From Brucellaceae bacterium (GTDB lineage: Bacteria; Pseudomonadota; Alphaproteobacteria; Rhizobiales; Rhizobiaceae), in assembly GCA_020637775.1 (NCBI GenBank), contig JACKJV010000005.1:186001-250000 (forward strand): a DNA stretch of 64,000 bases, read 5' to 3'. The notes below the pieces were generated by a model. The model ran no database searches. It saw only the letters and a program-made list of their open reading frames with translations, and was not told the DNA's origin. A program made the translations under genes and the position numbers. Below, in pieces: positions 1 to 64,000 of the stretch (positions within the stretch are counted from its first letter, which is position 1; every line of letters begins with the position of its first letter).

Positions 1-255
1 CAACAGGAAATGACACTGGACGAAATGCGCGCCAACCTGCCGGTAGGCAGCGTCAACCAGGTGATCGACCGCATGCTGGAAGAGATCGAGATCCTGAAGC
101 CGCGCCATATCGCGCTCCAGACGCAGCTTGGCGACTGCGACCAGACCACGATGCTCAAGCAGATCGAAGTCTGGGGCGACAAGATCATTCCGGCCATCCG
201 CAAGGCGCTGGGCAGCGATGCCGGCAGCAGCGCGAAGCAATACGCGACGGCCTGA
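1..255 (+). CDS. LLM-class flavin-dependent oxidoreductase, C-terminal end
   Basis: The gene is open at the left edge, so only the last 84 codons are visible. The closing stretch (GDCDQTTMLKQIEVWGDKII, then PAIRKAL) resembles the C-terminal helices of bacterial-luciferase-like monooxygenases, in which target monitoring and flavin binding lie further upstream and cannot be checked here. The stop lies 3 bp before the ATG of a flavin reductase, the usual partner that supplies reduced FMN to such oxygenases, so the two probably form a two-component monooxygenase operon. The substrate is unknown. The family call rests on a short tail and on context. Confidence 0.6.
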   Translation, partial: QQEMTLDEMRANLPVGSVNQVIDRMLEEIEILKPRHIALQTQLGDCDQTTMLKQIEVWGDKIIPAIRKALGSDAGSSAKQYATA

Positions 256-258
256 ACC

Positions 259-1071
259 ATGCGGATCGTCATCGCCGAATCCGGTCCGCCGCGCCTCGAA
301 GACGCTTGCGACTTCCAGCACTTCTCCATCCTCATGGACGAGGCTTTCCGCAATATGCCCGGTGCCGCGCTGCGCGGCATCGGCAGGCTTTCCTGCGACG
401 GCCATGCCTGGGTGCGGCCCGATTGCCTGCGCGCCCTTCTGCCGGTGGACCTGCCGGCCGACTGGGAAACGGGCTTTGCCCGGATGAGCGAGTTTGCCCG
501 GTCCCGCGGCTGGATCGGCGAAGGCGGGGCCATCCGCGCGCATATCGAATTCCGCGACCATGCGGAATCGGTCTCGAATGCCGCCTTCCGCGATGCCATG
601 CGCAAGTTCGCCTCCGGCGTCTGTGTCGTGGCGGCGGGCACGGGCGAAGAGCGGCGCGGCATGACCGTCTCGGCCTTCTCCTCGGTATCGGCCGAGCCGC
701 CGATGATCCTTGTCTGCATCAACAAGGCTTCGGCCAGCCACGACGCGATCGTCAATGCGGAGCGCTTCTCGGTGAACATCCTGGGCGCGGAACAGGACGG
801 CATTGCGCGCACCTTCGCCGGCATGAACGGCTTGACCGGGGCCCAGCGTTTCACCCATGGCGCATGGCAGGAAACGGCTGCCGTGCCGACCCTGGCCGAC
901 GCCTTGCAGAGCCTCGTCTGCCGTCCTGCGATCCGCGAGCGCGCAGGTTCGCATACGGTGCTGATCGGCCAGGTGATCTCGGCCAGCCAGGCACTGGAGG
1001 ACCGCATGCCGCTCATCAACTATTGCGGCACGCTGCGCGGCCTTTGCGGCGGGCTGGAAAAGGCGGCCTGA
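259..1071 (+). CDS. Flavin reductase domain protein with N-terminal extension
   Basis: The 270-residue protein has a flavin_reductase-like FMN-binding domain from about residue 110 to the end. Recognisable features are FRDAMRKFASGVCVVAAG, the MTVSAFSSVSAEPPMILVCI strand-turn-strand, and a histidine-containing segment near residue 225. Proteins of this fold reduce FMN or FAD with NAD(P)H and pass it to an oxygenase, which fits the luciferase-like gene ending 3 bp upstream. The first 100 or so residues, beginning MRIVIAESGPPRL, do not belong to the core fold and I do not recognise them. They may be a fused oxygenase-interaction or steroid-type small domain. A terminator-like hairpin follows the gene. 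Confidence 0.8.
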   Translation: MRIVIAESGPPRLEDACDFQHFSILMDEAFRNMPGAALRGIGRLSCDGHAWVRPDCLRALLPVDLPADWETGFARMSEFARSRGWIGEGGAIRAHIEFRDHAESVSNAAFRDAMRKFASGVCVVAAGTGEERRGMTVSAFSSVSAEPPMILVCINKASASHDAIVNAERFSVNILGAEQDGIARTFAGMNGLTGAQRFTHGAWQETAAVPTLADALQSLVCRPAIRERAGSHTVLIGQVISASQALEDRMPLINYCGTLRGLCGGLEKAA

Positions 1072-1097
1072 ACACCGGCCCGGACCCGGCAGGAATG

Positions 1098-1125
1098 AAC
1101 CGGCGCAGGATGCGCGCCGGTTTTT
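1098..1125 (+). terminator. Rho-independent terminator after flavin reductase
   Basis: AACCGGCGC and GCGCCGGTT pair perfectly around a 7-base loop and are followed by a run of T residues, 27 bp after the flavin reductase stop. This separates the two-component oxygenase operon from the monooxygenase gene at 1271. Confidence 0.8.
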
Positions 1126-1270
1126 CCCGTCGCGCGCCGGGGCTTCGCAAGGTCTGCCAATTCACAAATGTAAAACTGCCCTTCAGTGGGCTGACGGCGC
1201 TTGAACGACATCCGTCCGGCGCATTTACTTGATCCAAAGACAGCGCTTCTGCTGAACCGGGAGGAAAGCC

Positions 1271-2923
1271 ATGAGCACCAACCAGACGGCCACACCGGCC
1301 GAGGGCCAAGCCACGCGTGTCGACGTTCTCGTCGTCGGAGCCGGTTTCGGCGGCATGTACGCGCTCTACAAGTTCCGCGGCATGGGCCTGAAAACCGTCG
1401 GCATCGAGGCTGGCGACGACGTGGGCGGGGTCTGGTACTGGAACCGCTATCCGGGCGCGCGCTGCGACCTGATGAGCATCGACTACAGCTACGGGTTCTC
1501 CGACGAGATCCAGCAGGAATGGACGTGGTCGGAACAGTTCGCCGCGCAGCCGGAAATCCTGGCCTATGCCAATTTCGTCGCCGACCGGCTCGACCTGCGC
1601 AAGGACTTCAAGTTCAACACGCGGGTGACGAGCGCGCGCTGGGACGAGGAGCAGAACGTCTGGCGTGCCACGACCGATGCGGGCGAAGTGCTGGAAGCGC
1701 CCTATTGCGTGATGGCGACAGGTCCGCTGTCGATCCCCAAGGATCCCGACATTCCCGGCATTGAAAGGTTCAAGGGCGAGTTGCTGCGGGCCCAGAAATG
1801 GCCGCACACGCCGGTGAGCTATGCCGGCAAGCGCGTCGGCGTGATCGGCACCGGGTCGACCGGCATCCAGATCATCCAGGAAATCGGACCGCAGGCGGGT
1901 GAACTGTTCGTCTTCCAGCGCACGCCCAGCTTCACCCTGCCGATGCGCAACCATGACCTCGATGCCGACTACGTGGCCGAGATGAAGCGCCACTACCCGG
2001 CCATCCGCGAAGCCTGCCGCAACAACCCGACCGGCGGCGCGCGGCCGATTTCCACGCGGCCCTTCTTCAGCCTGCCGCCGACGCAGCGCCGCCAGCTCAT
2101 GGAGCAGGCCTGGATCAATGGCGGCCATACGTTCCTCGGCATCTTCTCCGACCTGATGCTGAACCAGGATGCCAATGACGAGGTGGCCGACTTCGTGCGC
2201 GAGAAGATCGGCGAGATCGTCAAGGACGCGAAGACCGCGGAGGCGCTCAAGCCGCGCGGCTATCCCATCTTCGCGCGCCGGCCCTGCCTCGACACGTCCT
2301 ATTACGAGACCTACAACCGCGAGAACGTCCACCTGGTCGACTGCAAGAACGATCCGATCGTCGAGATCACCGAAAAGGGCATTCGCACCCAATCCGGCGA
2401 GACCGAACTCGACATGCTGATCTTCGCCACCGGCTATGACGCGCTGACAGGCGCGCTGCTGGCCTTCGACGTCACGGGGCGCGACGGCATTTCGCTGAAG
2501 GACAAGTGGAAGGATGGCCCGACATCGCTTTACGGCATGATGCTCAACGGTTTCCCGAACCTGTTTGCCGTGAGCGGTCCCAACGGCCCGGCGGCGCTGG
2601 CCAACCTGATCACCATTGCCGAGCATGACGTGGACTGGATCGCGGACATGATCACGCATATGGACCGCGCGGGCGTGAAGTCGGTCGAGCCGACGCAGCA
2701 GGCGGAAGATGCCTGGATGAAACTGGTCGCCCAGCTTGCCGAGCATTCGCTGATCCGCAAGGCAAACACCTGGTGGGTCGGCGCCAACGTCAAGGGCAAG
2801 CCACAGGGCCTGACCATGTTCGTCGGCGGTTTCAACAAGTATCGCGACCATTGCCTGAAGGCGAAGCAGGACGGCTATGCCGACTTCGTCTTCGACCGCG
2901 AAAAGCAATCCGCCGCCGCCTGA
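1271..2923 (+). CDS. Type I Baeyer-Villiger flavin monooxygenase
   Basis: This 550-residue FAD- and NADPH-dependent monooxygenase would insert oxygen next to a ketone carbonyl. The FAD Rossmann motif GAGFGG is at residues 23-28, followed by the VGGVWYWNRYPGARCD signature. The NADPH Rossmann motif GTGSTG is near residue 196, and RRPCLDTSYYE carries the expected active-site arginine. The family fingerprint FxGxxxHxxxW[PD] is present at 167-178 as FKGELLRAQKWP, but its histidine is arginine (R173). A strong ribosome site, GGGAGGAAAGCC, precedes the ATG. The gene stands alone after a terminator and is followed by duplicated palindromes. The substrate (cyclic, steroidal or linear ketone) cannot be told from sequence. 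Confidence 0.88.
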   Translation: MSTNQTATPAEGQATRVDVLVVGAGFGGMYALYKFRGMGLKTVGIEAGDDVGGVWYWNRYPGARCDLMSIDYSYGFSDEIQQEWTWSEQFAAQPEILAYANFVADRLDLRKDFKFNTRVTSARWDEEQNVWRATTDAGEVLEAPYCVMATGPLSIPKDPDIPGIERFKGELLRAQKWPHTPVSYAGKRVGVIGTGSTGIQIIQEIGPQAGELFVFQRTPSFTLPMRNHDLDADYVAEMKRHYPAIREACRNNPTGGARPISTRPFFSLPPTQRRQLMEQAWINGGHTFLGIFSDLMLNQDANDEVADFVREKIGEIVKDAKTAEALKPRGYPIFARRPCLDTSYYETYNRENVHLVDCKNDPIVEITEKGIRTQSGETELDMLIFATGYDALTGALLAFDVTGRDGISLKDKWKDGPTSLYGMMLNGFPNLFAVSGPNGPAALANLITIAEHDVDWIADMITHMDRAGVKSVEPTQQAEDAWMKLVAQLAEHSLIRKANTWWVGANVKGKPQGLTMFVGGFNKYRDHCLKAKQDGYADFVFDREKQSAAA

Positions 2924-2957
2924 GCGGCGGTTCTGGCCGCCGCCGCCTGAGCGGCGG
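2911..2957 (+). repeat. Tandemly duplicated GC palindrome at the BVMO stop codon
   Basis: CCGCCGCCTGAGCGGCGG occurs twice about 27 bp apart. The first copy includes the monooxygenase stop codon (TGA at 2921-2923) in its loop. Each copy can fold into a short GC hairpin. There is no T tract, so it may act as a 3' stabiliser or weak terminator. A third GC hairpin-like stretch continues towards 2995. Confidence 0.6.
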
Positions 2958-3021
2958 GTCGGGCCGCCGGCATCCGCTTGTGGCGGGCCGGCGGCACGTG
3001 TTCAGCACGTCTGGAAATGCC

Positions 3022-4212
3022 CTATTTCGCGCCCAGGCGCGGACGATCCCAGGCGGAAGCGCTGGGCCGGTCTGCCTGGCTGCTGCTGCCGGCAGGCCGG
3101 CTTGTCGGATGCGCCAGCGTGTAACCGGTCCAGTTGTTGGGACGCGCGCGCAGATATTGCGGCGGGTAGTCGAGATCGGCGCCCAGTTCGGCGGCCGCAT
3201 GCCAGCCCCAGCGCGGATCATCCAGCATGGCGCGGGCGAGCGCCACGCAATCGGCCTGCCCGGATGCCACGATCTCCTCGGCCTGTCGCGCATCGACAAT
3301 GAAGCCCACGGCCATGGCCTGCAATCCGGTCTCGGCCTTCACGCGGGCGGCGAAGGGCACCTGATGACCCGGTGCTGCCGGCGGGATGACCGCATCGGGC
3401 ACCAGATTGCCCGCCGACATGACGGCATAGTCCACGCCTTCGGCCTCCAGTGCCCGGGCAAAGGCGAGCGCATCATCCGGCGTCGCGCCATCGGGATGCC
3501 AGTCGGTGCTGTTGACACGCACGCCAAGCGCGACCTTTCCGTCAGCCGCGTCCCGGACGGCGCGGACCACCTCCAGCGGAAAACGCATCCGGTTCGCGAG
3601 GCTGCCGCCATAGGCATCCGTGCGGCGGTTGGTGAGCGGCGACAGGAAGCAGTGCAGCAGGTATCCATGCGCGGCATGCACCTCGATGAGATCGAACCCG
3701 GCACGCACGGCCCGCCGCGCCGCATCGGCGAAGGCGTCCACGATGGCTGCGATGCCGTCCACCGTCAGTTCCGCGGGCACGGCCCAATTTTCGTTGTAGG
3801 CAAGCGCGGATGGCGAACAGGTCTGCCATGCCCCTTCTTCCGGCGGCAGGGATTCACCTTTCCAGCGATCCCTGATGGAGCGGGCTGAGCCGCGCCGCCC
3901 GGCATGGCCAAGCTGGATCCCGATCCTGGCGCGCGACAGGTTCCGCACCTCGCGAACGATGGCTGTCAGCGCCGCCTCCTGCTCATCGGAATACAGGCCG
4001 AGGCAGCCGTGGGTGATGCGCCCGCGCGCTTCCACCGCGGTGGCTTCCAGGATGACGAGACCGGCACCCGACATCATGAGATTGCCGATGTGGATCAGGT
4101 GCCAGGGTTGCGCCATCCCGTCGACGGCGCTGTACTGGCACATGGGCGAGACCACGATCCGGTTCTCCAGTTCCAGCGGTCCCAGTTGCAGCGGTGAAAA
4201 CAGTGCGCTCAT
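3022..4212 (-). CDS. Old yellow enzyme family NADH:flavin oxidoreductase (YqjM/NamA class)
   Basis: The product is an FMN-dependent TIM-barrel ene-reductase of about 396 residues, which reduces activated C=C bonds with NAD(P)H. The thermophilic-like YqjM class is indicated by the cysteine of PMCQYS near residue 23, the paired histidines of VHAAHGYLLHCFLSP, and PPQYLRA at the C-terminus, an arginine-bearing segment used at the dimer interface in this class. I chose the ATG at 4212 because GGGAGG lies 6 bases upstream; an in-frame start 12 codons earlier lacks one. The last 30 residues (SRPAGSSSQADRPS...) form a disordered tail. It sits convergent with the BVMO gene and could reduce enones related to that enzyme's ketones. 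Confidence 0.88.
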   Translation of the reverse strand: MSALFSPLQLGPLELENRIVVSPMCQYSAVDGMAQPWHLIHIGNLMMSGAGLVILEATAVEARGRITHGCLGLYSDEQEAALTAIVREVRNLSRARIGIQLGHAGRRGSARSIRDRWKGESLPPEEGAWQTCSPSALAYNENWAVPAELTVDGIAAIVDAFADAARRAVRAGFDLIEVHAAHGYLLHCFLSPLTNRRTDAYGGSLANRMRFPLEVVRAVRDAADGKVALGVRVNSTDWHPDGATPDDALAFARALEAEGVDYAVMSAGNLVPDAVIPPAAPGHQVPFAARVKAETGLQAMAVGFIVDARQAEEIVASGQADCVALARAMLDDPRWGWHAAAELGADLDYPPQYLRARPNNWTGYTLAHPTSRPAGSSSQADRPSASAWDRPRLGAK

Positions 4213-4317
4213 GACATCCTCCCGATTGCCGCCCGGCTTCAGGGGCAATAGTGAAGGAAGCCCGGCGCCTTTGCGAAGGGCCAGCAGGCAAATGCGCGAA
4301 GTTCATGGATGTGAATT

Positions 4318-4353
4318 GCGTGACAGGGTCACAGGCTTCTTCACACGCGTGAC
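4318..4353. promoter_or_regulatory. Inverted repeat in the OYE-chrA divergent promoter region
   Basis: GTGAC-AGG-GTCAC (4320-4332) is a perfect 5-bp inverted repeat. GCGTGAC occurs at 4318 and again at 4347. The site lies between the divergently transcribed old yellow enzyme and chromate transporter genes and could be an operator. No regulator is encoded nearby. Confidence 0.35.
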
Positions 4354-4407
4354 ATCGCAACCGGCCATCCGGACCCGGAGGCGCGGGAAACGGCACATAG
4401 CAGAACC

Positions 4408-5625
4408 ATGAAGTGGGAAAAAGCAGCGGACAGGACAGCGAAGGCGGGGTCGGCTGGCGAGGTTTTCCTGGCCTTCCTGAAACTCGGGCTGACATCGTTT
4501 GGCGGGCCGATTGCCCATCTGGGCTATTTCCGGGACGAGCTGGTGATCCGGCGCAGGTGGATCGACGAGGCCGGTTATGCCGATCTCGTCGCGCTGTGCC
4601 AGTTCCTGCCCGGCCCTGCCTCCAGCCAGGTTGGCTTCGCACTCGGCCTGTTGCGCGGTGGCCTGGCCGGAGCGCTCGCCGCCTTCACGGCATTCACCCT
4701 GCCCTCGGCGGTTCTTCTCGTCGTCTTTGCCATGGGTGCCACCGCCTTCGGCGGGCCCGTCGGCGGCGGCTTGCTGCATGGCTTGAAGCTGGTTGCCGTC
4801 GCCGTGGTCGCGCAGGCCGTCTGGGGCATGGCGCGCAGTCTCACGCCGGACCGCGAGCGGGCCAGCATTGCCCTGGCCGCGGTGCTGATCGTGGTTTTCA
4901 GCGGCAGCGCGGCCGGCCAGATGACGGCCATCGCCCTTGGCGGCATCGCAGGGCTCGTGCTGTGCCGAACGGACTGCACGGGCCCGGCGCCGCGGCTGGC
5001 ATTCCGCCTGCCCCGTGGCACGGGCTTCATGTGCCTTACGCTCTTTCTGGTGCTGCTGGCCTGCCTGCCGCTGGCAAGCGCGGCAAGCGGCTGGCAGGGC
5101 CTGGCACTGTTCGATGCTTTCTACCGCGCGGGCGCGCTGGTGTTCGGTGGCGGGCATGTCGTCCTGCCCTTGCTGGAGGCGGAGGTCGTGGCGCCGGGAT
5201 GGGTGTCGGAGAGCACCTTTCTGGCCGGCTATGGCGCGGCGCAGGCCGTGCCCGGCCCCTTGTTCACCTTCGCCGCCTATCTTGGCGCGGTCACGGGCCC
5301 TGACCCGTCCGGTGTGGCGGGTGCGGCCATCGCGCTGGCGGCCATCTTTCTGCCGGGCTTCCTGCTGCTTCTCGGCATGTTGCCCTTCTGGGACCGGTTT
5401 CGCGCCATGCCTGCCGCGCAAGCCGCGATGCGCGGCGCCAATGCCGCCGTGGTCGGCATCCTGGCGGCGGCGCTGCACGATCCGGTCTGGACGAGCGCCA
5501 TCCTCTCTCCGGGCGATTTCGCGCTGGCGCTTGCAGGCTTCGTCCTGCTTGCTGCCTGGAAGGCGCCGCCCTGGGCCGTCGTGCTGCTTCTGGCCATTGG
5601 CGGCGCGGGCCTTGCCTCGGCCTGA
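4408..5625 (+). CDS. chrA: Chromate efflux transporter, two-domain CHR family
   Basis: This 405-residue inner-membrane protein contains two homologous halves of the chromate ion transporter family. The first half carries FGGPIAHLGYFRDE, then ALCQFLPGPASSQ. The second carries GGGHVVLPLLEAEVV, then AAQAVPGPLFTFAAYLG. Both halves have several hydrophobic helices, giving the usual 10-12 membrane segments. Characterised members expel chromate by proton antiport. No chrB or chrF regulator is adjacent, so induction by chromate is not supported by context. The gene ends 12 bp from the convergent ThDP-enzyme gene. Confidence 0.92.
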   Translation: MKWEKAADRTAKAGSAGEVFLAFLKLGLTSFGGPIAHLGYFRDELVIRRRWIDEAGYADLVALCQFLPGPASSQVGFALGLLRGGLAGALAAFTAFTLPSAVLLVVFAMGATAFGGPVGGGLLHGLKLVAVAVVAQAVWGMARSLTPDRERASIALAAVLIVVFSGSAAGQMTAIALGGIAGLVLCRTDCTGPAPRLAFRLPRGTGFMCLTLFLVLLACLPLASAASGWQGLALFDAFYRAGALVFGGGHVVLPLLEAEVVAPGWVSESTFLAGYGAAQAVPGPLFTFAAYLGAVTGPDPSGVAGAAIALAAIFLPGFLLLLGMLPFWDRFRAMPAAQAAMRGANAAVVGILAAALHDPVWTSAILSPGDFALALAGFVLLAAWKAPPWAVVLLLAIGGAGLASA

Positions 5626-5637
5626 AGCCGCCGTGCC

Positions 5638-7266
5638 TCACAGCCGCATGCGCGGTACGTCATTGGGATCGAGGCTCAGTTCGATGAGCAGCGGCCGGTC
5701 GCGCTTGCCGATGGCGTCAATGGCCGTTTCCAGGTCCCGGGCGGAACGCACGGCGATGCCCTGGCCACCCAGCGCCGTCGCCACGTCGGCAAAGGATGGC
5801 CAGTCGAACTGCGCCAGGCTCGGATCCATGCTGCGATCGAGAAACTGGATGTGCTCCGCGCCATAGGCGGAATCGTTGCAGACGATGACGATCAGATCCT
5901 GCTTCAGGCGCACGGCCGTGTTGAACTCGTTGATCCCGCCCATCATGAAGCCGCCATCGCCCGTGAACAGCACGACCGGCTTTTGCGGCGCGGCAATGGC
6001 GGCGCCGATGGCTTCGGGCAGGCCAAGCCCGATCGAGCCGAAATTCGCGGTTACCAGAAGGCTCGCCGGATCGGGCACCGACACGCGGCACCAGACCTCG
6101 GTCATGAAACGGCCGCCGTCGGTGGCGAGAATCCTGTCGCGGGGAAGCGCCTCCTCGAGGCGATCCAGCGCATGGACATAGTTGACCGTGCCCGCCCGTG
6201 CCTTGTCGGCATCGCCCTTCGGGTGGCAGGTCAGGGCTTCCATGTCCAGTTCGCCGGTAAAGCCGGTGGCCGGGATCTCGGCCTCGTCGAGCCAGTAGAC
6301 GATGTTATCGGCCGTCAGGCCGGCGTCGGCGGTCAGGGCCGCATCGGGATGAAAATTGCGACCGATATCGGCCGGGTTCTCATTGACCACGATCACGCGC
6401 TTGCCCTTCATCAGGGCGCCCTTGTCGGTGGTGAAGTAGTGCAGGCTGGCGCCAAAGGCGATCACGCAATCGGCATCGGCAATGGCGTCGTAGGCCGCCG
6501 GTGTGCTGAGCGTGCCGAAAATGTCCATGTTGTAGGGATGTCCGTTGAACAGGCCCTTGGCCTTCAGCGTGGTGGCAAGCGGCGCCTCCATCCGGTCGGC
6601 AAGGCGGACCAGCTTGTCGCGCGCGCCCACGGCGCCGCCGCCGGCCAGGATGATCGGCCGCTTCGCCGAGGCGATCATGCCGATGGCCTCGTCCAGTGCA
6701 TGGCCCTCCGGCACATGGGCGGGCGTGTCGAAGGTCTTGAAGACCATCTTTTCATAGCCTGCCTCCTGCCACATGAAATCCGCCGGCATGTTCAGCACGA
6801 TCGGCCGCTTCTCGACCCGGGCGCGATAGAAGGCGTTGGCGATGTCATAGGCGACCGTTTGCGGCGTTCGCATCTGCTCAAATCCGGCGCCCGTGACCTT
6901 CACCAGTTCGCGCTGGTCGATGCTTTGCAGATGCTGCGGCATTTCCACCGGCGTATCGCCGGCCAGCAGGACCATCGGCACATGGCCGCGCACGCCCTCG
7001 GTCAGCGCCGTGACGCAATTGGTCAGGCCGGGACCGTGGGTGACGGTGGCAACGCCCACCTTGCCGGACACGTGCGACCAGGCCAGCGCCATGAGCACGG
7101 AACTGCCTTCGAATGCGGCGGGAATGAACGTTCCGCCGCCGTGGCGGACATAGTGGTCCACCATGAACAGGTTTGCATCGCCCATCAGGCCGAAAAGCGT
7201 ATCGGCGCCATGATCGAGGAGCGACCGGGCAATTGCCTTGTAGGTATATTGCTTTTCACCGGACAT
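5638..7266 (-). CDS. Thiamine-diphosphate enzyme of the acetolactate synthase/benzoylformate decarboxylase family
   Basis: The 542-residue protein has the three-domain layout of ThDP-dependent decarboxylases and synthases. The N-terminal Pyr domain has the cofactor-activating glutamate (PAAFEGSS, E53). A central domain follows, and the C-terminal PP domain has the GDGG...ND metal/ThDP motif starting near residue 436. I set the start at MSGEKQYTYK because the preceding 40 codons (MSAAARRLSANRW...) look non-coding. It is not the biosynthetic acetolactate synthase, since no regulatory subunit is adjacent. Candidate roles are oxalyl-, sulfopyruvate- or benzoylformate-type decarboxylation, and I cannot distinguish them. 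Confidence 0.8.
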   Translation of the reverse strand: MSGEKQYTYKAIARSLLDHGADTLFGLMGDANLFMVDHYVRHGGGTFIPAAFEGSSVLMALAWSHVSGKVGVATVTHGPGLTNCVTALTEGVRGHVPMVLLAGDTPVEMPQHLQSIDQRELVKVTGAGFEQMRTPQTVAYDIANAFYRARVEKRPIVLNMPADFMWQEAGYEKMVFKTFDTPAHVPEGHALDEAIGMIASAKRPIILAGGGAVGARDKLVRLADRMEAPLATTLKAKGLFNGHPYNMDIFGTLSTPAAYDAIADADCVIAFGASLHYFTTDKGALMKGKRVIVVNENPADIGRNFHPDAALTADAGLTADNIVYWLDEAEIPATGFTGELDMEALTCHPKGDADKARAGTVNYVHALDRLEEALPRDRILATDGGRFMTEVWCRVSVPDPASLLVTANFGSIGLGLPEAIGAAIAAPQKPVVLFTGDGGFMMGGINEFNTAVRLKQDLIVIVCNDSAYGAEHIQFLDRSMDPSLAQFDWPSFADVATALGGQGIAVRSARDLETAIDAIGKRDRPLLIELSLDPNDVPRMRL

Positions 7267-7560
7267 GCGCTTCAAGCCTTCTGCTGTTTCATTGCCGGGC
7301 AGATTGCCAATGCCCGCCTGACGCGAACCGTTCCACGCCCGCAGCGGCCAACGGTTTGCGGACAGCCGGCGTGCGGCAGCACTCATTCACTGATAGCGCA
7401 CATGCGGCACAAAAGGCATGCAAAACGGCAATCATTTCCGCCAAGCGATGCATGCTGTACGCATTTCATCCCAACTTCATGCAAGAAGCGTGTGAGCGGC
7501 TCAATGCGACGAGCGATCGGCTGCTTCGCCCGATGGCGAAACGGAGCTGGCGCGGCTCGC
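7267..7560. other. Intergenic region with no gene
   Basis: This is about 290 bp between two leftward genes. It is less GC-rich than its surroundings and contains several GCATGC/ATGCAA-type elements (for example around 7417-7421, 7446-7453 and 7483-7487), but no clear promoter boxes, RNA gene or conserved reading frame. It presumably holds the promoter of the ThDP-enzyme gene. Confidence 0.5.
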
Positions 7561-8697
7561 CTATGGGGCGCCGGCAGCCTCATGCCATTTCGGACCGAGC
7601 GCGGCGCTGATTGCCGCGCGGCGGGTTGCAGGGCCGAATTGCCGCTCGACAAGGTGACGGCCCGCTTCCGCCAGACGCCGGGCAAGGGCCGGCGTCGTCA
7701 TCACCGCTTCCAGCGCGACGGCGAATTCCCGCGCGTCATCGGCTTTGAGAAAATGGACGCCATCTTCCAACCCGAGGCCCTCGACCGCCTTGCCCGTGGC
7801 AACGACAGGACATCCCACGGCCAGGGCCTCCAGCACCTTGATGCGCGTGCCGCCGCCCTCGCGCAACGGCATGGCCGCCACCTGCGCGGTCTCGTAGACC
7901 GGGCGCAATTCGGGCGGATTCTCGGTCAGGCGATGGCCACGGCTCTCCACCAACCGCTTCAGCTTCGCCTTCGGGCTGCGGCCGCACACATGCAACCGGG
8001 CGCCGGGCAGGCGTTGCTGCAGGCGCGGCATGATGGACTGGCAAAGTTCCAGCACAGCACGCCTGTTCGGCGGGTAGCGCAAGTGCCCGACAAAGAGGAT
8101 ATCCTGTGCCGGCGCCAGGGGCTTGCCGGGCGTTTCCAAACACCATTGCGGCACGGGATTGGCTATGACGCTGACCGGCACTTCGATTCCCAGAGCGCGC
8201 GCATGGTCGTGGTCGCGGGTGGAGCAGGTCCAGATTTCGCCGGCCAGACGGGCGATGCGGCGGTCGGCCTGCCGGGCCGCGGCAAGCCGCCTCGCCCAGA
8301 CAAGAGGCGTCAGCGGACGCAGCGGGCGGGGAAGGCGCGCGCGCAGAACATCCGCCAGCAGGCGGCTCTCGACATTGTGAAAATCGACAATCAGACGCAG
8401 GCCGGGAAATTCAGCCCGTACCGCCTCGACAGCCTGAAGAAGACCGACACCTTCGAACAACACGCAGACCGGCCGCTGCCGGCGGATCGTTTCCAGCAGC
8501 ATCGCGACCTGCGCCGGTTCCAGTTCCGCGACGGTCGGGGCACAAGTCCGCCGGCGTCCTTTTCGCGCAACGGGCCGAAAACTGAAGCAGGCGCTAAAAT
8601 CCAAGGTTGATAAATTACTCAAATTTGTGGCATTGCGGATTTCAGCACCGGACTGGCGTCCATCGTTTTCGAGAATACAGACTTGCAGAAATGACAT
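7561..8697 (-). CDS. GT4-type glycosyltransferase
   Basis: The 378-residue protein has the GT-B fold. The N-terminal region includes SGAEIRNATNLSNL and a DFHNVESRL acceptor-side motif. A linker is followed by a sugar-nucleotide domain starting DILFVGHLRYPPN, with the E-x7-E-like region GGGTRIKVLEALAVGCPVVA near residue 290. Such enzymes transfer hexoses in capsule, exopolysaccharide or LPS assembly. The ATG at 8697 has no obvious ribosome site and overlaps the start codon of the divergent gene; in-frame TTG codons about 27-33 codons downstream are alternatives. AEIRN matches the family's N-terminus, which favours the early start. Confidence 0.82.
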   Translation of the reverse strand: MSFLQVCILENDGRQSGAEIRNATNLSNLSTLDFSACFSFRPVARKGRRRTCAPTVAELEPAQVAMLLETIRRQRPVCVLFEGVGLLQAVEAVRAEFPGLRLIVDFHNVESRLLADVLRARLPRPLRPLTPLVWARRLAAARQADRRIARLAGEIWTCSTRDHDHARALGIEVPVSVIANPVPQWCLETPGKPLAPAQDILFVGHLRYPPNRRAVLELCQSIMPRLQQRLPGARLHVCGRSPKAKLKRLVESRGHRLTENPPELRPVYETAQVAAMPLREGGGTRIKVLEALAVGCPVVATGKAVEGLGLEDGVHFLKADDAREFAVALEAVMTTPALARRLAEAGRHLVERQFGPATRRAAISAALGPKWHEAAGAP

Positions 8698-10307
8698 TTG
8701 AGCGTACCGGCGGCGTTCCCCGCATCATTCACCAGACATGGCGTAGCAGAACCGTTGCGCCCGAGAAAGGGGATCCGGAAAGCTGGAAGCGCCTCAATCC
8801 GGACTGGGAATACCGCTTCTGGACAGATGAGGACCTGCGCGCCTTCATGGCGGAGGAATTCCCGCATCTCATTGATCTGTTTGACGGTTACTCTCTCCCC
8901 GTGCAACGGGCCGACCTTGCCCGCTACTGCATCCTGTACCGGATCGGCGGGCTCTATGCCGACATCGACACGCGTTGCCTGGCCACGGTGGAGCCCCTTG
9001 CCGGCGACGAGCGGGTCATCCTTTGCGAGGAACCCGGAGAGCATCAGCACCATGGCCGTGTGCGCGGCCTGGACACCTTGTTCTTCAACGGCACCATGGC
9101 CTCGCCGCCGGGCCACCCGTTCTGGGAATCGGTCTTGAATCATGTTGTGCTCATGTATCCTCGCCGCGATGCCGATGTCCTCGATACAACCGGGCCTTGT
9201 ATCCTGACCGCCGCCGTTTCGCAGTGGCAGGACCGGGACAGTCTGGCACTGAACTCCTCGCATCTCTTCTCCGGCCTCACCTCGCTCGGCGGGCACACGG
9301 GCGATGCGCGATGGGGTCCCTATGGCCACCTGACCTGCTCGGAGCATCTCTGGCAGGGGAGCTGGATCGACAATGTGAGAATGCCATGGCTGAAGCGGCG
9401 GCGGGCGCAATGGAAGAGGTTCCGTCACGAAGTGCTATCGCGCAGCAAGCGGCTGACCCTTGCGGATGCGCGCAGGCAGATCGATACCGGCCTCTTGACC
9501 CGCCCCCTGCCGCCGGAAGAAAAGCACCCCTCCATCGCGGTCCTCATTCCCGTGCGCAATGGCGAGGCGTTTCTGGAAAACGGCGTGGAGCAGCTTCTGG
9601 CTCTCGACTATCCAAAGGACCGTCTGCACGTCGTTTATGGCGAGGGCGACAGCGAGGACCGCACGCCGGAGGTGATCGCCGAAATCATTGCGCGGCACGG
9701 GGAAACATTCGCCAGCATATCCTCTGTCCGGGTCGAGCGGAACGGGCCGCGCCTCTCGCGCTCGCAGCGCTGGGACACGCGGGCCCAACTGGCGCGCCGT
9801 TCGGGCATAGCCATGGCGCGAAACGACCTGCTGCGGGCAGCGGCCGGGCTGGATGCCGACTGGTTCCTGTGGATCGATGCCGATGTCATCGGCCTGCCCC
9901 GCGACCTGCTGCAAAGGCTGCTGGCGGCAAGGGCCAAGATCGTCACGCCGGATTGCGTGCTGAAACCCGGCGGCGCGAGCTATGACCTGAACGCCTTTCT
10001 CTATATCCGCAAGCCCAGCCGGGCCGAATATTACAGCTACATCCGCCACGGCCTCTTCCAGCCGCCGCTGCAATATCCCCCACGCCGCCATCTGCACGAC
10101 CTGCGCTATCTGGAAAGGGTACCGCTGGACAGCGTCGGCGGCACGGCGCTTCTCGTTCATGGCGACGTCCACCGCGCTGACCTGGACTTTCCCGAGATTC
10201 CGTACCGCGATCTTGTTGAGACCGAGGGATTCGGAACCTTGGCGCGCGATCTCGGTCTCACGCCGATCGGCCTGCCGGGCGTCGAGGTCGTCCATCATGC
10301 GTCCTGA
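8691..10307 (+). CDS. Fused glycosyltransferase: GT32/Och1-type domain plus Anp1/Mnn9-type (GT62-like) domain
   Basis: The 538-residue protein has two catalytic modules. Residues 10-130 match the sugar-binding DXD region of GT32 enzymes (VPRIIHQTW, FWTDEDL, PVQRADLARYCILYRIGG, DID at 91-93). From about residue 280 a second domain starts with VLIPVRNGEAFLENG. It continues with LDYPKDRLHVVYGEGDS, then WIDADV (DAD at 396-398), YDLNAF, DSVGGTALLVHGDVHR and ETEGFGTLARDLG. That ordered set is the signature of fungal Anp1/Van1/Mnn9 mannosyltransferases. I prefer ATG 8691, eight residues before the conserved IIHQTW, over a TTG at 8607. The next gene overlaps by 11 bp. The role is probably in decorating a surface glycan, with a soluble or peripheral location. 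Confidence 0.8.
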   Translation: MTFERTGGVPRIIHQTWRSRTVAPEKGDPESWKRLNPDWEYRFWTDEDLRAFMAEEFPHLIDLFDGYSLPVQRADLARYCILYRIGGLYADIDTRCLATVEPLAGDERVILCEEPGEHQHHGRVRGLDTLFFNGTMASPPGHPFWESVLNHVVLMYPRRDADVLDTTGPCILTAAVSQWQDRDSLALNSSHLFSGLTSLGGHTGDARWGPYGHLTCSEHLWQGSWIDNVRMPWLKRRRAQWKRFRHEVLSRSKRLTLADARRQIDTGLLTRPLPPEEKHPSIAVLIPVRNGEAFLENGVEQLLALDYPKDRLHVVYGEGDSEDRTPEVIAEIIARHGETFASISSVRVERNGPRLSRSQRWDTRAQLARRSGIAMARNDLLRAAAGLDADWFLWIDADVIGLPRDLLQRLLAARAKIVTPDCVLKPGGASYDLNAFLYIRKPSRAEYYSYIRHGLFQPPLQYPPRRHLHDLRYLERVPLDSVGGTALLVHGDVHRADLDFPEIPYRDLVETEGFGTLARDLGLTPIGLPGVEVVHHAS

Positions 10308-11112
10308 CGCCGGTTCATCGGCGACGGTCATCCTCGTGATGACATGCGCCCTGTCCCCGAGGGAACGCCTGACGGCGGCGCGGCGGCAGCTCGACGAGCA
10401 CCTGGGCGACTGGACGGGTCTGTTCGTTCAGGGCGCGGTGGCCGGGGACGATGCCGCGACCCGACTGCTCGATTCGAGCCGGGCCAGAATGTGGTCCAAA
10501 CATCCGCTGACGCCCACGGAGGTCGCTTGTTACACCTCGCACCGGCGGTGCTGGGAGGTCCTGCTGAACGGGCCATGGGAACAGGCCCTGGTGCTGGAAG
10601 ACGATTTCCTGCTTCGCGATCCGGAAACCGTGCGCAAGGCCCTGCATTCCGCCGGCCTGCTGCTGTCGCAGGGGCGCAATCTGGTCAAGCTGTTCGACTA
10701 CCCGCGCAGCCGACCGGATGACTACGGCCTCTCCCGGCATGTGGGTGGCCTGACGCTGATGAAATGGAAGCGGCCAAGGGCCGGAACGGTCGGCTACCTG
10801 GTGTCACGGGACGGTGCGCAGCGTCTGCTCGCGCGGCGCAAGGTCTTCCGGGCCGTGGACGAGGACATCAGGCTGTATTGGGAACTGGGGCTCGATGTCT
10901 GGTCCGTTCCCGGAAACCCGGTGACGGACAATGGCGAAGCGCTGGGCGGCAGCCTGCTGGAGCAGGGACGGCGCAAGTCCCGGAACCGCTTGCGATTGCG
11001 CGCGATCAAGGGCTTTCTGATCGGAGCCTATCGAACCGTGGCAAACCTTGTTGCCTTCCGGCAGGCATTCCGGCGTCAGCAATCCGCCCGCCCGGACCGC
11101 GCTTTGACGTAG
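10297..11112 (+). CDS. Glycosyltransferase family 25 (LPS biosynthesis type)
   Basis: The 271-residue product has the GT25 pattern: TPTEVACYTSHRRCW, then the metal-binding ALVLEDDFLL near residue 100, then GTVGYLVSRDGAQRLL, then a VDEDI acidic motif. Family members add galactose or other sugars to lipooligosaccharide cores. The start at 10297 overlaps the upstream fused glycosyltransferase by 11 bp, which indicates translational coupling; the longer in-frame extension is only shadow of that gene. The basic C-terminus (RRKSRNRLRLRAIKG) may be membrane-associated. It is convergent with the GGDEF gene. Confidence 0.85.
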   Translation: MRPDAGSSATVILVMTCALSPRERLTAARRQLDEHLGDWTGLFVQGAVAGDDAATRLLDSSRARMWSKHPLTPTEVACYTSHRRCWEVLLNGPWEQALVLEDDFLLRDPETVRKALHSAGLLLSQGRNLVKLFDYPRSRPDDYGLSRHVGGLTLMKWKRPRAGTVGYLVSRDGAQRLLARRKVFRAVDEDIRLYWELGLDVWSVPGNPVTDNGEALGGSLLEQGRRKSRNRLRLRAIKGFLIGAYRTVANLVAFRQAFRRQQSARPDRALT

Positions 11113-11131
11113 GCGACAGCCGAAGGCCAGG

Positions 11132-12163
11132 TCAGGACGCGCGCTTCCTGCCCTCGCCCATGTCGATGCGCCCTTGCCGCTGGCCGGAATCCGCTTTCGA
11201 CACGGCCTTCTGGCAATACATGCGGGTATCGGCATGGTGCACAAGTTCGTCGGCGGTCAGGCCGCCAGCCGGTGCGCCGGCATGTCCGATGCTCACGTCG
11301 ACGCGCAGCCGCACGCGGTCAAGCCCGATCGGCGCGGCAACGGCTGCACGAATGCGCTCGGCGAAGGCCTCGCCATCGCCAGGCGCCCTGCCGTGCCGGC
11401 GCAGCACGACGAATTCATCGCCGCCAAAGCGGGCAAGGGATCCATCGCTGCCGACGGCATTTTCAAGGCGCCGTGCAACGGTTTTCAGGATCTCGTCGCC
11501 GACCAGATGGCCATGACGGTCATTGATGAGCTTGAAACCGTCCAGATCAATGAAGAACACCTCCACATGGCCGCTTTCCGCCGCCAGCGCCTGTTCCAGC
11601 CCCGCGAAGAACCGGCTGCGGTTTTCCAGCCCGGTGAGCGCGTCATGGCTGGCCATGAACAGTGCCCTTTCCTCGGCCTGGCGGCGCTCGCGGATCTCGC
11701 AAACCAGCTTTTCGTTGGCCTGGCGAAGCAGCCTGTTGGAGTCGGAGAGCCGGCGCATGGCCCATTGGCGCGATTCCTGAACCCGGATGCGAGCCAGCGC
11801 GACAGCGAAATCCATCGGTTTGGTGATGTAATCGTTGGCGCCTGCCGCGAAGGCCTCGACCATGTCGTCGGAAGCCGCCCTTGCCGTGGCGACGATCACC
11901 GGCAGGTCTGTTTGCGACCGGCGCAGGCGGATGCGCCGCAGCGCCTCGATGCCCGACATTCCGGGCATCATCCAGTCCATGATCACAATATTGACGTCGC
12001 CGGCCTCCAGACGCCGAAGCGCGGCCGCTCCATCGCCTGCCACCTCGACGCCATAGCCGCGACGGGCCAGCAGCCGCGATAGCAGGTCGCGGTTTTCCTC
12101 CACGTCATCCACGACCAATATGCGCGTGGGGCCGCCGGCCACCTTCTGCATCTGTTCCGACAT
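11132..12163 (-). CDS. Response regulator diguanylate cyclase (REC-GGDEF)
   Basis: The 343-residue protein has a receiver domain (D19/D20, phosphoacceptor D63 in IMDWMMPG, K115 in ITKP), a coiled linker around 130-165, and a GGDEF domain with the intact active site GGDEF at 247-251. It should make cyclic di-GMP from GTP when phosphorylated and dimerised. The product-inhibition I-site (RxxD five residues before GGDEF) is missing: the positions read G238...G241. Unlike PleD there is only one receiver domain. It lies 46 bp downstream of a soluble chemoreceptor on the same strand, so both may share a transcript and a signal. Confidence 0.9.
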   Translation of the reverse strand: MSEQMQKVAGGPTRILVVDDVEENRDLLSRLLARRGYGVEVAGDGAAALRRLEAGDVNIVIMDWMMPGMSGIEALRRIRLRRSQTDLPVIVATARAASDDMVEAFAAGANDYITKPMDFAVALARIRVQESRQWAMRRLSDSNRLLRQANEKLVCEIRERRQAEERALFMASHDALTGLENRSRFFAGLEQALAAESGHVEVFFIDLDGFKLINDRHGHLVGDEILKTVARRLENAVGSDGSLARFGGDEFVVLRRHGRAPGDGEAFAERIRAAVAAPIGLDRVRLRVDVSIGHAGAPAGGLTADELVHHADTRMYCQKAVSKADSGQRQGRIDMGEGRKRAS

Positions 12164-12209
12164 GGGCGCGTCGCTCTCCTTTCAAGGCCGGCCGGTTACC
12201 GGCCCCTGT

Positions 12210-13973
12210 TCAAAACTCTTCCCACGTGTCTGCCGCCAGCGCGGCATTGCCCTCGACCAGCCGCATGCGGGGACGCTGTGCAGGGGCATCCGCAGGCGTT
12301 TCGGCCGTGGCCTTGCGCTCCGGTTCACCGACATGGAAACGGTCCAGCAAGCGGGCCAGGGCGGCGGCCTCATGCGCCAGGCTGTGGCTTGCCGCTGTCG
12401 ACTGCTCGACCATGGCCGCATTCTGTTGCGTGTTGCGGTCGATCTCGGAAATCGCCCTGTTGATGTCCTGAAGGCTGGCGGCCTGTGCCGTTACGGCCTC
12501 GACGATGGCCGAGACATTGCCGGTGATCTCGCTGACATCGGCGCCGATGGCCTCCAGTTCCCTGCCTGTCTCGCCGACGAGGCGGGATCCTGTCTGCACG
12601 TGGCGTTCGGAATCGGAGATCAGTTCCTTGACGTCATTGGCCGCCGTGGCGCAGCGCTGCGCCAGTTCGCGCACTTCCTGGGCGACGACGGCAAAGCCCC
12701 TGCCCGCCTCTCCCGCCCGGGCCGCCTCGATGCCGGCATTGAGTGCAAGCAGGTTCGTCTGGAACGCGATCTCGTCGATCATCCCGATGATGTTGTTGAT
12801 CTTTCGCGCCGATTCCTCGATCTGTGCCATGGAGGCGATGGCATTCTTCACCGTCTCGCCCGATTCGCGGGCCCGGCCATGGGTGCGCGAGACAAGGGCT
12901 CCGGCCTGCTGCGACCGGGTTGCCGTCTCCTTCACCGAAACGGTCACTTCCTCGATGGATGCGGCGGTCTGTTCCACGGCAGCGGCCTGCTGCTCGGTGC
13001 GGCGCGCCATGTCGTCGGCGGCAGCGCCGATCTCGCCCGAAGCGCCATCGATGGCCGATGCATTGCGCCGGACGGTGGCCATGGCATCCTTCATCCGGGC
13101 AAGCGAGGCGTTGAAATCGGTGCGCAGCGATTCCAGCGCGGGCGCGAACGGTTCGGTGATCTGCTGGTCGAGACGGCCATCGGCAAGGCCGTTCAATCCC
13201 TTGCCCAGCACAGCGACGTCGGCCATGGTGGCGGACAGGTCGGTGGCGATCTTGAGCACCTTCACGACCTTGCCGGCGGCGTCGAAAATGGGGTTGTAGC
13301 TCGCCTTCAGCCAGACCGTCCGCCCGCCCTTCGCGGTGCGCCGGAAATCGCTGGCGATGAACTCACCCGACGACAGGCGCTCCCAGAACGTGCGGTAATC
13401 GGCGCTTCTGGCATGATCGGGATCGACAAACATGGAATGATGACGGCCAACGATCTCACCAAGCTCGTAGTCCATCGTGGCGCAGAAATTGTCGTTTGCG
13501 GTCAGAATCCGGCCCGAAGGATCGAACTCGATGACGGCCTGCGCGCGCGAAATGGCCGCCAGCTTGCTGTCGGCTTCCGCCGCCTGCTGCTTTTCGGCGG
13601 TGATGTCGGTGGCGAATTTCACCACCTTTTCACAAATGCCCTTGCGCCCGCGCACCGGGTTGTAGGTGGCATGAAGCCAGAGCAGCCGCCCGCCTTTCGC
13701 GATGCGGGCGAAATCGCCGGAAAGGAACTCGCCCTGCTGCAGCTTGTTCCAGAATTCACGGTACCCGCTGCCGGCTGCCGTCGTTTCGTCCACGAACATC
13801 GAATGGTGACGGCCCACCAGTTCGCTGACGGCATATCCGGTGGCCGCGCAGAATTGCCGGTTCGCGCGCAGGATGTTGCCTTGCATGTCGAACTCGACGA
13901 CAGCGAGGGAACGGTCCAGTGCGGAAAGCACTGCCTGCGCATCGCGCGCGCCTCCATTGAAGATGTTTCGCAT
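12210..13973 (-). CDS. Soluble methyl-accepting chemotaxis protein with two PAS domains
   Basis: The 587-residue receptor has no membrane segment. It has two duplicated PAS domains (about 20-125 and 140-248), each carrying GRHHSMFVD and a KGGR.(L/V)WL...YNP block, typical of Aer-like or heme/flavin-sensing cytosolic receptors. A HAMP-like stretch (about 250-300) leads into the MCP signalling domain, whose hairpin tip [20 protein letters not shown] binds CheA/CheW. The C-terminus ends DTWEEF, the tetrapeptide type that tethers CheR/CheB in alphaproteobacteria. It is followed by the REC-GGDEF gene. It probably senses an intracellular redox or energy cue; the ligand is not identifiable. Confidence 0.92.
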
Positions 13974-14215
13974 CGCTTGTTCCCGTCCACTTTTTCCCGA
14001 CGGTTAAAGGTATTTTTCTAATGTTTAATTTTTTACAGCCCGGAACAGGCGAAAACTGACCGTGCGCGCGCGCCCCACTCCGCATGCGATTGCGATTTCC
14101 GAAGCGCGCCAGACGCGTTCAGGCCGCTCGCCTGCTGGCGCGTTGACGATTTCGGGATTGACGGTTACGTCAAAGGAAGCGACACAAGCCTGACAGTCCT
14201 GCCGGGGAGGAAGGC

Positions 14216-15883
14216 ATGCCCAAATTCGCACCAGCAATCGAGCTCGCCACCCATGAGGTCGCCAACCAGCCGTCAGAATATTACGGCAGGAACCTGTATC
14301 TGAACGATCCGGCCATGCGCGATGCCATCCGGCGGGAAGCCGGATCATGGCTGGATGAGCGCATGGCGCGCCTCGGCGCTGAAGCGGGATCGGAAAAGGT
14401 CCTGGAATGGGGGGAACTGGCCAACCGCCACGGGCCGGAACTCGTCTCGTTCGACCGCTACGGCCGGCGGCTCGACGAGGTGCGCTTTCACCCCTCGTAC
14501 CACCACCTCATGGCGCTGGCCATGGAGCACAATATCCATGACGTGGCCTGGACCGTGGAGGATCCGTCATCCCATGTCGGCCATTTCGGCCTGCTGGCGC
14601 TGTTCACCCAGGCCGAGGCGGGCACCATGTGCCCGATCAACATGACCTATGCGGTGGTTGCCTCGCTCAGGCAGCAGGGGGAGGCCGCGCGGCCGTGGCT
14701 GGAGCGCATTCTCGGCGGACGATACGATCCGGACATCAAGCCCATCGGCGCCAAGGCCGGCATCACCATGGGCATGGCAATGACCGAAAAACAGGGCGGC
14801 AGCGACGTGCGCGCGAACACCACACGCGCCTTCCCCATCGATGCCGGGGCCGGTCACTACCGGCTCGTCGGGCACAAGTGGTTCTGCTCGGCACCGATGT
14901 CGGACGGGTTCCTGACGCTGGCCTATACAGAGGCCGGCCTGTCCTGTTTCCTGGTGCCGCGCATCACCCCTGACGGGCGGCGAAACGGCATTCACGTGAT
15001 GCGCCTCAAGGACAAGCTCGGCAACAAGTCCAATGCGTCGAGCGAGATCGAATACCACGATGCCTTCGCCATCCTGCTGGGTGAACAGGGTCGCGGCGTC
15101 AACGTCATCATCGACATGGTTCACCATACGCGGCTTGGCACGGTGGCCGGAACCGTCGGCATCATGCGCATGGGCTTCCTGCAGGCGCTCCACCATGTGC
15201 GCGGACGGCGCGCCTTCCAGAAGACGCTGATCGATCAGCCGCTCATGCGCGCCGTGATCGCCGATCTGGCGGTCGAATACGAGGCGGCGGCGGTGCTGGG
15301 TGCGCGGGTGGCGCGCATGTTCGGCGGTTCGGATCCGCGATCGAGGGCCTTTGCCCGCATAGCGGTCGCGCTGGCCAAATACTGGCTGACCAAGCGCAAT
15401 CCGAACTTCGTCTTCGAATGCATGGAGTGCCATGGCGGCGCCGGCTATGTGGAGGAAACGCCCATGCCGCGCCTGTTCCGCGAATCCCCGCTCAACGCGA
15501 TATGGGAGGGCTCGGGCAATGTCATCGTGCTGGACGTGTTGCGCACGCTTCGCAAGGAGCCCGAGGCCCTTGCCGCGCTTTTCTCCGAGATCGAGCCGGG
15601 GCTCGGGCGCGACGACGATCTCGACATGGCGGTTCAAGGCGTGAAGACCATGCTCGACGGCCCGCTTGGCGAGGGCGCCGGCAGGCTGCTGGTGGAGCGC
15701 CTGGCGCTGGTGCTGCAGGGCGCGCTCCTGGTCCGCTTCGCCCCGGCGCCGGTGGCGCGGGCCTTCTGCGCGACGCGCCTGGGCGGTGCGGGCGGGCACA
15801 TGTTCGGCGTGATGCCCGAGGATATCGATGTCGATGGCATTCTCGACCGGCACCTGGCGGCCCTCGACGCCGGTCTCGCCTGA
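14216..15883 (+). CDS. aidB: AidB-like acyl-CoA dehydrogenase
   Basis: The 555-residue flavoprotein matches the AidB subgroup. It has an extended N-terminus (NQPSEYYGRNLYLND), TEKQGGSDVRANTTRA, LVGHKWFCSAPMSDGFL, and the C-terminal RESPLNAIWEGSGNVIVLDV, then RLGGAGGHMFG. E. coli AidB (541 residues) is a tetrameric FAD protein linked to the alkylation response. Many alphaproteobacterial copies stand outside any Ada regulon and may be isovaleryl- or other acyl-CoA dehydrogenases. A good ribosome site (GGGGAGGAAGGC) precedes the ATG. No ada or alk genes are adjacent, so the DNA-repair role is not supported here. Confidence 0.85.
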   Translation: MPKFAPAIELATHEVANQPSEYYGRNLYLNDPAMRDAIRREAGSWLDERMARLGAEAGSEKVLEWGELANRHGPELVSFDRYGRRLDEVRFHPSYHHLMALAMEHNIHDVAWTVEDPSSHVGHFGLLALFTQAEAGTMCPINMTYAVVASLRQQGEAARPWLERILGGRYDPDIKPIGAKAGITMGMAMTEKQGGSDVRANTTRAFPIDAGAGHYRLVGHKWFCSAPMSDGFLTLAYTEAGLSCFLVPRITPDGRRNGIHVMRLKDKLGNKSNASSEIEYHDAFAILLGEQGRGVNVIIDMVHHTRLGTVAGTVGIMRMGFLQALHHVRGRRAFQKTLIDQPLMRAVIADLAVEYEAAAVLGARVARMFGGSDPRSRAFARIAVALAKYWLTKRNPNFVFECMECHGGAGYVEETPMPRLFRESPLNAIWEGSGNVIVLDVLRTLRKEPEALAALFSEIEPGLGRDDDLDMAVQGVKTMLDGPLGEGAGRLLVERLALVLQGALLVRFAPAPVARAFCATRLGGAGGHMFGVMPEDIDVDGILDRHLAALDAGLA

Positions 15884-15895
15884 TCCCGGCTGCCG

Positions 15896-16480
15896 TCAGG
15901 ACGCCACGCAGACGACAAGGATACGCGCGTCGCGGTCCTCGTCCGATGCATAGAGGTGGCCGCGTGCGCTGTCGAAATAGATGGAATCGCCCTCGCTGAG
16001 GACAACCGGATCGCGCCCTTCCAGATGCACGGTGACGACGCCTTCCAGCACCAGCAGGAACTCCTGGCCCGGATGGCGGACGAATTCCTCGAAATCCTTG
16101 ATGTCATGGGCTTTCAGCGTGCCCATCATCGGCGTCATCGCCTTCTGCCACAGTTCCGGAAACAGCATCTCGTAGACATAGTTCGCGGTTTCCTGGCGGC
16201 TGAACTCGCCCTTCCTGGCCACGGCGAAGCCGCCCGGCTCGAACCGGCTGCCCTCGGCGGTGAAGAAGGCCGCCATGTCTGCCTCCAGCCCCTGCGCCAA
16301 TTGCGCCAGCCTGTCATAAGTCAGCGCGATGACGCCGCGTTCGGCCTTTGAAATGGTCGACACAGCAAGGCCCGACCGCTCGGCCACCGTTGCAAGCGTC
16401 CAGCCCTTTTCCCGTCTGAGCCTGCGGATTTGCTGACCGAAAGCGATCCGCTGGCTGTCCGGTTTCTCGTTGTTGTCCAT
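15896..16480 (-). CDS. XRE-family transcriptional regulator with cupin sensor domain
   Basis: The 194-residue protein has an N-terminal helix-turn-helix (GQQIRRLRREKGWTLATVAE, then GLAVSTISKAERG) at about 12-65 and a C-terminal cupin barrel (about 110-190; HPGQEFLLVLEGVVTVHLEG, then LSEGDSIYFDSARGH). PuuR/SutR-like relatives repress amine, amino-acid or sulfur catabolism and respond to a metabolite bound in the cupin. I chose the ATG at 16480, which has GGGAGC upstream, over an earlier in-frame start. It is divergent from the D-amino-acid dehydrogenase/TRAP operon and is the obvious candidate to bind the paired palindromes at 16540-16576. Confidence 0.88.
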   Translation of the reverse strand: MDNNEKPDSQRIAFGQQIRRLRREKGWTLATVAERSGLAVSTISKAERGVIALTYDRLAQLAQGLEADMAAFFTAEGSRFEPGGFAVARKGEFSRQETANYVYEMLFPELWQKAMTPMMGTLKAHDIKDFEEFVRHPGQEFLLVLEGVVTVHLEGRDPVVLSEGDSIYFDSARGHLYASDEDRDARILVVCVAS

Positions 16481-16539
16481 GGCACGCTCCCGGAAAAGGA
16501 GTGCGATCCTAATCCGCCCTCCCGTCCGCGGCAAATCGT

Positions 16540-16576
16540 TTTTCCTTTCAGAAAATTCGCTTTTCCAATCGGAAAA
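16540..16576. promoter_or_regulatory. Paired operator, two TTTTCC-N4-rGAAAA sites 21 bp apart
   Basis: TTTTCC-TTTC-AGAAAA (16540-16555) and TTTTCC-AATC-GGAAAA (16561-16576) are two copies of one inverted repeat, the second perfect. Their centres are exactly 21 bp apart, two DNA turns. They lie between the XRE-cupin gene and the operon start. A -10-like TGCTAG follows at about 16581, so a bound dimer pair would block the promoter. This suggests repression of the operon and autoregulation. Confidence 0.7.
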
Positions 16577-16610
16577 TCAGTGCTAGCGTTCTTGCCCAGG
16601 GAGAGGTTTC

Positions 16611-17756
16611 ATGGCGCAGACGACGGACGGCCACGACATCATCGTCATCGGTGCGGGCATTGCCGGGGCATCGGTGGCAGCCGGGCTTGCCGGCCATGCG
16701 CGGGTGCTTCTTCTGGAGCGCGAGGAAAGACCCGGCTATCACACGACAGGGCGGTCGGCCGCGCTGTTCACCATTGCCTACGGGCCGCCGGTCATCCGCG
16801 CCCTGTCGCGCGCCTCGCACGCCTTCTTCCGCGATCCCGGCAGTCCGTTCATACAGCAACCGCTGCTGAAGACGCGCGGCGTCATCTTTGCCGGCCACGA
16901 AGGACAGGCGGACGCGCTGACGGACCTTCAGGACGAACTGGGCGCGGCGGTGCGGCCACTGGATACGCAGACAGCGCTTGCCATGATGCCGCTGATCCGC
17001 CGCGACTACCTGGCCGCGGCGCTGATGGATGAAAGCGCCGCCGATATCGATGTCGATCAGCTGCACCAGCACTATCTCAAGACCTTCCAGGCGCAAGGCG
17101 GCACGCTGCGCACGCATGCCTGCGTCACGGCCATCGCGCGCGAGGGTGGCGGCTGGAGTGTCGAGGCCGGCGGCGAGCGTTTTTTCGCGGACACGGTGGT
17201 CAACGCATCCGGCGCCTGGGCCGACGAGATCGCCGCCATGGCCGGCGTCGCGCCCGTCGGGCTGATGCCGAAGCGCCGCACGGCGGTTCTGATCGATCCG
17301 CCTGCGGGCTTCGAGCCCGACAAGCCGCAGACATGGCCCATGGTCGTGGACGCGGAGGAGGAATTCTACATCAAGCCGGATGCCGGCCTGCTGCTGATTT
17401 CGCCGGCCGACGAAACGCCCTCCCCACCTTGCGATGCGCAGCCCGAAGAGCTTGACGTGGCGATCTGCGTGGACCGGATCGAGCGGGCCTTCGACGTCTC
17501 GGTTCGCCGTATCGCGCACAAATGGGCGGGCCTGCGCTCCTTCGTGGCGGACAAGTGCCCGGTGATCGGCTACGCACCTGACGCCAAGGGCTTCTTCTGG
17601 CTGGCCGGACAGGGCGGCTATGGCATCCAGAGCGCGCCGGCCGCCGCGCGGACCGCCGCCGCGTTGGTGCTCGGGCAGGAGATTCCGGCCGACATTGCCG
17701 CCGAGGGCGTCAGCGCCGAAGCGCTCAGCCCGGCGCGTGCGGGATTGCGGCGATGA
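16611..17756 (+). CDS. dauA: FAD-dependent D-amino-acid dehydrogenase, DauA (D-arginine dehydrogenase) type
   Basis: The 381-residue protein is a DAO-fold flavoprotein that would oxidise a D-amino acid to an imino acid, which hydrolyses to a 2-oxo acid. FAD binding is shown by GAGIAG at 14-19 and the following LLLERE. The protein follows Pseudomonas aeruginosa DauA closely: PGYHTTGRSAALFTIAYG, LMPKRRTA, EEEFYIKPDAGLLL, KWAGLRSFVADKCPVIGYAP, and FFWLAGQGGYGIQ. The carboxylate-binding arginines and tyrosine are kept. The residues that match DauA His48 and Glu87 (the guanidinium contact) are L52 and V91, so arginine is an unlikely substrate. It is the first gene of a six- to seven-gene operon and its stop overlaps the permease start (ATGA). 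Confidence 0.82.
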   Translation: MAQTTDGHDIIVIGAGIAGASVAAGLAGHARVLLLEREERPGYHTTGRSAALFTIAYGPPVIRALSRASHAFFRDPGSPFIQQPLLKTRGVIFAGHEGQADALTDLQDELGAAVRPLDTQTALAMMPLIRRDYLAAALMDESAADIDVDQLHQHYLKTFQAQGGTLRTHACVTAIAREGGGWSVEAGGERFFADTVVNASGAWADEIAAMAGVAPVGLMPKRRTAVLIDPPAGFEPDKPQTWPMVVDAEEEFYIKPDAGLLLISPADETPSPPCDAQPEELDVAICVDRIERAFDVSVRRIAHKWAGLRSFVADKCPVIGYAPDAKGFFWLAGQGGYGIQSAPAAARTAAALVLGQEIPADIAAEGVSAEALSPARAGLRR

Positions 17757-19042
17757 TCTGGCTCGTGCTGGCCGCCGGGATCGTCCTGCTCGCCTCCGGC
17801 CTCGCGATTGCCTATGTCATCGGCGCGGCCGCGGTCCTGGCCTTCATCGCCACCGACAACACCCGTTATCTCGCCATCCTGCCGCAGCAGATCTTCTCCA
17901 AGATCGATGTCTTCGCGCTGATGGCGATGCCGCTGTTCATCCTGGCCGGCGAACTGATGAACAGGGGCGGCATCACACGGGTTCTCATCGACCTCGCCAT
18001 GGCCATGGTCGGGCGGCTGCGCGGCGGGCTCGGCCATGTCAACATCATGACCAGCGTGTTCTTCGCCGGCATTTCGGGCTCTGCTGTGGCCGATTCCGCG
18101 GCCGTTTCCAACACGCTGGTGCCGGCCATGCGCGAACGCGGCTACGACCTGGAATATGCCAGCGCCATCACCGCGGCGTCCTCGATCATCGGGCCGATCA
18201 TTCCGCCGTCGATCATCCTGATCTTCTACGGCGCGCTGATGAGCACGTCCGTCACGGCCCTGTTCATCGCCGGCATCGTGCCCGGATTGCTGCTTGCTGC
18301 CTCGCTGATGGCCGCCAATGCCATCTATGCCCGCATTCATCGTCACCCCCGCCTTGAAGCCGGCGATGTACCGCCCTTCCTGCCCGCCCTTCTCCACGCC
18401 CTGCCCGCGCTGCTGGTGCCCGCCATCATCCTGGGCGGCATCGTGTTCGGCCTGATGACACCGACAGAAGCGGCCGCCGTGGCCGTCGCGGTGGCCTGGG
18501 CTGGCGGCTATCACTATGAACGCATGGGGCTGGATGCGGTCTGGCAGGCGTTCCGGCGCACAGCCATGCTGTCGGGCGCGATCTTCCTGCTGATCGCCGC
18601 CGTTTCCGCGCTCGGGCATCTCAGCGCGCTGGAACGTGTGCCGGAAGCGATCTCTGCCACGGTCGATGCCATGGGCCTGGGTCCGGTCGGCTACATGATC
18701 GTGCTGAACGTGCTGTTCCTCGTCGCCGGCATGTTCCTGGACATACCCGTAGCGCTGGCGCTGCTGGTGCCATTGCTGGCGCCGACCGCGCTTGCGCAGG
18801 GCGCCGATCCCGTTCACCTTGGCATCGTGCTCTGCTTCAACCTGTGCATCGGGCTGGTCTCGCCACCGCTTGGCGGCTGCCTGCTGATGGTGACCACGGT
18901 GACAGGGGTGAACTACTGGCGCCTGGCGCGCGCGGTGATGCCGTTCGTGCTGGTGGAGGTTTTCGTGCTGGCGCTGCTGGTCACCTTTCCGCAGATCAGC
19001 CTGGCGCTGCCGCGCGCATTCGGACTTGCGGGTGGAGGATGA
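17753..19042 (+). CDS. dctM: TRAP transporter large permease (DctM)
   Basis: The 429-residue protein is a multi-helix inner-membrane permease of the tripartite ATP-independent periplasmic family. Recognisable blocks are the AMPLFILAGELMNRGG region, VFFAGISGSAVADSAAVSN, YASAITAASSIIGPIIPPSI, and a C-terminal GLVSPPLGGCLLMV. It moves an organic acid or amino acid, driven by the sodium or proton gradient, together with the DctP and DctQ proteins encoded next. Its start overlaps the dehydrogenase stop by 4 bp. The gene order here (M-P-Q) differs from the common P-Q-M. Confidence 0.95.
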   Translation: MIWLVLAAGIVLLASGLAIAYVIGAAAVLAFIATDNTRYLAILPQQIFSKIDVFALMAMPLFILAGELMNRGGITRVLIDLAMAMVGRLRGGLGHVNIMTSVFFAGISGSAVADSAAVSNTLVPAMRERGYDLEYASAITAASSIIGPIIPPSIILIFYGALMSTSVTALFIAGIVPGLLLAASLMAANAIYARIHRHPRLEAGDVPPFLPALLHALPALLVPAIILGGIVFGLMTPTEAAAVAVAVAWAGGYHYERMGLDAVWQAFRRTAMLSGAIFLLIAAVSALGHLSALERVPEAISATVDAMGLGPVGYMIVLNVLFLVAGMFLDIPVALALLVPLLAPTALAQGADPVHLGIVLCFNLCIGLVSPPLGGCLLMVTTVTGVNYWRLARAVMPFVLVEVFVLALLVTFPQISLALPRAFGLAGGG

Positions 19043-19091
19043 CCCGCATGCCAACGCATTGGTTCAAGCAAGGAAAACAGGGAGACGCGCA

Positions 19092-20063
19092 ATGAAACGA
19101 TTTGCTTTTATGGCTGCATTCGGGGCCGCACTCGCCATGGCGACCGCGGCAACAGCACAGGTCAAGGTTTCGCTCGACAGCCCGCCGGATCTGGAAGGAT
19201 CGGGCAGCTATGTCTGGGCCCATACCTTCAGCGAGCACCTCAATGCCAACGGCATGAAGGCCGAGGAATTCCAGCGCGGCGCGCTGGGCAGCGATGCGGA
19301 GGTCTTCGATCAGGTCAGCCAGGGCCTTGTCGAGGTGGCGATGGCGCCGCTCAACATCGTCGGATCGCTGGACAAGCTGATCTTCGGGCTGCGCCTGCCC
19401 TATTTCTTCGCCGACATGGAAGAGGTCGACCGCGCGCTTTACGATGGCGGCATGCTGGCGCGCATCAACGAGGGCACGACGCCGGGCGGCGTGCGCGTCG
19501 GTGCGGTGACCACCGTGGGTCCGGCCACCGGCATCTTCAATACCAAGCGCGACGTGAATTCGCTGGCCGACATGGAAGGCCTACGGATGCGCGCGCTGGA
19601 TGAGAGCCAGATCGAGCTCTACAAGAGCTGGGGTGCATCGGGCACGATCGTGAGCTGGGCGGAAGTGCCAAATGCGCTGCAGACGGGCGTCGCCGACGGT
19701 TACATGAACCCGGCCTTCGTGCCGCTGCTGTTCGGCCATACCGACTTCATCAAGCATTTCACCGACGCTGCCGTGGCGCCGTCGCTGCGCATCGCGATCA
19801 TTTCCGAACAGTGGTACGAGGGGCTTTCGGACGCCGACCGCAAGACGGTGGACGATGCCATCGCCGCCGCCGACAAGGCCAATCGCGACTGGCTCGGCAC
19901 GCAGTCCGGCGTCATCGACAAGCTGAAGGCGGCCGGTGTGTCGGTGGTCAACCTCTCGGACGCGGCGCGCGCGGAATTCCGCAAGGCCTCCGAAGCCACC
20001 TATGACAGCGGCCTCATCACGCCCGAGCAACTCGCCGAATGGCGCAAGGCCAAGGGCGAATGA
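19092..20063 (+). CDS. dctP: TRAP transporter substrate-binding protein (DctP)
   Basis: The 323-residue protein starts at 19092, with a GGGAG ribosome site and a cleavable signal peptide (MKRFAFMAAFGAALAMATAA, cleavage likely before QVKVS). The mature part is a periplasmic solute receptor with the DctP core: QRGALGSDAEVFDQVSQGLVEVA, then LADMEGLRMRALDESQ, then SWAEVPNALQTGVADGYMNP, near where the conserved carboxylate-clamp arginine is expected. The ligand probably carries a carboxylate; pairing with a D-amino-acid dehydrogenase suggests an amino acid or derivative. It overlaps the DctQ gene by 4 bp. Confidence 0.93.
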   Translation: MKRFAFMAAFGAALAMATAATAQVKVSLDSPPDLEGSGSYVWAHTFSEHLNANGMKAEEFQRGALGSDAEVFDQVSQGLVEVAMAPLNIVGSLDKLIFGLRLPYFFADMEEVDRALYDGGMLARINEGTTPGGVRVGAVTTVGPATGIFNTKRDVNSLADMEGLRMRALDESQIELYKSWGASGTIVSWAEVPNALQTGVADGYMNPAFVPLLFGHTDFIKHFTDAAVAPSLRIAIISEQWYEGLSDADRKTVDDAIAAADKANRDWLGTQSGVIDKLKAAGVSVVNLSDAARAEFRKASEATYDSGLITPEQLAEWRKAKGE

Positions 20064-20623
20064 CGGCGATGAACCGCCTTGCAACCGGTCTCGGCCGCCT
20101 TTCGGCCGGGATCGACCGCGTGGCCATGGTGCTGGCCGTGGCCGCGCTCTTCGTGATGCTGGGCGCAGCGCTGTGGCAGACCGTGGCGCGCTACATCTTC
20201 GCCTCGCCGCCCATCTGGACGGAGGAACTGGCGCGCCGCGCCATGGTGTGGGCCGGCATGCTGGGCGCCTCCTGCGCCTTTCGCGCCGGCGCCAACCCGG
20301 TGCTGTTTCCCGCCATGCTCGCCATTGGCGGGCGCACAGGCGCCGCACTTGCCCTGTTGCGCGCTGCCGGCGTGGTGCTGTTCGCCGCACCGGTTCTATG
20401 GTTTTCCGTCTTCGCGCCGGGCATGAACATGGCGCGCGGCTTTCTGGGCCGAAGCCTCGGACGGCAGGGCGAAATGCTCGACATTTCCATGATCTGGTTC
20501 ACGGCAGCCGTGCCGGTCGCCTTTGCCATCATCATCATTCACCTATTGGCCCTGTCGGCTGCCGGCCTTGCCGGCCAGCAGGCGGCGGGCGGCGTTCCGA
20601 CCGGGAGGGAACAAGCAAAATGA
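20060..20623 (+). CDS. dctQ: TRAP transporter small permease (DctQ)
   Basis: The 187-residue membrane protein has four predicted helices and the DctQ pattern WTEELARRAMVWAGMLGASCAFR after the second helix. The start ATG overlaps the stop of the binding-protein gene (ATGA), and its own stop overlaps the MlrC-family start in the same way. A second ATG three codons later is possible. It completes the transporter with DctM and DctP. Confidence 0.93.
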   Translation: MTAMNRLATGLGRLSAGIDRVAMVLAVAALFVMLGAALWQTVARYIFASPPIWTEELARRAMVWAGMLGASCAFRAGANPVLFPAMLAIGGRTGAALALLRAAGVVLFAAPVLWFSVFAPGMNMARGFLGRSLGRQGEMLDISMIWFTAAVPVAFAIIIIHLLALSAAGLAGQQAAGGVPTGREQAK

Positions 20624-22071
20624 AGGTCTTCATCGCCGGCCTGAGCACCGAGACGAATTCGTTTTCACCGCTGCCCACCGGCACTCTGAGCTTTGACGAA
20701 GCGGGCATCCGCCATGGCGACGCGACAGCCCATCCGAAGGAATATTTCACCGCGCCGCTGCACATCTGGCGCGCGGCGGCAGAAGCGCGCGGCTGGGACG
20801 TGGTGGAATCCCTGTCGGCCCATGCCCAGCCTGCCGGTCCGACCGTACGCAAGGTCTACGAGGACTTCCGCGACGAGATCGTGGCCGACCTGAAGCGCTG
20901 CGGCGGGGCGGACATCGTGCTGCTGGCACTGCATGGCGCGATGATCGCCGACGGGTACGACGATTGCGAGGGTGACCTGATCGCCCATTGCCGCGCGGCC
21001 GCGCCGGACGCGGTGATCGGCGGCCTGCTCGATCCGCATTGCCATCTGACCGAAACCATGCTGACACAGGCAACGCTTCTGGTCGCCTTCAAGGAATATC
21101 CGCATATCGACATTCCCGAACGGGCCGAAGACCTGTTCCGTCTGGCCGCCGACACCGCCGCCGGCAAAATCCGGCCGGTCATGCGCGATTTCGATTGCCG
21201 CATGATCCTTGCCATGCCGACGCCCTCCGGGCCGATGCGCGACTTCGTCGACGCCATGGCCGCGCGCGAGGGCAAGGACGGCATCCTGTCGCTTTCCATC
21301 GCGCATGGCTTTCCCTGGGGGGATCATCCGCGCACCGGCACACGGACCTTCGCCATCATGGACGGAGACGAGGCCGGCGCGGCGCAGGTCGCTGAAGAGC
21401 TTGGCCGCTCGCTTTACGCGATCCGCCACCAGTTGCTGCCCGACATGGCCGATATCGACCGGGCGCTGGACATGGCTGAAGCCGAGCCAAGCGGCCCGGT
21501 GGTGCTGGCCGACGTGTCCGACAATGCCGGCGGTGGCGCGCCGTCGGACGCCACGTTTCTGCTGCGCGCCATGATCGAACGCGGCATGACCTCGGTTGCA
21601 ACCGGGCTCTACTGGGACCCGGTGGCGGTGCGCATCTGCCGGGAAGCCGGCGAAGGCGCGACCCTGCCGCTCAGGCTCGGCGGCAAGTGCGGGCCGATGT
21701 CGGGCGATCCGCTCGACCTGACCGTCACGGTGCGCAAATGCGCCTCCGGCCTGACACAGCGCTTCGGCACCTTGCCCGCGCCGATGGGCGAAGCGGTCTG
21801 GATCGAGGCGAACGGCATCGACATCGTCATCAATGACGTGCGCGGCCAGACCTTCCACCCGGAAGCCTTCGAGCAACTGGGCATCGACCTGTCGAAGCGC
21901 CGCTATGTCTGCGTGAAGTCCTCCAACCATTACCAGGCAGGCTTCAACCCGATCGCCGCGCGCGTCATTCCTGTCGCCACGCCCGGCGCGATCACGCCGG
22001 ACTATGCCAACATTCCCTATCGCAAGCGGGCACGCGACTACTGGCCCGCAGTGCCGGATCCGCTGTCATGA
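20620..22071 (+). CDS. MlrC (M81) family metallo-hydrolase
   Basis: The 483-residue protein begins MKVFIAGLSTETNSFSPL and follows the MlrC/DUF1485 pattern: probable zinc ligands in STETN, LDPHCHLT and SDNAGGGAPSD, and a C-terminal VKSSNHYQAGFNPIA. The founding member opens the terminal peptide of microcystin breakdown products, but most relatives have unknown substrates and occur in catabolic operons. No mlrA, mlrB or mlrD genes are present, so microcystin degradation is not implied. Translation is coupled (ATGA) to both neighbours. It may hydrolyse the imported compound to release the amino acid used by the DauA-like enzyme. Confidence 0.87.
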   Translation: MKVFIAGLSTETNSFSPLPTGTLSFDEAGIRHGDATAHPKEYFTAPLHIWRAAAEARGWDVVESLSAHAQPAGPTVRKVYEDFRDEIVADLKRCGGADIVLLALHGAMIADGYDDCEGDLIAHCRAAAPDAVIGGLLDPHCHLTETMLTQATLLVAFKEYPHIDIPERAEDLFRLAADTAAGKIRPVMRDFDCRMILAMPTPSGPMRDFVDAMAAREGKDGILSLSIAHGFPWGDHPRTGTRTFAIMDGDEAGAAQVAEELGRSLYAIRHQLLPDMADIDRALDMAEAEPSGPVVLADVSDNAGGGAPSDATFLLRAMIERGMTSVATGLYWDPVAVRICREAGEGATLPLRLGGKCGPMSGDPLDLTVTVRKCASGLTQRFGTLPAPMGEAVWIEANGIDIVINDVRGQTFHPEAFEQLGIDLSKRRYVCVKSSNHYQAGFNPIAARVIPVATPGAITPDYANIPYRKRARDYWPAVPDPLS

Positions 22072-22919
22072 CCAATGCCCTGATTGCCGCGCGCGACGCC
22101 TTCGCGCTTGCCCATCCCGAACAGCGCGCCGTGTTCGACGGCCGCGACTGGGGTTTTCGCGACATCGGCAGCGGCCCCTGCCTGCTGCTCATCCCTGGCA
22201 CGCTGGGGCGCGGTGACATTTTCTGGCAACAGATCGAGGCGCTTTCGGACCGGCTGCGCATCGTTGCCGTCTCCTATCCCGACCGTGGCGGCATCGCGGA
22301 CTGGGCGGACGACCTGTTCGCGCTCCTCGACCGGCTTGGCATCGCGCAAGCCAGCGTGCTCGGCAGTTCGCTGGGTGGCTATCTGGCGCAGTTCATGGCG
22401 GGGACATGGCCCGAGCGCGTGGAGCGGCTCATCGCGGCCAACACGCTGCATTCCGTGGCAGGCCTTGCCGGGCGCATGCCCTATGCGCTCGACCTGATGG
22501 CCGCGCCCATCGACGATCTGCGCGCCGGGTTCGGCAACGGGCTGAATGTCTGGCGCGACACCCATCCGGACCAGGGCGACCTGGTCGCGCTGCTGTTGCA
22601 GGAGGCCGGCGGGCGCATCCTGGAAGGCGAGTTGCGCGCACGGCTGAACGCGCTGAAGACCGCGCCGGAGCTGCCGCCGGTGCCGCTGGCGCCGAACCGC
22701 ATCTTCACTGTCGAGGCCGATGACGACCCGCTGATCCCGCCGGACATGCGCGTGGCGGTGCGCGAACGGCTGCAACCCGGCACCGCCTATCGCTTCCTGC
22801 ATGGCGGCCATTTCCCCTATGTCGTGCGGCCGGACCACTACACCTCCATGCTGGCGACGATGATGAACCTGGAACAGACCGGCCCCGCCTGGGGCGAAGG
22901 CAAGGAGCGAACGGCATGA
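22068..22919 (+). CDS. Alpha/beta hydrolase, maspardin-like
   Basis: This is a 283-residue serine hydrolase of the alpha/beta fold. The nucleophile elbow is GSSLGG (Ser101), the acid is probably in EADDDPLIPP near residue 223, and the histidine is in LHGGHFPYVV near residue 255. The core WQQIEALSDRLRIVAVSYPD, then SVLGSSLGGYLAQFMAG, resembles eukaryotic maspardin more than typical bacterial esterases. The substrate is unknown; position suggests ester, lactone or amide cleavage in the same pathway. It overlaps both neighbours by 4 bp. Confidence 0.85.
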   Translation: MTNALIAARDAFALAHPEQRAVFDGRDWGFRDIGSGPCLLLIPGTLGRGDIFWQQIEALSDRLRIVAVSYPDRGGIADWADDLFALLDRLGIAQASVLGSSLGGYLAQFMAGTWPERVERLIAANTLHSVAGLAGRMPYALDLMAAPIDDLRAGFGNGLNVWRDTHPDQGDLVALLLQEAGGRILEGELRARLNALKTAPELPPVPLAPNRIFTVEADDDPLIPPDMRVAVRERLQPGTAYRFLHGGHFPYVVRPDHYTSMLATMMNLEQTGPAWGEGKERTA

Positions 22920-23893
22920 TCGTGTTGAGCCATTCGGATGTGGAAGCCCTGCTTTCCATGAAGGACGCCATCGCGGTGATCGCGGGCGTGATGCCGCAGG
23001 TTTCGGCCGGCAAGGCGGAATTGCCGCTGCGCAGCGTCATTCCCGTGGGCGGGGCGAACCGGATGGGCATCATGCCGGGAGCACTTGCCGAAGCGGGCTG
23101 CTATGGCATCAAGCTCGTCAGCCTGTTTCCCGGCAATCCGGCCAGGGGCCTGTCTTCCCATCGCGGCGCCATGGTGCTGTTCGAGGCGGAAACGGGAGAG
23201 GCGACCGCCATGATGGATGCCAGCCTTCTGACCGCGGTGCGCACGGCGGCAGCAAGCGGCGTGGCGACGCGGGCACTGGCCCGCCCGAATTGCGAGACGC
23301 TGGCCATTGTCGGTTATGGCGAGCAGGCCGAACACCATCTCGCTGCCATGGCCGAGGTGCGGCCCATCCGCCGCGTCACCGTTGCAGGCCGTTCGGCGGA
23401 CAAGGCAGCGGCCTTCTGCGAGCGGGCGGCCTCACGCCATGCGGGCCTGACCTTTTCCTCGACAACCGACATCGAGGCTGCCGTGCGCGATGCCGATCTC
23501 GTCTGCACGGTCACCGCCTCGCCGGTGCCGGTTCTCAAGGGCGACTGGCTGGCTCCGGGCTGCCATGTCAACGTCGTGGGATCTTCCATTCCCAGCATGC
23601 GCGAGGTGGACGACCGCTTCGTCGAACGGGCCTCGATCTGGGTCGACTACCTGCCCTCGACACTGGCTCAGGCCGGCGAGATCGTGGACATGATCGCCGC
23701 AGGCCGGTTTTCCGCCGATGCGATCCGGGCGGAAATCGGCAATGTGCTGGCCGGCAAGGCGCCAGGGCGCGCGTCGTCCGACGAGATCACGGCCTACCGC
23801 TCGCTCGGCATCGCGGCGCAGGATCTGGCCGCCGCACAATTCGTCGTCAACCGGGCCATCGCACAGGGACGCGGGCAGAGCGTTTCGCTGTAG
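22916..23893 (+). CDS. Ornithine cyclodeaminase/mu-crystallin family dehydrogenase (DauB-like candidate)
   Basis: This 325-residue NAD(P)-binding protein has the family core LMDASLLTAVRTAAASGVATRALAR, the nucleotide motif VGYGEQAEHH, and GCHVNVVGSSIPSMREVDD. Members include ornithine cyclodeaminase, ketimine reductase, alanine dehydrogenase and the L-arginine dehydrogenase DauB. DauB works with DauA to convert D-arginine to L-arginine through the 2-oxo acid. As this gene ends the operon that starts with a DauA-type enzyme, reductive amination of the same 2-oxo acid (or reduction of its cyclic imine) is the likely role. It overlaps the hydrolase gene by 4 bp. Confidence 0.85.
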   Translation: MIVLSHSDVEALLSMKDAIAVIAGVMPQVSAGKAELPLRSVIPVGGANRMGIMPGALAEAGCYGIKLVSLFPGNPARGLSSHRGAMVLFEAETGEATAMMDASLLTAVRTAAASGVATRALARPNCETLAIVGYGEQAEHHLAAMAEVRPIRRVTVAGRSADKAAAFCERAASRHAGLTFSSTTDIEAAVRDADLVCTVTASPVPVLKGDWLAPGCHVNVVGSSIPSMREVDDRFVERASIWVDYLPSTLAQAGEIVDMIAAGRFSADAIRAEIGNVLAGKAPGRASSDEITAYRSLGIAAQDLAAAQFVVNRAIAQGRGQSVSL

Positions 23894-23977
23894 GACCGGC
23901 CAGCCGCCCTTCCCGAACGCGGCCGCAACGGGTATCACCATGCAGATCTTTCTCGGTGAAAACCCGGCAGCCCGGCC

Positions 23978-24976
23978 ATGCGCGACATCAACATCAAGGC
24001 GACTGAATATTTCGAGGCGGTCGCCCGGCTGGGGTCGGTGACCAAGGCCGCCCAGGAACTGGGCGTCTCGCCATCGGCGGTGTCGCAACAGATCCGCAAC
24101 CTCGAAAGCCAGTTCGGCGTGCGCCTGTTCCGGCGGGAAAAGCGCAAGCTCATCCTGACGCTGGACGGGGACCGGCTGTTCCAGACCACGACACAGGCCT
24201 TCGCCGCGATCCGCAATGCGCGCAGCTCGATTGCCCGCCAGCGCGAGGTGCGCAACCTCATCATCCGCGTCAGCCCCAGTTTCGGCGTGCGGTGGCTGGG
24301 CCCGCGCATCAACGGGTTCCTGACGGCCAATCCGGACTGGAACATCCGTATCGACGCAACGCCGGATTTCTCGGCCTTCGAGACGGAGGCCGTCGATTTC
24401 GACTTGCGCTATGGCATGGGCGGCTGGGCGGGCCTTGCCGAACGCAGCGTGCTGAACGATCTCGTGCTGCCGCTGTGCAGCCCCGGCTATCTGGCCGAAC
24501 TGAAGGCGGTCTCGCCCGATCCGGCCGAACAGATCCGGGCCGCCCGGCTGATCGACAGCGTCAAGTCGCTTCTGCGCTGGGACCTGTGGCTGGCGCAGAA
24601 CGACATCGCGGTTCCCGATCTCAACTATCCGCTGCGCTTCGACCGCTCCTCCATGTCCATCGAACTGGCCAAGCAAGGGGGCGGACTGGCGCTCGACAGC
24701 GTGACGCTGTGCCTGCCGGAACTCAGCCGCGGCGAACTGGTGCCGTTCTGCCCGGATATTCCGGTCATCGATTTTCCGGCCTACTGGATGGTTTGCCCGC
24801 CGCGCCACTTCACCCGGCGCATCGTCAACCGCTTCGCCGACTGGCTCAGCCTCCAAAGCGCGGCGCACGAGACGGAGGCGCGGCGCATGCTGGGGGAATT
24901 CGGCTGCCAGTTCCGCAAGGAAACGGCGGACGTGCCTCAGGCCTTGCTGACCGGCTTTCCGGTCAATGCCTCATAG
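23978..24976 (+). CDS. LysR-family regulator, GcvA-like
   Basis: The 332-residue protein has an N-terminal winged helix (LGSVTKAAQELGVSPSAVSQ, then LESQFGVRLFRR) and a GcvA-type effector domain (VSPSFGVRWLGPRINGFL). It lies 84 bp after the putative D-amino-acid operon on the same strand and converges with the ltnD-like gene, overlapping its 3' end by 40 bp. It could respond to the imported compound or control the neighbouring tetronate-type genes; the sequence does not decide. A second regulator (XRE-cupin) already heads the operon. Confidence 0.9.
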   Translation: MRDINIKATEYFEAVARLGSVTKAAQELGVSPSAVSQQIRNLESQFGVRLFRREKRKLILTLDGDRLFQTTTQAFAAIRNARSSIARQREVRNLIIRVSPSFGVRWLGPRINGFLTANPDWNIRIDATPDFSAFETEAVDFDLRYGMGGWAGLAERSVLNDLVLPLCSPGYLAELKAVSPDPAEQIRAARLIDSVKSLLRWDLWLAQNDIAVPDLNYPLRFDRSSMSIELAKQGGGLALDSVTLCLPELSRGELVPFCPDIPVIDFPAYWMVCPPRHFTRRIVNRFADWLSLQSAAHETEARRMLGEFGCQFRKETADVPQALLTGFPVNAS

Positions 24977-25827
24977 GCCTTCACCACGGCGCTGTCGTCC
25001 TGCTTTCCGTGGCCAAGACCGGATGCGGCCAGCAGCATCTGGTGCGCGGCGGCGGCCAACGGCAGGGGCGCGGAAACGTCACGGCCCGCCTGCATCACCA
25101 GTCCCAGATCCTTGACGAAGATGTCGACGGTGGACGTGACGGACGGCTCATCCTCCATCATGCGCGGCACGCGGTCGTCAGCCATCCAGCTTTGCCCCGC
25201 GGAGGACGAGACGATCTCGTGCAGCTTGCGCGGATCGCAGCCGGCCCTGGCGCCGAGCGCCATGTATTCGGCCGCGGCCACGAGATGAACTCCGGCGGCA
25301 AGCTGATGCACGACCTTGTAGGTGGAGCCGATACCGGCTTCTCCGCCAAGCCGGTGAACCGTGTTCGCGACAGCCGCCAGCAAGGATCCGGCGCGCGCGA
25401 AGGCTTCATCAGGCCCCGAGGCCATGACGGTCAGGGTTCCGGCCCGCGCCCCCACCTGCCCGCCCGAAACCGGGGCATCGAGCATGTGATGGCCAAGGGC
25501 GTTCAGTCTGGCGGCGATGTCACGGGCGTCGGAGGGGGCGATCGTGGAGGAAAGCACGACGGTTGCCGATGGCGCCAGCGCATGCGCCGCGCCGCTGTCG
25601 AAAAGAACCGTGCGGGCCTGATCCGCATTGACCACCATGACGAGGAGCAGGCCGGCGCCGCTTGCCGCCCCTGCCGCCGTTTCGGACGGATCGCCGCCAA
25701 GGGCGGCGAAGCGCTCGCGGGCCGCCGGGGCGATGTCATAGCCTGTCAACGCAATGCCGGCCTGCAGGATATTGCCGGCCATGCCGAGCCCCATGGCGCC
25801 AAGGCCGATGATTGCCGTCTTGTCCAT
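24937..25827 (-). CDS. ltnD: L-threonate dehydrogenase-like 3-hydroxyacid dehydrogenase
   Basis: This 296-residue NAD-dependent beta-hydroxyacid dehydrogenase has the Rossmann motif GLGAMG at 8-13, the substrate loop DAPVSGGQVGA, and the catalytic lysine in GSTYKVVHQLAAGVH. The HQ after that lysine (instead of NN), SSAGQSWM, STVDIFVKDLGLV and the closing GHGKQDDSAVVK match L-threonate dehydrogenase (LtnD/YgbJ) rather than 3-hydroxyisobutyrate dehydrogenase. The product would be a 2-oxotetronate. It is divergent from an isomerase and a dihydroxyacetone-kinase-like gene. The usual otnK and otnC genes of the threonate route are not visible. Confidence 0.82.
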   Translation of the reverse strand: MDKTAIIGLGAMGLGMAGNILQAGIALTGYDIAPAARERFAALGGDPSETAAGAASGAGLLLVMVVNADQARTVLFDSGAAHALAPSATVVLSSTIAPSDARDIAARLNALGHHMLDAPVSGGQVGARAGTLTVMASGPDEAFARAGSLLAAVANTVHRLGGEAGIGSTYKVVHQLAAGVHLVAAAEYMALGARAGCDPRKLHEIVSSSAGQSWMADDRVPRMMEDEPSVTSTVDIFVKDLGLVMQAGRDVSAPLPLAAAAHQMLLAASGLGHGKQDDSAVVKAYEALTGKPVSKA

Positions 25828-26005
25828 GCCGTCTCCTCCCGTGCCAAGAGGTAGCAGGGGTTAAGCCGCCGCTCCAATGGGCAAATGTGCAAAGGTTTGT
25901 AGAAAATCTTAATATCGACCATGGCTGCGTTTGCCTATCCCTTGCGCCAGCGATCACCGCGTCCGATGCCAGCACAGTAGCCAGGACGCCGACCGGGAGG
26001 ACATG
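25828..26005. promoter_or_regulatory. Divergent promoter region between ltnD-like and isomerase genes
   Basis: The 178-bp region is AT-richer around 25880-25925 (GCAAATGTGCAAAGG, then AAAATCTTAATATCG). TGCAAA/GCAAAT-type steps recur within 15 bp and may be operator half-sites. It must contain the promoters of both divergent genes. The isomerase ribosome site GGGAGG lies at its right end. I cannot assign a specific regulator. Confidence 0.4.
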
Positions 26006-26821
26006 ATGAGGCTTGGACTGGGCAGCTACGCCTATCGCTGGTCGATCGGCATCAAGGATCAGGTTCCCGACCGGCCGATGACGCCCTTCGAGCTATTGGA
26101 GGCTGCGGCGGGCTATGGCCTCGACGTGGTGCAATACGCCGACAACATGCCGCTCGACCGGCTCGGCGAGGGCGACCAGCATCGCCTGCGCGAAACGGCG
26201 GCGGCGAACGGCATCGCACTGGAACTGGGGACGCAGAGCTTCAAGGACGAGGAGGTTTCGCTCTATCTGGAGATCGGCGAAAGGCTGGGTGCGAAAATTC
26301 TGCGCGTGGCGCTGGACGCGGGCGATGCGCGCATTCCGGTGCCAGAGCTTGCGGAGCGCCTGAAACCACTTCTTGCGAAGGCGCGCGCGGCAGGCATCCG
26401 CATCGCCATCGAGAACCATTTCAACTATCCGTCGCCGCGCCTGGTGGACCTGCTGGAAACCGCCGGCGACGACACGCTCGGCGTCTGCCTCGATGTCGCC
26501 AACTCCATCTGTGCCGGCGAATGGCCGGAAGAAACCGTGCGGCTGCTGGCGCCTCACGCGATCAACCTGCACCTGAAGGACTATGTCATCACGCCGGACA
26601 CTTATGGCGTCGGCTTCCAGATTCACGGCGTGCCGCTGGGACAGGGGCGCGCGCCCATCGGGTGGATTCTCGACCAGCTTGCCCATTGCCCGGCGGACAT
26701 GTCCGTCATTCTCGAACACTGGCTGCCGATGAACGGCGATGCGGCTGCCGCGCGGGCACAGGAGACGCCATGGCTCGACCAGACGGTCGCGGCAGCAAGG
26801 ACGTTCCTGGCCGGCCGCTGA
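26006..26821 (+). CDS. Sugar phosphate isomerase/epimerase (hydroxypyruvate isomerase-like TIM barrel)
   Basis: The 271-residue AP-endonuclease-2-fold protein has the metal-binding pattern IAIENHFNYPSPRLVDLLE, then CLDVANS, then NLHLKDY, then VILEHWLP. These enzymes isomerise or epimerise ketoses, sugar acids or their phosphates. Two ATGs are adjacent; the second (26006) is 5 bases from GGGAGG and is preferred. It is followed 10 bp later by the kinase gene, and divergent from the threonate-dehydrogenase-like gene. A 2-oxotetronate or tetrulose-phosphate isomerase role fits that setting but is inference. Confidence 0.8.
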   Translation: MRLGLGSYAYRWSIGIKDQVPDRPMTPFELLEAAAGYGLDVVQYADNMPLDRLGEGDQHRLRETAAANGIALELGTQSFKDEEVSLYLEIGERLGAKILRVALDAGDARIPVPELAERLKPLLAKARAAGIRIAIENHFNYPSPRLVDLLETAGDDTLGVCLDVANSICAGEWPEETVRLLAPHAINLHLKDYVITPDTYGVGFQIHGVPLGQGRAPIGWILDQLAHCPADMSVILEHWLPMNGDAAAARAQETPWLDQTVAAARTFLAGR

Positions 26822-26831
26822 GGAGAAAACC

Positions 26832-28580
26832 ATGAGCGAGATCCGCACCAAGAAACTCATCAATGCACCCGAGGATCTGATCGCCGAGGCGATCGAGGGC
26901 ATGGTGCTGGCGCATCCCGGCATGCTGACCGTGGAAGGACCGACCGGCCGGGCCGTGGTGGCGGTGGACGCCCCCCGCGACGGCAAGGTGGGCATCGTCA
27001 TCGGCGGCGGATCGGGGCACGAGCCGGCATTTGCCGGCTATGTCGGGCGCGGACTTGCCGATGCCGCGGCCGTGGGCAATGTCTTTGCCTCACCAAGCCC
27101 GGAGCAGATCATGGATGCGGCACGCGCGGTCGATGGCGGCGCCGGGATCCTGTTCCTCTATGGCAACTATACCGGCGACGTGATGAATTTCGACATGGCG
27201 GCGGAGGAATGCGAGGCCGCCGGCATTGCGGTGCGATCCGTCCAGGTGACGGACGACGTGGCTTCCGCGCCCGCGGACCGGGCAGGAGAACGGCGCGGCA
27301 TTGCCGGCGACTTCTTCGTCTTCAAGATCGCCGGCGCGGCGGCCGAGCTTGGCCGAGACCTCGACGCCTGCGAAGCGGCAGCGCGCCATGCCAATGCAAA
27401 TACGCGTTCCATGGGCGTTGCGCTGACGGCCTGCTCGATGCCGCAGACGCTGAAGCCGAATTTCGAGATCGGGCCTGACGAGATGGAAATCGGCATGGGC
27501 CTGCATGGCGAGCCGGGTATCCGCCGGGGCAAGCTGGAACCCGCCGATGCCGTTACCGGCGAACTGATGGCGCCGATCCTGGCCGACATGGACCTGAAGG
27601 CCGGCGACCGGGTGGCGGTGCTGGTCAACGGTCTCGGCGCCACCGGACAGTTGGAACTCTATATCATCCACCGGCGGGTGGCGCAGATCCTGGCGGCGCG
27701 CGGTGTGGCCATCCATCATTCCTGGGTTGGCGAATATGCCACCTCGCTGGAAATGGCGGGCGCTTCTGTCACGCTGATCAAACTGGACGATGATCTGGCA
27801 TTGCTGCTCGATACGCCATGCCGCACGCCGGCGCTGACGGTGGGTACCACCCTGCCCGCAGCCGCCGCAACCCGAACGCGCCGCCACACGAATGCCGTTC
27901 GGGAGACAGCAACCTTGGAACGTGCCGACCTGAAGACCGGCGGCCCCGTAACGCCGGTCCAGTTTCGGGCCATGATGCAGGCTGCCGGCCAGGCGATTGC
28001 CCGCAACCGTGACTGGCTGTCCGAACTCGATGGGGTGATCGGCGACGGCGACCATGGAGTGACGATGGATATCGGCTGGACGGCCGTGCGAAAGGCGCTG
28101 GAAACGTCGCCTGACGACGAAACGATATCCGAGACCTGCGACCGGATGGCGAAGGCCTTTCTCGATGCGGTCGGCGCTTCCTCCGGCCCGCTCTATGCCA
28201 GCGCCTTGCGCAGTGCGGGCGCGGCGGTGTCCGACCGGCTCAACCTGGATGCGGCGGCCATGGTGGCGTGGATCAAAGGCATGCATACCGGGATTGCCGG
28301 GCGCGGCGGCGCGAAGCCCGGCGACAAGACGATGATCGACGCCTGGGCACCGGCGGCCGAAGCCGCAGCCACCGCACTGGCTTCCGGCCAGGGTCTTGCC
28401 GCCTGCCTCGAAGCGGCCGTCAACGGCGCCCGGCGCGGACGCGACCATACCGCCACGCTGGAAAGCCGGCGCGGCCGCTCCGCCAAACTCGGCGCACGCT
28501 CCATCGGCCATGTCGACCCTGGCGCGGCGTCGGCGCATGTCATGCTGGAGGCCATTCGCGCCGCGTCTCCGGAGGACTGA
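26832..28580 (+). CDS. ATP-dependent dihydroxyacetone kinase-like protein (fused DhaK-DhaL)
   Basis: The 583-residue two-domain kinase has the DhaK domain (about 1-340) with GGGSGHEPAFAGYVG and the substrate-binding histidine H225 in GMGLHGEPG. The DhaL domain (about 375-580) has the ATP/Mg site GDGDHG at 404-409 and GASSGPLYASALRSAG. It phosphorylates small keto sugars such as dihydroxyacetone or erythrulose with ATP, unlike the PTS-linked split form. The ATG at 26832 follows AGGAG. The neighbouring isomerase suggests a four-carbon substrate (erythrulose kinase-like), but simple glycerone kinase is equally possible from sequence. Confidence 0.87.
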   Translation: MSEIRTKKLINAPEDLIAEAIEGMVLAHPGMLTVEGPTGRAVVAVDAPRDGKVGIVIGGGSGHEPAFAGYVGRGLADAAAVGNVFASPSPEQIMDAARAVDGGAGILFLYGNYTGDVMNFDMAAEECEAAGIAVRSVQVTDDVASAPADRAGERRGIAGDFFVFKIAGAAAELGRDLDACEAAARHANANTRSMGVALTACSMPQTLKPNFEIGPDEMEIGMGLHGEPGIRRGKLEPADAVTGELMAPILADMDLKAGDRVAVLVNGLGATGQLELYIIHRRVAQILAARGVAIHHSWVGEYATSLEMAGASVTLIKLDDDLALLLDTPCRTPALTVGTTLPAAAATRTRRHTNAVRETATLERADLKTGGPVTPVQFRAMMQAAGQAIARNRDWLSELDGVIGDGDHGVTMDIGWTAVRKALETSPDDETISETCDRMAKAFLDAVGASSGPLYASALRSAGAAVSDRLNLDAAAMVAWIKGMHTGIAGRGGAKPGDKTMIDAWAPAAEAAATALASGQGLAACLEAAVNGARRGRDHTATLESRRGRSAKLGARSIGHVDPGAASAHVMLEAIRAASPED

Positions 28581-28598
28581 AGGGCCAGGATGCACTGC

Positions 28599-28615
28599 CG
28601 GCCGGCGGGCCGGCG
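28599..28615. other. GC hairpin in the gap between kinase and amidase genes
   Basis: GCCGGCC and GGCCGGC pair just after the kinase stop; there is no T tract. The rest of the 158-bp gap (to 28738) is AT-richer (TTCATATATCAG, CATACATTGTAAAC) and probably holds the amidase promoter. It includes no gene. Confidence 0.4.
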
Positions 28616-28738
28616 GGCTGAAATGCTGCAAGCTCGGTTCATATATCAGTAAGCCAAGGGACTACCATACATTGTAAACGGGGCGTCGCCGTACTACGAA
28701 GGTCGCAGACTGTGCTCCTGCACCTGGATTAGGCAAAA

Positions 28739-30193
28739 ATGACGATACCCGAAACCGAATACACGGGCCCCGACCTGTGCGCACTTCCGGCCCGCGAAGC
28801 GGTCGAAATGCTCAAGAAGGGCGAACTTTCACCGGACGACCTGCTGGATGCGGCCACGATGCGCATCGTGGAGGTGGAACCGGCCGTCAACGCCACCGTG
28901 ACCGTTTGCGAGGACCGCGCGCGCGCGGCCGTGGCGCGGCTGGATGCGGATCGAAAGGCACGCGGCCATGAGCCGGGCTGGCTTGCCGGCCTGCCGATCA
29001 CGATCAAGGACCTGACCATGGTGTCGGGCGTTCGCACGACCTATGGCAACATGGCCCTGAAGGATTTCGTGCCCACGGAGAACGATCCGCTGGTCGAACT
29101 GATGGAGCGGCGCGGCGGCATCGTCATCGGCAAGACCAACACGCCGGAATTCGGCGCCGGCGGCAACACGTTCAACGACGTTTTCGGTTACACGCGCAAT
29201 CCGTGGGACACGCGCAGGAATGCGGGCGGATCGTCCGGCGGCGCGGCGGTTTCGCTGGCGACGGGCGAATGCTGGCTGGCGCAGGGGTCAGACCTTGCCG
29301 GGTCGCTGCGCACACCGGCGGGCTATTGCGGTGTCGTCGGCCTGCGGCCCTCACCGGGGCGGTGCGGCGGCGGCCCTGCGGCGACCGCCTTCTCCATCGA
29401 GGGCATTTCCGGGCCCATGGCGCGCGATGTGCGCGATCTGGCGCTGTTTCTCGACGCCATGGCCGGCTTCATTCCCGAGATGCCGACCACCCTGGACGCG
29501 CCGCGCGAGCCGTTCCAGGAGGCCGTGCGGCGGGCCGATGGCGCCGTGCGCATCGCCTTTGCCGAGGACCAGGGCGGTTTCGCACCGGTGGAGGCGAATA
29601 TCCGGCAGGTGCTGCGTGCGGCGATGGACAAGGTCGCGCGGGCCGGCACAAGCGTCGATGAGGCCTGCCCGGACCTGCCGGGCCTGTACGAGACCTATGT
29701 CACGCTGCGCGGCATCCATTACGGGTCGGTCAATGCCTACCTGCCTGATGCCGTCCAGGCGCATTTCAAGCAGACATTACGCGAGAATACCGGGTTCGGC
29801 CGCGCGCTGACGGTGGAGCGCATCTATGATGCCATGCGCCAGCGCACCGTGCTCTTCCATGCCATGCGCACGTTCCTGCATGGCCATGACGTGCTCGCCC
29901 TGCCCGTCACCGGCCTCGAACCCGGCATGGTGGAGGAGGAATTTCCGCCCTTTGTGGATGGCGAGCCGGTGACGGATTATGTCGACTGGCTGCGCTTCTC
30001 CTTTCTCGCCACGACGACCGGCCTGCCGGCCATCGTGCTGCCCGTGGGCTTCACCGACACGGCGATGCCGGTCGGCATCCAGCTCATCGGCCCGCCACGC
30101 GGCGAGGCGCGGCTGCTGCAGGCCGCGCGGGCCGTCGAGGAGGCTGTCGGCTTTCCCCGCACGCCGATTGATCCTATCGTGCGCCATCGCTGA
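28739..30193 (+). CDS. Amidase-signature hydrolase, possibly malonamidase
   Basis: The 484-residue serine amidase has the Ser-cisSer-Lys triad: K90 in PITIKD, Ser165/166 in NAGGSSGGAAVS, and nucleophile S189 in SDLAGSLRTPAGYCGVVG. The second glycine of the usual DxGGS block is alanine. The C-terminal half has LRFSFLATTTGLPAIVLPVGF, typical of the family. Such enzymes cleave a wide range of primary and aryl amides. The malonyl-CoA synthetase gene starts 29 bp downstream; rhizobial malonamidase genes are known to sit near matB, so hydrolysis of malonamate to malonate is a good guess. The protein is longer than malonamidase E2, so this is not certain. Confidence 0.85.
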   Translation: MTIPETEYTGPDLCALPAREAVEMLKKGELSPDDLLDAATMRIVEVEPAVNATVTVCEDRARAAVARLDADRKARGHEPGWLAGLPITIKDLTMVSGVRTTYGNMALKDFVPTENDPLVELMERRGGIVIGKTNTPEFGAGGNTFNDVFGYTRNPWDTRRNAGGSSGGAAVSLATGECWLAQGSDLAGSLRTPAGYCGVVGLRPSPGRCGGGPAATAFSIEGISGPMARDVRDLALFLDAMAGFIPEMPTTLDAPREPFQEAVRRADGAVRIAFAEDQGGFAPVEANIRQVLRAAMDKVARAGTSVDEACPDLPGLYETYVTLRGIHYGSVNAYLPDAVQAHFKQTLRENTGFGRALTVERIYDAMRQRTVLFHAMRTFLHGHDVLALPVTGLEPGMVEEEFPPFVDGEPVTDYVDWLRFSFLATTTGLPAIVLPVGFTDTAMPVGIQLIGPPRGEARLLQAARAVEEAVGFPRTPIDPIVRHR

Positions 30194-30222
30194 AGACAGA
30201 CAGGACACGAAACGCCATCGCC

Positions 30223-31737
30223 ATGCATAACGCGCTCCACGACAGCCTCTTCGCCCGCCACGCGGCAAGCGACACGACGTTCCTGATCCTGCCCGACGGG
30301 CGCGAGATCTCCTATCGCGCGTTTCTTGCGCTCGCGTCACGCATGGCCCATGCGCTGCGCGGCGCGGGCGTCGGGGTGGGCGACCGCGTGGCGGTGCAGG
30401 TGAAGAAGACACCTGAAGCGCTGGCGCTCTATGCGGCCTGCGTGAAGGCTGGCGCCATATTCCTGCCGCTCAACACCGCCTATACGGCCAGCGAAGTGGC
30501 CTATTTCGTCACCGACGCGCAGGCGAAACTGCTCGTCTGCGACAGCAGCGCGACCGGGGCCCTGGCGCCCGTCGCCGGGAGCGCGGATGCCGGGCTGATG
30601 ACGCTCGACGGCGACGGCACGGGCACGTTGACGGATGCGGCCCGAAGCGCGCCGGAGCATTTCGAACCGGCGGAGCGCGGCGCGGACGACCTGGCCGCCT
30701 TCCTCTACACATCGGGGACCACCGGGCGCTCCAAGGGCGCAATGCTGACCCACGACAACCTGCTTTCCAATGCCGAATCGCTCGTCGACACCTGGCGATT
30801 TGCCGCAGACGACGTTCTGCTGCACGCGCTGCCCATTTTCCATACGCACGGGCTTTTCGTGGCCACCAATGTCATCCTGCTGGCGGGCGCGAAGATGATC
30901 TTCCTGCCCGGCCCGGACATGGACCTGATGTTTGCGGCCATGCCGCGCGCCACGACGATGATGGGCGTGCCGACCTTCTACACCCGGCTGCTGGCCGACG
31001 ATCGGCTGACACGCGATGCGGTGGCCCATATGCGGCTTTTCATCTCCGGCTCCGCGCCGCTGCTGGCCGAGACCCATGCCGAATTCGAGGCGCGCACGGG
31101 CCACCGTATCCTCGAACGCTACGGCATGACCGAAACCAACATGAACACGTCCAATCCCCATGACGGGGAACGGCGGGCCGGAACGGTGGGCTTTCCGCTG
31201 CCGGGCGTTTCGCTGCGCGTGGCGGACCCGGAGACCGGGCGGATTCTCGGGCCCGGCGAGATCGGCGTGCTGGAGGTCAAGGGCCGCAACGTCTTCAAGG
31301 GCTACTGGAACATGCCGGAAAAGACGGCGGAGGAATTCCGCGCCGACGGCCATTTCATCACCGGCGATCTCGGCATGGTGGATGCGGACGGATACGTGAC
31401 CATTGTCGGCCGCGCCAAGGACCTCATCATTTCCGGCGGCTACAACATCTATCCCAAGGAGATCGAACTGGCGCTGGACGAAGCGGCAGGCGTGAGTGAA
31501 AGCGCGGTCATCGGCGTGCCGCATGCCGATTTCGGCGAAGGCGTGGTGGCGGTGGTCGTGCCGAAGCCCGGCGCCGCGATTGACGAGGCCGGGCTGATGG
31601 CGGCAATCGCGCCCGGGCTTGCCCGCTTCAAGCAACCCAAGCGCATTTTCCTGATCGACGAATTGCCGCGCAACACGATGGGCAAGGTGCAGAAATCCGT
31701 GCTGCGCGAGCGGTTCGCGGATACATTCGCGTCATGA
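30223..31737 (+). CDS. matB: Malonyl-CoA synthetase (acyl-AMP ligase)
   Basis: The 504-residue ANL-superfamily ligase has the AMP motif LYTSGTTGRSKGAML, A5 RYGMTETNMNTSNP, A7 ITGDLG, and the C-terminal lysine in PRNTMGKVQKS. The N-terminal LPLNTAYTASEVAYF and the HALPIFHTHGLFVATNV segment match MatB-type malonate ligases. The reaction is malonate + CoA + ATP to malonyl-CoA. No matA decarboxylase or matC carrier is present; malonate could instead arise from the amidase upstream. The gene ends 4 bp from the convergent membrane protein. Confidence 0.85.
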   Translation: MHNALHDSLFARHAASDTTFLILPDGREISYRAFLALASRMAHALRGAGVGVGDRVAVQVKKTPEALALYAACVKAGAIFLPLNTAYTASEVAYFVTDAQAKLLVCDSSATGALAPVAGSADAGLMTLDGDGTGTLTDAARSAPEHFEPAERGADDLAAFLYTSGTTGRSKGAMLTHDNLLSNAESLVDTWRFAADDVLLHALPIFHTHGLFVATNVILLAGAKMIFLPGPDMDLMFAAMPRATTMMGVPTFYTRLLADDRLTRDAVAHMRLFISGSAPLLAETHAEFEARTGHRILERYGMTETNMNTSNPHDGERRAGTVGFPLPGVSLRVADPETGRILGPGEIGVLEVKGRNVFKGYWNMPEKTAEEFRADGHFITGDLGMVDADGYVTIVGRAKDLIISGGYNIYPKEIELALDEAAGVSESAVIGVPHADFGEGVVAVVVPKPGAAIDEAGLMAAIAPGLARFKQPKRIFLIDELPRNTMGKVQKSVLRERFADTFAS

Positions 31738-31740
31738 CCG

Positions 31741-31758
31741 GTCAGGCCAGCGCCTGAC
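31741..31758. terminator. Shared hairpin at the convergent matB/MsrQ-like ends
   Basis: GTCAGGC-CAGC-GCCTGAC is a perfect 7-bp stem over the last codons of the membrane protein and directly after the matB stop. No T tract follows, so it may work as a weak or bidirectional barrier. Confidence 0.45.
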
Positions 31759-32344
31759 GCTGCGACCGGCGGCGGAACCAGTACCAGATGCGCCAGGCTT
31801 CCAGCGCGGCCAGCGGCGCGAAATGGACGACCGCGCCCGTCGGATGCCCCCAATCGTGCAGGCTGGCCCAATGGATGAGCGTCAGCACCGCGGCGGCGTA
31901 GGTCCAGCGCTGAAGCGATTTCCAGCGCGGTCCCATCTTGCGCAGGAAGTAGTCCGAAGAGGTGACCGCCAACGGGATGAAGATGGCGAAGGCGATCCAG
32001 CCGGTCCAGATATAGAGGCGCGGCAGTTCGGCCAGGACAGTCTCCAGCGCGGCCTTGTCGGCCAGATAGAAGACCGTATGCAGCGCGGCATAGCCGAACG
32101 CGGCGACGCCGAAATAGCGCCGGTTCTTTCTCAGCCAGCGGGCGAAGCCGGTGCCCTTGAACAGCATGGTCAGCGGCGTGATCATCAGCGTGACGATCAG
32201 CAGGCGCGCTGCAAACTCACCGGTCGGGTGAACGAGGATGTGGATGATGCGGGGATTGGCCGAGACGAAGGCTTGCCCGATCCAGATGGCGGGCAGAACC
32301 GACAGGACTGCCCAGAGCCACCAGGGCGACAGACGCGACAGCAT
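31742..32344 (-). CDS. MsrQ/YedZ-like heme membrane protein (ferric reductase-like domain)
   Basis: The 200-residue inner-membrane protein has about six helices. It has the YedZ/MsrQ pattern: GEFAARLLIVTLMITPLTML, RRYFGVAAFGYAALHTVFYL, IWTGWIAFAIFIPLAVTSSD, and RWKSLQRWTYAAAVLTLIHW, with histidines placed for two hemes. MsrQ passes quinol electrons to the periplasmic methionine sulfoxide reductase MsrP. No msrP gene is adjacent, so either the partner lies elsewhere or this is an orphan electron donor. Upstream is an EF-hand protein on the same strand, and a two-component system is divergent from that. Confidence 0.75.
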   Translation of the reverse strand: MLSRLSPWWLWAVLSVLPAIWIGQAFVSANPRIIHILVHPTGEFAARLLIVTLMITPLTMLFKGTGFARWLRKNRRYFGVAAFGYAALHTVFYLADKAALETVLAELPRLYIWTGWIAFAIFIPLAVTSSDYFLRKMGPRWKSLQRWTYAAAVLTLIHWASLHDWGHPTGAVVHFAPLAALEAWRIWYWFRRRSQRQALA

Positions 32345-32360
32345 GATCTTGCTCCTGCTC

Positions 32361-32418
32361 CCGCCGTCGAGACACGGCGGTCGATTGCTTGCGTGATTGA
32401 AATTGCGTGCGTGATTGA
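32361..32418. repeat. Inverted repeat plus 18-bp tandem direct repeat upstream of the MsrQ-like gene
   Basis: CCGCCGT-CGAGAC-ACGGCGG (32361-32380) is a perfect inverted repeat. It is followed by two copies of ATTGCkTGCGTGATTGA (32384-32400 and 32402-32418), 18 bp apart with one mismatch. These lie 17-74 bp upstream of the MsrQ-like start and could be a terminator for the EF-hand gene plus a regulator site for the membrane protein. Confidence 0.5.
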
Positions 32419-32474
32419 CGAGGCGGAGAGCGGACAGACCCCGGCGCCGGCCCGCTCTCCTGTCCGGTTGGCCG

Positions 32475-33077
32475 TCAGCGGCGGCCGCGGCCGCGGTCTT
32501 CCATGCTCAGGGCGCCATCGCCATTGCGGTCCATGAATTTCACCACATTGCCGAAGCGGGTATCCATCTCGGCCTTGGAAATCTGGCCGTCGCCATCGTC
32601 ATCGAGGCGCTGGAAGGCATCGACCATGCGCGAGCGGGTCATTTCGCGGTAGATGGTGTCGAATTCCTCGATGCTGAGCGCACCGTCGCCAGACGTGTCA
32701 GCGCCGGAAACCTTGGCATCGCGGAATGCGTCGATCTCGGCCTGGGTGATCTTGCCGTCCTTGTCGGCGTCGATCTGCATGAACACGGCGCGGAACATGC
32801 CGCCGCGCCCGCCCATGCCATGTCCGCCCATGCCGTGGCGGCCACCGTGATGCTTGCCCCAGTGGCGGCCTTCGCCGTCACGGCCCCAGTGGCGGCCTTC
32901 GCCGCCGTGGCGGCCCCAGCCGCGTTCGCCGTCACGCCAGTCGGCACCCATCATGCCCGGCATCTGGGTTTCCGCCCGGGCTTTCGGCCCACCATCCTGC
33001 GCAATGGCGGCAACGGCTCCAACGCCGGTAATCGTGACAGCAATGAGTGCTGCGGAGAGAAGTGTGGAACGGTTCAT
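32475..33077 (-). CDS. Secreted EF-hand calcium-binding protein with His/Gly-rich linker
   Basis: The 200-residue protein has a signal peptide starting MNRSTLLSAALIAVTITGVG (start chosen at 33077; the earlier in-frame extension looks non-coding). A low-complexity Gly/His/Arg region with repeated EGRHWG units (about 45-95) follows. Then come four EF-hand loops: DADKDGKITQAE, DTSGDGALSIEE, DDDGDGQISKAE and DRNGDGALSMED. It should bind calcium, and the histidine-rich stretch may bind zinc, nickel or copper. It ends in GRGRR. It is divergent from an OmpR-type two-component system, which may control it. Confidence 0.85.
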   Translation of the reverse strand: MNRSTLLSAALIAVTITGVGAVAAIAQDGGPKARAETQMPGMMGADWRDGERGWGRHGGEGRHWGRDGEGRHWGKHHGGRHGMGGHGMGGRGGMFRAVFMQIDADKDGKITQAEIDAFRDAKVSGADTSGDGALSIEEFDTIYREMTRSRMVDAFQRLDDDGDGQISKAEMDTRFGNVVKFMDRNGDGALSMEDRGRGRR

Positions 33078-33186
33078 GGTCAAATCCTTTCCCTGGTTCA
33101 AGGGTTCGGGCCTTGCGGCCGGTGATGTGTCCCTTGAGGCCAAGCTAGGTGAAAAAGGCGCGAAACGTGTGTCAACCGCTGGCATA

Positions 33187-33237
33187 GTTTGTCGCCATAT
33201 GTCGCGCCTGCCGCTCCTGATACATTTTGCGACAAAC
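33187..33237. promoter_or_regulatory. TGTCGC repeats in the EF-hand/response-regulator promoter region
   Basis: TGTCGC occurs at 33190 and 33200 as a direct repeat with 10-bp spacing. GTTTGTCGC (33187-33195) recurs inverted as GCGACAAAC (33229-33237), about 42 bp away centre to centre. OmpR-family regulators usually bind 10-bp-spaced direct repeats, and this gap separates the divergent EF-hand and OmpR-type genes, so this is a likely autoregulatory site. Confidence 0.55.
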
Positions 33238-33326
33238 TTTGCCTGCCGGCAGCGCCGCGAAAGGTTCTACATGGCAGAAGGAACCAGCCGGCGTGGCGGC
33301 AGGAAGACCAGACGGAGAGTTGAGAC

Positions 33327-34043
33327 GTGACCGCCAATGCAGACCCGCACATCCTGATCGTTGACGATGCGCGCGACATTCGCGAGCCGCTCGGCCAATA
33401 TCTGCGCAAGCAGGGCATGCGCACCCGCCTTGCGGCCAATGCGGCCGAAGCGCGCGCGGCCATCGAGGAGGCGGTGATCAGCCTCGTGGTGCTCGACATC
33501 ATGATGCCGGGCGAGGACGGGCTGAGCCTGTGCCGCTGGCTTTCGGCGCGTGGCGGTCCGCCCGTCATCCTGCTCACCGCCATGGCGGACGAGGCCGACC
33601 GCATCGTGGGGCTGGAAATCGGCGCCGACGATTATATCGTCAAGCCGTTCAATCCGCGCGAATTGCTGGCCCGGATCCGTGCCGTGCTGCGCCGCGTTCC
33701 GCCGCCCGAGCCCTCCCTGCCCTCCGGGCGGCGCCGCTTTGCCGGATGGGCGCACGATGCGGGCGAACACAGGCTCCATCACGACGACGGGCGCATCGTG
33801 GAGCTGACTTCGGGGGAAAGCCGGCTGCTGTCGGTGTTTCTCGATCATCCGCACACGGTGCTCAGCCGCGCCCGCCTGCTCGACCTGACCGCCGGGCGCG
33901 AAGCCAAGGCCTATGACCGCGCCATCGACAACACGATCAGCCGGTTGCGGCGCAAGATCGAGGCGGACGCCAGGTCGCCGCGCCTGCTGGTCACCGAGTG
34001 GGGTGGCGGCTATGTGCTGGCAGCCGATGTGACGGAGGCCTGA
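33327..34043 (+). CDS. OmpR-family response regulator
   Basis: The 238-residue protein has a receiver domain (DD at 13-14, phosphoacceptor D57 in VVLDIMMPG, the conserved lysine in DDYIVKPFNP near 109) and a C-terminal winged-helix DNA-binding domain (ELTSGESRLLSVFLDHP, then AIDNTISRLRRKIEAD, then WGGGYVLA). It starts at GTG, with GGAGAG upstream. The sensor kinase gene follows after 4 bp. The nearest possible target is the divergent EF-hand gene and its MsrQ-like neighbour. Confidence 0.95.
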   Translation: MTANADPHILIVDDARDIREPLGQYLRKQGMRTRLAANAAEARAAIEEAVISLVVLDIMMPGEDGLSLCRWLSARGGPPVILLTAMADEADRIVGLEIGADDYIVKPFNPRELLARIRAVLRRVPPPEPSLPSGRRRFAGWAHDAGEHRLHHDDGRIVELTSGESRLLSVFLDHPHTVLSRARLLDLTAGREAKAYDRAIDNTISRLRRKIEADARSPRLLVTEWGGGYVLAADVTEA

Positions 34044-34047
34044 CGCC

Positions 34048-35421
34048 ATGGGCCGCCTGCTTCCCGACAGCCTGACCTGGCGCTTTGCCCTGCTGCTGGC
34101 GGCGGCGCTGATCGCGGCCAATGTGGTGGCCGGCGTGCTGCTTTCCACCCAGCGCCAGCGCCTGGACGATGCAGCGCGCGAGGCGCGCGAGATCGAGCGT
34201 ATCACGTCGCTCGTCCCGGCGCTCGAAGCCGTCAGCCGGTCCGCGTGGCGTGCCATCGAGCGCGATGCCTCGACCCGGTTCTCACGCATCCGCATCACGG
34301 AAAGCCCGGTCGTCGAGGCGACGGCGAGCGATGCCCGCTCGCGGGAACTGGCGCAACGCATCATGGAGGCGCTGCCGGGGCGCAGCGTTGCCGTGGCGGT
34401 GGTGGACCGTTCGAAATGGTACAGTTTCCGCAGGCGGGCCGGCGACAGGCATGAGACCGGCGCCGACGAACCGGACACCATCGCCGTCTCGGTCGCCCTC
34501 GACCCCGGTGCGGGGGCGGAACGGGCGGAAGCCTGGCTGAACCTCATGTCATTCGCTCCCCGCCACATGCGCGGCGAGGCGCGGCCCGGCGCCATGCTGA
34601 CCATCCTCGTCCTGTCTCTGGTTGCCGTTCTTGGCGCGGGCCTGCTTCTCGTGCGCCACCTGACGCGCCCGCTGGCGGCGCTCGCCGAGGCCGCGCGGGC
34701 GGCAGGCCGCGGCGACCGGTCGGTGCGGGTGCCGGAGGACGGGGTTCGCGAAATGCGCGCGGCGGCCAGTGCCTTCAACGACATGCAGGCGCGCATCGCC
34801 GGGTTCGATGCGGAACGCATGCGCACGCTGGCCGCTGTCGGCCATGACTTGCGCACGCCCATCACCAGCCTTCGCATCCGCGCGGAAATGCTGGACGAGG
34901 CGGAGGCCGCTCCGATCATCCGCACGCTGGATGAAATGACGGTGATGGCCGAAGGGCTGATCGCCTATGCCAAGGGCATACAGGATGCCGAGACCGTGCA
35001 GCCGGTCGACCTGACGGACCTGCTGGACCGGCTGTGCCGCGAGCGCGGCGCCGCCTTTTCCGGCGAAGGCCGTTTGGCCGTGGATGGCAAGCCGGTGGCG
35101 CTCGGCCGCGTCTTTTCCAATCTCATCGACAATGCGATCCGCTATGGCGGCTCGGCCACCGTCTTCCTCTGCCAGCGCGATGGCGAAGCGGTCGTCTCCG
35201 TGTCGGATGACGGGCCCGGCATTCCGGCGGAACGGCTGGAAAGCATGTTCGAGCCTTTCGTGCGCGGCGAGGAAAGCCGGAGCGCGCAGACCGGCGGCGC
35301 GGGTCTTGGCCTTTCCATCGCCCGCAGTCTCGTTCTGGCCCATGGCGGGAGCCTGCGGCTGGAGAACCGCGCGCCACGCGGCCTTTGCGCCACCGTGACG
35401 CTGCCGCTGCGCAAGCCGTGA
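34048..35421 (+). CDS. Two-component sensor histidine kinase
   Basis: The 457-residue kinase has an N-terminal membrane helix (about 12-30), a periplasmic region (about 35-180) rich in charged residues, a second helix (AMLTILVLSLVAVLGAGLLL, near 190), a HAMP segment, HisKA with H266 in AAVGHDLRTPITS, and HATPase_c with NLIDNAIRYGG, DDGPGIP and GGAGLGLSIA. It phosphorylates the regulator encoded just upstream. The signal is unknown; the periplasmic domain does not match a named sensor fold that I recognise. The EF-hand neighbour hints at a metal or envelope signal. Confidence 0.93.
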   Translation: MGRLLPDSLTWRFALLLAAALIAANVVAGVLLSTQRQRLDDAAREAREIERITSLVPALEAVSRSAWRAIERDASTRFSRIRITESPVVEATASDARSRELAQRIMEALPGRSVAVAVVDRSKWYSFRRRAGDRHETGADEPDTIAVSVALDPGAGAERAEAWLNLMSFAPRHMRGEARPGAMLTILVLSLVAVLGAGLLLVRHLTRPLAALAEAARAAGRGDRSVRVPEDGVREMRAAASAFNDMQARIAGFDAERMRTLAAVGHDLRTPITSLRIRAEMLDEAEAAPIIRTLDEMTVMAEGLIAYAKGIQDAETVQPVDLTDLLDRLCRERGAAFSGEGRLAVDGKPVALGRVFSNLIDNAIRYGGSATVFLCQRDGEAVVSVSDDGPGIPAERLESMFEPFVRGEESRSAQTGGAGLGLSIARSLVLAHGGSLRLENRAPRGLCATVTLPLRKP

Positions 35422-35490
35422 CAGCTGCGCGATGCCCCTGCCCGCATTTGCGGGAAGACAGGGCGCGGCCTTTCGTGCAAGCATGGCCGG

Positions 35491-36186
35491 ATGAGCAGCA
35501 ATGGCGCCCCTGTTTCCGTGTCCCTGTTCCGGCTGGCGGGCCTGGCCTATCTCGTGATCATCCTGGCGGGTGTCAGCGCAGAGGCGCTGCTGCGCGGGCC
35601 GCTGATCGACTATTCCGATGCAGCGGCAACGGCCATTTCCCTGCGCGAGAACAGCGCGCAATTCCGGCTTTCCATCGCGGCTGACCTGGCGATGGCGCTT
35701 TGCGATGCGCTTCTCGCCATCCTGCTCTTCCTGGTCTTCCGCGGTATTTCCTTCTCCCTGGCGCTGGCAGCGCTGGTGTTCCGGCTGATCCAGACGGTGG
35801 TCATCGCGGTCAATCTGCTGGCGCTGCAAGCCGCGTGGCTGCTGGCCGCTGGCGACGCTTCCACCAGCGAACCGGCCAATATCCTGCTGCTCCTGGACAC
35901 GCATCGCCACGGCTATGATCTCGGACTCGCCTTCTTCGCCGTCAATTGTTTCCTGACCGGCCTTCTGGTCATCCGGTCGGCCCTTTTTCCCCGCCTGCTG
36001 GGCATTGGCCTTGCAGCCAGCGGCATCGTCTATCTGGCCGGAAGCCTGAGCCGCTTTTTCGCCCCGGCCCTCCTGCCAGCCGTCCAGCCGGCCTATGTCG
36101 TGCCGCTCGTGGTGGAAAGCGCCTTCTGCGCCTGGCTGCTGCTTGCCCGTTTCCCGGACCGGGCGCCCGGCGCAAAACCGGCCTGA
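35491..36186 (+). CDS. DUF4386 family membrane protein
   Basis: The 231-residue protein has about six hydrophobic helices and the DUF4386 layout: [18 protein letters not shown] at the start, a central [39 protein letters not shown], and [20 protein letters not shown]. The family has no established biochemical function. It lies between the two-component system and NAD kinase on the same strand, with 69-74 bp gaps, so it may be an independent gene. Confidence 0.75.
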
Positions 36187-36260
36187 CAGGCGGCATCGGC
36201 GCCTTGGCCTTGGCGGAGCGGCATGCTAGGCCATTCGCCCGACATCCTGGCAGAAGGACC

Positions 36261-37049
36261 ATGCCCTTGCTCGACAAGCCGGCCGACCAGATCAGCCTGG
36301 CCTTTCTGGCCGCGGACACGCCGGAGGCGCGCGACGCTGCCAAGCGGCTGGCCGCGCTTTACGGGCAGGAAGACCCGGAGCGCGCGGACGTGATCGTGGC
36401 GCTGGGCGGCGACGGGTTCATGCTGCAAACGCTGCACGAGACGATGGACAGCGGCCGGCGCATCTATGGCATGAACCGGGGCACGATCGGCTTCCTGATG
36501 AACGAATACCGCGAAACGGACCTGCGTGAACGCATTTCCGCGGCGCTGGGCGAAACCATTCGCCCGCTTCGCATGGTGGCGGTGGACGATACCGGCGCGC
36601 TGCATCATGCCAATGCGCTCAACGAGGTCTCGCTGCTGCGCCAATCCTTCCAGGCGGCCAAGATCCGCATCACTGTCGACGGCAAGGTGCGGCTGGACGA
36701 ACTCATCTGCGACGGCGTGATGGTGGCCACACCCGCCGGATCGACTGCCTACAACCTGTCGGCCCACGGCCCGATCATTCCGCTGGATGCGCCCTTGCTG
36801 GCGCTCACGCCGGTCAGCCCGTTCCGGCCGCGGCGCTGGCGCGGCGCATTGCTGCCAAATCATGTCACGGTGGTTTTCGACATCCTGGAACCGGGCAAGC
36901 GGCCGGTCAACGCGGTGGCGGATCATTCGGAAGTGAAGTCCGTGGTCAAGGTCACGATCCGGGAGTCGCGCTCGGTCAGCGCCACCCTGCTCTTCGACGC
37001 AGAACACGGCTGGGACGAACGAATCCTGGCCGAGCAATTCCGCTATTGA
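36261..37049 (+). CDS. nadK: NAD kinase
   Basis: The 262-residue cytosolic kinase makes NADP from NAD with ATP. It has the phosphate-binding [37 protein letters not shown], and the signature [21 protein letters not shown], in which the GGDG and NE residues are catalytic. The start at 36261 gives a typical alphaproteobacterial short NadK, about 30 residues shorter than that of E. coli; a long upstream in-frame extension is only shadow of the DUF4386 gene. It is an essential housekeeping gene. Confidence 0.95.
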
Positions 37050-37197
37050 CCTTATTGGCGCATGAAAGCCGTGATTTGTACGGAAACTGTTGACTTTCGC
37101 GCCCATGACCCGTAGGGCGAAGCGAAATCGCCGGACAAAACTTGTGCGAAACCGTGCCTTGTCGTGCACCATACTCTGAATAAGAGACCCAAACCAC

Positions 37198-38697
<1,500 letters not shown>

Positions 38698-38726
38698 CCG
38701 CTCCGGATATCCGGAACCGGACATGG

Positions 38727-38752
38727 AAAAGGACCCTTTGCGGGTCCTTTTT
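38727..38752. terminator. Bidirectional Rho-independent terminator between helicase and sufA
   Basis: AAAAGGACCC-TTTGC-GGGTCCTTTT is a perfect 10-bp stem with T runs on both strands. It lies 30 bp after the helicase stop and 36 bp after the end of sufA, so it can end both convergent transcripts. Confidence 0.9.
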
Positions 38753-38787
38753 GCATTTCTTCGTTGTCTATTGAACCGTTGGGCGGT

Positions 38788-39168
38788 TCAGGCCGCGCCA
38801 CGCGCCTCGGCAAGCGCCTTCAGGTCGGCAGGCTTGAGTTCGACAGACTCGCCGCAGCCGCAGGCCGATGACTGGTTCGGATTGTTGAAGACAAAGCCGC
38901 TGCGCAGCGTCGTCACCTCGAAATCCATCTGGGTTCCAAGCAGGTACAGCGTTGCGGCGGGGTCGACCCAGACCCTGGCGCCGTCGTGCTCGATCACGTC
39001 GTCCCTGGCGTTCGGCTCTTTCACGGCATCGATGGTGTATTCCATGCCGGCGCAGCCGCCTTTCTTGATGCCGACGCGGATGCCGGCCACGCCTTCGTGG
39101 GCCTCGACCACCTCGCGCACACGCGCGGCAGCGGCATCGGTCATGGTCATGATTTCAAAACGGGCCAT
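38788..39168 (-). CDS. sufA: Iron-sulfur cluster A-type carrier (SufA/IscA family)
   Basis: The 126-residue A-type carrier has the three conserved cysteines, C39 in GGCAGM and C103/C105 in SACGCGES, which hold a 2Fe-2S or 4Fe-4S cluster for delivery to apoproteins. The start at 39168 follows GGAGGA; an earlier ATG lacks one. It is the last gene of the suf block, 114 bp after sufT, followed by the shared terminator. Confidence 0.93.
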   Translation of the reverse strand: MARFEIMTMTDAAAARVREVVEAHEGVAGIRVGIKKGGCAGMEYTIDAVKEPNARDDVIEHDGARVWVDPAATLYLLGTQMDFEVTTLRSGFVFNNPNQSSACGCGESVELKPADLKALAEARGAA

Positions 39169-39282
39169 TCTTCCTCCATTCAACGCGGGTTCAAGGCCTG
39201 CGCAACGGGTTTCGGGCTGTGGTTCACACCTTCAAAGATGGGGCATGCAAGCGCATAGCGCAAGGCCAGCCCCGGCGGGCGA

Positions 39283-39678
39283 TCAATACCAGCCGACGGC
39301 GACCTGGGCTTCTTCCGACATGCGGTCAGGCGTCCATGGCGGATCGAATGTCATCGCCACGTCGACCTGGCCGACGCCTTCCACGGAACTGACCGCGTTT
39401 TGCACCCAGCCCGGCATCTCGCCGGCCACGGGACAGCCGGGCGCCGTCAGGGTCATCAGGATCGACACGGACCGGTCATCCTCGATGTCGATCCGGTAGA
39501 TCAGACCCAGTTCATAAATGTCGGCCGGAATCTCGGGATCGTATACGGTCTTCAGCGCACCGACAATATCATCGGTCAGGCGGGCAAGTTCCTCGGCGGG
39601 AATGGCCGAGGACGCGTGCAGCCCGTCATCGGCTGCGGTGTCGATATTCTGGGCCTGTTCATCAGTCATGGCGTTCAT
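39283..39678 (-). CDS. sufT: SUF assembly protein SufT (DUF59/MIP18 family)
   Basis: The 131-residue protein has the MIP18 core: DDIVGALKTVYDPEIPADIY, then TLTAPGCPVAGEMPG with the conserved cysteine, then DPPWTPDRMS. SufT is an auxiliary factor for Fe-S maturation. The N-terminal 30 residues are disordered. Its ATG overlaps the sufS stop (ATGA), so translation is coupled. Confidence 0.93.
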   Translation of the reverse strand: MNAMTDEQAQNIDTAADDGLHASSAIPAEELARLTDDIVGALKTVYDPEIPADIYELGLIYRIDIEDDRSVSILMTLTAPGCPVAGEMPGWVQNAVSSVEGVGQVDVAMTFDPPWTPDRMSEEAQVAVGWY

Positions 39679-40916
39679 CCAAAAAAGTTGCGGGCCTTTT
39701 CCAACGCTTCAGCCAGGGCGTCAACCTCGGCATGGGTGTTGTAGAGGCCGAAAGAGGCGCGGCAGGTCGATGTCACGCCATAGCGCTTGAGCAGGGGCTG
39801 GGCACAATGGGTGCCGGCGCGGACCGCGACCCCTGCCCTGTCGATCACCATTGATACGTCGTGGGCGTGGATGCCCTCCAGTTCGAACGAAACAATGGCA
39901 CCCTTGCCCGGCGCGTTGCCGAAAATGCGCAGCGAATTGATGCGTGAAAGCCGCTCATGGGCATAGTCACGCAGCGAGGCCTCGTGGGCGGCGATGTTTT
40001 CGCGGCCCAACGCCTGCATGTAGTCCAGCGCCGCGCCCAGGCCGATGGCCTGGACGATGGGCGGTGTGCCGGCCTCGAAGCGATGCGGTGGATGGTTGTA
40101 AGTGACCTTGTCCTCGGTCACCTCCTCGATCATTTCGCCGCCGCCCATGAACGGGCGCATGGATTCCAGCCGTTCCTTGCGGCCATACAGCACACCGATG
40201 CCCGAAGGCCCATAGACCTTGTGACCGGTGAAGACATACCAGTCGCAGTCCAGGTCCTGCACGTCGACGGGCATGTGAACCGCTGCCTGGCTGCCATCGA
40301 CCAGCACGGGAATACCCCGTTCACGGGCAATGCGGCAGATCTCGCGGATCGGCGTCACCGTGCCGAGCACATTGGACATGTGGGTGATGGCGATGAGTTT
40401 CGTGCGCTCCGTGAGGCAGGCCTTGAAGGCTTCCAAGTCGAAGCCGCCATCCGCATCCACGGGTGCCCAGACCAGCTTCGCGCCCTTGCGTTCGCGCACG
40501 AAATGCCACGGCACGATGTTGGAATGGTGCTCCATGATGGAGAGAACGATCTCGTCGCCCTCGCCGAGATGGGCAAGTGCATGCCCGTAGGCCACCGTGT
40601 TGATCGCCTCGGTTGCCGACTTGGTGAAGACGATTTCGTCGACCGAGCCCGCATTGAGAAAGGCACGAACCTTTTCCCGCGCCCCTTCATAGGCGTCCGT
40701 TGCGGCATTCGACAGGAAATGCAGGCCACGATGGACATTGGCATATTCGTGCGAATAGGCATGGGTCACGGCGTCAATGACGGCCTGCGGCTTCTGGGCC
40801 GAAGCGCCATTGTCGAGATAGACCAGCGGTTTCCCGTGTACCTGGCGCGCCAGGATCGGAAAGTCGCGCCGGACCGTTTCGACGTCATAGGCATTGCGTG
40901 TCAGCGTCTCAGCCAT
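39675..40916 (-). CDS. sufS: Cysteine desulfurase SufS
   Basis: The 413-residue PLP enzyme is of the group II class. It has the lysine in TGHKVYGPSGIG, HHSNIVPW, and the catalytic cysteine in RAGTHCAQPLLKRYG. It moves sulfur from cysteine to the SufBCD scaffold through SufE or a SufU-type acceptor, neither of which is in the window. I chose ATG 40916, which has GCGGAG upstream, over an earlier in-frame start. A 126-bp gap, containing the palindrome CGGCAACGTTGCCG at 40993, separates it from sufD. Confidence 0.95.
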   Translation of the reverse strand: MAETLTRNAYDVETVRRDFPILARQVHGKPLVYLDNGASAQKPQAVIDAVTHAYSHEYANVHRGLHFLSNAATDAYEGAREKVRAFLNAGSVDEIVFTKSATEAINTVAYGHALAHLGEGDEIVLSIMEHHSNIVPWHFVRERKGAKLVWAPVDADGGFDLEAFKACLTERTKLIAITHMSNVLGTVTPIREICRIARERGIPVLVDGSQAAVHMPVDVQDLDCDWYVFTGHKVYGPSGIGVLYGRKERLESMRPFMGGGEMIEEVTEDKVTYNHPPHRFEAGTPPIVQAIGLGAALDYMQALGRENIAAHEASLRDYAHERLSRINSLRIFGNAPGKGAIVSFELEGIHAHDVSMVIDRAGVAVRAGTHCAQPLLKRYGVTSTCRASFGLYNTHAEVDALAEALEKARNFFG

Positions 40917-41042
40917 GGCATTCTCCGCTTTGCATTGCATGTGCGGCCGGGCGCAGTGCCTTGCCCGAGCCGCTCTTACGCCGCCGGAGGGCCGGCAACG
41001 TTGCCGTTTCGCAAATTCGCCGGTTTCCGGTCATGGCTGTTC

Positions 41043-42314
41043 CTATCCGTGCGCCGCGAACCAGGCGTCGAGCTTTTCCTCAAGCGCGCCGACCAGTGCC
41101 TCGTCGTCCAGTTCCTCGATCACCTCGGCGACAAACGCCTTGACCAGCAGACGGCGGGCTTCCTTCTCCGGAATGCCGCGCGCCATGAGGTAGAAGAGGT
41201 GATCGTGGTCGATCTCGGCCACGGTCGCCCCGTGGCCGCAGGCCACGTCGTCGGCGAAGATCTCCAGTTCCGGCTTGGCGGAGAAATCGGCGTCGTCCGA
41301 CATGAGCAGCGAATTGCAGGCCATGCGGGCATCGGTTTTCTGTGCGATGCGATGCACGTTGATCCGGCCCTGGAAGACGCCCCTGGCCTTGCCCATCACG
41401 ACATTGCGCACGACTTCGGTCGACGTGGTATCCGGCACGGTGTGGTCCAGAACCATGGTCAGGTCGGTATGCCCTTCGCCGGCCAGGAGGTTGACCGTGC
41501 GCAGCTGGAAATCCGCGCCCTCGCCCCTGACTGCCACGACCACTTCCTCGCGCACCAGCTTTCCGCCAGCATTCATGATGAAAAGGCGCAGCTTCGCGTC
41601 CTTGCCAAGCGTGGCCGAAAAGCTGGACAGAAGCGAGGTGCTATCGGGCTGTTCCTGAACGACAATCCAGTTCACCTCGGCGCCCTCATCCAGCGTCAGG
41701 TCGGTCACCGAGGTGACCAGGGCCGCGCCCTGGCCGGATTGGCGCTCGACGATGGTGGCCCTGGCGCCAGCCCCCACGGAAACCGGAAAGCGGGCATGGA
41801 CCTGGCCGCCCCCGTGGACATTCTGCATTTCCACGGGCACGTCCACCTCGGCGCCGGCCTCGATGTCCAAGGCCCAGCCACCGGAGACGAAGGCGGCATT
41901 GAGCGCACCGACGGTATCGTCGGCGTCGCGCGCGGCAAGCGACGGCGCCAGCGAACCGTCGGCAAGCAGTTCCGTCAGCGGACGGAAGGTGACACCGTCG
42001 ATATTGTCATCGGCCTGCAGTGCCTGGCCGTTGGCCGTGATGGCGATGGCGGAATGTTCCAGCAGCTCGGCGACCGGTTCGGCCTGGGCTTCCTGGACAT
42101 AGGCCGGCACGTCGGAGAGAAGGCGGCGCAAATCGGTGTAATGCCAGGCCTCGACGCGGCGCGTCGGCAGGCCGGCCTTGCGGAAGCCGTCAAAGGCCAG
42201 ATCGCGCGCGCGCGCCACATCCGGATTTCCGGACAGGCGGGAGAAGCGCTCGCCATAGCCGTCGATCAGCGCCTGTTCGGCGGGCGTCGGCTTGGGTGCT
42301 GTCTGTATGTTCAT
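41043..42314 (-). CDS. sufD: Fe-S cluster assembly protein SufD
   Basis: The 423-residue scaffold subunit has the right-handed beta-helix core and the C-terminal block SDDADFSAKPELEIFADDVACGHGATVAEIDHD, with RGIPEKEARRLLVKAF after it. It forms SufBC2D with SufB and the ATPase SufC. The start at 42314 has GAGG 8 bases upstream; a GTG three codons earlier is the alternative. It follows sufC by 10 bp. Confidence 0.94.
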   Translation of the reverse strand: MNIQTAPKPTPAEQALIDGYGERFSRLSGNPDVARARDLAFDGFRKAGLPTRRVEAWHYTDLRRLLSDVPAYVQEAQAEPVAELLEHSAIAITANGQALQADDNIDGVTFRPLTELLADGSLAPSLAARDADDTVGALNAAFVSGGWALDIEAGAEVDVPVEMQNVHGGGQVHARFPVSVGAGARATIVERQSGQGAALVTSVTDLTLDEGAEVNWIVVQEQPDSTSLLSSFSATLGKDAKLRLFIMNAGGKLVREEVVVAVRGEGADFQLRTVNLLAGEGHTDLTMVLDHTVPDTTSTEVVRNVVMGKARGVFQGRINVHRIAQKTDARMACNSLLMSDDADFSAKPELEIFADDVACGHGATVAEIDHDHLFYLMARGIPEKEARRLLVKAFVAEVIEELDDEALVGALEEKLDAWFAAHG

Positions 42315-42324
42315 CGCGGGCACC

Positions 42325-43080
42325 TCACGCGGCTTCGTCGATCACGTCGGCATAGCCGTTCTGCTCCAGATGCAGCGCCAGTTCCGCGCCGCCCGACTTG
42401 ATGATGCGGCCCTTGTAGAGCACATGCACCGTATCCGGCACGATATGGTCGAGCAGCCGCTGGTAGTGGGTGATCACAAGGAAGGCGCGATCGGGCGAAC
42501 GCAGCGCGTTGACGCCATCGGCAACAATCTTCAAGGCATCGATGTCGAGGCCGGAATCGGTCTCGTCCAGCACGCAGAGGGTGGGCTCCAGAAGTTTCAT
42601 CTGCAGGATTTCCGCGCGCTTCTTCTCGCCGCCGGAGAAGCCGACATTGAGCGGACGCTTGAGCATGCCCATGTCCATTTCAAGGCTGGAGGCGGCTTCC
42701 TTCACCTTGCGCATCAGATCGGGGATCTTCAGCGGCTCCTCGCCACGCGCCTTGTGCTGGGCGTTCAGCGCGGTCTTGAGGAATTCCATCGTGGCAACGC
42801 CCGGTATCTCCATGGGATACTGGAAGGCCAGGAACACGCCCGACGCGGCACGTTCGGCCGGGTCCATTTCGAGCACGCTTTCGCCATTCCACAGGATGTC
42901 ACCCTCGGTGACCTCATAATCCTCACGGCCGGCGATGACATAGGACAGCGTGGACTTGCCGGAGCCGTTCGGCCCCATGATGGCGGCAACCTCGCCCTTC
43001 TTCACGGTCAGGTCGAGACCCTTGATGATCTCGGTGCCATCCTCGGCGATGCGCGCATGCAGGTTCTTGATCTCGAGCAT
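42325..43080 (-). CDS. sufC: Fe-S assembly ATPase SufC
   Basis: The 251-residue ABC-type ATPase has Walker A GPNGSGKS, the Q-loop AFQYPMEIPG, signature GFSGGEKKR, Walker B CVLDETDSGLD and the H-loop VITHYQRLL. It supplies ATP-driven conformational change to SufBD. It is preceded by a small membrane-protein gene inside the operon. Confidence 0.96.
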   Translation of the reverse strand: MLEIKNLHARIAEDGTEIIKGLDLTVKKGEVAAIMGPNGSGKSTLSYVIAGREDYEVTEGDILWNGESVLEMDPAERAASGVFLAFQYPMEIPGVATMEFLKTALNAQHKARGEEPLKIPDLMRKVKEAASSLEMDMGMLKRPLNVGFSGGEKKRAEILQMKLLEPTLCVLDETDSGLDIDALKIVADGVNALRSPDRAFLVITHYQRLLDHIVPDTVHVLYKGRIIKSGGAELALHLEQNGYADVIDEAA

Positions 43081-43158
43081 TGCAGGTTCTTTCGTTTTTC
43101 CCGGCCAGCCATGGCGGCCGTCTGTTTCGTCCGCGCGGTCCCGCCGCGCCTGTCTGTA

Positions 43159-43341
43159 CTAGTTGCGGGCCCGGAACAGGCCGCGCGCGGCAAAGCTGAT
43201 GCCGGCAATGGCCCCCAGAATGGCAGCGCTTGTGAGCGGCGAGCCAAAGGGCGCCAGCCAGAAGCCGAGGCCGCAGGCGATCAGGATGGAGATGGCGCCA
43301 GCGATCCGTTCGGCACCCGGTCCCGGTTTGGCCTTGGCCAT
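43159..43341 (-). CDS. Small two-helix membrane protein inside the suf operon
   Basis: This is a 60-residue protein with a basic start (MAKAKPGPGAERIAG) and two hydrophobic segments, ISILIACGLGFWLAPFG and SAAILGAIAGISFAARGLF, ending RARN. GGAGGA lies six bases before the ATG, so it should be translated well. It sits between sufB and sufC on the same strand, with gaps of 31 and 78 bp. I do not recognise a family. It may anchor or regulate the SUF machinery at the membrane. Confidence 0.75.
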   Translation of the reverse strand: MAKAKPGPGAERIAGAISILIACGLGFWLAPFGSPLTSAAILGAIAGISFAARGLFRARN

Positions 43342-43372
43342 GACGCTTCCTCCGTCTGCAGGTCCCCGAAGG

Positions 43373-44893
43373 TCACCCGACGCTGCCTTCCAGCGAAATG
43401 CCGATCAGCTTCTGGGCCTCGACGGCGAATTCCATCGGCAGTTCCTGGATGACTTCCTTGACGAAGCCGTTGACGATCAGCGCGATTGCCTCCTCTTCGG
43501 GAATGCCGCGCTGCATGACATAGAAAAGCTGGTCCTCGGAAATCTTCGACGTGGTCGCCTCGTGCTCCAGCTTGGCCGAGGCATTCTTCGCCTCGATATA
43601 GGGCACGGTATGCGCGCCGCAGTCATTGCCGATCAGCAGGCTGTCGCACTGGGTGAAGTTGCGTGCATTTTCCGCCTTGCGGTGGACGGAAACCTGGCCG
43701 CGATAGGTGTTGTTGGAATTGCCGGCGGAAATGCCCTTGGAGATGATGCGGCTGGTGGTGTTCTTGCCCAGATGAAGCATCTTGGTGCCGCTATCGATCT
43801 GCTGATGGCCGTTCGACACGGCAATCGAATAGAACTCGCCGCGCGAATTGTCGCCGCGCAGGATGCAGGACGGGTATTTCCACGTGATCGCCGAACCGGT
43901 CTCGACCTGGGTCCAGGAGATCTTTGAATTGGCACCGCGGCAATCGCCACGCTTGGTGACGAAGTTGTAGATGCCGCCCTTGCCGTCCTTGTCGCCGGGA
44001 TACCAGTTCTGCACGGTGGAGTACTTGATCTCGGCATCGTCGAGCGCCACAAGTTCGACCACGGCGGCGTGAAGCTGGTTCTCGTCGCGCTGCGGCGCCG
44101 TGCAGCCTTCCAGATAGGAAACGTAGGCGCCTTCCTCGGCGATGATGAGGGTGCGCTCGAACTGGCCGGTATTCTTCTCGTTGATGCGGAAATAGGTGGA
44201 CAGTTCCATCGGGCAGCGCACACCCTTCGGCACGAAGACGAAGGAGCCGTCGGTGAAGACGGCGGAATTCAGCGTTGCATAGAAATTGTCCGTCTTGGGC
44301 ACGACCGAGCCCAGATATTTCTGCACCAGTTCCGGATGCTCGCGAATGGCCTCGGAGATCGAGCAGAAAATCACGCCGGCCTTGGCCAGTTCCTCCTTGA
44401 AGGTGGTGACGACGGAGACGCTGTCGAACACGGCATCGACCGCCACGCGGCCCGAGGCGTAGACGTTGTCGCCGATCTCGTCGAGTTCACTCTTTTCGCC
44501 CGGCTTGCGCACACCGGCGAGGATTTCCTGCTCCTTGAGCGGAATACCGAGCTTCTCGTAGGTCGCCAGCAGTTCGGGATCGACCTCGTCGAGCGATTTC
44601 GGCCCGGCCTGGTCCTTGGGCGCGGCATAGTAGCTCAGCGCCTGGAAGTCGATGTCCGGATAGTCCACCCGCGCCCAGGAGGGCTCGGCCATGGTCTGCC
44701 AGCGGCGGAACGCGTCCAGACGCCATTGCAGCATCCAGTCCGGTTCGTTCTTCTTGTGGGAAATGAGCCGGATGATGTCCTCGGACAGGCCAGGCGGGGC
44801 CTTGTCCATCTCGATCAGCGTCTCGAAACCATACTTGTACTGGTCCACATCGATCTTGCGGACCTGCTCGATCGTCTCCTGCACGGCAGGCAT
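43373..44893 (-). CDS. sufB: Fe-S cluster assembly protein SufB
   Basis: The 506-residue scaffold subunit has an N-terminal helical region ([20 protein letters not shown]), FFVPKGV-like [29 protein letters not shown], and NRGDCRG-like [19 protein letters not shown], plus the C-terminal [20 protein letters not shown]. It receives sulfur from SufS and builds the cluster with SufC and SufD. A 180-bp gap with a hairpin separates it from the upstream cysteine desulfurase. Confidence 0.97.
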
Positions 44894-44951
44894 TGGCGTT
44901 CTCCATCCTTGCCGGATTCAAGGTCCGGCAGTTGTCGACGTCATATGGCAT

Positions 44952-44969
44952 GTCCCGCAATCGCGGGAC
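44952..44969. other. Hairpin between iscS-like and sufB genes
   Basis: GTCCCGC-AATC-GCGGGAC is a perfect 7-bp stem in the 180-bp intercistronic gap. No T tract follows on the transcribed strand, so it may set differential mRNA stability or mark a processing site rather than end transcription. Confidence 0.45.
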
Positions 44970-45072
44970 CGTGCCCTTTATCTAGTGACCCGACGGGGAA
45001 ATGTAACGGTTTTCACCTGCATTTCCTCGCCCGCCCCCGCATTTTCATGGCCTGCGGGCCAGCCATTCCCGC

Positions 45073-46224
45073 TCACGCGGCCTTGCGGCGCGCAAGCAAA
45101 GTTCCGATCGCCTCGACAAGGCGGTCCAGTTCTTCCCCTGTGGTGGCCGGTCCGATGGAGACGCGCAGCGCGCCCAGAGCGGCATCGGCGCCCATCGCCT
45201 CCAGCACATGGCTGGGGCCGACCTTGCCGGAGGAACAGGCCGAACCGGCGGACACCCGCAACCCTTCGAGATCCAGCGCGATCTGCGCCGTCTCCGCCTT
45301 GAGCCCCGGGATCGAGAAGAACGACGTGTTGGCGATACGCGGCGCAGTGCGTCCATGGATCACAAGGCCCGGTACGATTTCTTCCAGCCGTGCCTCGAAG
45401 GCATCGCGCAAACCTGCCACGTCCGACATGACGGACAAGGCCTGCGCTGCCTCCTGCGCGGCGGCACCGAAACCCGCAATCCCCGCCACGTTCTCCGTGC
45501 CGGCGCGATGGCCCCGCTCCTGGCCGCCACCCCGGATGAGCGGCGCGGGCATCAGCAGCCCATCGCGGGCGATGAAGGCGCCGGCGCCGCGCGGTCCACC
45601 CAGCTTGTGCGCAGAGAGAATCAGGAAATCGGCATAACCGGCTGCCATGTCGATAGAAACGCGGCCGGCGGCCTGCACGGCATCGACCACCAGCACTCCA
45701 CCTGCATCGCCAACCACGGCACGGATAGCGCCGAGCGGCTGAAGCACGCCGGTCTCATTGTTGGCGGCATGCAAGGCGACCAGCGGCAGCCCGGTCTCGG
45801 CGTCATGGGCTTCCAGCGCGCGGCGCATGGCTTCCATGTCGGCAAGGCCGTCCGGGGCGACCGGCAGAAGCGTGACCTTCTCGCGCGGGAATTGCCCGCC
45901 CGCCAGAAGGCAGGGATGATCGCTTGCCAGGACATAGAGATGCGAACAGGTGAGCGCGGCGCGGCCCATGCGCCAATGCGGCGTCAGCAGCGTGGCCGCG
46001 GCTTCCGTGGCGCCAGAGGTGAAGACGACATGCTCGGCGGAGGCGTTGACCAGGCTGGCGACGTGGCGGCGGGAGTCCTCGATGATCCTGCGGGCAGCCT
46101 TGCCGTCGCGATGAACGGACGAGGGGTTGGCGTCGGCGGCAAGCGACGACACAATGGCTCCGCGCGCGGTTTCGAGCAGCGGCGCGCTGGCATTGTAGTC
46201 GAGATAGGCCGGCGTCTTCGCCAT
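45073..46224 (-). CDS. Cysteine desulfurase, IscS/NifS type
   Basis: The 383-residue PLP enzyme is of the group I class. It has YLDYNASAPLLETAR, HAANNETGVLQPL, the Schiff-base lysine in SAHKLGGPRGAGAF, and the mobile catalytic loop VSAGSACSSGKVGPS. It heads the suf operon, as in many Hyphomicrobiales. I set the start at MAKTPAYLDY (46224), with GAGGGA upstream; the earlier in-frame stretch reads through the promoter. It may supply sulfur for Fe-S clusters or tRNA thiolation alongside SufS. Confidence 0.92.
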   Translation of the reverse strand: MAKTPAYLDYNASAPLLETARGAIVSSLAADANPSSVHRDGKAARRIIEDSRRHVASLVNASAEHVVFTSGATEAAATLLTPHWRMGRAALTCSHLYVLASDHPCLLAGGQFPREKVTLLPVAPDGLADMEAMRRALEAHDAETGLPLVALHAANNETGVLQPLGAIRAVVGDAGGVLVVDAVQAAGRVSIDMAAGYADFLILSAHKLGGPRGAGAFIARDGLLMPAPLIRGGGQERGHRAGTENVAGIAGFGAAAQEAAQALSVMSDVAGLRDAFEARLEEIVPGLVIHGRTAPRIANTSFFSIPGLKAETAQIALDLEGLRVSAGSACSSGKVGPSHVLEAMGADAALGALRVSIGPATTGEELDRLVEAIGTLLARRKAA

Positions 46225-46334
46225 GATCCGATTCGGTCCCTCGCCGCCCTGATTGGGCGCAAAGTCGTTATTTTCTTGAAACGAAAGGCCCGACTGTCCT
46301 ATCAAGCCGTCCGCCAGAGGCGGTGTTTCCACCT

Positions 46335-46351
46335 CTTAGAACTATTCTAAA
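46335..46351. promoter_or_regulatory. Irr-type iron control box in the suf promoter region
   Basis: TTAGAA-CTA-TTCTAA (46336-46350) is a perfect inverted repeat that matches the ICE/Irr-box core described for alphaproteobacteria (TTAGAA-N3-TTCTAA). It lies 111 bp upstream of the iscS-like start on one side and 94 bp upstream of the hydrolase start on the other. Irr binding here would link suf expression to heme and iron status. Confidence 0.75.
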
Positions 46352-46444
46352 CGTGTTTCTAGGGAGAGCGCCAGTCCCCGTCAAGCCGCGCGAAAGCAAC
46401 CTTTCGTGCAAAACGGGACCGCCTCCAGACAAGAAGGACCGAAC

Positions 46445-47119
46445 ATGCCAGAGGTCATTTTCGCCGGACCGGCCGGCCGTCTCGAGGGCCGCTACCAGCC
46501 TTCCAAGGAGAAAAACGCGCCCATCGCCATGGTGCTGCATCCCCATCCGCAGTTCGGCGGGACGATGAACAACAAGATCGTCTACGACCTCTTCTACATG
46601 TTCCAGAAACGCGGCTTCACGACGCTGCGCTTCAATTTCCGCGGTATCGGCCGCAGCCAGGGAGAATTCGATCACGGTTCGGGCGAATTGTCCGATGCCG
46701 CCGCCGCGCTGGACTGGGTGCAGTCGCTGCATCCCGATTCCAAATCCTGCTGGGTCGCGGGCTATTCCTTCGGCGCCTGGATCGGCATGCAATTGCTGAT
46801 GCGCCGGCCGGAAATCGAGGGCTTCATCTCGATCGCGCCACAACCGAACATCTATGACTTCTCGTTCCTGGCGCCCTGCCCGTCCTCCGGCCTCATCATC
46901 CATGGCGACAGCGACAAGGTGGCACCGCCCAAGGACGTGCAGGGGCTGGTGGACAAATTGCACCAGCAGAAGGGCATCACGATCACCCAGAACACGATGG
47001 AAGGCGCCAATCACTTCTTCAGCGGGCGCGAGGATGAGCTGATCGACAATTGCGCCGACTATCTGGAAGCGCGGCTGCGCGGCGAACTGGCCGCTCCCAA
47101 GCCCAAGCGCCTTCGCTGA
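46445..47119 (+). CDS. Alpha/beta hydrolase, conserved beside suf
   Basis: This 224-residue hydrolase has the HPHPQFGGTMNNKIV oxyanion-side motif, FRGIGRSQGEFD, the nucleophile elbow GYSFGAWIG, the acid in IIHGDSDKVAPP and the histidine in EGANHFFSG. It resembles the dienelactone-hydrolase-like alpha/beta hydrolases found next to suf or cell-envelope genes in rhizobia. The substrate is unknown. The start at 46445 has AAGGA upstream; an earlier in-frame start overlaps the promoter. It is divergent from the suf operon and shares the Irr-box region. Confidence 0.85.
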   Translation: MPEVIFAGPAGRLEGRYQPSKEKNAPIAMVLHPHPQFGGTMNNKIVYDLFYMFQKRGFTTLRFNFRGIGRSQGEFDHGSGELSDAAAALDWVQSLHPDSKSCWVAGYSFGAWIGMQLLMRRPEIEGFISIAPQPNIYDFSFLAPCPSSGLIIHGDSDKVAPPKDVQGLVDKLHQQKGITITQNTMEGANHFFSGREDELIDNCADYLEARLRGELAAPKPKRLR

Positions 47120-47133
47120 AACCGGCATGGGAT

Positions 47134-47154
47134 GGGCCGGACCGTATCCGGCCC
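47134..47154 (+). terminator. Hairpin after the alpha/beta hydrolase gene
   Basis: GGGCCGGA-CCGTA-TCCGGCCC is a perfect 8-bp stem 15 bp after the stop codon. There is no T run, so it is at best a weak intrinsic terminator. Confidence 0.5.
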
Positions 47155-47248
47155 CGTCGGTCTCCTGCCTTTCATGGTGAAACGGCAAGCGGCGTGCTGA
47201 TCAAACTGGCCCGCCTGTCCAGCTTGGCAGCCCGGTGTTGCGCGCCAT

Positions 47249-47377
47249 TCAGGCGCCCGGGCGTCCATCCGTCCCGACAAGGCCGGTCAGAAGCCAGAAC
47301 ACGGCAAACGTCACGGCAACGCCCAGAAGAAACCCGATGGAACCGCCAGCAACGAACACCAGTAAATTCCCTTCCAT
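47249..47377 (-). CDS. 42-residue single-helix membrane protein
   Basis: This short reading frame encodes MEGNLLVFVAGGSIGFLLGV, then AVTFAVFWLLTGLVGTDGRPGA. One long hydrophobic helix spans about residues 5-34, with a short polar C-terminus. AAGG lies seven bases before the ATG. An AT-rich promoter-like stretch with a perfect palindrome is about 70-100 bp upstream. I know no family for it. Codon third positions are GC-rich, as in neighbouring genes, which supports real coding. Confidence 0.6.
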   Translation of the reverse strand: MEGNLLVFVAGGSIGFLLGVAVTFAVFWLLTGLVGTDGRPGA

Positions 47378-47447
47378 GAGGAAACCTTGCCATCCACGAC
47401 GAGGTGGTCGCGCAAAAAATGCGCACCGGCCCTGCCAATTAACCCCT

Positions 47448-47475
47448 AATATATAACAGTATTATTTTCTAATAC
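47448..47475 (-). promoter_or_regulatory. AT-rich promoter with palindromic operator for the small membrane protein
   Basis: On the minus strand, TATATT (47453-47448) looks like a -10 box. GTATTA-N5-TAATAC (47459-47475) is a perfect 6-5-6 inverted repeat covering the -35 position. The surrounding 35 bp is among the most AT-rich DNA in the window. It lies between the ends of anmK and the 42-codon gene. Confidence 0.45.
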
Positions 47476-47540
47476 CTTTGCAAGCACATTCACGCCAGCG
47501 GGTCGGGCACGCATGACTGAAAGACCGCCGATGAAGAATG

Positions 47541-48662
47541 TCAGGGGCGCGCCAGGACGCCTCCGGAAACCGGGCTTGAGCAGCCGGTTGTCGACGGCCA
47601 GGTGAGCGGCAAGCGCCTGACGGATCGAACGGCAAGATAGGCCCAGGCTTCAGCCTCCATGGAATCGCCGTTCCAACCGAGGTCCTCGGCGATGAGCAGC
47701 CGGGCGCCCTGACCTGAAAGCAGCGTTTCCAGTTCCGCGCGGATCGTATTGTTCCTGCGCCCTCCTCCGCACAGGACCCAGGTGCCGGGAGGCACGGGCA
47801 CATTGTCCGCCGCGCGGGCGATGGCATGCGCCGTAACGGCGGCAAGGGTCCGCGCACCGTCGGACAGTTCGGCCGAGCCAAGCGGTTCGAGCGTGAAATC
47901 GTTTCGATCGAGTGACTTGGCACCGGTACGGCCAAAGAACGGGTTTTCCATGTAGCGGGCAAGCGCAGCGATGTTGACCGCCCCTTCGCTGGCGATGCGG
48001 CCCGCGTCATCATAGGGTATGCCGGCGGCGGCCTGGACCCACTGGTCGATCAGCGCGTTGCCGGGGCCGGCGTCGAAGGCGACCGGCGCGCCTTCCAACG
48101 GCACCCAGGTCACATTCGATATGCCGCCGATATTGACGGCCATCACGGGAAACGCCACGCGCCCCGGCTCAAGCGCTTGGGAAAGCGCGGCATGCCAGGC
48201 GGGTACCAGCGGCGCGCCCTGCCCGCCATGGGCCATGTCATTGGCGCGCATGTCAAAGACGACCGGGATGCCGGATTCACGGGCAAGCAGCGCGCCATCG
48301 CCCAATTGCACCGTCAGCGCCTCGTCCGGCCGGTGCAGCACCGTCTGGCCATGAAAGCCGATCAGGTCGATATCCTGCGCGGCCCATCCGTTGTCATCCA
48401 GAAAGGTTTCCACCGCCCGCGCGTGACGCAGGGTGATCGCGGCTTCCAGCTCCGCCAGCCCGTCCGGCCGCTCGTCGCGCTGGCGGATCACCTTCGCCGT
48501 TTCCAGCGCGGATTCAATGCGGCGGCGGAACGCGGCCTCGTAGGGCATGAAGCCGGACGGGCCGCGACGGACCGCCGTCTCGCCGTCGGTTTCGATGCAG
48601 GCCATGTCGATGCCATCCATCGACGTGCCGCTCATCAGCCCGATTGCGCGCAAGAGCGCCAT
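47541..48662 (-). CDS. anmK: Anhydro-N-acetylmuramic acid kinase
   Basis: The 373-residue sugar kinase recycles peptidoglycan by converting 1,6-anhydro-MurNAc to MurNAc-6-phosphate with ATP. It has the [12 protein letters not shown] start, [37 protein letters not shown] and [10 protein letters not shown], plus [19 protein letters not shown], all diagnostic. It is divergent from tyrS with 107 bp between the starts, an arrangement common in this order. Confidence 0.95.
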
Positions 48663-48769
48663 GTTTCCTGCCCGTTCTTGTGAAACCTGCCGGGATAGTG
48701 TTAAAGCCGCGCGGGCCGTCGCGCCAGCCGGCGCGGCCTGTCATCACAGCAAAATCCGGAAACGAGCCG

Positions 48770-50017
48770 ATGTCCGCCTTCAAGTCCGATTTCCTGCGCA
48801 CCATGAGCGAGCGCGGGTTCATTCACCAGACTTCCGACGACCAGGGTCTCGACGACCTGTTCTGCAAGGAGCAGGTGACGGCTTATATCGGCTTCGATGC
48901 CACGGCGAAAAGCCTGCATGCCGGTTCGCTGATCCAGATCATGATGCTGCATTGGTTGCAGCAGACCGGGCACCGGCCGATCGCCCTGATGGGCGGCGGC
49001 ACGTCCATGATCGGCGACCCTTCGTTCAAGGACGAGGCACGCAAGCTGCTGACGCCGGACGACATCGCGGCCAACCTGGAAGGGATCAAGCAGTCCTTTG
49101 CGCAATACCTTGATTTCGACAGCGGAAAGGCACTGATGCTCAACAATGCCGACTGGCTGATGGACATCAACTATGTCGAGTTCCTGCGCGATGTCGGCCG
49201 GCATTTCTCGGTCAATCGCATGCTGTCCTTCGATTCGGTGAAGCTGCGCCTCGACCGCGAGCAGTCGCTGTCCTTCCTCGAATTCAACTACATGATCCTG
49301 CAGGCCTATGATTTCGTGGAACTCAACCGGCGCGAGGATTGCCGTCTGCAGATGGGCGGCTCGGACCAGTGGGGCAATATCGTCAACGGCATAGACCTCG
49401 GCCACCGCATGGGCACGCCGCAGCTCTACGCGCTGACCTCGCCCCTGCTGACGACCTCGTCGGGCGCCAAGATGGGCAAGACGGCCAATGGCGCGGTCTG
49501 GCTCAATGGCGACATGCTGAGCCCCTACGAATTCTGGCAATACTGGCGCAATACGGAAGACGCCGACGTGGAGCGCTTCCTGAGGCTTTACACCGTGATG
49601 CCCATGGACGAGATTGCCCGGCTGGCCGCACTTGGCGGATCGGAGATCAACGAGGCCAAGAAAATCCTCGCCACCGAGATCACGGCTCTGCTGCATGGCC
49701 GGCAGGCGGCGGAGGATGCGGCGGAAACGGCCCGCAAGACCTTCGAGGAAGGCGCGCTGGGCGCCGACCTGCCGACCGTCGAGATTGCATCGGCGGAGTT
49801 GAGCGCGGGCCTTGGCGTGCTGGCGGCTTTCGTGGCGGCTGGCATGGCGGCATCGAATGGCGAGATGCGCCGGCATGTGAAGGGCGGCGCTGTGCGCGTC
49901 AACGACCAGCCGGTCGCCGACGACCGGGCCACGCTTTCCCTTTCCGACGTGAATGCGGACGGCGTGATCAAGCTGTCACTCGGCAAGAAGAAGCACGCCC
50001 TGATCCGGCCGGCCTGA
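48770..50017 (+). CDS. tyrS: Tyrosyl-tRNA synthetase
   Basis: The 415-residue class I synthetase charges tRNA-Tyr. The HIGH motif appears as HAGS near residue 47, and the KMSKS loop as KMGKT near 240. The tyrosine-site [23 protein letters not shown] and a C-terminal S4 RNA-binding domain ([13 protein letters not shown]) are present. I start at [10 protein letters not shown] (48770); the earlier in-frame region crosses the divergent promoter. A short GC hairpin surrounds the stop codon region at 50009-50025. Confidence 0.96.
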
Positions 50018-50060
50018 CGGGCCGGGACGGGACAGGACCGCTCTGCCCCGGCTTTCCGGT

Positions 50061-53000
50061 TCATCTGAACTCGAAGATCGACCGGAATATGCCGGGCGCG
50101 ATGGCCGAGATCGGGTTGATCTGGAGACGGGGCGATTTCGCCTTGCCCGACAGCTTGTAGGTAATGCCGATGAGCCCGCGATCACGACCGTTGCCAAGCA
50201 CATAGCCCAGGACCGGAATCTCGCCGAAGATCTTGTTCAGCCCGTAGGCCGGCATGAACGTGCCGGTTACCGACATGTTGCCCTGGCCATCATAGAGCGT
50301 CCCCTGGAAGGTCGTTCCGATGAGCGGGCCACGCAGGACGCCACGCTGCATCGACAGCGAATTCGTGCCCTTGCGGATAAGCGCGAAGCCGCGATCGAAC
50401 TTGACGCGCGAGGTGTCGATGTCCCGCCGCACGGCATCCGACAGGCTGCGCCCGTCGCTTTGCGGTGCAGGCGTGGATACCAGCGAGGCAAGCCTTGGTT
50501 CGTTGACCAGCCAGAAATCGCGCACATCGACCTGCCCGGAAAGCGGGCCGTCGCCTGTTCCCTTCAGCGCGACCGCGAGGGTTCCGCCTTCCATCCGCTC
50601 ATAGATGTCGAGGAAGCGCAGGATCGCACCGGCATCGCCGGTCCGCATCTCGAGGGCGCGGTTCGTTCCGCCAATGTGGCGAACCTCGACGGCCGAACCG
50701 GAGCGGGCGACCGCCGTCAGCGACGCGGATGCCGGATTGTCGCCCGTGCCCGAATAATCGAGGCGCAGGTTGCGCAAGACCTCACCCGAAAAACCCGTCA
50801 CCCGGTCGAGCCGCGCGGAGACCGCGATCTGCGTCTTGCCGGCCTTGCCCGCAAGGGCGCCATCGTCGTCCTGAAGCGCCTTCACCAGCGCGCGCGCATC
50901 CATCGCCGTGCCTTCGATGGCGATTTTGAGGCCCTTCCCCTGCCGGGTCAGGCGCGCGGAAAAATCATCGTCGCGATTGAGCCGTACGCGCGAGAAAATT
51001 GCCGACACGAGATCGCCTGACTGAAGCTCGACATTTCCGGCCAAGGCGAACCCCTCGCCCTCGACCACCAGGTCTCGCACACGCGAACGTGCGCCATCGT
51101 TTTCCAGCACGAAGCGGGCGGAGGCCGGCACACCCCTGCCCTTCGACCAGCCCATCCAGGGTATGGACAGCACCGCCTTGTCCAGATCCGCCTCGATGAT
51201 CCGGCGCTCGGCCGGACCCGACACCTTGACCGGGACCGGACCGGCCAACATGTCCGCCAGACCGGGCGCCAGTTCCTGGCGGGCCTTGTCATCGAGCAAC
51301 AATGCAACATCGATTTGGGTCGGCGCATCGCTGTCCAGAGGCTCCACCAGGGTCAGGTCGCTTTGGATGCCATTGAGGCGGCCGCTGGCCCGGATCCGTG
51401 CAGATGCAGGGTCGATCACCGCATTGCCGCTCGCGCCGGTGAGGCGCTGCCCGTCGAATTCATGGTCGATCGACAGATCCTCGAAGGCCAGTTCGACATG
51501 CCAGTCGAGCGACGCGATATCGGTGTCCTTGTCGACGGGGATGTCGGTCTCGACCACGCCCCGGACAGATCCGGTCAGCCTGTCCGGCGCAAAGCCCAGG
51601 CGTTGGCCTGCCTTGATCGGTTCGCGTGAAGCCAGTTCGACGATGGACGGCGCATCGCCCTCGATATCGATCTTCAGCCGGCCTATCACCGGATTGAGAT
51701 GTGTGTCGAGGAAGGTCAGCACGCCGTTGGTGCCCTTGACCCTGCGCCCACCGGGCATGAAGCCGGTGCCTTCCGTAAGACGGATCTCTACATCATTGCC
51801 GGCGAACTCGATGATACCCGCCGCATCGCGAATGGGAGGGATTTCACCCGTCACGTCAAAGCGGGTTCCCTTGACCTCGAAATGTCCCTGGATTTCGTCC
51901 TTGTCGAACGGAATTCCGTCGGTCAAACGGCCCGGCCCGGCGGAAAGCGTGAGTTCGGTATGGGTCAGCGTTCCATCGAAAAGGTTGTCCATCACCCAGC
52001 GGCGCGGATTGGGCGCCGAAAGCCAGGGCCACAACTGCTTCGCGTGGGAAACCGGCAAGCGGTCGGAGCGGATCGCCAGGAAAACCGCCGGCGACTCGTT
52101 GTCCTCGAAAACGACGGTCGCCGAGCCCAGCACTTCCCCGCCCGCCGTGCGCACCGCAAGCGATGACGCCTCCAGGCTGTTGCTCGCCGGGCGGTAGACA
52201 CCGGCAATGCGTGCGCCCAGTTTCAGGCCGGGCTCGGGGCTGTCGAGCGGTGCCAGCGTCACATCGTTGGAGACGAGTTCATAGCGCCAGGCAGGTTCCT
52301 CGTCCTCTTCGGCCGGCTTCGGGCCGGCAGCGCCCGAAATGGGTATCGTCGTCCGGTTGACCCGGAGAAAGCCATCGGGAATGTCCACCTTCTGCGAGCC
52401 GGAAGCAAGGTCCGCGGTCAGTTCCAGCGCGCCGTTCAATTCGCCGGGCTGCTCGATGGCAGCGACATAGCGATCGGCACGAAGCCGCATGCGCAGCGCC
52501 TGCCGGACGCCGGGCTGATCCTCGCCCCCCTCCAGTTCGACGACGAGACTGTCAACGCTCAATGCCGGGGCCTGGGTTTCGCCGCCAAGCCGGACGGGAC
52601 CGGTTTCGAAGGTCGCCGCAAGCCGGCTGATCGCACCGCCTTTTTCCTGATTGCCTTCGACGTCCAAGGCCAATGCCGTTCCCGCAAGGCCGAGATGGCC
52701 ACCGGCCTCGAAGGCGCCGTCATCGTCGCGCTCAAGGTCCACCTGCGCGATGGCCAGTTCAATGCCGCCGAAGGACAGGACGGACCGATCCAGGGAAATG
52801 CGGCTCGTGTCGGTGGCATCGAGGCGGGCCAGCGCCGCGCGGGCGGCGTCGAAGACAAGCACAAGCACGCGGTCGGGATCAACAAGGCCCTGCGCATTCC
52901 TGACCGGGGCAAGCGGATCGGGCTGCGGGTCCGGCCTTTCCATCGTGGCGGCGGCATGTGCGCCGTCAATGGCAATGCTGGTCACCCGGAGCTTGCCCTG

Positions 53001-53447
53001 CAGCAGGCTCCATGTGCCGATGCCGAGCTTGACCGCATCGGCAGAGGTGACGGATTCGCCGGTATCTGCGCGGCGAATGTTCACATCACCGATCTCGAAG
53101 GCAAGGTTCAAGCCATTGGCAAGCGACAGCCGCGTGTGTCCCAGCGAGGCGCGCACAGGAAAGCCGTAAAGCCGCGCGATGGCCGTTTCCGCCTCGCGGC
53201 TGATCCTGTCAGCCCCGACACCGGCATTGATGGCCAGCCACCCGCCGGTCAGCGAAACGGCCATGAGCAGCGTGAGAAAAAAGATGGAAGCTCCGGCCCG
53301 GCGCGCAAGGCGGCGCGTGCGATGAAACCGCTTTCGCGGCCCAGCCGCACCCATCGCGGATGGCAGGGCATCGAGCACAGGCAAGTCGCTTCGTCTGAAG
53401 CGAACGCGCGCATGGGCATGCTGCGCGTGCGCCCTGTCCTGATCCAT
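50061..53447 (-). CDS. AsmA-like/YhdP-type large envelope protein (DUF3971 domain)
   Basis: The protein is about 1128 residues long, with a basic N-terminus, one membrane helix (SIFFLTLLMAVSLTGGWLAI near 60-80), and a long repetitive beta-strand region as in the AsmA/TamB/YhdP group. The C-terminal part has the family pattern GIPFDKDEIQGHFEVKG and VRDFWLVNEPRLASLVS, then SVTGTFMPAYGLNKIFGEIP, then GLIGITYKLSGKAKSPRLQI, followed by NPISAIAPGIFRSIF. These proteins bridge the periplasm and are linked to phospholipid transport to the outer membrane. It is convergent with tyrS. I prefer ATG 53447, which has AGGA upstream. Confidence 0.85.
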   Translation of the reverse strand: MDQDRAHAQHAHARVRFRRSDLPVLDALPSAMGAAGPRKRFHRTRRLARRAGASIFFLTLLMAVSLTGGWLAINAGVGADRISREAETAIARLYGFPVRASLGHTRLSLANGLNLAFEIGDVNIRRADTGESVTSADAVKLGIGTWSLLQGKLRVTSIAIDGAHAAATMERPDPQPDPLAPVRNAQGLVDPDRVLVLVFDAARAALARLDATDTSRISLDRSVLSFGGIELAIAQVDLERDDDGAFEAGGHLGLAGTALALDVEGNQEKGGAISRLAATFETGPVRLGGETQAPALSVDSLVVELEGGEDQPGVRQALRMRLRADRYVAAIEQPGELNGALELTADLASGSQKVDIPDGFLRVNRTTIPISGAAGPKPAEEDEEPAWRYELVSNDVTLAPLDSPEPGLKLGARIAGVYRPASNSLEASSLAVRTAGGEVLGSATVVFEDNESPAVFLAIRSDRLPVSHAKQLWPWLSAPNPRRWVMDNLFDGTLTHTELTLSAGPGRLTDGIPFDKDEIQGHFEVKGTRFDVTGEIPPIRDAAGIIEFAGNDVEIRLTEGTGFMPGGRRVKGTNGVLTFLDTHLNPVIGRLKIDIEGDAPSIVELASREPIKAGQRLGFAPDRLTGSVRGVVETDIPVDKDTDIASLDWHVELAFEDLSIDHEFDGQRLTGASGNAVIDPASARIRASGRLNGIQSDLTLVEPLDSDAPTQIDVALLLDDKARQELAPGLADMLAGPVPVKVSGPAERRIIEADLDKAVLSIPWMGWSKGRGVPASARFVLENDGARSRVRDLVVEGEGFALAGNVELQSGDLVSAIFSRVRLNRDDDFSARLTRQGKGLKIAIEGTAMDARALVKALQDDDGALAGKAGKTQIAVSARLDRVTGFSGEVLRNLRLDYSGTGDNPASASLTAVARSGSAVEVRHIGGTNRALEMRTGDAGAILRFLDIYERMEGGTLAVALKGTGDGPLSGQVDVRDFWLVNEPRLASLVSTPAPQSDGRSLSDAVRRDIDTSRVKFDRGFALIRKGTNSLSMQRGVLRGPLIGTTFQGTLYDGQGNMSVTGTFMPAYGLNKIFGEIPVLGYVLGNGRDRGLIGITYKLSGKAKSPRLQINPISAIAPGIFRSIFEFR

Positions 53448-53527
53448 GCGTTCCTGCCCCGTAGACGAATCCCTGAATGGCACTATAACCGGTTTGCCGA
53501 TTCGTAAGCTACAAGAAGGGCAAGGTT

Positions 53528-53995
53528 ATGGCTGAACTCGACGCGGGGCAGATGGCGCCGGAATTCGATCTCCCGGCAGATGGCGGCGGTACGCTCAAGC
53601 TTTCCGACCTGCGCGGCAAAAAGGTCGCGCTGTTTTTCTATCCCAAGGACGATACCAGCGGCTGCACCGCGGAAGCGATTGATTTCACGCGGCTCAAGGC
53701 GGATTTCGAAGCGGCCGGAACCATCGTGGTCGGCATGTCGCCGGACAGCGTCAAGAAGCATGACAAGTTCAAGACCAAGCACGAACTGACAGTGGATCTC
53801 GTCTCCGACGAGGACAAGACGACGCTGGAGGCCTATGGTGTCTGGGTGGAGAAGAGCATGTATGGGCGCAAGTACATGGGCGTGGAGCGCTCCACGTTCC
53901 TGATCGGCGAGGACGGTTCGATCCTACGCATCTGGCGCAAGGTGAAAGTGCCGGGCCATGCCGACGAGGTGCTTGAAGCGGCGAGGGCTGCCTGA
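53528..53995 (+). CDS. bcp: Thioredoxin-dependent thiol peroxidase (BCP/PrxQ)
   Basis: The 155-residue peroxiredoxin has the peroxidatic cysteine C46 in YPKDDTSGCTAEAIDF. The cysteine five residues later used by E. coli BCP for resolution is absent (I51-D52 region), so it probably acts by a 1-Cys or alternative-resolving mechanism. It reduces hydroperoxides in the cytosol. The conserved C-terminal RSTFLIGEDGSILRIWRKVK is intact. It is followed 13 bp later by a ferritin-like protein, which fits an oxidative-stress pair. Confidence 0.93.
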   Translation: MAELDAGQMAPEFDLPADGGGTLKLSDLRGKKVALFFYPKDDTSGCTAEAIDFTRLKADFEAAGTIVVGMSPDSVKKHDKFKTKHELTVDLVSDEDKTTLEAYGVWVEKSMYGRKYMGVERSTFLIGEDGSILRIWRKVKVPGHADEVLEAARAA

Positions 53996-54008
53996 CGGCA
54001 CATTGTCC

Positions 54009-54827
54009 ATGGCCGAACGCGTCGCAAGCCTGCGTGGCGGCTGCATCGCCGCGCTGAACGCCTCCTGCCTGGATGAAAAGGTCCGGCTGACGCGCGAAGT
54101 GCATGCGCGCTGGACGGAACGCACGCTGTCGTTGCGCCATCCATCCGACCCGCCGCTTCCCGACAGGCCCGGACGGCCGGACAAGCCGGATCTCGTGCCG
54201 CCGAAAATGGTGAAGAAACGGGCACTCAACTCCGCGCGCGGGCGCATCGCGCTGATGCATGCGCTTGCCCATATCGAGCTCAACGCCATCGACCTGGCGC
54301 TCGACATCGTGGCCAGGTTCACCAGTGAAGCGGTGCCGCGCTCGTTTTTCGACGGCTGGATGCGCGTGGCCTTCGAGGAGGCGAAGCATTTCTCGCTGCT
54401 GCGCGCGCGCCTGCAGTCGCTCGGCGCCGATTATGGCGACCTGCCGGCCCATGACGGATTGTGGCAGGCGGCCCATCAGACGCGCAACGACCTGCATGCA
54501 CGCCTTGCCATCGTGCCGCTGGTGCTGGAGGCGCGCGGACTGGATGTCACGCCGTCGCTGCAAGAGAAGTTGCGCGAAGCCGGCGACCACGAAACCGCAG
54601 ATATCCTGGAAATCATCTACACGGACGAAAAGGGCCATGTGGGCATCGGCGCCAAGTGGTTCCGCTTCTTCTGCGCGCGCGACGGGCATGAGCCGGCGCG
54701 CCATTTCCGGCAACTCGTGCGGGCGAATTTCCGCGGTGAGGTGAAGCCGCCCTTCAATGTGCTGGCGCGCGCCGAAGCCGGTCTCACACCCCTGTTCTAT
54801 CAGGCGCTCGCTTCGACGTCGTCCTGA
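54009..54827 (+). CDS. Ferritin-like protein (DUF455 family)
   Basis: The 272-residue protein has a ferritin-like four-helix core with probable metal ligands in LAHIELNAIDLALD, VAFEEAKHFSLL, VPLVLEARGLDV and IYTDEKGHVGIG, together a di-iron or dimetal site. Its function is not established. The start at MAERVASL (54009) lies 13 bp after bcp, so the two are probably co-transcribed. The proline-rich segment near 50-60 (HPSDPPLPDRPGRPDKPD) is a linker. Confidence 0.85.
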   Translation: MAERVASLRGGCIAALNASCLDEKVRLTREVHARWTERTLSLRHPSDPPLPDRPGRPDKPDLVPPKMVKKRALNSARGRIALMHALAHIELNAIDLALDIVARFTSEAVPRSFFDGWMRVAFEEAKHFSLLRARLQSLGADYGDLPAHDGLWQAAHQTRNDLHARLAIVPLVLEARGLDVTPSLQEKLREAGDHETADILEIIYTDEKGHVGIGAKWFRFFCARDGHEPARHFRQLVRANFRGEVKPPFNVLARAEAGLTPLFYQALASTSS

Positions 54828-54893
54828 CCGTCCAACGCTTTGTTAACCCTAACGGCGTTTAAATGCCTCCGCTTCAGATCGAGTGAAGGACGG

Positions 54894-56195
54894 ATGGACA
54901 GGGCCGTGACTCAAGGCAAGCGAAAGACCCCGGCTTTCGGGAAACGCAAGGAACCGCACACCGTGATCATTGCCAGGGGCAATGAGGTGCGCCATTTCAC
55001 CATACGGCCATGGATTGCCGCAACAATCGGCTCGCTGGTGGCTGCCGCCTCGCTTGGCTATGTGCTGGCGACCACCTATCTGGTGCTGCGCGACGACCTT
55101 CTCAATGGCGCGATCGCCCAGCAGGCGCGGTTGCAGCACAGCTACGAGGACCGCATTTCCGCCCTGCGCACCCAGGTGGACCGCATCACGAGCCGGCAAT
55201 TGCTCGACCAGCAATTGATGGAGAACAAGGTGGCCGAGCTGATCGAACGCCAGGAGGTGCTGGCATCGCGGCACGGACGGCTTGGACCCCTGCTCGAGCG
55301 CGCGCGCCTCGACGGGCTGTCGACGGGCGCGGTCCCGGTTCCCTCGCCCCGCCCCGCCGCCAAGCGGGCAAGCGTTCAAGACCCGGAGCCGGAAAAGAAG
55401 GAACGGCTCGCCGAAGCCAGCATCGCAGGCGCGCGGTTTGCCGCGACGTCCGTGCTCGAACCGTCCCGGCCGGGAGAAGCCGAGAGCGCCGCCGACCGGG
55501 CCGACCGGCTGTTCGTCAACATCAACCGCTCGCTCAGGGCGATCGAGAACGAACAGATATCCCGCATTTCCACCCTCACGGCCAAGGCGCACCAGGTGAG
55601 CGACAGGATCGCGGATGCCCTGGACAAGGCCGGCCTGAAAGGTGTCGCGGAAGGCTACGGGCGCGACGGCGTCGGCGGTCCTCTGGTTCCTGTCAGCGCG
55701 GCAACGGCCTTCGATGCCCATGTCGATGAACTGGACAGCGCGCTGGAGCGTCTCGACAAGCTGAAGGCACGGACGCAGCTCTACCCGCTTGCCAATCCCC
55801 TGCCCGGCCAGCCCGTATCGTCGCGCTTCGGATACCGGCGCGACCCGATCCTCGGCACGCAGGCCCTGCATGCCGGCATGGATTTTCGGGCCTCGGTCGG
55901 CATGCCCATCCGCGCCACCGGCAATGGCAAGGTGGTGCGCGCCGGCTGGAACGGCGGCTATGGACGGATGGTGGAGATTGCCCATGCGGACGGCTACTCA
56001 ACCCGCTATGCCCATATGAGCAAGCTGTCGGTCTCGAAGGGGGACCTGGTGACGAAGGGCACGATCCTCGGGCGCTCGGGCAATTCCGGACGATCCACGG
56101 GACCGCACCTTCACTATGAGGTGCGCCGCGACGGACGCCCGGTGAACCCGCTCCAGTATATCCGCGCAGGCAAGACGATTGCCGATGCCCTGTGA
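54894..56195 (+). CDS. M23 family metallopeptidase (LytM type)
   Basis: The 433-residue envelope protein has a short cytoplasmic part, one membrane helix (WIAATIGSLVAAASLGYVLA near 40-60), a periplasmic coiled coil (about 75-130), a Pro/Ala linker, and a C-terminal LytM domain. In the LytM domain HAGMDF and HLHYEV give the zinc ligands, and RYAHMS the catalytic histidine. It should cut peptidoglycan crosslinks or activate amidases during growth or division. The start at 54894 follows AAGGA; an earlier in-frame ATG exists at 54840. A strong terminator follows. Confidence 0.9.
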   Translation: MDRAVTQGKRKTPAFGKRKEPHTVIIARGNEVRHFTIRPWIAATIGSLVAAASLGYVLATTYLVLRDDLLNGAIAQQARLQHSYEDRISALRTQVDRITSRQLLDQQLMENKVAELIERQEVLASRHGRLGPLLERARLDGLSTGAVPVPSPRPAAKRASVQDPEPEKKERLAEASIAGARFAATSVLEPSRPGEAESAADRADRLFVNINRSLRAIENEQISRISTLTAKAHQVSDRIADALDKAGLKGVAEGYGRDGVGGPLVPVSAATAFDAHVDELDSALERLDKLKARTQLYPLANPLPGQPVSSRFGYRRDPILGTQALHAGMDFRASVGMPIRATGNGKVVRAGWNGGYGRMVEIAHADGYSTRYAHMSKLSVSKGDLVTKGTILGRSGNSGRSTGPHLHYEVRRDGRPVNPLQYIRAGKTIADAL

Positions 56196-56223
56196 ACGGC
56201 CGACAGTGCCGGCCCGAGACGGC

Positions 56224-56250
56224 AAAGGGCGGCACCCGGCCGCCCTTTTT
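56224..56250 (+). terminator. Rho-independent terminator after the M23 peptidase gene
   Basis: AAAGGGCGGC-ACCCG-GCCGCCCTTT has a perfect 10-bp stem followed by T residues, 28 bp after the stop. It separates the peptidase gene from the convergent end of prfB. Confidence 0.9.
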
Positions 56251-56274
56251 CGCGTCTTGAACCGGACGCCTTTA

Positions 56275-57403
<1,129 letters not shown>

Positions 57404-57523
57404 GTCTTTTCCGTTCCATCATTCTCGGGTTTCGAAACGGCGCGGACCATAGGAATGACGCTCCGCGCTGTAAAGGGAAAAGGCGGCAGGTGCGCCGCCT
57501 TTCCGGAAACCGGGCCGTTCGGG

Positions 57524-59992
57524 TCAGTAGAGCCCGCCCGCACCGCCGGAAATCGCCCGGCTTGCCTGCGGCGAAATGGTCTTGGCACGCTCCTGGATGG
57601 CGATATTCTCCATGCCGATGACCGAATAGCTGTCGGCCGGACCGGTGCCGGGCTTGAAGGCTTCCATAATGATTCCGCCGCCTTCGCCGTCCGCGCGCAT
57701 GCCGGTCTTGCGGTCGATGGCGATCAGCTTCATGCCTTCGGGCACCTGGAATTCCAGCGGCGGCTTGTCCTTCAGCACCTGCGCCATGAAGTCGGTGAAG
57801 ACGGGTGCCGCTAGGCCGCCGCCGGTCGAACCGTGCCCCATGGGACGCGGCGTATCGAAGCCCATGTAAAGGCCGACCACGAGATCGGGGGTGTAGCCGA
57901 CGAACCAGGCATCCTTTTCGTCATTGGTGGTGCCGGTCTTGCCCGCCACCGGGCGTCCGAGCTTGGACACGGTGACGGCCGTGCCGCGCTGGACAACGCC
58001 CTGCATCATGGAGGTGATCTGATAGGCGGTCATCGGATCGAGCACCTGTTCGCGGTTGTCGATCAGCTCCGGTTCCGGCTGATTGACCCAGCTCGTGGCC
58101 GAGCAGCCCTCGCACAGGCGCTCGTCATGCTTGTACACCGTCTTGCCGTAACGATCCTGGATGCGGTCGATCAGCGAGGGTTTGATCTGCTTGCCGCCAT
58201 TGGCCATGATCGCATAGGCGGACACCATGCGCATGACAGTGGTTTCACCCGACCCCAGCGCCATGGCCAAGACCTGGGACATGTCATCATAAACGCCGAA
58301 GCGCTCGGCATATTCGGCCACCAGGTTCATGCCCATGTCCTTGGCAAGGCGCACGGTCATCAGGTTGCGCGACTTCTCGATCCCCAGGCGCAGCGTCGAG
58401 GGACCGGCAAAGCCGCCGCCATAGTTCTTGGGCTCCCAGACATCGTTTCCGACCCGGACCGAGATCGGCCCGTCCATGACCACCGATGCCGGCGTATAGC
58501 CATTGTCGAGCGCGGCCGCGTAGACGATCGGCTTGAAGGCAGAGCCGGGCTGGCGCTTGGCCTGGGTTGCGCGGTTGAACTCCGATTCGGCGAAGGAAAA
58601 ACCGCCCACCATGGCCAGCACGCGGCCGGTATGGGGATCCATGGCCACCATGCCGCCCTCGATTTCGGGCGGCTGGCGCAGCTTGTATCCGCCCTCGCCT
58701 TCCTCTTCGCCGGACCCCGCCTTTTCCACGAAGACCACCGCGCCCGGCTGCAGCACGTCGGCCGGCGACTTCGCCTTCACCGTCTTGCCGTCCTTCTTGT
58801 AGCGCATGGCCCATTGCATGTTCTTTTTCGACACGAAGCCGCGGACCCGCTCCGACGATATCTCGCCAGAGACTTCCTTTTCCGGCTGGAGGCCGATGTC
58901 CAACCCTTCCTCACCGGCAGCAAGGACAACGGCAACATGCCATTCGGGCACGTCGTAGAGCCCTTTCACCTCGGAAAGCGCCATGCCCCAGTCGCCGGAT
59001 ATGTCGATCGTTCCGGCCGGACCGCGATAGCCGCGCAGCATGTCGTAGTTCATCAGACCTTGCTGAAGGGCCTTGCGGGCCACTTTCTGCATTTTCGGAT
59101 CGATCGTGGTGCGCACGGAGAGGCCACCCTCGTAGAGCGCATCCACGCCGTAGCGGTCGATGATCTCGCGGCGGACTTCCTCGGTGAAGTATTCGCCGGC
59201 AAACATGTAGGTTCCGGAACGGCGCGGCTTCACGCCAAGCGGCATGGACGCGGCCTGGGCCGCTTCCTCGGCGGTTATATAACCGTTCTGGCGCATCTGG
59301 CCGATGACCCAGTTGCGGCGCTCCAGGGCCCGCTCGGTATGACGGAACGGATGGTAGTTGTTCGGCCCCTTGGGCAGCGCGGCCAGATAGGCGGCCTCAT
59401 GGATCTCGAGCTCGTTCACCGACTTGTCGAAATAGGTCAGCGCCGCACCGGCAATACCGTAGGCGCCGAAGCCGAAGAAGATCTCGTTGAGATAGAGTTC
59501 GAGGATGCGGTCCTTGGTGAAGGCCTGCTCGATGCGCAGGGCCAGAATGGCCTCGCGGATCTTGCGGTCATAGGTCTGGCGCGAGGTCAGCAGGAAGTTC
59601 TTCGCCACCTGCTGGGTGATGGTCGATGCACCGACGGGCCGCGCGCCGGAACCGATATTGCGGATATTGGTGACGACGGCGCGGGCAAGGCCGTAGACAT
59701 CAATGCCGGGGTGCGAATAGAAATTCTTGTCCTCGGCGGAGAGAAAAGCCGCCTTGACCCGGTCCGGCACGGCCTTGATCGGCAGGAAGAGGCGGCGCTC
59801 TCTCGCATATTCGGCCATCAGCACGCCGTCGGACGCATGAACGCGCGTTGTCACCGGCGGTTCATACTTCGCAAGCACCTCGTAGTCGGGCAGATCCTTC
59901 GTCAGGTCGCCCACATAGATCGCCACGCCGGCAGCAACCAGCAGCGCCAGGGCGATGCCTATGCCAAAGAAATATCCAATCAGCCTCAGCAT
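57524..59992 (-). CDS. mrcA: Penicillin-binding protein 1A (bifunctional transglycosylase/transpeptidase)
   Basis: The 822-residue class A PBP has one N-terminal membrane anchor (about 5-28), a GT51 glycosyltransferase domain with E87 in SAEDKNFYSHPGID and GASTITQQVAKN, an OB-like domain, and the transpeptidase motifs SAFK, SRN and KTGT (AGKTGTTNDEKDAWFVGYTP). It polymerises and crosslinks peptidoglycan at the inner membrane. It lies between amiC and prfB on one strand, the usual alphaproteobacterial order. Confidence 0.96.
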   Translation of the reverse strand: MLRLIGYFFGIGIALALLVAAGVAIYVGDLTKDLPDYEVLAKYEPPVTTRVHASDGVLMAEYARERRLFLPIKAVPDRVKAAFLSAEDKNFYSHPGIDVYGLARAVVTNIRNIGSGARPVGASTITQQVAKNFLLTSRQTYDRKIREAILALRIEQAFTKDRILELYLNEIFFGFGAYGIAGAALTYFDKSVNELEIHEAAYLAALPKGPNNYHPFRHTERALERRNWVIGQMRQNGYITAEEAAQAASMPLGVKPRRSGTYMFAGEYFTEEVRREIIDRYGVDALYEGGLSVRTTIDPKMQKVARKALQQGLMNYDMLRGYRGPAGTIDISGDWGMALSEVKGLYDVPEWHVAVVLAAGEEGLDIGLQPEKEVSGEISSERVRGFVSKKNMQWAMRYKKDGKTVKAKSPADVLQPGAVVFVEKAGSGEEEGEGGYKLRQPPEIEGGMVAMDPHTGRVLAMVGGFSFAESEFNRATQAKRQPGSAFKPIVYAAALDNGYTPASVVMDGPISVRVGNDVWEPKNYGGGFAGPSTLRLGIEKSRNLMTVRLAKDMGMNLVAEYAERFGVYDDMSQVLAMALGSGETTVMRMVSAYAIMANGGKQIKPSLIDRIQDRYGKTVYKHDERLCEGCSATSWVNQPEPELIDNREQVLDPMTAYQITSMMQGVVQRGTAVTVSKLGRPVAGKTGTTNDEKDAWFVGYTPDLVVGLYMGFDTPRPMGHGSTGGGLAAPVFTDFMAQVLKDKPPLEFQVPEGMKLIAIDRKTGMRADGEGGGIIMEAFKPGTGPADSYSVIGMENIAIQERAKTISPQASRAISGGAGGLY

Positions 59993-60159
59993 GTCTTGTT
60001 CCGGGATCCTTGCATCATGGCCGAAGCAGCCGACCTGTCACCTGTTCGTCAAGCCTTGCCTTGAGGATGTGGGCAAAATGCGGCGACCGGTGATTTGCGA
60101 CGCAGCATAGCTGAAATCAACCCCATTTCACAGCCGCCCGGCGCGGCGCCATTGCGTTT

Positions 60160-61431
60160 TCAACCGCCTTGCGCGCCATGGGCGGCCGCGAACAGCGTGA
60201 CGGCGGAGACGATGCTCCGGGCCGCCTTCTCGCGCCAGCGCGGATCGCGCATCAGCTTTTCATCCTTGCTGTTGGACAAATAGCCCAGTTCCAGCAGGAC
60301 CGAAGGCATGTCATGGGCCGTCAGAACCCGGAAGCCGGCGGAACGGTGGGGATTCTTGATCAATTCCACCTCGTCCGACAGTTCACCGACAAGCGTTCGC
60401 GCGAAGCGGACCGAAAAGGACTGGGTTTCGCGGCGGACAAGATCGAGCAGGATATCGGCCACCTCGGTGTCGCGTTCCGGCAGTTCCATCCCGGCAATGG
60501 CATCGGCAAGGTTCTCCGTCTCGGCAATGGCGGCTGCAACCTCGTCGGATGCCTTCTCGGAAAGCGTGTAGACCGTGGCGCCGCGCACATAACCGTAGCG
60601 GATGGTGTCGGCATGGATGGAAACGAACAGGTCGGCCTCGTTCTGGCGGCCGATTCGCACCCGCTCGTCGAGGCGCAGGAACTCGTCACTGTCGCGCGTC
60701 ATCACCACGCGGAACCGCCCCGCCTCTTCGAGTTCCTTGCGCAGTTCAAGCGCGAAGGCCAGCGTGATGGTCTTTTCCTGCGTCCCATGCAGGCCTTCCG
60801 CGCCACCGTCGATGCCGCCATGGCCGGGATCGAGCACGATGGTGAAGCGCCGGTCGCCATCGGCCCGGTTGGAGGCCAGCCGGTCGGCTTTCGGCGTGGA
60901 GCGCGCAGGCGCCTGCAAGGCGGGCTGGGCGGCGAGCGCAGCCTCGAATTCGGCCGGCGTTGCGCTGACGATATCGGCGACAAGGCGCCAGGTGCCATCG
61001 CGGGCCACCTTCTCCATCTCGAAACGCTCAACCCGAAAGGGTGTATCGAAACGCAGGATCATGCGCGCCCTGCCCTCGCCCAGGTCGCCGTAACGCAGCC
61101 CGGCCACCAGACCGGCCGGGGCGGTGCTTTCGTCGGAAAAGCGGAAACGGGTGTCGGGAAGGTCGATCACGAGGCGGTGCGGCTGGCGCAGCAGCGACCA
61201 ACGCGGCGCCACCTCCCGGTCGAACCGGACGATAAGGCGAAGCCGGCTGTCATCGCCCACCATGGACAGGTCATAGGCCAGCAAAGGGTTTTCAGCGGCG
61301 GGCGCCGCACGCGCCGCCATTGCGGCAAGCACGGCCGCCAGCACCAGCACGGGCGCCAAGACGCGCAACATCCTGATCCCTGGCGATCGCCGCACCCTGC
61401 CGGCCTCCCGTCGTGCCCGTTGCCGATTCAT
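60160..61431 (-). CDS. amiC: N-acetylmuramoyl-L-alanine amidase (AmiC type)
   Basis: The protein has up to 423 residues, with a signal peptide (MLRVLAPVLVLAAVLAAMAA after a basic lead), an AMIN domain (about 50-165; DSRLRLIVRFDREVAPRWSL), a linker, and an Amidase_3 domain. Its zinc site is DPGHGGIDGGAEG, then VSIHAD, with the catalytic glutamate in SVLLELGYLSN. It cuts the stem peptide from MurNAc during cell separation. The ATG at 61431 lacks a ribosome site; ATG 61371 has AGGGA and gives a standard signal peptide, so it may be the true start. It is followed by mrcA. Confidence 0.93.
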   Translation of the reverse strand: MNRQRARREAGRVRRSPGIRMLRVLAPVLVLAAVLAAMAARAAPAAENPLLAYDLSMVGDDSRLRLIVRFDREVAPRWSLLRQPHRLVIDLPDTRFRFSDESTAPAGLVAGLRYGDLGEGRARMILRFDTPFRVERFEMEKVARDGTWRLVADIVSATPAEFEAALAAQPALQAPARSTPKADRLASNRADGDRRFTIVLDPGHGGIDGGAEGLHGTQEKTITLAFALELRKELEEAGRFRVVMTRDSDEFLRLDERVRIGRQNEADLFVSIHADTIRYGYVRGATVYTLSEKASDEVAAAIAETENLADAIAGMELPERDTEVADILLDLVRRETQSFSVRFARTLVGELSDEVELIKNPHRSAGFRVLTAHDMPSVLLELGYLSNSKDEKLMRDPRWREKAARSIVSAVTLFAAAHGAQGG

Positions 61432-61985
61432 CGAGTTTTGCTAACGCCATATGGTTAACCAAGCCTTGCTGCGCAATGAATACGGCAGTTTCACGTCGAG
61501 GGTTGCCACGAAGGGCGCCACGACATAAAAGCGGAACTGGAGCAGTCCCGGAATCTGGCGACGTCCAGGCACCTGTCCTCCGCCTCTGTTGCAGGCGCGG
61601 GACGAGGGCCGGCGAAACCGCCAGGGCAATGAAACGCCGCCGGCCGCGCTCCAGGAAGAATTTCTTCAAGGTCCCCGATGACCGGGGCCTTTGTGTGAGG
61701 AAGACGGCCGGGTCGGCTCAACCCGTGCCGATATTTCAAGAGCAAGGACGGGTGCGGCGCATGTCCGCATCCACAATGTAATGGACCGAAATGACACGGT
61801 GATGGCGTCAGACGCACGATTTAAAGACCTCTCGAGTATCCGCGCTTCACATGCCGCGGACGAGGTTCTGCCTGCGTCGCCCGCCACTGTCAGGACGGCA
61901 ATCAACAAATCAGGCAGACCACCCACCGGCCCGGCGGCCCCCAAGCGGCCCCCCGCCCGGTCTCGGTCTGTCCCAGGGACTTTCC
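61432..61985 (+). promoter_or_regulatory. Long upstream region of rne, shared with amiC
   Basis: About 550 bp separate the divergent amiC and rne starts and contain no convincing gene. A hairpin-forming stretch (CCCCG-ATGAC-CGGGG, near 61675-61689) followed by TTTGTG, and a GGTTAACC palindrome at about 61451, stand out. E. coli RNase E controls its own mRNA through a long structured leader, so part of this region may be a regulatory 5' UTR. Promoter positions are not clear. Confidence 0.5.
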
Positions 61986-64000
61986 ATGGCCAACAAAATG
62001 CTCATCGACGCCTCCCACCCGGAGGAAACGCGGGTGGTTGTCACCCGCGGTAACCGTATCGAAGAATTCGATTTCGAATCACAGGACAAGAAGCAACTCA
62101 AAGGCAATATCTATCTGGCGCGCGTGACGCGGGTGGAGCCCTCGCTCCAGGCTGCCTTCGTCGAATATGGCGGCAACCGCCACGGCTTCCTTGCCTTCTC
62201 CGAAATCCATCCCGACTATTACCAGATTCCCGTCGCCGACCGGCAGGCCCTGCTGCGCGACGAGGCCGAGGCGGCGCGCCGCGAGGACGAGGACGAGGAA
62301 GACGAGCAGTCCGGCCGCAGCAACGCCCGGGGGCGCGGTCGGCGCCGGCGCGGACGCGGTTCCGACAAGGTCGCCAAGGCACGGGCGTCCGACGTCAAGA
62401 AGGATGATGGCGAGACGGAGGAGGATCCGGCCCAGGTTGCCGCGCTTGCAGCCAATGCCGATGCCAATGTCGTTTCCGAGGACACCGACCAGCCCGCGCC
62501 GCAATTCGGCGATGCCGTGGACCTGCAGGAGCCGGACACGCACGGCGATGCGGCGGACCACGACGAAGACGGTGCCGACGCATCCGACGACGACGAGGAC
62601 AATGACGGCGACGACGCCCATGGCGAGGATGATGCCAATGGCGAGGGCGAAGAGGCCGGCGTGGAGATGGTCGGCGCCGAGGACGCCATGGACGAGGCCG
62701 CCTCGCGGCGGCGCGCCCCGCGCCGCAATTACAAGATCCAGGAGGTGATCAAGCGGCGCCAGATTCTTCTGGTGCAGGTGGTCAAGGAAGAGCGCGGCAA
62801 CAAGGGCGCGGCGCTGACGACCTATCTGTCGCTGGCCGGTCGCTACTCGGTGCTGATGCCGAACACGGCACGCGGCGGCGGCATTTCGCGCAAGATCACC
62901 AACATGACCGACCGCAAGCGGCTCAAGGACATCGTCAAGGATCTCGAAGTGCCGGAAGGCATGGGCGTGATCCTGCGCACCGCCGGCGCCAACCGCACCA
63001 AGCCGGAAATCAAGCGCGATTACGAATACCTGATGCGCATGTGGGAACAGGTGCGCAACCTGACCCTGCAGTCCACCGCCCCTTCCCTCGTCTATGAGGA
63101 AGGCAGCCTGATCAAGCGGTCGGTGCGCGACCTCTACAACAAGGATATCGACGAGATCCTCGTCGCCGGCGATGGAGGCTATCGCGAGGCCAAGGATTTC
63201 ATGCGCATGCTCATGCCGAGCCATGCCAAGGTGGTGCAGCCCTATCGCGACCCCACGCCGATGTATGTGCGCTACGGGGTGGAGGCGCAGCTCGACCGCA
63301 TGCTCCAGCCGCAGGTGACGCTGAAGTCCGGGGGCTACCTGATCATCAACCAGACCGAGGCGCTGGTCGCCATCGACGTCAACTCCGGGCGCTCCACCAA
63401 GGAACATTCGATCGAGGACACGGCGCTCCAGACAAACCTGGAGGCAGCGGAGGAAGTGGCGCGGCAATTGCGCCTGCGCGACATGGCGGGGCTGATCGTC
63501 ATCGACTTCATCGACATGGAGGAGAAGCGCAACAACCGTTCGGTGGAAAAGCGGCTCAAGGATTGCCTGCGCAACGACCGTGCCCGTATCCAGGTCGGGC
63601 GCATCTCGCCGTTCGGACTGCTGGAGATGTCGCGCCAGCGCATCCGTGCCTCCGTGCTTGAAAGCACGATGCAGACCTGCCCGCATTGCGGCGGCACCGG
63701 CCATGTGCGCTCCGATTCCTCGGTTGCGCTCTATGTGTTGCGCACCATCGAGGAATATCTGACGAAGGACGCGCGCAACAACATCACCGTGCGCACGCCA
63801 ATTGCCACCGCGCTCTACATCCTCAACCAGAAGCGCGCCAACCTCATGGACCTGGAATCGCGTTTCGGGCTTACCGTCACCGTCGAGGGCGACGATACGG
63901 TGGGCATGAAACTGGTGGAGATCGACCGCGGATCGGCCGCCGCCGGCACCCCGAGCGCGCCGGTGCCTGCGCTGGCGCCCGACCTTTCGGAGGAAGACGC
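61986..64000 (+). CDS. rne: Ribonuclease E, N-terminal part (open at right edge)
   Basis: 671 codons are visible. The N-terminal S1 domain (GNIYLARVTRVEPSLQAAFVEYG) is interrupted from about residue 95 to 245 by a low-complexity insertion with a basic RGRGRRRRGRG run followed by Asp/Glu-rich sequence, a known trait of alphaproteobacterial RNase E. The catalytic DNase I-like region follows, with aspartates in VAIDVNSGRST and LIVIDFIDMEEKRN, then the zinc-link CPHCGGTG. The enzyme starts mRNA decay and processes rRNA. The scaffold for degradosome partners lies past the window. The ATG follows AGGGA. Confidence 0.95.
   Translation, partial: MANKMLIDASHPEETRVVVTRGNRIEEFDFESQDKKQLKGNIYLARVTRVEPSLQAAFVEYGGNRHGFLAFSEIHPDYYQIPVADRQALLRDEAEAARREDEDEEDEQSGRSNARGRGRRRRGRGSDKVAKARASDVKKDDGETEEDPAQVAALAANADANVVSEDTDQPAPQFGDAVDLQEPDTHGDAADHDEDGADASDDDEDNDGDDAHGEDDANGEGEEAGVEMVGAEDAMDEAASRRRAPRRNYKIQEVIKRRQILLVQVVKEERGNKGAALTTYLSLAGRYSVLMPNTARGGGISRKITNMTDRKRLKDIVKDLEVPEGMGVILRTAGANRTKPEIKRDYEYLMRMWEQVRNLTLQSTAPSLVYEEGSLIKRSVRDLYNKDIDEILVAGDGGYREAKDFMRMLMPSHAKVVQPYRDPTPMYVRYGVEAQLDRMLQPQVTLKSGGYLIINQTEALVAIDVNSGRSTKEHSIEDTALQTNLEAAEEVARQLRLRDMAGLIVIDFIDMEEKRNNRSVEKRLKDCLRNDRARIQVGRISPFGLLEMSRQRIRASVLESTMQTCPHCGGTGHVRSDSSVALYVLRTIEEYLTKDARNNITVRTPIATALYILNQKRANLMDLESRFGLTVTVEGDDTVGMKLVEIDRGSAAAGTPSAPVPALAPDLSEED

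Follow-up and report, generated by a model that had tools for sequence, protein, structure and literature searches.

A bacterial gene carrying GT32 and GT62 glycosyltransferase domains in one reading frame, and its relatives

Can a single bacterial polypeptide hold two glycosyltransferase domains resembling those of the fungal mannan pathway, and if so, what might it make and how is it related to the fungal enzymes? The question is raised by a gene in the window (the whole stretch of 64,000 nucleotides analyzed here), for which the original prediction proposed a fusion of Och1-type and Anp1/Mnn9-type transferases that starts and extends a mannan-like surface glycan. The available part of a 2017 survey, which included 52 bacteria and 15 archaea, places PF03452 genes in fungi only (PMC5225481). 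In the available text of a 2022 paper, one Mesorhizobium homologue of Mnn9 appears, used only as an outgroup (PMC9769593); to that extent, bacterial kin of GT62 had already been noticed. No account of a bacterial GT32-GT62 fusion was found in the open-licence literature. The families themselves are known already; what is new is the GT32-GT62 combination and the multidomain chains described below.

The fusion gene, its domains and its active sites

The reading frame was correctly placed on the forward strand, and the motifs quoted for it are all present, in order, in its translation. It runs from an ATG start through 538 codons to a stop without an internal frameshift; a mechanical list of open reading frames gives an alternative upstream start, TTG at 8607. 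The G+C content around the gene is 0.638, with no clear shift in composition against the 0.62 to 0.69 of the window. The features of the gene are listed below, with Mnn9 counterparts placed by alignment to the Mnn9 sequence of the solved structure (numbering offset 90). The 195 aligned rows were, like the 80 loci discussed later, recruited by similarity to the window protein and are neither random nor deduplicated.

8691..10307, + strand: GT32-GT62 fusion gene, 538 aa, a single open frame with both Pfam domains above cut-off
8715..9395, + strand: GT32 (Gly_transf_sug) domain, residues ~9-235
8961..8969, + strand: GT32 DxD (D91, D93), both Asp in 195/195 aligned rows
9366..9503, + strand: linker between the domains, residues 226-271, including a basic helix modeled at 233-249
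9504..10304, + strand: GT62 (Anp1/Mnn9-like) domain, residues 272-538
9795..9797, + strand: R369, counterpart of Mnn9 R209, Arg in 127/133 and 58/62 rows
9876..9884, + strand: GT62 DxD (D396, D398), aligned with Mnn9 D236 and D238
9984..9986, + strand: D432 of YDLN, counterpart of Mnn9 D280, Asp in 131/133 and 59/62 rows
10293..10295, + strand: H535, counterpart of the Mnn9 metal ligand H389, His in 127/133 and 57/62 rows

In Pfam, Gly_transf_sug scored 56.0 bits against a cut-off of 23 (residues 30-108) and Anp1 scored 102.5 bits (E = 3.6e-29) against 28.8 (residues 274-502), and each half scanned separately returned the same family. With both metal motifs intact as well, the presence of GT32 and GT62 in one bacterial polypeptide was confirmed. 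The generic Glycos_transf_2 profile also passed, at 33.6 bits against 23.3, but fell far under Anp1, and a merely generic GT2 identity of the second half was rejected. All matches of the fusion in NCBIfam were far under the curated cut-offs. Among the sequences of solved structures, the best match of the fusion was Mnn9 (E = 7.6e-19, residues 294-535). The second half is certainly a true homologue of fungal Mnn9, as had been proposed. The first half is a GT32 domain with an intact DxD, and an Och1-type label was not supported over that of a general GT32: its best match among the sequences of solved structures was an Och1 (E = 4.4e-5), but the structure scores of Och1 (18.2) and YeGT (18.4) tied.

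The structure of the fusion was predicted with a pLDDT of 95.1 and a pTM of 0.93, and the second half is modeled as a GT-A fold of the Mnn9 type. No membrane span was apparent in the fusion. Linker residues 226-252 carry a net charge of at least +4 in 187 of 193 rows (mean, +6.8). A membrane-binding role for the linker was considered and not relied on: in 157 of the 193 rows, a stretch of equal length elsewhere matches or exceeds the charge of these residues, and their helical moment is only 158th among 520 windows.

The candidate catalytic residues of the GT62 half are near-invariant. D396 is present in 132/133 and 58/62 rows, and D398 in 127/133 and 58/62. According to the available text of PMC3787745, the Mnn9 changes R209A and D236N abolish activity, and R209A, D236N, D280N, and H389A are point mutants tested in yeast and introduced as catalytically inactive; the available part of PMC9769593 names D238 and H389 as the metal ligands. 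Both DxD motifs are intact in 185 of the 195 aligned rows, the window protein included. Among the 10 exceptions, 2 rows end before the site and 8 have an altered GT62 motif with the GT32 motif intact, that is, 8 of the 193 rows that reach the site, with the GT32 DxD altered in none. Thus, some relatives can dispense with the second activity. The eight include additional copies of the fusion, carried by Neorhizobium galegae (L010) and Rhizobium straminoryzae (L014), in which the GT62 metal motif is lost and that of GT32 kept.

Distribution, neighboring genes and longer chains

A protein search returned 297 homologues, and all 120 listed carry both domains, at 44-64% identity except for one near-identical protein (P0001). 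From a contig scan, the best 80 of 178 confirmed loci were retained. These belong mainly to Rhizobiaceae, Mesorhizobium, Rhodobacterales, and relatives; nine are from Actinomycetota, and the outliers are two Verrucomicrobia bins, a Desulfuromonas, a planctomycete bin, and a gammaproteobacterial bin. The fusion of the record titled Planctomycetaceae (L005) pairs with P0022 inside an otherwise alphaproteobacterial-type group, which may reflect faulty binning. Counting the seed genomes and some weak matches, hits above the cut-off came from 2 of 385 genomes in the class of G001, 3 of 396 in the phylum of G003, 23 of 347 in the order of G002, 4 of 292 in the order of G006, and 2 of 198 in the phylum of G004. 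The bacterial GT62 family is therefore patchy but real, with members from cultured strains of at least two phyla, Pseudomonadota and Actinomycetota. In one genome-group scan, 19 matches reached at least 97 bits, 11 of them in frames of 533-1159 codons (both domains in all three that were checked) and 8 in frames of 258-297 codons. Stand-alone bacterial GT62 proteins are thus common as well.

Two further glycosyltransferase genes adjoin the fusion in the window:

7561..8697, - strand: divergent GT4-type glycosyltransferase gene, 378 aa (Glyco_trans_1_4, 77.6 bits)
10339..11112, + strand: GT25 gene directly downstream (Glyco_transf_25, 49.5 bits; start uncertain, 10327 possible)

The start of the GT4-type gene overlaps that of the fusion by 7 bases. 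This head-to-head overlap of start codons (ATGNCAT, 8691-8697) was found in 7 of 15 stretches inspected, the window and L001, L003, L004, L006, L008, and L081; with such an arrangement, the ribosome-binding and promoter signals of each gene would sit within the opposite one. A GT4-type frame lies within 3 kb of the fusion in 55 of the 80 loci, as GT4 alone in 33 and as a GT2-GT4 fusion in 22. GT25-type frames occur in 9 of the 80 loci at 60 bits or more, a threshold that misses weak members such as the Pfam-matched GT25 of L012, and in 3 more at 38-51 bits; Gemmobacter is among the genomes with such a frame, and tblastn placed GT25 in 11 loci. Other neighbors within 3 kb, named by Pfam on representatives, were GT10 (10 of 80), Prim-Pol-like (21), and DUF1349 (19). 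None of the modeled neighbors reached 60 bits within 3 kb in 15 of the 80 loci, some of which are contig ends and two of which (L012 and L016) hold a weaker GT25 match. The scan of 20 other frames of the window, from 259 to 28577, assigned a Pfam family to 17, all metabolic, regulatory, or transport, and found no flippase, polymerase, or sugar-nucleotide gene among the 20.

Several side observations concern these surroundings. The small Prim-Pol-like protein (PF09250 on two representatives) adjoins the GT2-GT4 and GT32-GT62 genes in its 21 loci (L071:1526-2185, L034:7116-7796, L027, and 18 others), which come from Alphaproteobacteria, a Verrucomicrobia bin, and a Desulfuromonas; the reason for its presence is unexplained. 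A GT10-like frame lies near three stand-alone bacterial GT62 genes (L112, L114, and L120), so the stand-alone form also sits among glycosyltransferases. Plasmids of Pantoea, Fukatsuia, and Aulosira (L124, L128, and L129) carry stand-alone GT32 genes whose neighbors are annotated as non-ribosomal peptide synthetase or amino acid adenylation proteins, which hints at glycosylated peptides.

The two-domain gene is not the only arrangement. GT32-GT2-GT62 chains of 789-844 residues, each with a separate GT2 gene after it, were found in Streptomyces (L073 and L078) and Azospirillum lipoferum (L082), and GT4-GT62 chains in two more genomes (L121 and L122). Four-domain chains of 1195 residues, GT32-GT2-GT4-GT62, are borne on plasmids of Azospirillum ramasamyi and Azospirillum sp. 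TSA2s:

L123:2977-6564 and L130:1154-4741: Azospirillum four-domain chains, plasmid-borne

On either side of the GT4 unit, the A. lipoferum three-domain chain and the A. ramasamyi four-domain chain are 88% and 92% identical, which indicates that a whole transferase unit was gained or lost between close relatives. By Pfam, the same four GT families make up the fusion with its neighbors and the Azospirillum chains. The match goes no deeper than the family level, as neither the GT2 nor the GT4 domain of these chains is closely related to its counterpart among the neighbors.

Descent of the two domains

In the GT32 tree, 44 two-domain genes (counting one split gene, at L118) and 12 three- or four-domain chains were split at 100/100 from stand-alone GT32s, of which only six were sampled. 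The GT32 and GT62 distances agreed (Spearman 0.78 over 53 rows; 0 of 1000 permutations). Taken together, and given the sample of six stand-alone GT32s, these results are consistent with descent from a single GT32...GT62 chain that later gained or lost units.

The GT62 tree of 91 rows bears on the cross-kingdom history suggested by the original prediction. It includes 17 fungal rows, namely yeast Mnn9, P0134, P0135, and 14 other proteins; many of these bear the name Mnn9, and none was knowingly drawn from the Van1 or Anp1 clades. The fungal rows make up a single clade with a long stem (2.27), and a 100/100 branch separates them from 42 of the 43 two-domain fusions; L068 and the stand-alone P0124 fall on the unexpected side of that branch. 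When 10 long-branched or doubtful rows were removed, the fungi grouped with stand-alone bacterial forms at 96/95. However, AU tests rejected neither the placement of fungi with two-domain forms (p = 0.395) nor that with three-domain forms (p = 0.402). The suggestion stands insofar as bacterial and fungal GT62 are related; the branch joined and the direction do not follow from it.

A bolder idea would combine both sets of results. The bacterial proteins might be modular single-chain oligosaccharide synthases, with GT32 first, GT62 last, and GT2 or GT4 units slotted between, in which domain order may mirror sugar order as on an assembly line, and the bacterial GT62 reservoir might also be the source of the ascomycete mannan polymerase family. 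We regard this conjunction as speculative and would not expect it to hold in full.

Probable role and relation to known systems

We consider it likely that the fusion is a soluble, probably cytosolic bifunctional transferase that adds two successive sugars to a surface glycan built by partners. The lack of an apparent membrane span, two intact GT-A sites, and the partner genes point to a soluble two-site enzyme. Both folds are predicted, the active-site residues are intact, and the GT4 neighbor is recurrent. With a nucleotide sugar as donor, the GT32 half would attach one residue to an acceptor made by GT4 and sometimes GT2 partners, for example the neighboring GT4 enzyme. The GT62 half would then add the next sugar at a Mn-dependent site of the Mnn9 type (D396, D398, H535, R369, and D432), and GT25 or GT10 neighbors would add further residues or decorate the product. 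Known members of both families are retaining enzymes. We infer the two activities, their order, the acceptor, and the surface location. The recurrence of the GT4-type gene suggests that synthesis is divided among several enzymes, and the residues contributed by the fusion may well be middle or late ones. The product might be a short or repeating surface glycan, such as a lipopolysaccharide core, a capsule, or an exopolysaccharide unit; its type is a guess, because the scanned frames hold no flippase, polymerase, or sugar-nucleotide gene. We know of no bacterial GT62 with a tested activity, and none was found in the open-licence literature searched. For the donor of the GT62 half, GDP-mannose is the leading guess by analogy, since fungal members use it according to the available parts of the sources, including PMC9769593 and PMC3787745.

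The donor used by the fungal enzymes also favors the mannan-like polymerase of the original prediction, spelled out here as an alpha-1,6-mannan made from GDP-mannose that the GT32 half would begin and the GT62 half lengthen. The GT62 site agrees with Mnn9 at the positions mutated in the available text of PMC3787745, and AnpA alone is strongly active in the available part of its source. Nevertheless, we think such a polymerase unlikely: mannan polymerase activity in fungi is described, in the available parts of sources including PMC3787745, as that of the Mnn9-Van1 pair, whereas the fusion has a single GT62 domain and a second was found neither in it nor among the flanking frames scanned. Nor does the GT32 half resemble Och1 in particular, and the GT4, GT2, GT25, and GT10 neighbors fit a mixed oligosaccharide.

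Still less probable is a fusion in which catalysis is left to the GT32 half alone, with the GT62 half serving mainly to hold, activate, or position a complex. The available text of PMC3787745 describes Mnn9 as an allosteric activator besides a primer, and the eight altered GT62 motifs, against none in GT32, agree with such a role; yet the window protein and most aligned rows retain both DxD motifs, together with near-invariant R369, D432, and H535. A further proposal, that two separate genes were joined by a sequencing or assembly error, has in its favor genome G1163, where each domain has a frame of its own and the two frames overlap (L118, 5203-6027 and 5975-6724; a natural split or a sequencing error). 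For the window type, a frameshift or chimera was rejected, as the single frame recurs in every listed homologue and the distances of the two halves agree; its probability is close to nil. The bifunctional transferase is the reading that we prefer.

The GT62 family, treated as fungal, thus also exists in bacteria, often within chains of several transferases. Two questions become testable, namely what a bacterial GT62 makes and whether the ascomycete mannan polymerases descend from bacterial enzymes, and for such work a soluble protein of two domains should be more tractable than a Golgi complex.

Compared with known systems, the bacterial GT62 domain is like yeast Mnn9, Van1, and Anp1 and Aspergillus fumigatus AnpA in predicted fold, DxD, metal-binding His, catalytic Arg, and YD-N motif, but differs in being fused to GT32 and in lacking an apparent membrane span. 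Unlike the fusion, Mnn9 and Van1 of A. fumigatus are described in the available text as individual polypeptides that are presumed to have transmembrane parts. Och1 and Hoc1 have the Gly_transf_sug domain, the DxD, and the GT-A fold in common with the GT32 half, although Och1 is no nearer to it in structure than YeGT. Chains with two GT-A-like domains also occur in the chondroitin polymerase of E. coli K4 (2z86) and human LH3 (6fxm); these domains are, to our knowledge, not GT32 and GT62, and the rmsd of 17.5 between LH3 and the fusion indicates a different domain arrangement. The four-domain chains of Azospirillum and the three-domain chains of Streptomyces begin with GT32 and end with GT62, as the fusion does, but hold one or two extra GT domains (GT2, GT4) between them.
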